From positions 1-32,795 of IMG/VR virus record IMGVR_UViG_3300027782_000228: a stretch of 32,795 nt of DNA; one strand, written 5' to 3'. Source of the DNA: a virus. Positions within the stretch are counted from its first letter, which is position 1, and each line of letters starts with the position of its first letter. Under the pieces are notes generated by a model. It saw nothing but the letters and a program-made list of their open reading frames with translations, ran no database searches and was not told the DNA's origin. Positions 1 through 32,795 of the stretch are shown here, one piece after another. Position numbers and translations under genes: made by a program.

Positions 1-166
1 CCAACAGGTACGGGTCATGTCCACATAAAACCTAGTGGTGCAGGTTCAATTGAAGTTGCGCCTACAAATGTAGGAACAATTGACAATATGACCATTGGGG
101 CAACGACACCTAAAAATGGTAGTTTTGTAGATTTAAGCGTAACTGGAATAACAAGTTTTGACGGTA
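1..166. repeat. Terminal direct repeat, left copy (circular closure)
   Basis: This stretch is identical to 32630-32795 except at base 40 (g here, a at 32669). The same tail-fibre frame reads through both copies. The simplest explanation is an assembler overlap of a circular or circularly permuted genome. A true 166-bp terminal repeat is less likely because both copies lie mid-gene. The mismatch changes Ala (gca) to Thr (aca). Confidence 0.93.
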
Positions 167-996
167 GCCAAGGTACAGCAGGGCAAGTTTTAACATCGGC
201 TGGAACTGGCGCAACGCCTACTTGGACAACGCCCACAACAGGCACGGTTACCAGCGTCAGTTTTACTGGCGGCATTATCACAGTTGCCAACCCAACCACC
301 ACACCCGCTTTAACTGTGGCTGGAACAAGTGGCGGCATACCTTACTTTTCTAGCGGTACAACTTGGGCTTCCTCTGCGGCGCTAACTCAGTATGGTGTTG
401 TTTATGGCGGCGGGGCAGGCGCTACGCCTGTTGCTACAGCGGCAGGCACAACAGGTCAAGTGCTAACAGCAACAACTGGGGCAGCGCCTACTTGGGCAGC
501 GCCAGCAACCAGCGGCACGGTCACAAGCGTATCAGTTGTATCTGCCAATGGCTTTGCAGGCACTGTAGCGACCTCTACAACAACTCCAGCCATTACCCTA
601 ACTACCAGCGTCACAGGGGTTTTAAAAGGCAATGGCACGGCAATTTCTGCTGCTGTTGTAAACACCGACTACTTAGCACCGTCTGCGCCAGTTACCAAGA
701 CCGCCAATTTCACCGTTGCAGACACTGACGTTTGGCTGATCAACAACAAAACAGGGTCAACCTGTACCGCCACTTTGCCAGCAGCTTCAAGTTGGTCAGG
801 TCGGGTTTTGCGGTTTCAGAACTACCAAGCTCAAACGGTTGTGTCGGCATCTTCTAATGTCGTGCCTTTGACGGGCGGGTCGGCGGCTACTTCCATTTTG
901 CTGGCAAGCACAGGCGATTCTGCTACGCTGGTATCGGACGGCACAAACTGGTTGATGACTCAGTACATACCTAATAACATCTTGTTGCTGGAATAA
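1..996 (+). CDS. Tail fibre protein, C-terminal part (continues from 31529)
   Basis: The frame is open from base 1 and is the same frame as the gene that starts at 31529 and runs off the right end. Joined through the terminal overlap it encodes about 698 residues. This part supplies the C-terminal half: Gly/Thr/Ser/Ala-rich beta-structured repeats, including two copies of a GTxGQVLT...PTW unit, and a C-terminal domain with ATLPAASSWSGR and LVSDGTNWLM typical of phage fibre tips. It has no signal peptide or membrane segment. Such fibres usually bind the host surface. No catalytic motif was seen. The next gene starts 49 bases downstream with its own ribosome site. Confidence 0.85.
   Translation, partial: PTGTGHVHIKPSGAGSIEVAPTNVGTIDNMTIGATTPKNGSFVDLSVTGITSFDGSQGTAGQVLTSAGTGATPTWTTPTTGTVTSVSFTGGIITVANPTTTPALTVAGTSGGIPYFSSGTTWASSAALTQYGVVYGGGAGATPVATAAGTTGQVLTATTGAAPTWAAPATSGTVTSVSVVSANGFAGTVATSTTTPAITLTTSVTGVLKGNGTAISAAVVNTDYLAPSAPVTKTANFTVADTDVWLINNKTGSTCTATLPAASSWSGRVLRFQNYQAQTVVSASSNVVPLTGGSAATSILLASTGDSATLVSDGTNWLMTQYIPNNILLLE
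172..501 (+). repeat. Fibre GTxGQVLT...PTW repeat units (two of three copies)
   Basis: Two diverged copies of a 19-20-residue coding repeat lie at 172-231 (GTAGQVLTSAGTGATPTWTT) and 445-501 (GTTGQVLTATTGAAPTWAA). A third copy is at 32258-32314 in the other end of the same gene. The unit is widespread in phage fibre shafts and probably marks repeated beta modules that can recombine. Confidence 0.75.
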
Positions 997-1010
997 TGAT
1001 GAATTACAAT
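982..1010 (+). promoter_or_regulatory. Possible promoter TTGTTG-17-TACAAT
   Basis: TTGTTG at 982-987 and TACAAT at 1005-1010 are separated by 17 bases and sit just after the fibre gene, ahead of the cupin and ejection genes. The -10 matches 5 of 6 consensus bases and the -35 only 3 of 6. It may be an internal late promoter. It is a pattern match only. Confidence 0.3.
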
Positions 1011-1045
1011 CATATTAGTTCATTTGTTTTCATAAAGGAAATATT

Positions 1046-1504
1046 GTGAACGATCTGGAATTGCCAAGCTATGTAAGCCGAGAGCAAATAGACCGTTTGC
1101 AGTCTGAAATGGTCAAAATGCCGCAAGCTGAATTGCTGACTGAGCATTTTTTCAGCCCTGGTATGTATTGCCGCCGAGTTTACCGATCAGCAGGAACATT
1201 GATTGTGGGCAAAGTTCATAAAGAACCCCACTTCTTTTTATGCGCTAAAGGTGAAATAATCGCATGGACAGAAAACGGCATGAAGAAATTGCAAGCTGGC
1301 GATTTGATTGAATCCAAGGCGGGTACAAAGCGGGTTACTCTGGCTGTGACTGATGCTATTGGCATCACGATTCACAGAACTGATAAAACTGATCTTGATG
1401 AGATTGAAGCTGAATTAATTGAACCTGATGATTTAGCATTGTTTGATTCTTCAAATCAAATCAAAGAGATTGTCAGTCAAATGAAAAAATTGGAAGGAAA
1501 TTAA
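1046..1504 (+). CDS. Cupin-like protein in the tail/ejection region
   Basis: This 152-residue protein starts at GTG, with AAAGGAA five bases upstream. Residues about 45-112 look like a single small cupin (RmlC-type beta barrel): VGKVHKEPHFFLCAKGE, then W74, LQAGD at 82-86 and GITIH at 106-110. Histidines 58, 62 and 110 and Glu70 could be metal ligands. The C-terminal 40 residues are acidic and helical. It sits between the fibre and the gp7-like ejection protein, the place P22 uses for small tail and head-completion proteins such as gp14. A structural or assembly role is therefore likely, but the exact function is unknown. The cupin assignment rests on motif pattern only. Confidence 0.7.
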   Translation: MNDLELPSYVSREQIDRLQSEMVKMPQAELLTEHFFSPGMYCRRVYRSAGTLIVGKVHKEPHFFLCAKGEIIAWTENGMKKLQAGDLIESKAGTKRVTLAVTDAIGITIHRTDKTDLDEIEAELIEPDDLALFDSSNQIKEIVSQMKKLEGN

Positions 1505-1505
1505 T

Positions 1506-2180
1506 ATGACTTGGGTAGCAGTAGCAGTCGGCGGTAGCGCATTATTGGGCTATATGGGGTCTCAAAACCAAGCAGGCGCTGCAAGAGATGCCGCTAATAC
1601 ACAGCTTCAAGGCACGTTAGAAGCATCTCGTCAACAGCGGGAAATGTTTGACATCCTAAACAAACAGCAAGCCCCGTATCGAGAAGCTGGCTACGGTGCA
1701 TTGAATCAAATCAACACAATGCTGCCGCAGTTCACAAGGACTTTTACACCTGAAGATTTAAATGCCAATCTTGCGCCTAACTATGAGTTTATGAAGCAAC
1801 AAGGGTTAGGGGCGACTGCTCAAGCGCAAAACGTCTCAAGCCCAGGCTCAAACGTTGATCTTGCTAAAACCATGTTTGCTGAAAATTATGCAAAAGGCGG
1901 TTATCAGGATGCGTTAACAAATTTTCGTAATCAACAGACTGACATTTTTAATCGGTTATCTGGCATAGCTGGCATTGGACAAACAGCCCAAGGGCAATCT
2001 CAAAATCTTGGTTCTGCAACAAGTACCAACTTAGCCAATCTTGCTACTGGTGGCGCAAATGCTATTGCTGGTGGTCAAATTGGTGCAGCTAATGCACAAT
2101 CTGCTGGCTTGCAAGGAATTGGTAATTCAGCATTGATGTATTCAATGTTAAGACCTCAGCCAGTAGCAATAAATGTTTAA
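1506..2180 (+). CDS. P22 gp7-like DNA ejection (internal virion) protein
   Basis: This 224-residue protein is close in length to P22 gp7 (229). It has a short hydrophobic Gly/Ala-rich N terminus (VAVAVGGSALLGYMGSQ), then a helical Gln-rich region, a MFDILNKQQAPYREAGYGAL segment, and a low-complexity Ala/Gly/Gln/Asn C-terminal half. This composition is typical of proteins annotated as DNA transfer protein in podoviruses. Such proteins are packaged in the head and ejected to help DNA cross the cell envelope. AAGGAAAT lies upstream of the ATG, one base after the previous stop. It is the first of three consecutive ejection-type genes, matching P22 order 7-20-16. The family call is by composition, position and length. 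Confidence 0.7.
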   Translation: MTWVAVAVGGSALLGYMGSQNQAGAARDAANTQLQGTLEASRQQREMFDILNKQQAPYREAGYGALNQINTMLPQFTRTFTPEDLNANLAPNYEFMKQQGLGATAQAQNVSSPGSNVDLAKTMFAENYAKGGYQDALTNFRNQQTDIFNRLSGIAGIGQTAQGQSQNLGSATSTNLANLATGGANAIAGGQIGAANAQSAGLQGIGNSALMYSMLRPQPVAINV

Positions 2181-2189
2181 GGTATAAAA

Positions 2190-3959
2190 ATGGCAGACAT
2201 CAATCCAATCACCCCCGTTGCTACTGGAATTCAGCCGCCACAACAAATGTCGCTTGGTGACATGATGAATCTTGCCCGTGGTTCACAAGCATATCAACAA
2301 GCAGCACAAGTCAATCCATATTTAGCAAAACAAGCGCAACAGCAAACCCGTACAGGAGAAATTGCTTTAAGCGTAGAAGAACAAAAAAATAAAGAACGTA
2401 CAGCAATGCAAACGTTTTTTGCTGATCCTGCTAATTTTCAAACTAATGGACGAATTGATATAGATAAAATTAATGCTGTTGTGCCAACCCTTGCACCATT
2501 GACTGGCCCTGATTACATCAGCAAGATGAGCACATTAAGCACCGCACAAACTTCTGCAATTGATGCTAAACAAAAACTGACTCAAGATCAGCGTAGCATG
2601 ATTGCTCAAAGATTTTCTATTTTAGGTCGTATGGGCGTAGAAGATAAAAATGCTTATATTAAAGAAATGGATTTATTAAAACAAGAAAATCCAGACAATT
2701 CTGATTTGCATAAATTAATTGATGCATATAAAGTAACTTGGAATGAAATGCCATCTGGCCCTGATTTGCCTGGCAAGGCAATAGCTGGCGCACAAACTTT
2801 ATTGACTCCTGCTCAACAACAGACAACATTTGCCCCGCAAGCAGGCACACTTTCTACTGGTGCTGAGATTAAGCAAACAACGACAACGCCTAGCGTTGGT
2901 GGTCAAGCGCCAAAGATTGAAGTTGGTGGAACATTGGCTTATTCTCAATTGCCGCCTGGCAGCCGCATGGTTGACACAGGCACAAAAGATTTGAACAACA
3001 ATTCAATCTTCAATGTGTTTGATGCGAATGGCAGGGCAATTGGTCAAACAACTGTCCCCGCTGGAGTTGATGCTAGTCAATTGCCTGGCGCTGCCCCTGC
3101 GACTACTCCACCCGCTGGCGCTGTTGAAGTTGGTGGGCCAGTAACACAAAAACAAGCTGTTGGTACGCCAATAGCTGCCGCTGCACCTGTGCTTTCAAAT
3201 GCACCTGTAAGGCTTCCAGCAGGCCCAACAGCAGAAACACAAATCAAAGCGGGTACTGAGGTAGCACCAGGCATGAGATTGCCTTATACCGTCAGATCAG
3301 CAAGCCAACCTTTTCTTGCAGAACCAAGTGAAGAAAAAGATAAAGCCGCTGGCGCTGATTACCGCAACAATTTGGTAAATGCTCAGATGGGTTTGACGCA
3401 AGGTCGCCGCAATGTTGAAGAAGTAATCCAACAAGCCAACAAGATTGGTCAACAGCTTTACTTTGAAAAAGGCGGCATCCCTGGTCAGATTGAACAAAAG
3501 ATTCGTTCAGCTATTGGCAGTGAGCAATACGATATGCTTGCCAAAGACTTGGCAAACATGGCTATTACCAATTCCAAGGCAATGGGTTCTGTTGGCGGTA
3601 CTGTGGCTGGCTTGGATATGGCGGCAGTTGCTAACGGCACGGTTAAAGTGCCGCCCGAAGTGCTGGTAAAAATTGCCCGTAGGGTGCAAGCCGATCAAAC
3701 CAATCTTGATATGCAAGCTAATGGCGCACAGAAGTTTTCAGAGAAATATGGCGACAATAATATGAAAGCGTATCAGCAAGCATGGAATGCCAATGCTGAC
3801 AGTAAGATATTTGAAGCCATGAACATCACACGGGATGAAGCCGATCCTGCAAAACAAAAAGCTGAATTAAATCGACTGTTTCCAAATCCAAATCAATACA
3901 AGGATTTTCTGAAGAAATATCAGAACATTAAAAAGCTGTCTGAAACTGGGAGTTTGTAA
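2190..3959 (+). CDS. Putative ejection/internal virion protein (gp20-like by position)
   Basis: This 589-residue protein has no obvious enzymatic motif. The N-terminal 70 residues are Gln-rich (QQAAQVNPYLAKQAQQQ). Residues about 100-190 are helical. The middle (about 200-370) is a Pro/Thr/Ala/Gly linker-like region, and the C-terminal 200 residues are helical (YRNNLVNAQMGLTQGRRNVE onward). It has no signal peptide or transmembrane segment. Its place between the gp7-like and the 875-residue gene matches P22 gp20 (471 residues), and the composition fits a head-internal protein ejected with DNA. Homology to gp20 is not evident by eye, so the role is inferred from context. Its stop abuts the next ATG. 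Confidence 0.6.
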   Translation: MADINPITPVATGIQPPQQMSLGDMMNLARGSQAYQQAAQVNPYLAKQAQQQTRTGEIALSVEEQKNKERTAMQTFFADPANFQTNGRIDIDKINAVVPTLAPLTGPDYISKMSTLSTAQTSAIDAKQKLTQDQRSMIAQRFSILGRMGVEDKNAYIKEMDLLKQENPDNSDLHKLIDAYKVTWNEMPSGPDLPGKAIAGAQTLLTPAQQQTTFAPQAGTLSTGAEIKQTTTTPSVGGQAPKIEVGGTLAYSQLPPGSRMVDTGTKDLNNNSIFNVFDANGRAIGQTTVPAGVDASQLPGAAPATTPPAGAVEVGGPVTQKQAVGTPIAAAAPVLSNAPVRLPAGPTAETQIKAGTEVAPGMRLPYTVRSASQPFLAEPSEEKDKAAGADYRNNLVNAQMGLTQGRRNVEEVIQQANKIGQQLYFEKGGIPGQIEQKIRSAIGSEQYDMLAKDLANMAITNSKAMGSVGGTVAGLDMAAVANGTVKVPPEVLVKIARRVQADQTNLDMQANGAQKFSEKYGDNNMKAYQQAWNANADSKIFEAMNITRDEADPAKQKAELNRLFPNPNQYKDFLKKYQNIKKLSETGSL

Positions 3960-6587
3960 ATGGCTGATGTTTTAGAACAATTCTTTGGTGGGTCAGTTGC
4001 TGCACCACCTAAGCCAACTGGTGGCAAAACCGTTGCATCTGATGTGCAGACAAAGCGGGATCAAGATGCTCTGGCTATCATTCAACAAGAATTAGGCGCA
4101 GCGCAAGGCAGGCTTGCATCTGCAACTGATCCGCAAGAAAAGATGAGGCATCAGGCCGACATTGCTGCACTGCAACGAGAGATTGCCCGTAAATCTAAAA
4201 CTGCAATACCAGCAACCGCTGCGCCTGCGGCACAAACGACACAAGCTGCACCAGCCGCACCTAGTGATCCGCTAGAAGCATTCTTTACTGGTAAGCCTGT
4301 TGCCGCACAACCCGCTGCTATTGCCCCAACGAGTACCGCTGGCGCTGGTCGTGGTTCTTATGAGGAATATAGTCGAGCGGGTGAAGCTGGAGGTAAAGTC
4401 AAGGCTGCACCTATTACTGTACAAAGTGCAATTGACCAGCCAAGCACAGCAGTGAGACAAATCTTTGGCAATGTGCTGAAAAAGGGCTTTGAAGCTCGTC
4501 AGCAATTGGGAGAAAGAACTGCTGGCGCTATTGATACTCTTTATGAGGCTTTGCCTGCTACTTATGGTGCGGTGCAACAAGCTATTGTGCGTCCATTTAC
4601 TACGCCTCAAAAAGCTGAAGAATTAGGCAAACAAGCTGGTCAATTTATTGCGCCAAGCCAGCCTTTAGGTAAGGTTTTGAACATCACAGGTAAAGAAACA
4701 TATCAGCAACCATTGGGCGGGGTGACTCAGCCTATTGTTGAACAAGTAAACAAAATGTTCAATGCAATGGGAATGACCCCAGAGCAAATTTCTGAAACTT
4801 TGAAATTAAAATTTAACGTTACCTTACCGCCAGAAGATATTAGAAACATGGTGGTTATTGGGTCTGCTGCATTGCCTCAAGCTGTTAAAGAGACAGGGCA
4901 AGTAGTAGGTCAAGTAAAGCCTTTGATCAGTAAAGCCGTTCAGCCTTTGCGTGAGATGGCAAAAGATATAGAGATTGTGCGGCCTGGTCAATTAAGCAAA
5001 GCAGAAGCGCAAGCACAGTTTGAAGCCCGTCAAGCACCAGCGGGTAGTGCTGGCGCAGCCGCAGCAACAAGCAATCCTTTTGCTGGAAAAATTACTGGTG
5101 AAGAAACTGTGCGTGGACAATTTCCACAAATTAAACTTTCTAAGACCCCAACAGATGTTCCTGTTAATGAGCAAATATTGCGTTCACAAGCGGTTCAAGA
5201 AGTCATGCCAGGCGTTGGCGTAAGGCCAGGCGTTGTTACAGGCAATGAGAATTTATTGCGTAATGAACATACAAAAGCCAAACTGGATACGCCTGAAGGA
5301 CAGTTATTTAAACAGCAAATTGCCAATGAGCAAATTGCATTGTCTAAATATGCTGAAGATCGAGTTAATGCCACTGGCGCATCATCTACGCTAATCAATG
5401 ACGAGCAACGTGGTGGGCGAATCAATGATGTGATGTATGGAACATCACAAGACGATATGGCATCGTCAAGCCTTACAGGGTATTTGAATCAAGCCAAAAA
5501 ACAAATCTATGACTCAGCTTATGAAAAGGTTGGCAACAACAAAATTAACAGTTCACACGCTGACACATTATTTGTTGACCCTCAGATTAGAGCAACCTTT
5601 AGGGCTGATGGCACATTGGATGTTTTAAAAGGCGCAAAAGATTTAATTGAATTGGCAAAGACTGTAGGCTTTAAATTGCCTGATGGCACAATAGCCCCGC
5701 CTGGCTCTGTAGCTGCATTTGATGCTGTGCGTAAAAGCATGAACAAGTTGTGGAAGCCAGAAAAAGCCAATGCTATTCGTGAAATCAACCAAGCCATTGA
5801 CAAAGACATTGCAGCAGTTGCTGATCCTGCGCTTTATAAACTTGGCGACAAAGTGCATCAAGTTGAAAAAACCATTTTTGGATCAAAAGGCATTAAGAAT
5901 TTGTTTGGTGAAGTTGACGCAAATGGTGTTATTACATCATCTACCCCGTTGGAAAAAATACCATCTAAGCTAAATAATTTGCCAAAAGATCAATGGCGGC
6001 ACGTTCGGGATACTTTGGATGAATTGGCAAAAGGGCGGGTCAGAGGTGCGCCAGATGGTTTGCCACTAGTACCGCCTGAGTTGCAACAAGCTGCCGCTGC
6101 CGCCAGAGCAGAAATTGATGGTGCATTAGCTCGTGAAGTGCAAAAAGCTGGTTCTGACAAGATGGGTGTTTGGAATCAAAACTCAGCCAATAAGACCATG
6201 AACTCATTGGTTGGTGAAAAGATTCTAGAAACATTCCCGCCTGATGAAGTACGCAAATTCCATTTATTAAACACGGTTGGTCAAATAGTGCCAGGCATCC
6301 ACAGCTATGAGGGTGCGGCATTGCAAGCCAGACGAGTTGGCTTGATTGAGGGTAATTTAGGAAAACTTGGTACGGGGGCAGGGGCGGCTATTGGCGGGGC
6401 TATTGGTGAAGCGCCTGGCGCTGCTGCTGGCGCTTATGTTGGCGGTCAAGCTGGCGTTAGATTGTCAGAAAAGATGGCAGCAAAAGCCTTGACCAAGGAA
6501 GCCATAAAAGCCCAGAAAGAAATGGAAAAAGCCAAAGCACTTGGTCAGCAAACAGGCAAAAACAAAATACAGGACTTAGGCAAATGA
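3960..6587 (+). CDS. Large putative ejection protein (gp16-like by position)
   Basis: This 875-residue protein is the longest in the window. It has a Gln/Ala-rich coiled N terminus, a Pro/Ala linker (about residues 80-150), and long amphipathic helical stretches. Near the C terminus (about 803-836) is a glycine-zipper-like membrane-active segment, GAGAAIGGAIGEAPGAAAG. It ends in a Lys-rich tail. No lytic transglycosylase or other enzyme motif was recognised. Third in the 7-20-16 order, it is the best candidate for the P22 gp16 counterpart that enters or crosses the cytoplasmic membrane during ejection. GGGAG lies eight bases before the ATG, which directly follows the previous stop. The last four bases (ATGA) overlap the next gene. 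Confidence 0.62.
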   Translation: MADVLEQFFGGSVAAPPKPTGGKTVASDVQTKRDQDALAIIQQELGAAQGRLASATDPQEKMRHQADIAALQREIARKSKTAIPATAAPAAQTTQAAPAAPSDPLEAFFTGKPVAAQPAAIAPTSTAGAGRGSYEEYSRAGEAGGKVKAAPITVQSAIDQPSTAVRQIFGNVLKKGFEARQQLGERTAGAIDTLYEALPATYGAVQQAIVRPFTTPQKAEELGKQAGQFIAPSQPLGKVLNITGKETYQQPLGGVTQPIVEQVNKMFNAMGMTPEQISETLKLKFNVTLPPEDIRNMVVIGSAALPQAVKETGQVVGQVKPLISKAVQPLREMAKDIEIVRPGQLSKAEAQAQFEARQAPAGSAGAAAATSNPFAGKITGEETVRGQFPQIKLSKTPTDVPVNEQILRSQAVQEVMPGVGVRPGVVTGNENLLRNEHTKAKLDTPEGQLFKQQIANEQIALSKYAEDRVNATGASSTLINDEQRGGRINDVMYGTSQDDMASSSLTGYLNQAKKQIYDSAYEKVGNNKINSSHADTLFVDPQIRATFRADGTLDVLKGAKDLIELAKTVGFKLPDGTIAPPGSVAAFDAVRKSMNKLWKPEKANAIREINQAIDKDIAAVADPALYKLGDKVHQVEKTIFGSKGIKNLFGEVDANGVITSSTPLEKIPSKLNNLPKDQWRHVRDTLDELAKGRVRGAPDGLPLVPPELQQAAAAARAEIDGALAREVQKAGSDKMGVWNQNSANKTMNSLVGEKILETFPPDEVRKFHLLNTVGQIVPGIHSYEGAALQARRVGLIEGNLGKLGTGAGAAIGGAIGEAPGAAAGAYVGGQAGVRLSEKMAAKALTKEAIKAQKEMEKAKALGQQTGKNKIQDLGK

Positions 6588-6820
6588 TGGCAGCACCTGA
6601 AATTGACTTGGTTAAGTACGGCGTTCTTTGGCAAAAAGTCCAAGACTATGAGCGCCGATTTGACCAGATGGAAATCAAGATTGACAAACTTGAATCATCA
6701 ATTGAAAAGCTAGTAGCACTGGCAAATCAAGGCCGTGGCGGGTTTTGGGCGGGTATGGCACTGGTATCTGCTTTATCGTCTGCTGTGGGCTATATAAGCC
6801 ATTGGGTAGGCAAGAATTGA
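6584..6820 (+). CDS. XhlA/holin-like small membrane protein
   Basis: This 78-residue protein has an N-terminal coiled coil (about residues 12-47, heptad-like RRFDQMEIKIDKLESSIEKL) followed by one hydrophobic segment (about 52-74, FWAGMALVSALSSAVGYISHW) and a short basic tail. The layout resembles haemolysin XhlA-type and other small holin-associated proteins that act at the inner membrane during lysis. It overlaps the preceding gene by ATGA and heads a chain of coupled membrane-protein genes ending in the endolysin. A role in lysis is likely from context. Which protein forms the hole cannot be decided here. Confidence 0.65.
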   Translation: MMAAPEIDLVKYGVLWQKVQDYERRFDQMEIKIDKLESSIEKLVALANQGRGGFWAGMALVSALSSAVGYISHWVGKN

Positions 6821-7496
6821 TCCGATCAGTTTGCTCATTGCTGCTAACTCCTGTGTCCAAGGAATTACCAAGCTGTGCGACCTGTACAAGCAAAGCAAAG
6901 CCAACTTCATCAAAATCAAGTCCACTGCTGAAGAAATTGCCACAGATGCCAAAGCTGTTAAATCATGGTGGCAGCGATTGTTTGGATCAGCGCCAGCCGC
7001 CGCCAAGCCTGTGGCGAAAAAGGAAAAGTTTGTTAACTACAACGAAAGCCAAGCAATGGCAGACATTGTTGCCGAACTGACAAAATTCTGGACGCTGCAA
7101 GATCAGTTAGGGGAGTATTTGAGGGCAGAGGAAGCAAAAGCGAAAGTCTATGACCCAAACGTCACCAATGCCCAGCAAATGCAAACCGCAATGAATCGCA
7201 TCATGTGCCAGCAAGAAGCCGCAAAGCTGGAAGTAACAATTCGTGAACTGATGGTGTACCAGACCCCTGGCCTTGCTAACCTGTACACGCAGACGTATGA
7301 GATGCGTGGCGTGATTCGTGAGCAACAGGAGAAAGCTAGACTTGCAAACGTTTCTCAGGAAAGGCAAGCGCAATGGCAACGGTTGGAGGAAAAAAGAAAC
7401 CTACGATTAAAACTGGTGGCAGTAGTAGTGACTTTTATATTCCTCCTATACCTGTGGCTGTGGCTCGTCCTCGTCAATCGTTGGGGGAAGACATGA
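6816..7496 (+). CDS. Lysis-region protein with C-terminal membrane anchor, probable ATT start
   Basis: I place the start at ATT 6816, giving 226 residues beginning M/I-DPISLLIAANSC. The first in-frame ATG lies well inside, TTG 6831 has no ribosome site, and the in-frame stop TAG at 6807 excludes anything earlier. AGG at 6808-6810 is five bases upstream, and ATTGA overlaps the previous stop just as ATGA does elsewhere. The MDPxxLL...CxLYK opening is, as I recall, usual for this phage family. The body is helical (WWQRLFG at about 51-57), and the protein ends with a strong transmembrane segment (LVAVVVTFIFLLYLWLWLVL) and RWGKT. The function is unknown; it is likely an inner-membrane protein linked to lysis or infection. 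Confidence 0.7.
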   Translation: MDPISLLIAANSCVQGITKLCDLYKQSKANFIKIKSTAEEIATDAKAVKSWWQRLFGSAPAAAKPVAKKEKFVNYNESQAMADIVAELTKFWTLQDQLGEYLRAEEAKAKVYDPNVTNAQQMQTAMNRIMCQQEAAKLEVTIRELMVYQTPGLANLYTQTYEMRGVIREQQEKARLANVSQERQAQWQRLEEKRNLRLKLVAVVVTFIFLLYLWLWLVLVNRWGKT

Positions 7497-7654
7497 TGGG
7501 CTGGATAGCCGCCGTGGTGCTCATAGGGCTGCTGCTTCCCTTGCTTGGAATGGTGTATGTGGATATTCTAGAAGCCAAGCACGAGGTCAAAGCGCAAGTT
7601 GAAAAAGTGGAAAAATTAAGGCGTGAAATTGAACAGAAAGAACGGGAGAAATAA
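7493..7654 (+). CDS. Small i-spanin-like membrane/coiled-coil protein
   Basis: This 53-residue protein starts at ATG 7493, overlaps the previous stop as ATGA, and has GGGGGAAG just upstream. An N-terminal hydrophobic segment (WIAAVVLIGLLLPLLGMVYV) is followed by a charged coiled coil (KHEVKAQVEKVEKLRREIEQ). This is the layout of an inner-membrane spanin subunit or a holin regulator, but no matching outer-membrane lipoprotein is encoded beside it. The frame stays open upstream to ATG 7373 (93 residues, Pro/Ser-rich extension). I prefer the shorter form because the longer start has a weak ribosome site and overlaps the transmembrane end of the previous gene. Confidence 0.62.
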   Translation: MMGWIAAVVLIGLLLPLLGMVYVDILEAKHEVKAQVEKVEKLRREIEQKEREK

Positions 7655-8166
7655 TGCTACCTTTAATTGCATCACTGCTTGGCACACTTGCTGAAAATGG
7701 GTTAGGGCTACTGTCTAGCGCAATCCAAGCCAAAGGCAAGGAAGTTGTAGAAAACACTTTGGGCGTGAAAATCCCTGACGCACCAACCCCAGAAGATGTG
7801 GCAAAACTGCGCCAGCTTCAATTTGATCACGAAGAACGGTTACTTGAGCTTGGAATTGAAAAAGCCAAGATGGAATTAGCCGAGCTTGACCTGCTGGCAA
7901 AAGCCGCCCAGAACGATGCAGACAACATCACAGACCGCTGGGAAGCAGATATGTCCAGTGACTCTTGGCTGTCCAAAAACATACGCCCTATGTCTCTGAT
8001 TGCCATCTTCTGCGGGTACTTTCTGTTTGCCATGATGTCGGCGTTTGGTTTAAATGCCAATGAGTCCTACGTTTCCTTGCTTGGACAGTGGGGAATGCTT
8101 ATCATGGGCGCATACTTCGGTGGCAGAACCATCGAAAAGCTGGCTGAACTGAAAGGCAAAAAATGA
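7654..8166 (+). CDS. Holin of the 3TM / GTA-holin type
   Basis: The 170-residue protein has an N-terminal hydrophobic stretch (LIASLLGTLAENGLGLLSSA), a long charged helical middle (about residues 45-100), and then WLSKNIRPMSLIAIF leading into two C-terminal membrane segments (about 110-128 and 137-156) and GGRTIEKL. The xxxRP... motif before the membrane pair and the terminal GGR-IEK are, as I know them, hallmarks of the 3TM holin family found in phages and gene transfer agents. It would permeabilise the inner membrane to release the endolysin encoded 0.2 kb downstream. TAATG overlaps the previous stop, with GGGAG upstream. Confidence 0.82.
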   Translation: MLPLIASLLGTLAENGLGLLSSAIQAKGKEVVENTLGVKIPDAPTPEDVAKLRQLQFDHEERLLELGIEKAKMELAELDLLAKAAQNDADNITDRWEADMSSDSWLSKNIRPMSLIAIFCGYFLFAMMSAFGLNANESYVSLLGQWGMLIMGAYFGGRTIEKLAELKGKK

Positions 8167-8384
8167 AGGCAAAACTAACTTTTTTTGTAACGCTGATGGT
8201 CAGCTTCACTTTGTGCGTTGTCATCATCAGCATGGTTGGCGTTTTAATGATGGGCTTGTTTGACGAAAAAGTGGACAACGCTGAAATCTTCAAACTGATT
8301 AGCCCGGCATTTCAAACCATTGTGGGCGGGTTTATTGGGTTGTTGGCTGGCGTGAAACTGTCCCATGATGAGGAAGAAAAATGA
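8163..8384 (+). CDS. Small two-pass membrane protein (possible antiholin or second holin)
   Basis: This 73-residue protein has an N-terminal signal-anchor-like segment (TFFVTLMVSFTLCVVIISMVGVLMM), an acidic loop (DEKVDNAE), a second hydrophobic segment (AFQTIVGGFIGLLAGV) and an acidic tail. Both ends overlap neighbours by ATGA, between the 3TM holin and the endopeptidase. This suggests translational coupling and a lysis role such as antiholin or auxiliary holin. No family is assigned. Confidence 0.65.
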   Translation: MKAKLTFFVTLMVSFTLCVVIISMVGVLMMGLFDEKVDNAEIFKLISPAFQTIVGGFIGLLAGVKLSHDEEEK

Positions 8385-8719
8385 GCTTAAGCACCGAACA
8401 AGCCGCATTCCTATTGGATGCTTGCAAACTGATCCAGTACGCCACTGAACAAGGTTTTATGGTTACTGGCGGGGAATTATCCCGTACACCCGAACAACAG
8501 GCCATTTACTTTAAAACAGGTCGTTCCAAGACCATGAACTCCATCCACCTAAAACGCTGCGCCATTGATTTGAACTTTTTTAAAGACGGAAAGATTATTT
8601 GGGACAAAGCCACAATTGCGCCTTTGGGTGCTTATTGGGAAAGCCTGCATCCTAAAAATCGTTGGGGCGGCTCATTCGTCAATTTGGTGGATTGCCCACA
8701 CTTTGAGCGCAACGTCTAA
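8381..8719 (+). CDS. M15-family L,D-peptidase endolysin
   Basis: This 112-residue protein carries the zinc-peptidase pattern of the M15 (VanY / L-alanyl-D-glutamate endopeptidase) family: SIHLKRCAIDL at about 54-64, giving zinc ligands His56 and Asp63, then WESLHP and RWGG, and a distal CPHFE with His107. The length is typical of single-domain phage M15 endolysins, which cleave peptide cross-links in peptidoglycan. There is no signal peptide, so release should depend on the holin upstream. GAGGAAG precedes the ATG. The stop TAA overlaps, on the opposite strand, the stop of the convergent 31-residue gene. Confidence 0.88.
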   Translation: MSLSTEQAAFLLDACKLIQYATEQGFMVTGGELSRTPEQQAIYFKTGRSKTMNSIHLKRCAIDLNFFKDGKIIWDKATIAPLGAYWESLHPKNRWGGSFVNLVDCPHFERNV

Positions 8720-8811
8720 TCTGCAAAGATGTAAAGCAGCAGGACAACCCCGCCAATGCCAATGATTGCGCCAGCTCCCATGACCAAAATGGTGATAATT
8801 ATTTCTCCCAT
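8716..8811 (-). CDS. 31-residue single-pass membrane peptide
   Basis: This short ORF (MGEIIITILVMGAGAIIGIG, then VVLLLYIFAD) is almost wholly one hydrophobic helix with an acidic end. It is the last gene of the leftward operon and overlaps the upstream 46-residue gene by 13 bases. AAGGAG is upstream but with a long 11-base spacing. Its TAG overlaps the TAA of the convergent endolysin. It could be a small holin-like or regulatory membrane peptide. The clean transmembrane composition argues against chance, but there is no family assignment. Confidence 0.5.
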   Translation of the reverse strand: MGEIIITILVMGAGAIIGIGGVVLLLYIFAD

Positions 8812-8939
8812 CGTTTACATAGCTCCTTAACGGCTTTGGTCTTGCGGGGTTTGTTGCAGACCTTGCTGACAGACTTTTGTTTAGCTTTATACATCAGCTC
8901 GGCAACGGTCGGCGGCTGGGGATGCCAGCTCACCGCCAT
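8799..8939 (-). CDS. 46-residue basic protein
   Basis: The product begins MAVSWHPQPPTVAEL and is strongly basic, with two Cys (VCNKPRKTK, KELCKRWEK). It follows the 243-residue gene by 11 bases. No clear Shine-Dalgarno was seen, so expression may depend on coupling. The composition looks coding rather than random. No domain is recognised; a small cytosolic, possibly nucleic-acid-binding protein is conceivable. Confidence 0.48.
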   Translation of the reverse strand: MAVSWHPQPPTVAELMYKAKQKSVSKVCNKPRKTKAVKELCKRWEK

Positions 8940-8950
8940 TGATAAAAGAA

Positions 8951-9682
8951 TTAGCCAACGCAATTTTTATCCTTGAGTTTGGCTTCAATTGTTCTTAAAA
9001 ATGGGTGAAAGTCAGCATCTTCAATTTTCCAAAAGTCACCGTTCCACTTGCCTCCGCACTCTATAAATGTCGCTTCCATTTCATCATCCGTCAAACCTAC
9101 CCATGTGCGCTGTGGCGGGGCTTTGTAGAACTGTTGTCCTTTTCTAAATTGATCGTACACATGGACATAAGCAATGCTGTCGGAGTATGCAAAATCTAGA
9201 AAGTGACCACTAGGCTCTTGCTCTGGCTCTGTTTTGCAGCCATCATTGAAACCCTCTGAATAGCCCATTGCATATTCTGCGGATGTTGGTTGTGCCAAGG
9301 CTTCTTTAAAATTTGCTTTTGGTTCTTGCACTAGCAAAATTAAACCGTGTTTGCTTCCTTGGTTTTCTTGGACTAGCGTTACGACTCCAAATAAACGATT
9401 TCCGCTGTCATGTTCGCCTGTGCTGACATCAATCGACACCTCCATTCCCTCTACAAGCGCCGCAATATTTTGCTCTGGCTGTGCATACGCATCTTTGTAC
9501 AAGCCCAATCGTTCGTTTTCGGCGTGAAGTGCTTGCAGTGCTTCTTCTTGTGCTAAGGCTTTTTCAAGAATATCAAGGGCATCTCTATGTGCTGTTGCTC
9601 GTTTACCAAAACCACCTGCAACCGCATAAGTGGTGCAATCTTTTAACGCATCAAACACCAGCTTCAATTCATCATGTTTCAT
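8951..9682 (-). CDS. Hypothetical early phage protein with RTWVGLTDDE motif
   Basis: This 243-residue protein appears modular. An N-terminal helical part (MKHDELKLVFDALKDC) is followed by a repeated QEP/AQP linker. A middle section (about 75-120) reads as a small beta domain (GMEVSIDVSTGEHDSGNRLF), and a C-terminal RTWVGLTDDEMEATF ... FLRTIEAKLKDKN segment is a module I recognise from many phage hypothetical proteins. It has no catalytic motif. It starts with ATGA overlapping the upstream gene, with AAAGGTGA before it. It is the longest gene at the distal end of the leftward operon. Function unknown. Confidence 0.72.
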   Translation of the reverse strand: MKHDELKLVFDALKDCTTYAVAGGFGKRATAHRDALDILEKALAQEEALQALHAENERLGLYKDAYAQPEQNIAALVEGMEVSIDVSTGEHDSGNRLFGVVTLVQENQGSKHGLILLVQEPKANFKEALAQPTSAEYAMGYSEGFNDGCKTEPEQEPSGHFLDFAYSDSIAYVHVYDQFRKGQQFYKAPPQRTWVGLTDDEMEATFIECGGKWNGDFWKIEDADFHPFLRTIEAKLKDKNCVG

Positions 9683-10002
9683 GCTTCACCTTTTCTGGCT
9701 CTGATGGCAAGAGCAATCGTGCTGCCGATAACGCCAAAGTTGGTTTCAGCAATTTCAGCACAAGCTTCACGTTCTTCAAGCAACGCTTCATGAATTTCAA
9801 CCGCCGTTTGGTCTTGCCATTTCTTTTGTTCTTTGGCAACTGAAAGGTCATAAAAATTTTTTAATGCTTGATGAAAAGAAACATTAATGTCCTGATACAG
9901 ACCAGCCTGTCTAGCCATCTCAATGATTTCATCTTGAGCAGATTCTTGCTTTCTCATGTTTTCAGCAGCTTTTTTGACTGCGTTGATTTCATCTTGTTTC
10001 AT
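9679..10002 (-). CDS. Hypothetical helical early protein
   Basis: I start this gene at 10002 (MKQDEINAVKKAAENMRKQE; 107 residues). That ATG overlaps the previous stop as ATGA and has GGGAG five to six bases upstream. The frame opens further to 10035, but that would overlap the neighbour by 37 bases without a better site. The protein is helical and charged, with EEREACAEIAE and AIRARKGEA near the end, a C-terminal pattern common in phage hypothetical proteins. No enzymatic motif. It is co-transcribed with the winged-helix protein upstream. Confidence 0.7.
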   Translation of the reverse strand: MKQDEINAVKKAAENMRKQESAQDEIIEMARQAGLYQDINVSFHQALKNFYDLSVAKEQKKWQDQTAVEIHEALLEEREACAEIAETNFGVIGSTIALAIRARKGEA

Positions 10003-10301
10003 ATCAACTCCCGTTGAATAGGCGTAATTTTCCATTCCCGTTCCATGCGCCCTGATTTGGATTTAACAACCTTACCCGTCAGACAAATTTCCCCGTCACG
10101 TTCTAATTCATGCAAACGCCTGGCTACTTGCATTGACTCTAACCCCGTCTGTGCGGCAATGCCATCTTTACCTTGTGCGCCGTGCTTAGATAAGCAATCC
10201 ACAATAATCTGGGCATGGCGGCTGGCAAGGTCTTTTGCAGACCCTGCTGCCTGCCAACTGGTCAAAGGGTCGGTGTTTCTGACTCTTGGATGCAGCATCA
10301 T
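9999..10301 (-). CDS. Winged-helix DNA-binding protein
   Basis: This 100-residue protein opens with HPRVRNTDPLTSWQAAGSAK, matching the RNTDP-TS-xAA opening known from a common phage family. A MarR/wHTH-like core follows: helices around 27-40, then GKDGIAAQTGLESMQVARRL as the helix-turn-helix (about 45-64), and a beta wing (GEICLTGKVVKSKSGR). It probably binds DNA and may regulate the early operon. Its target is unknown. AAGGGG lies close upstream of the double ATG. The ORF ends by ATGA overlap with the next gene. Confidence 0.75.
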   Translation of the reverse strand: MMLHPRVRNTDPLTSWQAAGSAKDLASRHAQIIVDCLSKHGAQGKDGIAAQTGLESMQVARRLHELERDGEICLTGKVVKSKSGRMEREWKITPIQRELI

Positions 10302-10307
10302 TACCCC

Positions 10308-10544
10308 TTAAAATTGAACATCATCATCAGCGGGTAAACCCTTGGGTTCAAATGGCTTAGGGTCGTTCAGAAATGCCCAACCGTCCCAACCGTTTTCCTT
10401 GAGGGGGATTACATCCAGTTTGAGCATTTCGCCATTGCGGGTTTCAATAATGCTGCCAATGCGCTGGTAGCGGTTCTTTGTTTGACCGTCTTTGTTTGTG
10501 TACTGACCAACAATTGCGGAAACTTCTTTTCTGATTTTTGACAT
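10308..10544 (-). CDS. Small recombination-operon protein
   Basis: This 78-residue protein starts MSKIRKEVSAIVGQYTNKDG and appears beta-rich (KNRYQRIGSIIETRNGEMLK), with WDGWAFLNDPKPFEP and an acidic C terminus (ADDDVQF). The acidic tip and the position directly after the exonuclease and ERF genes recall single-strand DNA-binding proteins. I cannot confirm an OB fold by eye, so this is only a suggestion. It overlaps the exonuclease stop at one base. Confidence 0.68.
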   Translation of the reverse strand: MSKIRKEVSAIVGQYTNKDGQTKNRYQRIGSIIETRNGEMLKLDVIPLKENGWDGWAFLNDPKPFEPKGLPADDDVQF

Positions 10545-11167
10545 TATTTGCTTTCAATGATTTGGTTAAGTTGTTGTACTTGGGATTCGACTTCAGCAAG
10601 GAATTTGACAATCTCTGCTTCAATTTCAGCAATGTAGGCATCATCCCGATTTACACGGGTGACAAACAATTGCGCTTTGGCTGGCATTCTGGGATCAAAT
10701 ACAACGTAATCACAAAACTTTGTGCCAGTACAGGCCATTTGAAATTGCATCTGGGTAAAGTATTTGGTTGGTACTTTTCCTGTTAACAGCGCCTCAATCA
10801 TGGTTGCAGTATTTGGGCATTTGATTTCCACAAGGCCATCATCCCCAACAAGGCCATCAGGAGACGCACCAGCCCATTCAATTGTTGGATGCGGTACAAA
10901 GCCCACTTCTTCAACCATAACGCCTTGTGCGGCCTCATATGCGGCACGGGCAAACGGTTCTTGATCTGTACCCCATTGCATTGCCGCATTTGTGTACGAC
11001 TCTGCCTTAGTCTGGGTTAAGCGTTCGACCACAAGCTGCGCCATGTAGTTTTCCCTGCTGGTGCTGTAACCCGTCTTTGTCTTGGCGATTACGTCAGCTA
11101 CTCTTGAGGCCGTCACTTTGCCTAATCTGATGGCAAACCAATCTTCTGAGCGTTGTTCAATTTCCAT
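10544..11167 (-). CDS. YqaJ/lambda-exonuclease-like recombinase nuclease
   Basis: This 207-residue protein matches the YqaJ / Red-alpha exonuclease family: QRSEDWFAIRLGKVTASR at the N terminus, WGTDQEPFARAAYE (Glu70), GASPDGLVG (Asp104) and LVEIKCP (Glu114, Lys116). Together these are the conserved PD-(D/E)XK active-site elements. Such enzymes resect double-strand ends 5'-3' to give 3' single strands, on which the ERF protein encoded upstream would load. GGAGG lies six bases before the ATG. A 55-residue gene separates it from ERF. Lambda exonuclease is 226 residues, so it is close to full length. Confidence 0.92.
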   Translation of the reverse strand: MEIEQRSEDWFAIRLGKVTASRVADVIAKTKTGYSTSRENYMAQLVVERLTQTKAESYTNAAMQWGTDQEPFARAAYEAAQGVMVEEVGFVPHPTIEWAGASPDGLVGDDGLVEIKCPNTATMIEALLTGKVPTKYFTQMQFQMACTGTKFCDYVVFDPRMPAKAQLFVTRVNRDDAYIAEIEAEIVKFLAEVESQVQQLNQIIESK

Positions 11168-11324
11168 TTCTAACCTCCATCATTTCATCGGCTTGTTTGT
11201 AAGCCAGTTGAGCGTTTTCCCAAAAAGTATTGGGGTCAATTACACCGCCTGCCGCCAATATGGTTTGCAGTGCTTTAGCTGCGAAATAGTCCCGCAGCGT
11301 CATTTTGTCCAACATATCAGACAT
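11157..11324 (-). CDS. 55-residue small phage protein (MTLRDYFAAKA family)
   Basis: The ORF MSDMLDKMTLRDYFAAKALQ ... TFWENAQLAYKQADEMMEVR fills the gap between the ERF and exonuclease genes. It overlaps ERF by 8 bases and the exonuclease by 11. The MTLRDYFAAKA opening and AYxxADxMxxxR ending are a pattern I recognise from small proteins in many phage recombination operons. AGGAG-like bases (aaaaggagaaaac) precede the ATG. Function unknown; the operon position suggests an accessory to recombination. Confidence 0.75.
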   Translation of the reverse strand: MSDMLDKMTLRDYFAAKALQTILAAGGVIDPNTFWENAQLAYKQADEMMEVRNGN

Positions 11325-11946
11325 TTGTTTTCTCCTTTTTAGCTTTTGCGATTCGATCTGCCTTGGCTTTGATTACCTTGGCCTGCCATGCCTGATCACC
11401 ATCACAGGCGGCGTAAGCTGCGGCATAGGTGGTTTGTAATTCCTCTTTGCTGGCGCTGGCATCAATGGCGGCAATGTGGTCTGCCATCTGACCAGCATCC
11501 ACTTTGCTTTCCACTGGCGCGCGGCGGCTGGCGCTGTTACCGTCATCATCTTCGGGGGCAAGCCCTGTAGCTGCAAGCAAGCTGTAGCGTCTAGCGTAAG
11601 TTAAAGCCGAGCCGTAACCCTGTGGGTCTTGTTTGCTGGCAGGAACATGAAGTAACCCGCATTCCATGATTTCACCAGATTCGTGGATAAACACGGTCTC
11701 AACCATCACGCCATCTTTGGATTCATAGGTGCGCTGCATCAAGCCTATGCCATTGTCATTTAAAGCCCCGATAACAGCCTCAACGCAATTGGATAGGTCA
11801 GCGTACTTGGAACGAAAATGCGGGTTTGTAGAGGTCTTTAAAGCAGGGCCAAACGCCTTTTGTGCTTTGACAAAGGCTGCGGCAATCTGTTTGCCGATTG
11901 GTGTTTCTTTTTGGAATGCACGTTCGATAATGTCTTTGGTTTCCAT
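11317..11946 (-). CDS. erf: ERF-family single-strand DNA annealing protein
   Basis: This 209-residue protein is close to P22 Erf (204). It has the ERF core: AAAFVKAQKAFGPALKTS, NPHFRSKYADLSNCVEAVIG, and the diagnostic GYGSALTYARRYSLLAATG at about 110-128, followed by LAPEDDDGN. The C-terminal third is helical and Lys-rich. It anneals complementary single strands for phage recombination or circularisation, working with the YqaJ exonuclease in the same operon. The upstream region has only a weak GAAAGAAA ribosome site, and the gene follows the lipoprotein gene by nine bases. Confidence 0.93.
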   Translation of the reverse strand: METKDIIERAFQKETPIGKQIAAAFVKAQKAFGPALKTSTNPHFRSKYADLSNCVEAVIGALNDNGIGLMQRTYESKDGVMVETVFIHESGEIMECGLLHVPASKQDPQGYGSALTYARRYSLLAATGLAPEDDDGNSASRRAPVESKVDAGQMADHIAAIDASASKEELQTTYAAAYAACDGDQAWQAKVIKAKADRIAKAKKEKTNV

Positions 11947-11955
11947 GATTTTCTT

Positions 11956-12228
11956 TCAGTAAGCGTATTTAGGGCCGCAAGTGACTTCCACTACGGTTTC
12001 AACTGTGTAGCCACCAATCTTGCGTTTGGCGTAAAGAGGGATGGCACGAAGTCCTGATGTTTCGCATTGCTTAACAGCGTCAATGACTTCATTCCTGCCC
12101 ATCGGTTGAACTTGTTTGTCAACAATCAATTCTTGATCGGGTGCTTTTGGGGTTGCGCCTGGCAGACTTGAGCAGCCAGCAGAGATGACCGCAAGCCAGC
12201 ACATAAGTGAATAGGTGATCATCTTCAT
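11956..12228 (-). CDS. Small lipoprotein
   Basis: This 90-residue protein has an N-terminal signal sequence (KMITYSLMCWLAVISAGC) with a lipobox-like end. Cys19 is preceded by Ala-Gly, but position -3 is Ser rather than Leu, a relaxed match. The mature part has GRNEVIDAVKQCETSGLRAI, KRKIGGYTVETVVEVTC and four residues more, a pattern I recognise from small phage lipoproteins. The two mature Cys could form a disulphide. It is early-expressed, so superinfection exclusion or envelope modification is as plausible as an outer-membrane spanin; nothing here decides. AAAGGA is upstream, with ATGA overlap with the previous gene. Confidence 0.75.
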   Translation of the reverse strand: MKMITYSLMCWLAVISAGCSSLPGATPKAPDQELIVDKQVQPMGRNEVIDAVKQCETSGLRAIPLYAKRKIGGYTVETVVEVTCGPKYAY

Positions 12229-12422
12229 TCCGAATCCTTTGCAATCAAGTCAAGCTGGCACTGTTTTAATTCTTCTTGGATGTTTTCCAGTTGGTAGATG
12301 TATTCCCGCAAGCGGGACTCAAGCAGGCCAACATGGTAGGCAAGGCGGTTAGCTGCGGGTTCTCCTCGATATTGCTTTTCAGCAACGTCACGCATGGCTT
12401 CAATAATTTGATCAATTGGCAT
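12225..12422 (-). CDS. Small coiled-coil early protein
   Basis: The 65-residue protein is helical and Glu/Gln-rich, with a likely coiled coil over the last 35 residues (LLESRLREYIYQLENIQEEL). It starts two bases after the stop of the 38-residue membrane peptide and ends by ATGA overlap with the lipoprotein gene. No family is recognised. Confidence 0.65.
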   Translation of the reverse strand: MPIDQIIEAMRDVAEKQYRGEPAANRLAYHVGLLESRLREYIYQLENIQEELKQCQLDLIAKDSE

Positions 12423-12539
12423 TTATGCTCTCCAGTAAAGAACGTCAAGAATGACCACCACAATGGCGGCAACGGATACGACCCACAAAGCGACTTGTGA
12501 CCAATCTGTGGGTGGGGTGTACTTTTCAATATCAAACAT
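12423..12539 (-). CDS. 38-residue single-pass membrane peptide
   Basis: The ORF MFDIEKYTPPTDWSQVALWV ... VVVILDVLYWRA has a polar start and one hydrophobic helix (about residues 16-34), with AAGGAA six bases before the ATG. Its stop abuts the next ATG. It fills an otherwise empty gap in the leftward operon. Small membrane peptides in early operons can modulate host membranes or superinfection, but no function can be assigned. Confidence 0.65.
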   Translation of the reverse strand: MFDIEKYTPPTDWSQVALWVVSVAAIVVVILDVLYWRA

Positions 12540-12572
12540 GGTTGTTCCTTTATGGGACTTGCGCCCCTTGGG

Positions 12573-12752
12573 TTAAGAATAATTGCGAAGGCAATTTAAT
12601 GGGAGGGCTAATTCGCCCCTAGCAACACGACCCGTAACTGGGTCATAAGATTTGAGCTGCGCCCAACGCTCACCGCCAATGATGCGGAAACCTAAAATAA
12701 CAAACACGCCAGCGTTTTGGCCTGCTACGATTTGATTTAAAGAAAATGTCAT
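12573..12752 (-). CDS. 59-residue first gene of the leftward early operon
   Basis: The ORF MTFSLNQIVAGQNAGVFVIL ... GGERWAQLKSYDPVTGRVAR ... LPLNCLRNYS is preceded by AGGAG at 7-base spacing and lies about 40 bases below the predicted leftward start site. The composition is beta-rich, with FVILGFRIIGGE and a YDPVTGRVA turn. It is a small phage protein whose pattern I recognise but whose function is unknown. It occupies the place of N or an early regulator in lambdoid phages, but it is not Arg-rich like N proteins. Confidence 0.72.
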   Translation of the reverse strand: MTFSLNQIVAGQNAGVFVILGFRIIGGERWAQLKSYDPVTGRVARGELALPLNCLRNYS

Positions 12753-12798
12753 TTCTGACTCCTAAAAGACCCTATGCGATTTGCTGGGGCATGGATGT

Positions 12799-12827
12799 AT
12801 TGTTAAGCAGACTTAACCACAAGTCAA
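12799..12827 (-). promoter_or_regulatory. Leftward early promoter
   Basis: On the minus strand, TTGACT (12827-12822) and AACAAT (12804-12799) are separated by 17 bases. This puts a start site near 12792, about 40 bases ahead of the first leftward gene. The -35 matches 5 of 6 and the -10 4 of 6. A perfect inverted repeat sits across the spacer and -10. Confidence 0.62.
12802..12817. promoter_or_regulatory. Candidate operator GTTAAG-N4-CTTAAC
   Basis: GTTAAGCAGACTTAAC is a perfect 6-bp inverted repeat with a 4-base centre, lying between the -35 and -10 of the leftward promoter. The size and placement fit a dimeric Cro/repressor site. The left half belongs to ATTGTTAA, which recurs at 12874-12881 in the rightward promoter. 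Confidence 0.5.
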
Positions 12828-12848
12828 CAACTATTTGCAATTATTTTC

Positions 12849-12863
12849 TAGGGATTTTCCCTA
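12849..12863. promoter_or_regulatory. Candidate operator TAGGGA-TTT-TCCCTA
   Basis: TAGGGATTTTCCCTA is a perfect 6-bp inverted repeat with a 3-base centre, located just upstream of the rightward -35 region and between the two divergent promoters. It differs in sequence from the repeat at 12802, so it may bind a different protein or be unrelated. Confidence 0.42.
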
Positions 12864-12866
12864 ATG

Positions 12867-12895
12867 TGGCTAAATTGTTAATCTACCTTTACAAT
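12867..12895 (+). promoter_or_regulatory. Rightward early promoter (leaderless cro transcript)
   Basis: TGGCTA (12867-12872) and TACAAT (12890-12895) have a 17-base spacer. The -10 matches 5 of 6; the -35 is weak (3 of 6). The cro-like ATG begins seven bases after the -10, where transcription should start, and no Shine-Dalgarno precedes it. The mRNA would therefore be leaderless. ATTGTTAA at 12874-12881 lies in the spacer. Confidence 0.5.
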
Positions 12896-12901
12896 ACGTG
12901 C

Positions 12902-13060
12902 ATGACCAAACAGCAATTAACCCAGTTGGCAGGCTCACAGGCTGAGCTTGCAAAAATTCTTGGCATCAATCGGGCGGCAGTTTGCCAATGGAAGACTGTG
13001 CCTGAGCTGAGATTGCGGCAGTTGAAAGATTTGCGACCACAATGGTTTGTAATAGATTAA
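12902..13060 (+). CDS. Cro-like helix-turn-helix repressor
   Basis: The 52-residue protein starts at ATG 12902. The frame extends upstream to 12746 but that part crosses the control region. SQAELAKILGINRAAVCQW (about 12-30) is a classic helix-turn-helix with an AVxQW recognition helix as in Cro/YdaS-type proteins, followed by VPELRLRQLKDLRP. It would bind the inverted repeats just upstream and tune early transcription. The position, between divergent early operons and next to the replication initiator, is that of lambda cro. No opposing cI gene is present. The start appears leaderless, without a ribosome site. Confidence 0.82.
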   Translation: MTKQQLTQLAGSQAELAKILGINRAAVCQWKTVPELRLRQLKDLRPQWFVID

Positions 13061-13100
13061 AATGTGGACTTGGCTACCCTTAGCGGGGGAAAAGGCGATT

Positions 13101-13132
13101 CGTTACCGCCCTGCCATAGTCTCTTTGTAACG
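13101..13132 (+). promoter_or_regulatory. Possible cro-downstream leader structure
   Basis: The 95-base gap between cro and the initiator holds a CGTTAC (13101-13106) / GTAACG (13127-13132) inverted repeat with a 20-base loop. The loop contains CTCTTT (13121-13126), resembling part of a boxA antitermination element. Lambda carries nutR/tR1 here, so this is suggestive by position, but the match is weak. Confidence 0.22.
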
Positions 13133-13155
13133 ACGACCGACAACGTGAGGTTTAT

Positions 13156-13887
13156 ATGTTATTGATACCCAAAAATTGGGCTGTTTTCCAGCACTATAAG
13201 AATCGACTTCCTCCTTGGATTAAATTACATCGTGAACTCTTAAACGACAGGGTTTATATGAGCTTGCCACTTGCTAGCAAAGCGATAGCGCCTTTGATGT
13301 GGTTGCTAGCATCCGAAACTAAAAATGGCAGTTTTGATGGCTCATTGGATGAGCTTGTGTTTCGGTTACACATTACAGAAAAAGATTATCGAGATGGCGT
13401 TAAACCATTGATTGATAAAGGATTCTTTATTGATGCTAGCAAGACGCTAGCAGATAGCAAGCAAGTTGCTACCCCAGAGAGAGAGAGAGAGACAGAGAGA
13501 GAGACAGAGAAAACCTTTATTTGTCCACCTGACGGCGAACCCAAGCCTAAAAAATTACCAGAATGCGACCACAAGGCAGTCATTGAGCTGTACCACCAAA
13601 ACCTGCCCACAATGCGTAGGGTAGAAGTTTGGAACGAAACAAGGGCTGGTTACCTGCGGCAACGATGGCGGGAGGTAGCGGCAGAGCTGGCGCAAGCAAA
13701 CGACATTGATGCCAATGATGTGCTTAACTGGTGGGGACAGTTTTTTCAATCTGTCAGCAAATCCAGATTTTTGACCGGCAGGGTCAACGGCAAGGATGGT
13801 CGGGCATTTGTTGCTGATTTGGAATGGATACTGAAACCAAGCAATTTTGCAAAAATCGTAGAGGGAAAATATCATGGCAATAACTAA
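13156..13887 (+). CDS. Replication initiator / primosome protein (lambda O-like role)
   Basis: This 243-residue protein starts with GAGG five bases before the ATG. The N-terminal domain (about 1-100) reads as a winged-helix replication domain: IPKNWAVFQHYKNRLPPWIK, then KAIAPLMWLLAS and LDELVFRLHITEKDYRDGVK, ending PLIDKGFFID. A charged linker of RERERETERETEK (about 107-120) follows. The C-terminal domain (about 135-243) has ELYHQNLPTM, VWNETRAGYLRQRW and a final SRFLTGRV ... FVADLEWILKPSNFAKIVEG, a block common to phage helicase-loading or initiation proteins. It would bind the origin and recruit host helicase. Repeats inside the gene may be the origin itself. Confidence 0.82.
   Translation: MLLIPKNWAVFQHYKNRLPPWIKLHRELLNDRVYMSLPLASKAIAPLMWLLASETKNGSFDGSLDELVFRLHITEKDYRDGVKPLIDKGFFIDASKTLADSKQVATPERERETERETEKTFICPPDGEPKPKKLPECDHKAVIELYHQNLPTMRRVEVWNETRAGYLRQRWREVAAELAQANDIDANDVLNWWGQFFQSVSKSRFLTGRVNGKDGRAFVADLEWILKPSNFAKIVEGKYHGNN
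13271..13510. other. Candidate replication origin inside the initiator gene
   Basis: The core TGCTAGCA or GCTAGCA occurs at 13271-13280 (TTGCTAGCAA, a perfect 10-bp palindrome), 13303-13312 (TTGCTAGCAT), 13433-13442 (ATGCTAGCAA) and 13444-13453 (ACGCTAGCAG). A related inverted repeat, TAGCAA-GCAAG-TTGCTA, follows at 13455-13471, and then a 35-base strand-biased purine tract. Only one other GCTAGC was noticed by eye in the window (26464). Lambda has the same arrangement within gene O: iterons followed by a purine/AT-skewed unwinding region. This is a pattern-based inference. Confidence 0.55.
13476..13510 (+). repeat. (AG)n dinucleotide tract
   Basis: Seventeen uninterrupted bases of alternating A/G (13476-13492) are followed by a C, eleven more (13494-13504), another C and AGAGA. 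The tract encodes the Arg/Glu linker RERERETERETEK of the initiator. A dinucleotide repeat is slippage-prone and would shift frame if it changed by one unit. Confidence 0.85.
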
Positions 13888-14074
13888 ATTTACCCAGCAA
13901 AAAGATGATTCTTTTGATGACGTTCAGCGTTTAATGTGTTCAGTTCACGGTTGCTTAAACCGCTGGTCAGTTCATTCTGACGGTGAAAAACCCAAGTGTT
14001 CCAAGCACCAATGGCAAAGAACTGAGAAAAAACCGGCGGTCCAAAGTTGGCATGAAGTTGGAAACGAGTTTTAA
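13874..14074 (+). CDS. Small Zn-finger-like protein
   Basis: This 66-residue protein overlaps the initiator's 3' end by 14 bases, with GAGG nine bases upstream. It carries MCSVHGCLNRWSVHSDGEKP followed by KCSKHQW, a C-x2-H-x2-C ... C-x2-H cluster that probably binds one zinc ion. The C..GC..RWSVH...KPKCS.HQW pattern is one I recognise from small phage proteins beside replication genes. Role unknown; nucleic-acid binding is possible. Confidence 0.75.
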   Translation: MAITKFTQQKDDSFDDVQRLMCSVHGCLNRWSVHSDGEKPKCSKHQWQRTEKKPAVQSWHEVGNEF

Positions 14075-14075
14075 T

Positions 14076-14318
14076 ATGACCCATGAAAGACTTGTTGCAA
14101 ACTCAATCCTTAGCCGACTCAAAGACGGCGAAGAATTTAGCCAATCTGTCATCCGAACAGCGCTTATTGATGCAGGAGACCTTGCGCCAGACCGAGGCCA
14201 AGGACTGGATCAGGCGTTACAGGAAGAAGATTCGGGAGGAGGGGAAAGCCGAGGCATTAGCCTGGTGGCACAAGACCTTATCCGACTTAGTGAAAAAACG
14301 TGGTCAAGCCGCCGTTGA
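14076..14318 (+). CDS. Small early protein overlapping the next gene
   Basis: The ORF starts at ATG 14076, right after the previous stop, with GGAAACGAG seven bases upstream. The first 36 residues, MTHERLVANSILSRLKDGEE then FSQSVIRTALIDAGDL, look like a genuine small helical phage protein. The remaining 44 (QALQEEDSGGGESRG...) look like readthrough into the region encoding the next protein in another frame. The original stop may have been lost after residue 40. Function unknown. Confidence 0.45.
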   Translation: MTHERLVANSILSRLKDGEEFSQSVIRTALIDAGDLAPDRGQGLDQALQEEDSGGGESRGISLVAQDLIRLSEKTWSSRR

Positions 14319-14361
14319 TGATTTACGAAAGCGAATGAACGATGAAAGCAGCAAAAATTGA
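14083..14361 (+). CDS. Hypothetical helical protein (AKDWIRRYRKK family)
   Basis: This ORF gives 92 residues from ATG 14083, or 63 from ATG 14170; neither has a good ribosome site. The C-terminal 60 residues, ETLRQTEAKDWIRRYRKKIR, AWWHKTLSDLVKKRGQAAVD and DLRKRMNDE, form a convincing conserved-looking helical domain of a kind I recognise in phage replication regions. It overlaps 14076-14318 almost entirely and the next gene by 20 bases. Function unknown. The start is uncertain. Confidence 0.6.
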   Translation: MKDLLQTQSLADSKTAKNLANLSSEQRLLMQETLRQTEAKDWIRRYRKKIREEGKAEALAWWHKTLSDLVKKRGQAAVDDLRKRMNDESSKN

Positions 14362-14629
14362 CGCAAATCATGACCAAGTTGTATTGGCGCTACGGGCGGC
14401 TGGCGCTACGGTGCAGTCTTTGGCTGGTGTTGGCAAGGGTGTCCCTGATCTGTTGGTGGGCTATCAAGGTCAGACCCTGCTTATGGAGGTTAAGGACGGC
14501 TTTAAAAGCCCGTCTAGGCGGCTTTTGACTGAAGACCAGCTAAGGTGGCATGGAAGCTGGAACGGGGGCGCATTGGCGGTTGTAGACAGTCCTGATGGGG
14601 CTTTACGAATGATTGGAGTATTGAAATGA
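14342..14629 (+). CDS. VRR-NUC-type nuclease
   Basis: This 95-residue protein fits the small stand-alone VRR-NUC family (PD-(D/E)XK fold): ANHDQVVLALRAAGATVQSL at the N terminus, GVPDLLVGYQGQTLLMEVKD in the middle with the Asp and Glu-x-Lys catalytic pattern (PD at about 38-39, EVK at about 54-56), then LTEDQLRWHGSW. Phage VRR-NUC proteins act as structure-specific or Holliday-junction nucleases in replication and recombination. It overlaps the previous gene by 20 bases and the next by 4 (ATGA). Confidence 0.85.
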   Translation: MKAAKIDANHDQVVLALRAAGATVQSLAGVGKGVPDLLVGYQGQTLLMEVKDGFKSPSRRLLTEDQLRWHGSWNGGALAVVDSPDGALRMIGVLK

Positions 14630-14955
14630 AACCAGAAGAAGCAGCACAGGACATTCGAGACAAAGCATCAGCTTATGGCGAAGCCAAAGCTCAACGGGTT
14701 TACCTTGAGGAATTTCGCAAGTCTAAGAAAGCCTTGTTGATGAAAGATGCTTTGTCGATGGGGTTTGAAGCTGCCAACGCACAGGAACGAGAAGCCTATG
14801 CCGACCCCGAATATCATCAATTGCTTAAAGGGCTGGCGGCGGCTATCCACCAAGAGGAAACCCTAAAATGGGAAATTGAAGCGGCACGACTAGACATTGA
14901 GATTTGGCGCACACGGGAAGCCACAAGCAGGGCGCAAGACAGGGCGCACCAATGA
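14626..14955 (+). CDS. Hypothetical helical phage protein
   Basis: The 109-residue protein is almost all helix, rich in Ala/Glu/Lys/Arg (MKPEEAAQDIRDKASAYGEA, QRVYLEEFRKSKKALLM, HQEETLKWEIEAARLDIEIW). It has GGAG seven bases before the ATG and ATGA overlaps at both ends. It resembles an uncharacterised family found beside nuclease genes in phages. No catalytic motif; possibly a partner of the VRR-NUC protein by position only. Confidence 0.7.
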   Translation: MKPEEAAQDIRDKASAYGEAKAQRVYLEEFRKSKKALLMKDALSMGFEAANAQEREAYADPEYHQLLKGLAAAIHQEETLKWEIEAARLDIEIWRTREATSRAQDRAHQ

Positions 14956-15137
14956 GATGCCCAGAATGCGGCACATGGACAATAGTCAAAGAAACCAGAG
15001 TAAGCACAGGAAACACCCGTAGGCGGCGGCTGGAATGTGCAAATGAACACCGATTTACAACACTGGAGACAATAATTGTTTCAAAAACACGAGTACATCC
15101 GATCAAAAAAGCTACTAAAACTGGTGGCGGGGCTTGA
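14952..15137 (+). CDS. NrdR-like zinc-ribbon protein
   Basis: I start this gene at ATG 14952, overlapping the previous stop as ATGA, for 61 residues: MRCPECGTWTIVKETRVSTG then NTRRRRLECANEHRFTTLE. This is the zinc-ribbon of NrdR (CPxC ... RRRRxC...C/H-x-RFTTxE), without the ATP-cone domain of full NrdR. It may bind nucleic acid. The last 20 residues (KTRVHPIKKATKTGGGA) lie over the start of the DUF1364 gene in another frame. Confidence 0.75.
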   Translation: MRCPECGTWTIVKETRVSTGNTRRRRLECANEHRFTTLETIIVSKTRVHPIKKATKTGGGA

Positions 15138-15408
15138 CTGCCAAGCCTGTGGATCAGGGCAAATGGTGCAAGCAGCACACACAAATTGGGGCGGTGGCAA
15201 GGGTCGAGGGGTTAAGGCTGATGACAATCTGGTAGCAGCTTTGTGTTTGAAATGCCATTACGAGATTGACCAGGGCAAAAATTTATCCAAGGAAGAACGC
15301 CAGCAAAAATGGCTGGATGCCCATCAAGCAACGGTGCAATCCCTTTGTGATGCAGGGTCATGGCCTACTGATGTGCCTATGCCTACAATGGATGTGCAGT
15401 TGTCTTAG
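15076..15408 (+). CDS. DUF1364-like protein with TTG start
   Basis: This 110-residue protein starts at TTG 15076. An in-frame TAA lies immediately before, and GGAG sits seven bases upstream. YIRSKKLLKLVAGLDCQACG, AAHTNWGGGKGRGVKADDN, ALCLKCHYEIDQGK and EERQQKWLDAH match the DUF1364 pattern: two Cys pairs and a central AHxN...GKGxGxKAxD that looks like an HNH/recombination-junction fold. It is probably a zinc-binding nuclease or recombination factor. It ends the early rightward operon, and its stop codon is inside the following terminator. It overlaps the zinc-ribbon gene by 62 bases. Confidence 0.82.
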   Translation: MFQKHEYIRSKKLLKLVAGLDCQACGSGQMVQAAHTNWGGGKGRGVKADDNLVAALCLKCHYEIDQGKNLSKEERQQKWLDAHQATVQSLCDAGSWPTDVPMPTMDVQLS

Positions 15409-15434
15409 GGGGGTGTTGCAACCCCCCTTTTTTT
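15407..15434 (+). terminator. Rho-independent terminator of the rightward early operon
   Basis: AGGGGGGT (15407-15414) pairs perfectly with ACCCCCCT (15421-15428) around a GTTGCA loop and is followed by seven T residues. The stem begins inside the stop codon of the DUF1364 gene. It is a strong intrinsic terminator. Confidence 0.92.
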
Positions 15435-15442
15435 GATATAGT
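15416..15442 (+). promoter_or_regulatory. Promoter overlapping the terminator (leaderless transcript)
   Basis: TATAGT (15437-15442) is a good -10 element. TTGCAA (15416-15421), inside the terminator loop, is a possible -35 but the spacing is short (15). The ATG at 15449 starts seven bases after the -10 with no ribosome site, exactly as at cro. Transcription would therefore start at or next to the ATG. Confidence 0.42.
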
Positions 15443-15448
15443 CCAAGC

Positions 15449-15808
15449 ATGAACGAAGAAGTCGCCGAATTTGTTGCCACTTTGCTGCATAGCAGCACGG
15501 TTACGCATTTCATGCACTGGTCTACTGACAGCTTTGCCAAGCACATGGCACTAGGGGAATATTATGCCCAAATTATTGAATTGGTTGATCAATTTGCCGA
15601 AGCGTATATGGGTCGCTATGAACAGCTTAAAAAGTTTCCTGATGAGTTTCATCTTGAAAAAGACCCCGTAAAGTATTTGGACAACCTCAAAGATTTTGTC
15701 GAAGAAGCACGAAAAGAACTGCCTCAAGACTCAGAATTGCAGAATCTTGTTGATGAAATCGCCGATTTGATCAATTCGACTTTGTATAAATTGCGATTCC
15801 TCAACTAA
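15449..15808 (+). CDS. DUF5856 / Dps-like ferritin-fold protein
   Basis: This 119-residue all-helical protein has the features of the Dps-like DUF5856 family of phages: LLHSSTVTHFMHWSTDSFAK with a HxxHW-TxSxAxH pattern, then ALGEYYAQIIELVDQFAEAY and an acidic helical C terminus. Dps-like proteins bind DNA or iron and protect from oxidative damage. Key metal ligands cannot be assigned by eye, so a ferroxidase role is not claimed. It begins a new transcription unit between a strong terminator and the accessory genes, and lacks a Shine-Dalgarno site. Confidence 0.72.
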   Translation: MNEEVAEFVATLLHSSTVTHFMHWSTDSFAKHMALGEYYAQIIELVDQFAEAYMGRYEQLKKFPDEFHLEKDPVKYLDNLKDFVEEARKELPQDSELQNLVDEIADLINSTLYKLRFLN

Positions 15809-15819
15809 GGAGAAACCCC

Positions 15820-16023
15820 ATGAAAGATATGAACGGCAAATACGGCAATGGCATTCCAATGCCAAAAGGCATAACTTCTTCTGACGGCACTGGCTCACAA
15901 GGCAGCGCCAAAAAGAATATTCCAAACGCAGCTACCAATGCTGTGGGCGCAGACAAGAAATTTGACGGCGGTAAAACCAGCGGTGTGGCGTATGTCCATG
16001 ACCGCAAGTGCTACCAAGATTAA
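15820..16023 (+). CDS. Small hypothetical protein
   Basis: The 67-residue protein has AAGGAG eight bases before the ATG, 11 bases after the previous stop. It is Gly/Lys/Asn-rich and probably disordered (MKDMNGKYGNGIPMPKGITS, AATNAVGADKKFDGGKTSGV), ending HDRKCYQD. No domain is recognised. Similar low-complexity proteins occur in virion-associated gene strings. Confidence 0.68.
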   Translation: MKDMNGKYGNGIPMPKGITSSDGTGSQGSAKKNIPNAATNAVGADKKFDGGKTSGVAYVHDRKCYQD

Positions 16024-16033
16024 GCGTAAACCT

Positions 16034-16053
16034 CTGCCGAGGCGAATCGGCAG
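16034..16053 (+). promoter_or_regulatory. Intergenic hairpin
   Basis: CTGCCGA (16034-16040) and TCGGCAG (16047-16053) form a perfect 7-bp stem around GGCGAA, extendable by a wobble and a G-C pair. There is no T run afterwards, so it is not a typical terminator. It may stabilise or process mRNA ahead of the Cys-rich gene. Confidence 0.45.
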
Positions 16054-16085
16054 GGTCTACTAACCAAACAAAAAAGGAGTTTTGA

Positions 16086-16316
16086 ATGGCTGATGAACAT
16101 TCTAATTGCGGCGGGTGTCGGTTTTTCCGAAACCAGCAAGTTATGGGCGTATGCCGCCTGTACCCGCACCAGCAAAACAAGCACGAATCTGATTGGTGTG
16201 GTCAATTTGAGGCAAAAGCCACAAAAAAGGTGTACGACATAACCACCGACCAGACCACCGAAGCCCCTCTGAAGCGCAAATACACAAGGAGATCAAATGA
16301 TCAAGCCGTTGCGTGA
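16086..16316 (+). CDS. Small Cys-rich protein
   Basis: This 76-residue protein has AAGGAG six bases upstream. The N-terminal half has CGGCRFF, GVCRLYP and DWCGQF: four or five Cys in a C-x2-C ... C ... WC pattern known from small phage proteins that probably bind zinc or an iron-sulphur cluster. The C-terminal half is basic and disordered (PLKRKYTRRSNDQ). It overlaps the GroES-like gene by 20 bases. Function unknown. Confidence 0.74.
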   Translation: MADEHSNCGGCRFFRNQQVMGVCRLYPHQQNKHESDWCGQFEAKATKKVYDITTDQTTEAPLKRKYTRRSNDQAVA

Positions 16317-16554
16317 CAGGGTGGTTGTAAAGCCGATTACCCGCAATTTGTCGGACATAATCTACGTCAACAACAAAGAGCCTTTTAATGAGGGAACGAT
16401 TGTGGCAGCAGGCCCGATGGTGACTCAGGCACAAGTTGGTGACTTTATCAAGTACGGGAACGGGGATTACCTTAATTGGCCTGTTCACCGCATTGATGGG
16501 CAAGACTACCAGATCATTCAAGAAGCAGACATTTGCGCTGTTGTGGAGGCTTAA
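16297..16554 (+). CDS. Phage GroES-like co-chaperonin
   Basis: This 85-residue protein opens MIKPLRDRVVVKPITRNLSD, the signature start of GroES/Cpn10, and continues with GTIVAAG and VGDFIKYGN, the usual GroES beta-barrel core. At 85 residues it is slightly shorter than bacterial GroES (about 97). The sequence between residues 17 and 33 would be the mobile loop that touches GroEL. No GroEL is encoded here, so it should cap the host chaperonin, as T4 gp31 does, to fold the coat protein. AAGGAG precedes the ATG. Confidence 0.88.
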   Translation: MIKPLRDRVVVKPITRNLSDIIYVNNKEPFNEGTIVAAGPMVTQAQVGDFIKYGNGDYLNWPVHRIDGQDYQIIQEADICAVVEA

Positions 16555-16556
16555 AA

Positions 16557-16721
16557 ATGGCAAAACAAGGGCTTTACGCCAACATTCATGCAAAGCAAGA
16601 ACGCATCGAGCGTGAGAAAGCTGCTGGAAAGAAGCCAGAGCGAATGAGAACGCCAGGCACAAAGGGCGCACCGACTGCTGAGGCATTCAAGCAATCTGCA
16701 AAGACTGCCAAAAAGAAATGA
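16557..16721 (+). CDS. Small basic protein (MAKxGLYANIHAKQ family)
   Basis: I start this gene at ATG 16557, with GGAGG eight bases upstream. The 54-residue product MAKQGLYANIHAKQERIERE ... RTPGTKGAPTAEAFKQSAKT is Lys-rich and likely disordered. I recognise the GLYANIHAKQ and KGAPTAxAFKxSAKT pattern from many aquatic and proteobacterial phages, where it sits near structural genes. It may bind DNA in the head, but that is unproven. It overlaps the next gene by ATGA. Confidence 0.78.
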   Translation: MAKQGLYANIHAKQERIEREKAAGKKPERMRTPGTKGAPTAEAFKQSAKTAKKK

Positions 16722-16990
16722 AAAAGCACGACAAGCCTATTGAGCATAAGACTACGGGTAAGGGTAAAACCTATAACCCGACAGAAAAGGGTGCTGGAAT
16801 GACGGCAAAAGGTCGTGCTGAATACAACGCAAAGAATAACGCAAATCTCAAACCGCCTGCCCCCAACCCCAAAACTAAAGCAGATGCTGGTCGAAAAGCC
16901 AGTTTTTGTGCAAGAATGGAGGGAGTAGTTAAAAACGCCAAAGGCCCAGCGGAAAGGGCAAAGGCATCCCTCAAAAACTGGAACTGTTAA
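16718..16990 (+). CDS. Small basic DUF6321-like protein
   Basis: This 90-residue protein is strongly basic: GAGMTAKGRAEYNAKNNANL, KPPAPNPKTKADAGRKASFC, and a C-terminal ASLKNWNC. The TAKGRxxYN...NLKPPAPNPKTxxDAGR...SFCAR...WNC pattern matches a conserved phage family (I believe DUF6321). It probably travels with the preceding basic protein. Virion DNA-binding or a late regulatory role is possible; none is shown. Confidence 0.78.
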   Translation: MKKHDKPIEHKTTGKGKTYNPTEKGAGMTAKGRAEYNAKNNANLKPPAPNPKTKADAGRKASFCARMEGVVKNAKGPAERAKASLKNWNC

Positions 16991-16999
16991 AGGAACATC

Positions 17000-17413
17000 A
17001 TGTCAAACTCAATTGCAACAGGCGTAGCTTACGCTGACCCAGAATTCACCACTTGTTATGCAACCCAAGAGATCGGTTATTCGACCGCTGCTCAAGGCTC
17101 AGTAACTCAGGCAACAGACAAATCCACAGCGGTAACGTTGAACAAGTCTGCTGGTCGCATCACAATGAATGCCGCAGCTTTGGCTGGTGGTGCAGTCGCA
17201 TCATTTACGCTGAATAACAGCTTGATTTCAGCCAATGACACAATCATTGTGTGTATTTCAAGCACCACCACTGGTAGCACTGCTGGCGCTTACACCACCT
17301 ACATTTCCAACTTGACCACAGGTTCAGCCTTAATCACGTTGCGTAACTTGACTGCTTCAACTTCATATTCTGAAGCAGTGATCATCAATTACGCAATTAT
17401 TCACGGTCAATAA
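17000..17413 (+). CDS. Virion decoration-like beta protein
   Basis: The 137-residue protein is Thr/Ser/Ala-rich with alternating beta pattern (SAGRITMNAAALAGGAVASF, TLNNSLISANDTIIVCISST), a style typical of head decoration or fibre-associated beta-sandwich proteins. AAAGGA lies upstream. It resembles in composition the 142-residue protein after the coat gene. No enzymatic motif. It probably is a structural protein; its position before the terminase genes is unusual for one. Confidence 0.65.
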   Translation: MSNSIATGVAYADPEFTTCYATQEIGYSTAAQGSVTQATDKSTAVTLNKSAGRITMNAAALAGGAVASFTLNNSLISANDTIIVCISSTTTGSTAGAYTTYISNLTTGSALITLRNLTASTSYSEAVIINYAIIHGQ

Positions 17414-17415
17414 TA

Positions 17416-17565
17416 ATGCCGTTGATCAAATCAATGACTCCCAAGGCAATGAGTAAAAACATTGCCAAGGAGATGGAAGCAGGCAAGCCTCAAAAGCAAG
17501 CCGTTGCCATTGCATACAGCGTAAAGCGTGAGGCTGAAAAAGCCAAAGCCAAGAAAAAGAAGTAA
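17416..17565 (+). CDS. 49-residue small basic protein
   Basis: The ORF MPLIKSMTPKAMSKNIAKEM, EAGKPQKQAVAIAYSVKREA and a Lys-rich end fills the gap exactly. Its ATG is two bases after the previous stop and its stop abuts the next ATG. The MPLIKS...NI..EM.AGKPQKQAVAIAYS pattern is a recurrent small phage protein I recognise. Function unknown; the basic tail suggests nucleic-acid contact. Confidence 0.8.
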   Translation: MPLIKSMTPKAMSKNIAKEMEAGKPQKQAVAIAYSVKREAEKAKAKKKK

Positions 17566-18810
17566 ATGCCAACCCTTGCCGACATTTACAGCGCCATAGA
17601 ATCTGCAAAGCGCAGAGGGTCTGATTTTGTTAGCAATCCTGTAACTAGCTTACAACAAATGCTAGGTAGTGCAAATGATCGAGCAAGGGATTACAACCAG
17701 CAAATGGTGCAAGCCGCCCAAGGATTTGGTGCGCCAGTAAGTGGACAGCAGGCTACGCAAGAACAGCAAGCAGCATTGCAAAACACAGCAGAAACATTTG
17801 CTAATGCCTATAACCCTGCTGGCATTTTTATTCCTGCGGCTAAAGAAATTGCATTCAAAGCGGCAATGTTAGAAAAAAAGGGATTGAATCCAAAAGAAAT
17901 TTGGGAAAAACTAAAAGTGCATCGTGGCGCAAATGATAACCAATGGCGGCAAGAAGTTGGAGATAGTGCCGCAAGTCTTAAAGGTGGTGAAACATTTCAT
18001 GATGCAGTAATGAACCAAATGACAAAATTAGGTAAAGACAAAACAGCAGAACCTGTAACTGTTGGGGATGTATTTGAACATCCTGAACTTTTTAAAAAAT
18101 ATCCAGAATTAAAAGATATTGAAGTCAGATTCCATCCAGAAGATAGCAAATCCTCTGGCACAAGTGCTCTTCCAGAAGAGGGTAAAGGATGGATTCAATT
18201 AAAAGGTAGTTTAAACAAAGATCAAGCAAAAGATGTAATGCTTCATGAATTACAGCATCCTATACAAGAAGCTGAAAATTGGGCGGTTGGCGGTTCTGCT
18301 GTTGATTTCCAACACCAAGATGCGGCAAAGAAAGCTAGAAATATTCTAGGATGGCGTAAAGAAGTAGAAGCAACCGCTGAAAGAATGGGGATGACTCCTG
18401 CCAATAATTCAGATTGGTTTAGAAATGCTGAAAACAAATTAATACAAGATTATTACGATAAAGGGATTGGTAGTTGGTTGCCACATGAAGAAGCTAGATT
18501 TCAAGCAAGCTGGCCTGCATATAGTAAAGGCACAGACTCAAGAACACAAGCTGAACAATTAATGCAAATGTATGGATTAGATAAAAAAACCACGCCATAT
18601 AACCCTAATCAAATGTATAGCCGTTTAGGTGGCGAAGTTGAAGCTAGACAAGTTCAACAACGTCAAAATTTAACATCAGATGAAAGACAAGCCTATTTCC
18701 CTGGCGAATATAAAAGCCAAAACAATCCTTATGGTTACGATACTCCATTAAGTGATATGCTTTACCTTAATCGGCAAGGCTATTACAAATCACAGGATTT
18801 AGCTAAATGA
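17566..18810 (+). CDS. Zincin-like metallopeptidase domain protein
   Basis: This 414-residue protein has a helical N terminus (about 1-110), a central beta region ending GKGWIQLKGS, then DVMLHELQHPIQEAENW with HELxH zinc-site residues His227, Glu228 and His231. A YSRLGGEVEARQVQQR segment (about 351-366) has Glu357/359 as a possible third ligand. This HELQH ... GEVEAR pairing is known from metallopeptidase domains in large polyvalent proteins of phages and mobile elements. In phages it may process a virion protein or act in the host. It lies immediately before terminase, and its sequence looks more AT-rich and simpler in codon use than terminase, hinting at a separate origin. It ends by ATGA overlap. 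Confidence 0.78.
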   Translation: MPTLADIYSAIESAKRRGSDFVSNPVTSLQQMLGSANDRARDYNQQMVQAAQGFGAPVSGQQATQEQQAALQNTAETFANAYNPAGIFIPAAKEIAFKAAMLEKKGLNPKEIWEKLKVHRGANDNQWRQEVGDSAASLKGGETFHDAVMNQMTKLGKDKTAEPVTVGDVFEHPELFKKYPELKDIEVRFHPEDSKSSGTSALPEEGKGWIQLKGSLNKDQAKDVMLHELQHPIQEAENWAVGGSAVDFQHQDAAKKARNILGWRKEVEATAERMGMTPANNSDWFRNAENKLIQDYYDKGIGSWLPHEEARFQASWPAYSKGTDSRTQAEQLMQMYGLDKKTTPYNPNQMYSRLGGEVEARQVQQRQNLTSDERQAYFPGEYKSQNNPYGYDTPLSDMLYLNRQGYYKSQDLAK

Positions 18811-19226
18811 TAGACATTGTTCCCGTCCTAGAAAAACGTCCAGTAGGTCGCCCAACCCTATATGACCCCGCATATTGCGAGACTGTCAGGGATTTAGGGC
18901 GCATCGGCAAATCTGTTGAGCAAATCTGTTATCAGCTTAATGTAAGTCTTAGAACCATTTACTTATGGCGAGATGCTCACGAAGAATTTCTACACGCCTT
19001 GGACGATGCTAAGACTTATGAGCAAGCATGGTGGGAAGAACAAGCCGCTGCTTACATGGTTGAGAACAAAGAAAGCGATAGGCTGAATTCAACATTGTGG
19101 TCAAGGTCAATGGCTGCAAGGTTTCCAAAGAAGTATCGGGAAAGCACAAAACAGGAAATTACGGGTGCAGACGGTGCGCCACTGCTCACAGGCATTCAGG
19201 TGACATTTGTAAAGCCAAATGAGTGA
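18807..19226 (+). CDS. Terminase small subunit
   Basis: This 139-residue protein (P22 gp3 has 162) reads KRPVGRPTLYDPAYCETVRD, then GKSVEQICYQLNVSLRTIYL as a helix-turn-helix, and AWWEEQAAAYMVENKE. This matches the small terminase family with a GRPxxYxP..C opening. It binds the pac/cos site and directs the large subunit to start packaging. It overlaps both neighbours (4 and 8 bases), as expected for a terminase pair. Confidence 0.87.
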   Translation: MIDIVPVLEKRPVGRPTLYDPAYCETVRDLGRIGKSVEQICYQLNVSLRTIYLWRDAHEEFLHALDDAKTYEQAWWEEQAAAYMVENKESDRLNSTLWSRSMAARFPKKYRESTKQEITGADGAPLLTGIQVTFVKPNE

Positions 19227-20493
19227 TGTTGCCAGTGCCATTGCCAACGCTGAGTTTCCAATCAAGCTGCAAGGCTTATTCCAACCGTCCCGCTACAAGG
19301 TAGCCTATGGCGGCAGGGGTGGCGCTAAGTCATGGGGGATTGCTAGGGCGTTGCTAATCAAAGGGGCGAAAGACTCAATCCGCATCCTGTGCGCCCGAGA
19401 GTTCCAGACCAGCATCAAGGATTCAGTCCACAAGCTACTGTCAGACCAGATCGAAGCCCTTGGCTTAATGGGGTTTTATGAGATTACCCAGAACAGCATC
19501 AGAGCCAAGAACGGGACAGAGTTTGCCTTTGTTGGCCTCAGAAACAACGTAGCCAACATCAAATCCTATGAGGGTGTCGATATTGCATGGGTTGAGGAAG
19601 CACAGACCACAAGCCGCCTTAGCTGGAACATCCTAATACCTACCATCCGAAAACAGGGCAGCGAAATATGGATTTCGTTTAACCCCGAGTTAGAAACAGA
19701 CGAGACTTACCAGCGGTTTGTGCTAAAACCCCCTGATGACTGCATCCAGATCAAGATCAACTGGTCAGATAACCCTTGGTTTCCCGAAACCCTGCGGCTG
19801 GAAAAGGATGCGCTGAAAGAACGAGACGAGGAAGCCTATAACCAAGTCTGGGAGGGTTTGTGCCGCCAGACAGTGGACGGTGCAATCTTTGCCAAGGAAA
19901 TGCAGCAGGCCGAGAAAGATGGGCGCATCACCCGTGTGGCTTATGACGCAACCAAGCCAGTTCATGCGGTATTTGACTTGGGCTGGTCAGACAGCACCGC
20001 TATCTGGTTCTTGCAGTTTGTGGGGATGGAGACTAGGCTAATCAGATACATTGAGGACAGTCAGAAAACCATCAGCTACTATTTGGCAACCATGCAAACC
20101 TACGGGTATGTGTACGACACCATCTGGCTACCCCATGACGCTGAGAACAAGACACTAGCAGCCGCAGGACGGTCAATTGATGACATTGTGAGGGCAGCAG
20201 GGTACAAGACCCGCATCTTGCCTAAAGTGCCGATTGTGGACTCAATCAACGCCGCCAGAACAATATTCCCAAGCTGCTGGTTTGACCGTGAACACGCCGC
20301 CGATGGCCTAGCTTGCCTGCGCCACTACAGATATGAGGTAGACGTAGACACAGGTCAATTCAGCAGAACACCGCTACATGATCATTATTCGCATGGGGCT
20401 GACGCATTTAGGTACATTGCCCTTATGATTAAAGAGCCTGCAAAGCGCAAGAAACAAGAGCAGATTGCCAATGTTGGCAGTTGGATGGGATAA
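19219..20493 (+). CDS. Terminase large subunit
   Basis: This 424-residue protein has the ATPase Walker A GGRGGAKS (31-38), Walker B VDIAWVEEA with catalytic Glu126, and motif III ISFNP (about 152-156). The C-terminal RNase H-like nuclease has Asp253 in VFDLGWSDS, Asp307 in LPHDAEN and Asp395 in HGADAFRY. It is a packaging motor and headful/end-generating nuclease of the P22/PBSX type. All motifs are intact. It would act with the small subunit and the portal encoded 27 bases downstream. Confidence 0.96.
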   Translation: MSDVASAIANAEFPIKLQGLFQPSRYKVAYGGRGGAKSWGIARALLIKGAKDSIRILCAREFQTSIKDSVHKLLSDQIEALGLMGFYEITQNSIRAKNGTEFAFVGLRNNVANIKSYEGVDIAWVEEAQTTSRLSWNILIPTIRKQGSEIWISFNPELETDETYQRFVLKPPDDCIQIKINWSDNPWFPETLRLEKDALKERDEEAYNQVWEGLCRQTVDGAIFAKEMQQAEKDGRITRVAYDATKPVHAVFDLGWSDSTAIWFLQFVGMETRLIRYIEDSQKTISYYLATMQTYGYVYDTIWLPHDAENKTLAAAGRSIDDIVRAAGYKTRILPKVPIVDSINAARTIFPSCWFDREHAADGLACLRHYRYEVDVDTGQFSRTPLHDHYSHGADAFRYIALMIKEPAKRKKQEQIANVGSWMG

Positions 20494-20520
20494 TCCCCCA
20501 ATGAGTACAAAGGGCTAAAA

Positions 20521-22734
20521 ATGTCTGACTATCAAGCACAAACATCAAGTGCCGACACACGCATCAACGAAGCCATTAAGTTTTGGCGGCTAGTTAACGA
20601 TGCTGACAGTAATAACCGAGCCGAGGCGCTGAACGATATTAAGTTTGCCGCGGGTGACCAATGGCCTGTTGAGATACAGAACAGCCGAAACGTAGAAGCT
20701 AGGCCGTGCCTGACCATCAACAAGATTGATGCCTACATTCGCCAAGTCACCAACCAGCAGCGCCAGCAGCGTCCCCGTCTTAAGGTACAAGCTGTTAATA
20801 ACTTGGCTGATTACAAGGTTGCCCAAGTCATTGAGGGCATCATGCGTCACATTGAGGTCAACTCCAATGCCGACACCGCCTATGACACTGCCTTTGACTA
20901 TGCCGTGCGTATGGGTTGGGGCTACTGGCGCATCAATACTCGATACACCAGTGAAGATTCGTTTGACCAAGAAATCTACATTGACACCATCGACAACCCG
21001 TTTACAGTGTACTTTGACCCGAATTCTGTGTTGCCTGATGGGTCGGATGCCGAGCGTTGCCTTATTACCACAGTGCTGGACAAAAAGATATTTCGGGAAA
21101 TGTACCCAAATGCAGATGATGGGGCATCGTTTGCCCAACGGTCTACAGGGGATGACACCGCAAGCTGGGTAACCAAAGAGGATATTCGCCTTGCTGAATA
21201 CTTCTATATTGAACGTGAAAAAGCCAAGCTGTATTTGCTGAGTGACGGTTCAAGACACTTTGCCGACTCTAATTCATTCTTTGAACGGGTAGAAGCGGCA
21301 GGGTTGACGGTGCTTGACCAACGGGAATCGTTTCGCAAGGCCGTTAAATGGGTCAAGATGACCGCAATGGAAATTATTGAGGAGAAGACATGGGCGGGTA
21401 AATATATCCCCGTTGTGCCTTGCTACGGTGCTCAGGTCATTGTGGACGATAAGCGCAAGAAATACGGTTTGGTGCGGTTTGCAAAAGACCCACAGCGTAT
21501 GTACAACTTCTGGCGCACCAGCATGACCGAGAGCATTGCCCTTGCACCTAAGGCTAAATGGCTGCTGGCTGAGGGACAAGACGAGGGTCATGAAAGCGAA
21601 TGGGCGCTGGCTAACATTAAGTCAAGCCCTGTGCTGCGCTACAAGCAAAAAGACATTGACGGCGCACCAGCCCCTGTGCCGCAGCGTCTACAGCCTGAGC
21701 CGCCACCTATGGGCATCATGGAAGCCGCTGGCGCAATCTCTGCTGATTTGCAGATGGTTCTGGGTATCCTTGACCCTAACCAATTGCCAAGCGGCAATAT
21801 ATCGGGCAAAGCCTTGGCGGGTCAGCAAAATCAGGTTGACCTGTCTAACTTCCACTTTTACGACAACATGACCCGTTCCATTCGGCACACGGGCAAGATC
21901 ATTCTTGATTTAGTGCCAAAAATCTACGACACCCAGCGGGTAATGCGGATCATTGGCAGTGATGGTCAGCCGAGCATGGAGACTATCAACGAGCAGAAAA
22001 CCACCGATGATGGCGTTCAAACGGTGCTAAATGATGTGACTGTGGGCGAATATGACGTAGTGATGGACACAGGGCCAGGCTTTATGACCAAGCGCCAGCA
22101 AGCCGTTGATGCATTGATGCCGCTGATGGCAAAGCCTGAATTGTTCAATGTGGCGGGTGACTTGGTGTTTAGGAATATGGATTTCCCTGGCGCTGATGTG
22201 ATTGCGGACCGCCTTGCCGCAATGAATCCGCTGGCGCAGATTGACGAGAAATCAGATGTGCCGCCGCAAGTACAAATGGAATTGGCACAGGCCAAGAAAA
22301 CTGTGCAGGATATGCAAAACCAGATGGCAGCGATGCAACTGGCAATGCAACAACGTGCCGACATTGAGCAAGTCAAGCAAGATTCTGAGACTAAGCGGGA
22401 ACTCATGCGTCAGACCGCCAAGGCACACAACACCGAGACAATGGCTGAAGTTAAGGTCAATGACCAGAACACCCGTGCCATTACCAGCCAGAACAAGACT
22501 GAAATTGAGGCAATTGTTCAACTGTTGTTGCACCGCATGGACACCAGCCGTTTGAATGAAGAAATTGCCCGTAGAAATGCTGAACAGAATCAGTATGCAC
22601 AGTTTGCTGAACAAGACATTGCTCAAGGCGCAAACCCGCTAACGCAAGCCTTAATGCCGCAAGCACAACCAATGCAACAGCCGCAAGTGCCACAGGGTCA
22701 GATGCCCCAAGGCGCACCGCCAATGGCGCAATGA
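20521..22734 (+). CDS. P22-like portal protein
   Basis: The 737-residue protein is similar in length to P22 gp1 (725). It follows terminase and opens with INEAIKFWRLVNDADSNNRA and LNDIKFAAGDQWP, and has RPCLTINKIDAYIRQVTNQQ, VYFDPNSVLPDGSDAERCLI, GLVRFAKDPQRMYNFWRTSM and a Gln/Met-rich coiled C terminus. All are typical of P22-type portals, which form the dodecameric DNA channel. The long Gln-rich C terminus (about 590-737) could be a barrel domain extending into the head. No defect was seen. Confidence 0.94.
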   Translation: MSDYQAQTSSADTRINEAIKFWRLVNDADSNNRAEALNDIKFAAGDQWPVEIQNSRNVEARPCLTINKIDAYIRQVTNQQRQQRPRLKVQAVNNLADYKVAQVIEGIMRHIEVNSNADTAYDTAFDYAVRMGWGYWRINTRYTSEDSFDQEIYIDTIDNPFTVYFDPNSVLPDGSDAERCLITTVLDKKIFREMYPNADDGASFAQRSTGDDTASWVTKEDIRLAEYFYIEREKAKLYLLSDGSRHFADSNSFFERVEAAGLTVLDQRESFRKAVKWVKMTAMEIIEEKTWAGKYIPVVPCYGAQVIVDDKRKKYGLVRFAKDPQRMYNFWRTSMTESIALAPKAKWLLAEGQDEGHESEWALANIKSSPVLRYKQKDIDGAPAPVPQRLQPEPPPMGIMEAAGAISADLQMVLGILDPNQLPSGNISGKALAGQQNQVDLSNFHFYDNMTRSIRHTGKIILDLVPKIYDTQRVMRIIGSDGQPSMETINEQKTTDDGVQTVLNDVTVGEYDVVMDTGPGFMTKRQQAVDALMPLMAKPELFNVAGDLVFRNMDFPGADVIADRLAAMNPLAQIDEKSDVPPQVQMELAQAKKTVQDMQNQMAAMQLAMQQRADIEQVKQDSETKRELMRQTAKAHNTETMAEVKVNDQNTRAITSQNKTEIEAIVQLLLHRMDTSRLNEEIARRNAEQNQYAQFAEQDIAQGANPLTQALMPQAQPMQQPQVPQGQMPQGAPPMAQ

Positions 22735-22753
22735 TTGACTGATTCATGATTTC

Positions 22754-22793
22754 GTGGTAAAAACCACAAAACCTTACCAGTTGGGTCAACTGG
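22754..22793 (+). promoter_or_regulatory. Two hairpins in the scaffold leader
   Basis: Between portal and scaffold, GTGGT-AAAA-ACCAC (22754-22767) and CCAGTTG-GGT-CAACTGG (22777-22793) form adjacent perfect stem-loops. No strong T run follows. They may protect or attenuate mRNA or tune translation of the scaffold gene starting at 22816. Confidence 0.45.
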
Positions 22794-22815
22794 GTTAATT
22801 CTTAGGATCAAACCT

Positions 22816-23718
22816 ATGTCAGAAGTACAGGAAGCACCACAAGTGCAACCAAGAGTAGCCGCTAATCTGGTTACTAATGAGAACATGGCTGAATTCACCG
22901 CCAAGAGGCTTGGGTTAGCTGATACAAGCGAGGCTGCACCAGCAGAGCCGCACAATCAGAGTGAGCCAACCGAGAGCGAGAAAGAGGCAACAGCGGTAGA
23001 GGATCGAAAACAGAATCCTAAGTTGGAGAAAAGGTTTTCAGAGATCACTAAGCAGCGTGAAGATGCGCGTAAAGAAGCGCAACAAGAACGTGAAGCTAGG
23101 CAATCACTGGAAGCAAAGTTGCGGGACTATGAGGAAAAAGCAAAGCCTAAAGCTGAGCAAGTAACCGAAGATGAGCCGCAGCCAGAGCAGTTCTCCGATA
23201 TGTATGAATACGCCAAAGCGTTGACAGACTATCGAGTAGATCAGCGATGGAAAGATGAGAAGCAAAAGGAAGTGCAGGCAAAGGTTCAAGCCGAACGAGA
23301 CCAATTGATAAACACTTGGGCAAAGCGGGTTGACTCTGCAAAGAGCGAGATACCAGATTTTGAAGCAATGGTTGGTTCTGCTGATGTTGTTGTGAGCAAC
23401 GAAGTGCGGGACGCAATATTTGAGTCAGAAGTTGGCCCTCGAATCCTGTACCACTTGGCTGAAAATCCAGACATAGCTGAACAACTGCAAGGCATGACTT
23501 TGACAAGAGCCTTGGCTACAATTGGGAAACTGGAAGCAAAGTTTGAAAAGACTGAGCCTCAGACAAAGCCTACTGTTGGAAGAAGTAAAGCGCCAGCGCC
23601 GATCAACCCGATCAAAGCGTCTGCAAACGGGCCAGTTACAGAACTTGATTCAAACCGTCAATTTCATGGCAACTATCAGGCTTGGAAAGCAGCACGACTT
23701 GCAGGGCGAATCCGCTGA
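22816..23718 (+). CDS. Scaffolding protein
   Basis: This 300-residue protein has nearly the same length as P22 gp8 (303). It is acidic and helical, with a long coiled coil (about 75-165: RFSEITKQREDARKEAQQER). Its C terminus is basic (AWKAARLAGRIR), like the coat-binding helix-turn-helix end of P22 scaffold. The order portal, scaffold, coat is the P22 order. It guides procapsid assembly and should exit before DNA enters. AGGA lies eight bases before the ATG. Confidence 0.88.
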   Translation: MSEVQEAPQVQPRVAANLVTNENMAEFTAKRLGLADTSEAAPAEPHNQSEPTESEKEATAVEDRKQNPKLEKRFSEITKQREDARKEAQQEREARQSLEAKLRDYEEKAKPKAEQVTEDEPQPEQFSDMYEYAKALTDYRVDQRWKDEKQKEVQAKVQAERDQLINTWAKRVDSAKSEIPDFEAMVGSADVVVSNEVRDAIFESEVGPRILYHLAENPDIAEQLQGMTLTRALATIGKLEAKFEKTEPQTKPTVGRSKAPAPINPIKASANGPVTELDSNRQFHGNYQAWKAARLAGRIR

Positions 23719-23746
23719 CAACCCAAATCTTTTATAAGGAAATGAA

Positions 23747-24967
23747 ATGAGCAACAATCTGCTTACCATCTCCATGATCACCAACGAAGCGTTGATGGTT
23801 TTGGAAAACGAGTTGACTTTCTCCTCTGAAGTCATGCGTAACTATGATGATCAATTCGCCGTTACTGGCGCAAAGATTGGCGCAACTTTGAACGTTCGCC
23901 GCCCTGGTCGTTTTATCGGTACATCTGGCCCTGCGCTGAATGTCGAAGATTTCAACGAAACCAGCACCCCCGTTACATTGTCTACACAATTCCACGTTGA
24001 TACCCAGTTCACTACTCAGGACTTGGCATTGTCTTTGGATATGTTCTCTGACCGTGTACTGAAGCCTGCTGTAGCTGCTGTAGCCAACAAAATTGACTAT
24101 GACGGTACAACAATGGCGAAGCTGAACACTGCCAACATCGTTGGTACTGCTGGCACACCTCCTACATCACTGTTGACATACCTGACCGCCCAAGCCTATC
24201 TGGACGCAGAGGGTGCGCCCCGTGATGGTCGCCGTTCATGCATTATTGAGCCGTTCACTGGCGCAACAATCGTGGATAGCCTGAAAGGTCTGTTTGTGCC
24301 TAATGACCGTATTGGTATGCAATATAGTAAAGGCATGATGGGTCGTGACTCTGCTGGTATGAACTGGAAGATGGATCAGAACATTTCTGCTCAAACTTTC
24401 GGTACTTACACTGGTACAGCAACAATCAACACAAGCACCGACACTGGCATTTTGACTTCTGGCTGGGCGCAAACTTCTGCACTTACCTTGTCGAAAACTG
24501 GCACATTCATCCCCAACGTTGGTGACACTTTCACCATCGCTAACGTGTATGCTGTCAACCCCCAGAACCGTCAAGCCTACGGTAGCAACAAGCTGCGTAA
24601 TTTCGTTGTCACTGCCATCAGTGGTAATGCCGTTACCGTCAGCCCTGCTGTTATCTCTGCTGGTCAGTTCCAAAACGTGTCCATCACAAGCCCTGGCGCT
24701 TCTGCTGTAACCCCGTTTAACCAAGCTGGCGCAGTGTCACCGCAAAACATCGTTATGCACAAAAATGCTTTCACATTGGCTACTGCCGATTTGGAATTGC
24801 CTGATGGCGTGCATTTTGCTGGTCGTGCAAGCGACAAAGACTTGGGCTTGTCACTGCGTGTTGTTCGTCAATACACCATTAACAACGATTCAATCCCGAC
24901 TCGTGTTGATGTGCTGTATGGATGGGCGCCTCTGTACCCCGAATTGGCTTGCCGAGTGGCTTCCTAA
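23747..24967 (+). CDS. P22-like major capsid (coat) protein
   Basis: This 406-residue protein (P22 gp5 has 430) opens with NNLLTISMITNEALMVLENE and has YDDQFAVTGAKIGATLNVRR, STQFHVDTQFTTQDLALSLD and VADxP-like C-terminal beta strands. This is the pattern of the P22 coat protein family (HK97 fold with an inserted I-domain, here probably about 220-320). It forms the icosahedral shell. AAGGAA lies upstream. High Thr/Ser content in the middle fits the inserted beta domain. Confidence 0.93.
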   Translation: MSNNLLTISMITNEALMVLENELTFSSEVMRNYDDQFAVTGAKIGATLNVRRPGRFIGTSGPALNVEDFNETSTPVTLSTQFHVDTQFTTQDLALSLDMFSDRVLKPAVAAVANKIDYDGTTMAKLNTANIVGTAGTPPTSLLTYLTAQAYLDAEGAPRDGRRSCIIEPFTGATIVDSLKGLFVPNDRIGMQYSKGMMGRDSAGMNWKMDQNISAQTFGTYTGTATINTSTDTGILTSGWAQTSALTLSKTGTFIPNVGDTFTIANVYAVNPQNRQAYGSNKLRNFVVTAISGNAVTVSPAVISAGQFQNVSITSPGASAVTPFNQAGAVSPQNIVMHKNAFTLATADLELPDGVHFAGRASDKDLGLSLRVVRQYTINNDSIPTRVDVLYGWAPLYPELACRVAS

Positions 24968-24994
24968 TCAACCCCATAAAGAAAGGAAACTATC

Positions 24995-25423
24995 ATGGCT
25001 AATATCAATCCAGGCGCAGCACAAACCACCACCAACCATCCGATTAACCTGTCCAGCAATCAAGCAATTCGTTTGATTGCATCAGCACAATCGGTCAACC
25101 TCAACAGCGTAGGCGATACCGTTGCACAAATCCTCGTAGCAGGACGAGTCAGCGTTGCCTATGTGTTGTTGACCAATGCAAGCACCAGCTTGTCTACAGC
25201 GGCATTTGCGGTTTACACCCTGCCTGCTGCTGGCGGCACTGCTGTACTGTCTGCAACCACTCCCACAGGCGCTACCACAGCGGCTAAGGTTGTGAACACC
25301 GCGGCAACTTCAACTGATGCGATTACAGGCCAATACCTGTACATTCGCAACACCACAGCGCAAGCCGCTGCTGCAACCGCTGATATTTTCATCTACGGTT
25401 ACGACCTGACTTTCCTGCCTTAA
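24995..25423 (+). CDS. Head decoration-like structural protein
   Basis: The 142-residue protein directly follows the coat gene, with AAAGGA upstream. It is Ala/Thr/Ser-rich and beta-structured (VAQILVAGRVSVAYVLLTNA, ATADIFIYGYDLTFLP). Position, size and composition fit a head decoration or minor structural protein. No family could be named. It is the last gene before the terminator. Confidence 0.7.
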   Translation: MANINPGAAQTTTNHPINLSSNQAIRLIASAQSVNLNSVGDTVAQILVAGRVSVAYVLLTNASTSLSTAAFAVYTLPAAGGTAVLSATTPTGATTAAKVVNTAATSTDAITGQYLYIRNTTAQAAAATADIFIYGYDLTFLP

Positions 25424-25444
25424 TCGGCATGAAGTAAATGAAAG

Positions 25445-25471
25445 AGCCGCCCTCAAAAGGGGTGGCTTTTT
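25445..25471 (+). terminator. Rho-independent terminator after the head genes
   Basis: AGCCGCCC (25445-25452) pairs with GGGTGGCT (25460-25467), with one G-U wobble, around a 7-base loop and is followed by a run of T. It separates head genes from the tail module. Confidence 0.85.
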
Positions 25472-25484
25472 CTGTTTTGAAGCA

Positions 25485-25490
25485 TATAAT
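25485..25490 (+). promoter_or_regulatory. Promoter -10 element (TATAAT) for the tail module
   Basis: A perfect TATAAT lies 14 bases past the terminator and 22 bases before the next ATG. No good -35 is present at the usual spacing (it would fall in the terminator stem), so activation by a phage factor may be needed. Unlike cro, the downstream gene has a normal GAAAGG site. Confidence 0.45.
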
Positions 25491-25512
25491 TTGATGAACT
25501 GAAAGGTAAGCT

Positions 25513-25776
25513 ATGTCCAATATCACCTATCTTGACGCAACCGCAAAGGTTAAAACTGCGCCAGCAAAATTAAAAGGCATTTTTGTCAGTGCCGCATCTG
25601 ATACCCCCACAATTACTGTTTACGACACACAAACAACAGTCACAGATGTGAAAGTTTTAGACACTTTTACACCTGTGGCAGCAACTAATTACAATTTTTA
25701 CGATGGTTTAAATACCGCAAATGGCTTGTATGTTGTGATTAGTGGCACGGTCAAATGCACTGTTTACTACGAATAA
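25513..25776 (+). CDS. Small structural protein of the tail module
   Basis: The 87-residue protein is beta-rich: YLDATAKVKTAPAKLKGIFV, TPTITVYDTQTTVTDVKVLD and a YVVISGTVKCTVYYE end. This is a compact sandwich-like pattern often seen in small virion proteins of phages next to spike genes. GAAAGG is seven bases upstream. It has no known catalytic or binding motif. Confidence 0.68.
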   Translation: MSNITYLDATAKVKTAPAKLKGIFVSAASDTPTITVYDTQTTVTDVKVLDTFTPVAATNYNFYDGLNTANGLYVVISGTVKCTVYYE

Positions 25777-25803
25777 AACCCACTTAGTTTTTGAGGAAAA
25801 AAT

Positions 25804-27624
25804 ATGGCTGTCAATCTTTCAATGCTGGCGGGGGCGGGGGCGCAGTTTTTTGATAACAACGGCATACCTTTAGCGGGTGGTCTTGTTTATACCTATGCCG
25901 CAGGAACTAACACACCGCAGGCCGCATACACAACCAGCGCAGGATCAATAGCACACGCTAATCCAATTGTGCTTGATTCCGCTGGTCGTACTCCATCTGG
26001 CGGTGAGATTTGGCTAACTGATGCTGTGGCATATAAGTTTGTTTTGAAAACAGCAACCGCAGTCACAATTGGAACGTATGACAATGTAACTGGCAATGCA
26101 AGCGGCATATATGCGGCTTTTGCTGCATCTTCAGGATCATCTCTTGTTGGATATACACAAGGCGGCACAGGCGCTGTAGCTACTACGGTGCAAGCCAAGC
26201 TGCGACAGACTGTCAGCGTATTAGACTTTGGCGCTGACCCAACGGGTGCAACTGATAGCACAACTGCCATCCAAGCAGCAATTACTGCTGCCCCTCAAGG
26301 CGGCGCGGTGTACGTCCCTAACGGCACTTATAAAGTATCTGATGCTTTGGTAATTGACAAAGCGCTTACCATTTATGGTGACGGGCCTGGCAAATGGATT
26401 GATAGCCTTGGTGGTTCTATCATCACTCAAACAAATGTTGCCAAAAATGTTTTTACACTTAAAGCTAGCGTAGCCCAATACGCATTTGGTCAATATGGGT
26501 TAAACAACGTCAATTTTCGTGATTTGGCAATTACAGGCCCATCATCTGCAAGCCGTTGCACCCGAGGCATTGGCTGTGACACAACGGTCAATAGTGGCAA
26601 TTATCACATTCGAGAATGCACATTCACCAACATTCAAGTTCGGTTTTGTGTAACTGGCATTGAATTGGTGGGTATTTGTTATTTAAATGATTTTTACAGT
26701 AGCGTAATTTCTCAATGCGACACAGGTTTTGCACTATATCGTGGTTCAGCCTTAGAAAGTGGAGGGCAAACTAGATTTTTTGGAACGACCATTGATTTAA
26801 TTACTGACACTTGTTTACGATGGAACACTGACACAGGGTCTGGCGATTTGTCATTGTTTGGCTGTACATTGGCTGATGCGGCTTATGGAATTATCTCTAA
26901 CGAAGAAGCACAATTGATGATTTCAGGTTGTTCTTTTGAAAACTTGGTAAAAACTGGCGCACTTGGGGCTGGCATTTATATTGAAATTAAAGAAGCTAAT
27001 CCCGCATCCGATTCAGCAAAAACAATTATTGGCAATAAATTTTCGGCAAATGACAATTCTATTTGGCTGGATAAAACAACAACCGCCCTTGGTTCAAATT
27101 CGTGGGCATGGCCTATGTTAATTGATGGCAACACGTTACTTGACACAGTTGCTTTAAAGATTACTTTGCAATCAGGCGAACCACCTATGTCAGCACAGAA
27201 TTTTGTGTTGGGGGCAGGAAACTCTGGTCTTTCTGGTGGTTTTTTAGCTACATCGCAAATTAGCACAAACTATGCTGGCCGCGATATGCAAAAACAAATG
27301 CTTACGAGAAGCACTACGTTTGGCCCAAGCGCGGTTGGAACTTTACAATTGCCATTAGGTATGGTGGTTACTAGCGCCAGAGTTTATTTGACGGCAAACG
27401 CAAGTTCTTTTACTTCATTGTATGGCGGTGACGGAGATTTAAACACCCGTTACTATACTGGAATTAACGGGCAAACCGCACCACTAAACACATGGACAAA
27501 TTGGACGCCAACAGTGCCGCAATTTATTGTCAACAGCGCATTAAAACAACAAGTAACACTATCAGGAACTGCGGCGCTATCGGGTGCTGCTGGGGTGTTT
27601 GAAATTCAAGGTTATATCCCGTAA
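25804..27624 (+). CDS. Tailspike with pectin-lyase-like beta helix
   Basis: The 606-residue protein has an N-terminal virion-attachment domain (about 1-110; GAQFFDNNGIPLAGGLVYTY, GGEIWLTDAVAYKFVL, similar in style to P22 tailspike heads) and a linker with TQGGTGAVATTVQ. Then comes VSVLDFGADPTGATDSTTAI (138-157), the usual entry to a right-handed parallel beta helix, which runs to about residue 480. A beta-rich tip (about 480-606) follows. Such spikes bind and often cleave O-antigen or capsule. Catalytic residues are not assignable by eye. GAGGAA lies upstream. P22 gp9 has 667 residues. Confidence 0.86.
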   Translation: MAVNLSMLAGAGAQFFDNNGIPLAGGLVYTYAAGTNTPQAAYTTSAGSIAHANPIVLDSAGRTPSGGEIWLTDAVAYKFVLKTATAVTIGTYDNVTGNASGIYAAFAASSGSSLVGYTQGGTGAVATTVQAKLRQTVSVLDFGADPTGATDSTTAIQAAITAAPQGGAVYVPNGTYKVSDALVIDKALTIYGDGPGKWIDSLGGSIITQTNVAKNVFTLKASVAQYAFGQYGLNNVNFRDLAITGPSSASRCTRGIGCDTTVNSGNYHIRECTFTNIQVRFCVTGIELVGICYLNDFYSSVISQCDTGFALYRGSALESGGQTRFFGTTIDLITDTCLRWNTDTGSGDLSLFGCTLADAAYGIISNEEAQLMISGCSFENLVKTGALGAGIYIEIKEANPASDSAKTIIGNKFSANDNSIWLDKTTTALGSNSWAWPMLIDGNTLLDTVALKITLQSGEPPMSAQNFVLGAGNSGLSGGFLATSQISTNYAGRDMQKQMLTRSTTFGPSAVGTLQLPLGMVVTSARVYLTANASSFTSLYGGDGDLNTRYYTGINGQTAPLNTWTNWTPTVPQFIVNSALKQQVTLSGTAALSGAAGVFEIQGYIP

Positions 27625-28526
27625 TGGCAAACAGCAAAATATCCGCGCTAACGTCAGCTACCACACCGCTGGCAGGTACGGAGACTTTGCCAATTGTGCA
27701 AAGCAGCTCAACTAAAAAAATTGCTGTTTCAAGTATGTTTGGTACAAACGTATATACGTTTTTAAATACTCCCTCAAGCGCAAATCTTGCCGCTGCTGTT
27801 ACGGATGAAACGGGTAGTGGTCTGTTGGTTTTTGGAACTAACCCTACTTTTACTAATACTGCTGGTTCGGCAGCAGCAAATTTTACCAATTCAGCTTTTC
27901 AAGACGTATTAGTAAATTTATTTAATGCGGCAAGTACTACTGGCAACAAAATTACAGTTCAATTTGCAAGTAATGGCGGGTCAACAACTACCAATGCAAT
28001 TACTTCCTACGGTAGCGCGTATGGTTCAAGTTTGGACAATGCTATTGAAATTGGTAATTCTAGTGGTAAAGTTCGTGTTACGACTGCTGGAGATGTTGCG
28101 GCAAATACAGGTAACTTTATACCTTTAACAGCAGCTAAAGGAATGAACTTTACCGCAAATACGCCGTTAGCGGGAAAAACTAGCACATTACTAAATTGGT
28201 ACGAAGAAGGCACATGGACACCTAACCAAGGCGCGGGATTGACTCTTGTAGGCGCATTCAGTTCAACAGGCAAATACACCCGTGTCGGACGCAACGTAAC
28301 GGTTAGCGGAACAGTAACGGGTGCAACAAGTGTGGCAGTAACTGCTGGTGGTGTCATAACAACCAATTTGCCATTTACCATAGGGACAGCAGGACACGGA
28401 AATGCAACGAATGCCGCTATTACTGCTTTTGCTGCGGTTATTTGTAACACAGGTACAACATTAACGTCTGCTGGCGCTATTGCTGCCACAGGAACAATTA
28501 CATTTTCTGCAACATACTTTGTCTAA
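27624..28526 (+). CDS. Fibre-like protein with EEGTWTP C-terminal domain
   Basis: The 300-residue protein begins with ANSKISALTSATTPLAGTET and LPIVQSSSTKK, an N-terminal attachment module found on many phage fibres. A Thr/Ala-rich shaft follows, and from about residue 191 a NWYEEGTWTP ... GKYTRVGRNVTVSGTVTG domain that is a recurrent phage C-terminal fibre tip. The tailspike stop overlaps its ATG (TAATG), so both are made together. It may be an alternative receptor-binding protein attached beside the spike. Confidence 0.78.
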   Translation: MANSKISALTSATTPLAGTETLPIVQSSSTKKIAVSSMFGTNVYTFLNTPSSANLAAAVTDETGSGLLVFGTNPTFTNTAGSAAANFTNSAFQDVLVNLFNAASTTGNKITVQFASNGGSTTTNAITSYGSAYGSSLDNAIEIGNSSGKVRVTTAGDVAANTGNFIPLTAAKGMNFTANTPLAGKTSTLLNWYEEGTWTPNQGAGLTLVGAFSSTGKYTRVGRNVTVSGTVTGATSVAVTAGGVITTNLPFTIGTAGHGNATNAAITAFAAVICNTGTTLTSAGAIAATGTITFSATYFV

Positions 28527-28534
28527 GGAACGTC

Positions 28535-28777
28535 ATGCTTGAAAAACAAACAATTATTGATCGAATTGAAGTCTTGCAAGACCAGACGGTAGCGGTTCGA
28601 TACATAGTAACCATTAATGAAGATGGTAATCTTTTGGCGCAAGAAATCAAAGGCAATTATATTCGACCAGGCGATGATTACAGTGCCGAGGATGCCAAGG
28701 TACAGGCTATTTGTGCCACTGTGCATACGGCTGAAGTTGTAGCGGCGTACAAAGCTGCACAAGAGGCCACAGCATGA
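28535..28777 (+). CDS. Small protein following the fibre gene
   Basis: The 80-residue protein MLEKQTIIDRIEVLQDQTVA ... RYIVTINEDGNLLAQEIKGN, IRPGDDYSAEDAKVQAICAT has AAGGAA upstream. It is a mixed alpha/beta protein often found directly after fibre genes. The position would suit a fibre assembly chaperone or a base component, but no motif proves it. ATGA overlaps the next gene. Confidence 0.65.
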   Translation: MLEKQTIIDRIEVLQDQTVAVRYIVTINEDGNLLAQEIKGNYIRPGDDYSAEDAKVQAICATVHTAEVVAAYKAAQEATA

Positions 28778-29076
28778 ACTTGCCACAATTACCCCAAGAC
28801 AAAGCCAATCATCTGGCCTACGGCGCGGTGACCTTTTCCATAGTGTTGCTGATAGCGCGCTTTCTGTTTCCAAACGATCAGATTGGATTTGCTTGTTTGA
28901 TTACGATTCTGTCAGCTATTGGCAAGGAAGCCAGTGATGCTTGGATCAACTGGAAAGCTACTGGTGACCCAATGAAAGGGCCGCACGGGGTTGAGTTGTT
29001 GGATGCAGTGGCTACAATTTCTGGCGGTGCTTTGGCTGGTTTGCCTTTGCTTATCCTGCAAATCCCAATAATTTAA
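28774..29076 (+). CDS. Membrane protein with KANHLAYG...GKEASDAW motif
   Basis: This 100-residue protein has three hydrophobic stretches (about 17-34, 37-50 and 80-100). Conserved-looking polar motifs, QDKANHLAYGAVTF, GKEASDAWINW and PHGVELLDAVATISGG, are a pattern I recognise from phage membrane proteins of unknown role. The His, Glu and Asp residues near membrane ends may be functional. It lies in the tail module, away from the main lysis cluster, so it may be a separate lysis or envelope factor. ATGA overlap upstream. Confidence 0.7.
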   Translation: MNLPQLPQDKANHLAYGAVTFSIVLLIARFLFPNDQIGFACLITILSAIGKEASDAWINWKATGDPMKGPHGVELLDAVATISGGALAGLPLLILQIPII

Positions 29077-29085
29077 GGATAAAAA

Positions 29086-30054
29086 ATGACTCAGCCAATA
29101 GACATTATCACCCGAGCCATGAAAGACATTGGCGCTATTGCCGCTGGTGAAAATCCAACGGCTGATGAAGCGCAAGACGGTCTGGATATGCTCAACGACA
29201 TGATTGCACAATGGTCGAATGAAAACATGATGGTTTTCTATCGGACAGAGTTGATCTTCCCAACTGTGCAAAATACTGTGCAATACACATTAGGGCCAGG
29301 CGGTTCTGTTGGGGCATCTTTTACAGGATCAATTTCTGGCAACGTCTTGACCGTTACAGCCATTACCAGTGGCGGCATCACAATGGGCATGACTTTATCG
29401 GGAACAGGCATTACCGCTGGAACTACGATTGTGGGCTTTGGCACAGGCGCAGGCGGTAACGTCCTTGAAGCGGGAACATATACTGTCAGCAAATATCAGA
29501 CGGTAGCCAGCACGACTGTCAGTGCCTACTATGAGCGCCCCTTGACCATTGAATCTGCCTTTGTGCGGGTTGCCACAATGCAAGGCGGGTCTAGTGTTGC
29601 TGGTGGGTATTTAGACTATCCTGTGGCTATCCTAAGCCTTGAGGAATATGAATCTCTAGGCATCAAACAGCTAAATGGCCCTTGGGCAAAGATGATCTAC
29701 TATATGCCTGCCGAAACCCTTGGCACGGTGTATGTGTTTCCCAACCCCTCACAAGGTGAATTGCATTTGTTCACGCAAACCATTTTTAGGGAATATCAAA
29801 CCATCAGCGACACAATTACCATGCCACAAGGCTACAACATGGCTTTGCGCTGGTGTCTTGCTGAACGTTTGATGCCTATGTATGGCAAATCAAGCCAGAC
29901 GCAAATTGCATTGATTACCAGCTATGCAGCACAGGCCAAGGCTACGATCAAGCGCACCAATATGCGCCCCCCGCAAGTTTCACGCTATCCAGATGCGCTG
30001 ATGATGGGTAAGGCCAAGGATGCTGGTTTCATCATGGACGGAGGGTTTAGATAA
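29086..30054 (+). CDS. P22 gp4-like tail accessory factor with inserted beta domain
   Basis: The 322-residue protein opens with [20 protein letters not shown] and [20 protein letters not shown], and ends with [20 protein letters not shown], matching the P22_Tail-4 (gp4, 166 residues) style of head-to-tail adaptor. The adaptor plugs the portal and makes a platform for gp10. Residues about 77-147 are an extra Gly/Thr-rich unit ([36 protein letters not shown]) between YTLGPGG and [12 protein letters not shown], which read as neighbours in family members. AAGGA lies upstream. The TAATG overlap couples it to the gp10-like gene. Confidence 0.85.
29314..29526 (+). other. Inserted Ig/adhesin-like beta module within the gp4-like gene
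   Basis: These 71 codons encode [20 protein letters not shown] ... [20 protein letters not shown] ... [17 protein letters not shown]. The unit is a mobile-looking extracellular module known from diverse phage structural proteins. It interrupts the gp4 core in frame. Confidence 0.7.
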
Positions 30055-31529
30055 TGCCAGACTTTGGTTTTGTCGGGGCTTCGTATGAAGCGCCATCTAT
30101 TTATCAAGATGCACAAGAGTGCATTAACTTCTTTTGCGAAATTGACCCTACCAAACAACAGGGCGCAAGAGGGGTTGTGGCAATGTATCCAACGCCTGGC
30201 CTTGTCAAGATTGCTCAGTTATTGGCGGCAGAAGTGCGGGGCTTGCATACTTTGTCAAATGAAAATTATTTGATTGCTGTTGCTGGAAGTATTGTGTACA
30301 AGGTTGATACCAGCTACACAGCAACCCAAATTGGAATTTTGGCTACTAACACAGGGCCAGTTTCCATATCCGATAACGTCACCAATAATGGCATGACTGC
30401 TTACATTGTGGACGGGGTGAATCGGTACACATGGATTGAATTAACCAACACGTTTGCAACACTGGCAAGCACAGATGGCCCGTGGCAGGGTGCTACGGTT
30501 GTTGATTCTATTGATGGATACAACATCTATAACCAACCAAACACGTTTAATTGGGCTTGCACTGACTTGAATTCAAGTTTATCTAGCCAAGCCTTGTACG
30601 GGTCAGCTAACGGCTTTCCTGACAACATTGTGAGCCTTATTGTTGACCGTAGACAAGTTTATTTGCTTAAAGATGTGACTACTGAGGTTTGGACAGATGT
30701 TGGTAATACGATCACGGGAATAACGACTTTCCCATTTGCTCGAGTGCCTGGCACGACCGTGCAATCAGGTGTAGGTGCAGCATTCTCTGTGGCACGTTTT
30801 GGAACTTCCTTTGCCGCTGTCTGTAAAGATACTCGAGGCGATTCAACCATTGAAGCGATGGTTAATTACGAATACAAGAAGTTTTCTACTCATGCAGTAG
30901 AGCAGTCTTTGATGAATGAAGTGACCAGCGATGCGGTGGCTTATACCTACCAAATTGAGGGACACGAAATGTATGTGGTGACTTTTCCATCAGTAGGCGA
31001 ATATGGCCTGACTTGGGTTTACGATGGGTCAACTCAGCAATGGCATAAGTGGCTGGCTTGGGATTCTGACCTTGCTGTTTATAAGCGCCATCGTTCAAAT
31101 TGCGGGTGTTACTTTAACAATGAATACATTGTTGGTGACTATGAAAATGGAAAGTTGTATACCATTCAAAACGAAGTATATACAGAAGACGGCGCAACAA
31201 TTCGCCGTATGCGCCGAGCGCCTCATATAACTACTGATCTGCAAAGACAGTATTTTGAATCATTCCAGATTCAATTTCAGCCAGGCGTTGGTTTGACTAC
31301 AGGTCAAGGTGATGATCCACAAGCCATGTTGCGTTGGTCAAATGACGGCGGCTCTACTTGGTCAAACGAGCATTGGGTAACCATTGGCAAAATTGGGCAG
31401 TATGCCAACCGTGCGCTTTGGAGGCGTTTGGGTTATGCAAGAGATAGAATTTTTGAAGTAGTAGTTAGCGATCCCGTTAAAGCTGTCATAGTTTCCGCTG
31501 AGTTGAAAGCAAGCGCAGGGGAAAATTAA
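30054..31529 (+). CDS. P22 gp10-like packaged-DNA stabilisation protein
   Basis: This 491-residue protein (P22 gp10 has 472) starts DFGFVGASYEAPSIYQDAQE, with CINFFCEIDPTKQQGARGVV and MYPTPGLVKIAQL, and has later repeats such as DRRQVYLLKDVTTEVW and YGLTWVYDGSTQQWHKWLAW typical of the P22_gp10 family. These form the tail hub under gp4 and hold DNA in the head. GGAGG is eight bases before the ATG, with TAATG overlaps at both ends. Confidence 0.9.
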   Translation: MPDFGFVGASYEAPSIYQDAQECINFFCEIDPTKQQGARGVVAMYPTPGLVKIAQLLAAEVRGLHTLSNENYLIAVAGSIVYKVDTSYTATQIGILATNTGPVSISDNVTNNGMTAYIVDGVNRYTWIELTNTFATLASTDGPWQGATVVDSIDGYNIYNQPNTFNWACTDLNSSLSSQALYGSANGFPDNIVSLIVDRRQVYLLKDVTTEVWTDVGNTITGITTFPFARVPGTTVQSGVGAAFSVARFGTSFAAVCKDTRGDSTIEAMVNYEYKKFSTHAVEQSLMNEVTSDAVAYTYQIEGHEMYVVTFPSVGEYGLTWVYDGSTQQWHKWLAWDSDLAVYKRHRSNCGCYFNNEYIVGDYENGKLYTIQNEVYTEDGATIRRMRRAPHITTDLQRQYFESFQIQFQPGVGLTTGQGDDPQAMLRWSNDGGSTWSNEHWVTIGKIGQYANRALWRRLGYARDRIFEVVVSDPVKAVIVSAELKASAGEN

Positions 31530-32795
31530 TGGCAACAATGCCAAACACCAATATCAACATACCGTATTCGGCGTTTATTGACGAAACGACAGGTAGACCT
31601 ACTCAGGCTTGGCTATTGTGGTTGATGAGTCCAAATTTCATTACGGTAAATCTTGGTACGGCATTAGCTGTTACTTCTGGTGGCACAGGGTTAACCACTA
31701 TTCCCACAAATGGGCAGCTTTTAATTGGTAACGGGTCAGGCTATACCCTAAACACACTTGGCACGGGTGTTGGCATTTCAGTTGTCAATGCGGCAGGCAC
31801 AATCACAATTGCTAACACTGGTGTTTTGTCAAACATTGCAGGCAGTGGCATATCAGTGTCTAGCGCCACAGGTGATGTGACGATTGCCAATACAGGTGTG
31901 CTTTCATTTTCTGGCGGTACAACTGGCCTGACCCCTGCAACGGCTACCACAGGCGCTGTTACCTTGGCTGGCACATTGATTGCTGTAAATGGCGGTACAG
32001 GTCAATCCTTGTATGCAGTCGGTGATTTGTTATATGCCGATACAACAACAACATTGGCTAAATTGCCTGATGTAGCAACTGGTAACGCATTGATTTCTGG
32101 CGGTGTAAGCACAGCGCCAGCATGGGGAAAAATTGGTCTTACAACCCATGTAAGTGGAGTTTTACCTATTGCCAACGGCGGCACAAACGGTTCTGCAACC
32201 CCTACGGCAGGCGCTGTGGCCTACGGCACTGGTACTGCGTATGGGTTTACTGCCGCAGGCACAGCGGGGCAAGTGCTGACTAGCAATGGCGCTGGAGTGC
32301 CTACATGGACAACAAATGCTGGAGGTGATGTAACAGGGCCAGCGTCATCGACTGACAATGCTATTGCAAGGTTTGATGGCACTACGGGCAAGCTGATTCA
32401 GAATTCTGTTACTACTATTGACGACACTGGTGCAGCTACAGGCTTTACAACATTTGCGGCTTCTACTAGCGTTACTACGCCCATAGTTCAAGCATCAAAT
32501 TCTGCTGGCTTATCGCTTAAAAATGCGTCAGGCACAACCCAAATGAGTGTTGGTGCTGGCGGTGGCGATAATATGTCCATCAATGTTTCTACCAATTTAA
32601 ACGGTGCAAATGCACAAATTGATATTAGTCCAACAGGTACGGGTCATGTCCACATAAAACCTAGTGGTACAGGTTCAATTGAAGTTGCGCCTACAAATGT
32701 AGGAACAATTGACAATATGACCATTGGGGCAACGACACCTAAAAATGGTAGTTTTGTAGATTTAAGCGTAACTGGAATAACAAGTTTTGACGGTA
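31529..32795 (+). CDS. Tail fibre protein, N-terminal part (continues at 1)
   Basis: The gene starts at ATG 31529, overlapping the gp10-like stop, with AGGGGAAAA upstream, and is open to the window end. Joined to 1-996 through the 166-base overlap it makes about 698 residues. The N terminus (NTNINIPYSAFIDETTGRPT, QAWLLWLMSP) is the likely tail-attachment part. The shaft has repeated T-x-GV/GG units, then GDVTGPASSTDNAIARFDGT and TGKLIQNS, a motif common in phage fibres. Position after gp10 is where P22 encodes the gp26 needle, but this is a fibre by sequence. No needle gene was recognised. Confidence 0.88.
   Translation, partial: MATMPNTNINIPYSAFIDETTGRPTQAWLLWLMSPNFITVNLGTALAVTSGGTGLTTIPTNGQLLIGNGSGYTLNTLGTGVGISVVNAAGTITIANTGVLSNIAGSGISVSSATGDVTIANTGVLSFSGGTTGLTPATATTGAVTLAGTLIAVNGGTGQSLYAVGDLLYADTTTTLAKLPDVATGNALISGGVSTAPAWGKIGLTTHVSGVLPIANGGTNGSATPTAGAVAYGTGTAYGFTAAGTAGQVLTSNGAGVPTWTTNAGGDVTGPASSTDNAIARFDGTTGKLIQNSVTTIDDTGAATGFTTFAASTSVTTPIVQASNSAGLSLKNASGTTQMSVGAGGGDNMSINVSTNLNGANAQIDISPTGTGHVHIKPSGTGSIEVAPTNVGTIDNMTIGATTPKNGSFVDLSVTGITSFDG
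32258..32314 (+). repeat. Fibre GTxGQVLT...PTW repeat, third copy
   Basis: GTAGQVLTSNGAGVPTWTT is encoded here in the same frame as the copies at 172-231 and 445-501 of the circularised gene. Confidence 0.75.
32630..32795. repeat. Terminal direct repeat, right copy (circular closure)
   Basis: This stretch repeats bases 1-166 with one difference (a at 32669, g at 40). The fibre frame is preserved across the join, because the interval from 31529 to 32717 (equal to base 88) is a multiple of three. Confidence 0.93.

Follow-up and report, generated by a model that had tools for sequence, protein, structure and literature searches.

The window, by which is meant the whole stretch of DNA that was analysed, is a virus contig of 32,795 bases and is identical with its database record. 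Table 1 presents an overview of the initiator gene and the features within it. Residues 108-240 of the product match phrog_345 'replication initiation O-like' (1.8e-15), so that an O-like C-terminal domain is present, and the protein matches no Pfam family at an E-value of 0.001, RepA_N (PF06970) and DUF1376 (PF07120) included. Among the window ORFs that were scanned, small downstream ones included, none matches a helicase or a P-type loader. In named relatives, the neighbour 3' of the initiator is a DnaB helicase, a DnaC-like loader or a P protein. Elsewhere in the window, a YqaJ-type exonuclease and an Erf annealing protein form a recombination pair at 10544-11946 on the minus strand, opposite to the initiator. 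The ORFs at 15449-15808 and 16297-16554 match a 'starvation-inducible transcriptional regulator' PHROG and, weakly, a GroES co-chaperonin PHROG, respectively.

Table 1. Features of the initiator gene in window coordinates
Feature	Position	Strand	Remarks
Initiator gene, 243 aa	13156..13887	+	N-half, phrog_26426 'replication protein'; C-half, phrog_345 and phrog_5810
N-terminal helical, HTH-containing domain (type A)	13156..13470	+	Proposed box binder; AF2 model, pLDDT 67
Box L1 TTGCTAGCAAA	13271..13281	+	Positions 3-9 invariant (100%) in 27 non-redundant relatives
Box L2 GCGATAGCGCC	13282..13292	+	GCGCTAGC in several relatives
Box L3 TTGCTAGCATC	13303..13313	+	21 bp after L2
Box R1 ATGCTAGCAAG	13433..13443	+	
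Box R2 ACGCTAGCAGA	13444..13454	+	
Box R3 TAGCAAGCAAG	13455..13465	+	Degenerate
Box R4 TTGCTACCCCA	13466..13476	+	Degenerate
Purine tract GAG(AGA/ACA)n	13476..13513	+	Encodes linker ERERETERETEK; proposed unwinding/helicase-entry element; DNA-level conservation, low stability
Short AT-rich stretch, start of shared C-terminal part	13514..13525	+	TATATATGTCC in many relatives
C-terminal O-like/DnaD-like domain	13558..13884	+	Common to phages with other N-domains and other boxes

A model of the N-domain was built with AF2 from 41 sequences and is of modest confidence (pLDDT 67); a full-length model (pLDDT 62 overall) was set aside, its N-terminal part being too poor for use. With the N-domain model, the four best VIA matches among solved structures are all RepA_N initiators (4pql, 5kbj, 4pt7 and 4pta; Z 5.5-6.0, with the next at 3.9). 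Two of these, 4PTA and 4PT7, are described as RepA_N plasmid initiators (PMC7145576), and 4pql and 5kbj are so called from their entry titles. Foldseek comparison of the same model gave E-values of about 2 or worse, and a sequence search of solved structures returned nothing credible. The predicted fold appears to resemble that of RepA_N plasmid initiators, the similarity being weak. Since RepA_N systems also carry their origin inside the rep gene, bacteriophage lambda is not the sole comparator for this locus.

Repeat boxes and purine tract within the gene

The hexamer GCTAGC is found four times in the initiator gene, at 13273, 13305, 13435 and 13446, and once more in the window, at 26464. 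The five copies compare with 7.6 expected, so there is no overall enrichment and the window-wide count was rejected as evidence; what stands out is the clustering. Of all palindromic 6-mers, GCTAGC alone reaches four copies inside 183 bp in the whole record, and the 10-bp palindrome TTGCTAGCAA at 13271-13280 has a single occurrence. At least four copies in the gene arose in just 6 of 20,000 within-gene synonymous codon shuffles and in 2 of 20,000 draws from the codon usage of the phage. These results bear out much of the original prediction, which had described one copy as a 10-bp palindrome, the last two as 11 bases apart, all four as lying within 183 bases with one further copy in the window, and the whole as seemingly too concentrated to be a by-product of coding. 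It had counted four copies of a GCTAGCA core; the four GCTAGC are there, but relatives reveal seven 11-bp boxes. A matrix trained only on relatives finds its seven best matches in the window all inside the initiator gene. Boxes R1-R4 are contiguous, run head to tail and lead straight into the purine tract, and L1-L3 make up a second cluster at 13271-13313. The TAGCAA/TTGCTA inverted repeat reported earlier (13455-13471) is real but is better taken as the degenerate boxes R3 and R4 of this 11-bp array.

The constraint on the boxes is one of DNA sequence. At 70-98% protein identity, relatives retain most sites at the same gene offsets, and among 18 close relatives the site codons (degeneracy at least 4) are identical in 0.91 of pairs as against 0.56 elsewhere (p = 2.7e-4). 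In 27 non-redundant relatives, the major base at fourfold-degenerate positions has a frequency of 0.91 inside the boxes and 0.57 outside. The protein varies between and beside the boxes (e.g., D-A-S to V-A-S) while the box itself is constant. One type A subgroup has lost the perfect GCTAGC and has near-matches only. Were the motif simply what conserved Ala-Ser or Leu-Ala pairs yield under biased codon usage, some conservation of box residues would be expected, and some is found; codon shuffles also retain part of the 11-bp signal, with a null of 0.37 at lag 11. However, the motif is read as GCT AGC (Ala-Ser) in some boxes and as CTA GCA (Leu-Ala) in others because the repeat spacing of 11 nt is no multiple of 3, and synonymous sites are fixed in the boxes only. 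Codon shuffles and synonymous fixation together reject such a coding by-product, which is extremely improbable.

Turning to the tract, its purine-rich character after the repeats is as predicted, and its codon usage is distinctive. In 27 relatives, its Glu codons are GAG in 155 cases and GAA in 2 (155/157), as against 124 GAG and 219 GAA in the rest of the gene; tract Arg is AGA in 37 of 38 cases and tract Thr is ACA in 87 of 89. The residues between the Glu codons, by comparison, vary freely among R, T, A, G and K. It is thus the DNA pattern that is kept while the protein drifts. Immediately downstream, where differing N-modules join the shared C-domain, a near-constant TATATATGTCCRCC (13514-13530 of the window, and at the same place in loci L019-L081) is a possible recombination joint.

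Averaged over 29 N-domain clusters, duplex stability calculated by nearest neighbours has a dip at the tract. For 21 of the 29 clusters, the 30-mer of lowest stability falls between -10 and +40 relative to the tract start, where about 5.5 would be expected (p about 6e-10). The 50-mer at 13475 of the window ranks at the 8.5th percentile of stability, but other 50-mers, such as that at 12842 upstream of the gene, are less stable. The tract is not an AT-rich unwinding region: it is GA-rich, and the AT-rich part is only ~8-12 bp, although stability is reduced.

Co-variation of boxes and N-terminal domains

One C-domain occurs behind several N-domain types, with the swap boundary at the N/C junction. 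The window has a type A N-domain; a type B N-domain ('KIKNWKKFQHFKDRKPPW') shares 33-41% identity with it, and type B genes have GATATC boxes at 11-bp spacing immediately 5' of a similar GA tract; the third type, DUF1376, has neither. Among genes that have the window's C-domain, those of type A (n=15) contain a mean of 3.9 GCTAGC, while at least two GATATC are found in 15 of 16 type B genes; at least two GCTAGC are found in 0 of these 16 and in 0 of 38 DUF1376 genes. When type A N-domains are instead joined to other C-domains, at least two GCTAGC are present in 51 of 60. The 'replication protein O' gene of Cylindrospermopsis phage Cr-LKS3, which has another C-domain, contains all six GCTAGC of a 6.4-kb stretch and is followed by a replicative helicase; the corresponding gene of Iodobacter phage PhiPLPE contains five and is followed by a DnaC-like loader. 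Judged by these counts, the box sequence follows the N-domain and not the C-domain. As a separate matter, the taxonomy line of Limnohabitans phage DC33 (L087, PQ492659.1) reads Inoviridae, yet its 39 kb and tailed-phage-like replication gene make this classification look wrong.

The two clusters of boxes differ in this respect. L1-L3 are conserved in type A and not generally in type B; R1-R4 and the tract are therefore regarded as the core, with L1-L3 in an accessory role. Since 10 of 77 type B genes have GCTAGC at two left-cluster positions despite a GATATC right array, the link with the N-domain is less clear for the left boxes.

Co-variation of protein and DNA would be expected equally if the boxes were operators, through which the initiator would curb its own expression while replication starts elsewhere, and initiators that repress their own gene exist. 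The boxes, however, sit within the coding sequence, 115-320 bp into it, rather than at a promoter. A search for a promoter-like site beside them found none, and the tract and its low stability would go unexplained; a role as operators is thus unlikely. Another use for the repeats and the tract could be as a recombination element, in which they mark the crossover point for N-module swaps. N-domains are indeed swapped before one C-domain at this boundary, next to the conserved TATATATGTCC stretch, and the phage encodes its own Erf annealing protein and YqaJ exonuclease. Against this, the boxes differ by N-domain type, the opposite of shared homology, and are located on the swapped side; the swapping, moreover, could result from linkage of origin and initiator rather than cause it. 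This explanation is accordingly given very little weight. Less credible still is a packaging (pac) site or other phage signal. The portal is P22-like, and phages with such a portal package from a pac site, but the terminase genes are at 18807-20493, more than 5 kb off, and the boxes follow the initiator N-domain.

The 11-bp geometry across initiator families

The wider comparison was made with a pool of 270 distinct initiator genes, consisting of 75 of type A, 80 of type B and 115 with DUF1376. Over 29 N-domain clusters, self-match within the 66 nt that precede the tract averages 0.49 at lag 11 and 0.43 at lag 22, as against 0.21-0.32 at other lags, and 22 of the 29 score best at lag 11. Against synonymous shuffling of a first set of 20 clusters, where the null at lag 11 is the 0.37 given above, z reaches 10.3 for lag 11 and 8.3 for lag 22. 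Elsewhere in the gene there is no peak at lag 11. Box sequences vary between clusters while the geometry is constant. As a yardstick, the same scan of lambda O gives lags of 23, 24 and 20 at the annotated iterons.

DUF1376 (PF07120) N-domains are accompanied by boxes of another sequence, in the same place, again every 11 bp and before a low-complexity tract. Profile comparison of these N-domains with those of types A and B gave no reliable relation (probability 23). The tracts differ in kind: purine runs of at least 18 are present in 75 of 75 type A and 79 of 80 type B genes, while runs of at least three AACYA-like units at 7-bp spacing are present in 88 of 115 DUF1376 genes and in none of type A or B. 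In 54 non-redundant genes, the 7-bp units fall in the three reading frames 98, 76 and 86 times. Such roughly equal use of the frames implies that the (AACCANN)n units of DUF1376 genes are a DNA feature too. In DUF1376 loci from many hosts (L058, L019, L171-L175 and others; gene nt about 340-440), (AACCANN)n encodes NNQEPITNNQ-like linkers. In the ydaU gene of the Rac prophage of E. coli K-12 (DUF1376; L169:2509-2590, gene nt 424-467), 11-bp-phased variants of TGTTCAAAC are found mid-gene, on their own not significantly (p = 0.07). The Rac prophage has an active origin, oriJ (PMC3945230).

Taken together, a single origin grammar common to a great many phage initiators whose N-domains differ, the uncharacterised DUF1376 family included, seems a reasonable, if not yet firm, proposition. 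About four N-domain-specific 11-bp boxes would be followed by a frame-independent repeat tract, (GAGACA)n or (AACCANN)n, at which the duplex could open or the helicase enter in all of them. If so, DUF1376 would be an origin-binding domain and a phage origin could be read from the initiator gene alone. In the open-licence literature, no description was found of the initiator family of the window, or of origins in DUF1376 genes.

A candidate replication origin and its counterparts

As the original prediction held, the reading that best fits the sequence data is that the segment is the replication origin of the phage, embedded in its own initiator gene and working like lambda O/ori and the RepA_N initiators; we consider this very probable. 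It is favoured because the boxes are constrained as DNA, co-vary with the N-domain, sit at the position known from lambda and are followed, in most relatives, by the stretch of lowest stability in the gene region. To initiate replication, the N-domain would bind the 11-bp TTGCTAGCAAG boxes. With R1-R4 one helical turn apart, initiators may stack along the same side of the helix, next to the purine tract, and L1-L3 could act as accessory boxes specific to the type A N-domain. The assembled complex would then open the low-stability tract region, where the O-like C-domain may recruit the replicative helicase, with the loader of the host where the phage lacks one, so that the origin could fire.

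Several observations count against an origin at this locus. Cumulative GC skew, which the original prediction had proposed to compute, has its overall minimum at 788 and a local one at 11,784 and follows the change in gene direction from leftward to rightward. It offers no signal independent of gene direction and, being confounded in this way, was dropped as origin evidence. The proposed calculation of duplex stability places the minimum at the tract in most clusters, but less stable 50-mers exist elsewhere in the window and the tract is not AT-rich. To these may be added the type A subgroup with near-matches only, the left GCTAGC in some type B genes and the lack of a helicase or loader among the scanned ORFs.

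An origin inside an initiator gene is already known from lambda, SPP1 and RepA_N; the present case stands apart from these by its 11-bp box spacing, by tracts that are independent of reading frame and by its extension to DUF1376. In lambda O/ori-lambda, and also in the Stx phages P27 and 933W, boxes likewise lie mid-gene between the DNA-binding and C-terminal parts and are followed by an unwinding region; by PHROG, lambda O and the window initiator both have an O-like C-domain. The lambda-like order that had been predicted holds for the mid-gene position of the boxes and for a candidate unwinding region after them; it does not hold for the tract, which is purine-rich and of low complexity, whereas the lambda origin has an AT-rich region (PMC7466680). 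Lambda also has four 18-bp iterons spaced 20-24 bp apart, unlike the 11-bp boxes of the window at 11-bp spacing, contiguous in R1-R4. Further differences from lambda are the second cluster, L1-L3, together with the purine tract, and the absence of a recognised P gene.

The RepA_N initiators of pSK41 and pTZ2162 and the PLE RepA represent the family whose HTH N-domain is the closest structural match to the modelled N-domain of the window; no sequence match to RepA_N was found, and the fold similarity is weak (Z 5.5-6.0). Boxes central within the initiator gene are shared by the window and pSK41 rep. In pSK41, four Rep boxes lie centrally in rep and the origin-encoded central stretch is a dispensable linker, and in pPR9 the N-domain and the origin are exchanged as one block (PMC5703833). 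By analogy, the origin-in-rep logic of pSK41 and pPR9 would be the same as that of the window. The iterons of RepA_N systems differ in form from the boxes of the window, being semi-palindromes set around a poly-A tract (PMC7145576). In SPP1, oriL is inside the gene for the initiator gp38 and has direct repeats and an AT-rich unwinding element (PMC6316719). The layout is like that of the window, but SPP1 infects Gram-positive hosts, encodes a loader of its own (gp39) and has oriR as a second origin. DUF1376 phage proteins such as Rac YdaU have the same C-domain in many relatives and 11-bp-phased boxes before a low-complexity tract; they differ from the window in N-domain family, in the boxes and in the tract, (AACCANN)n with a 7-bp period.

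Most environmental phages have no mapped origin, and the 11-bp rule would let the origin and the likely target of the initiator be read from sequence. DUF1376, which occurs in phages of hosts such as Vibrio, Acinetobacter, Moraxella and Shewanella, would gain a testable function in origin binding. Odd linkers such as ERERETE and NNQEPITNNQ may be explained as translated origin DNA. Lastly, the swapping of N-domain and boxes as a unit before one C-domain would be a simple route to altered replication specificity.
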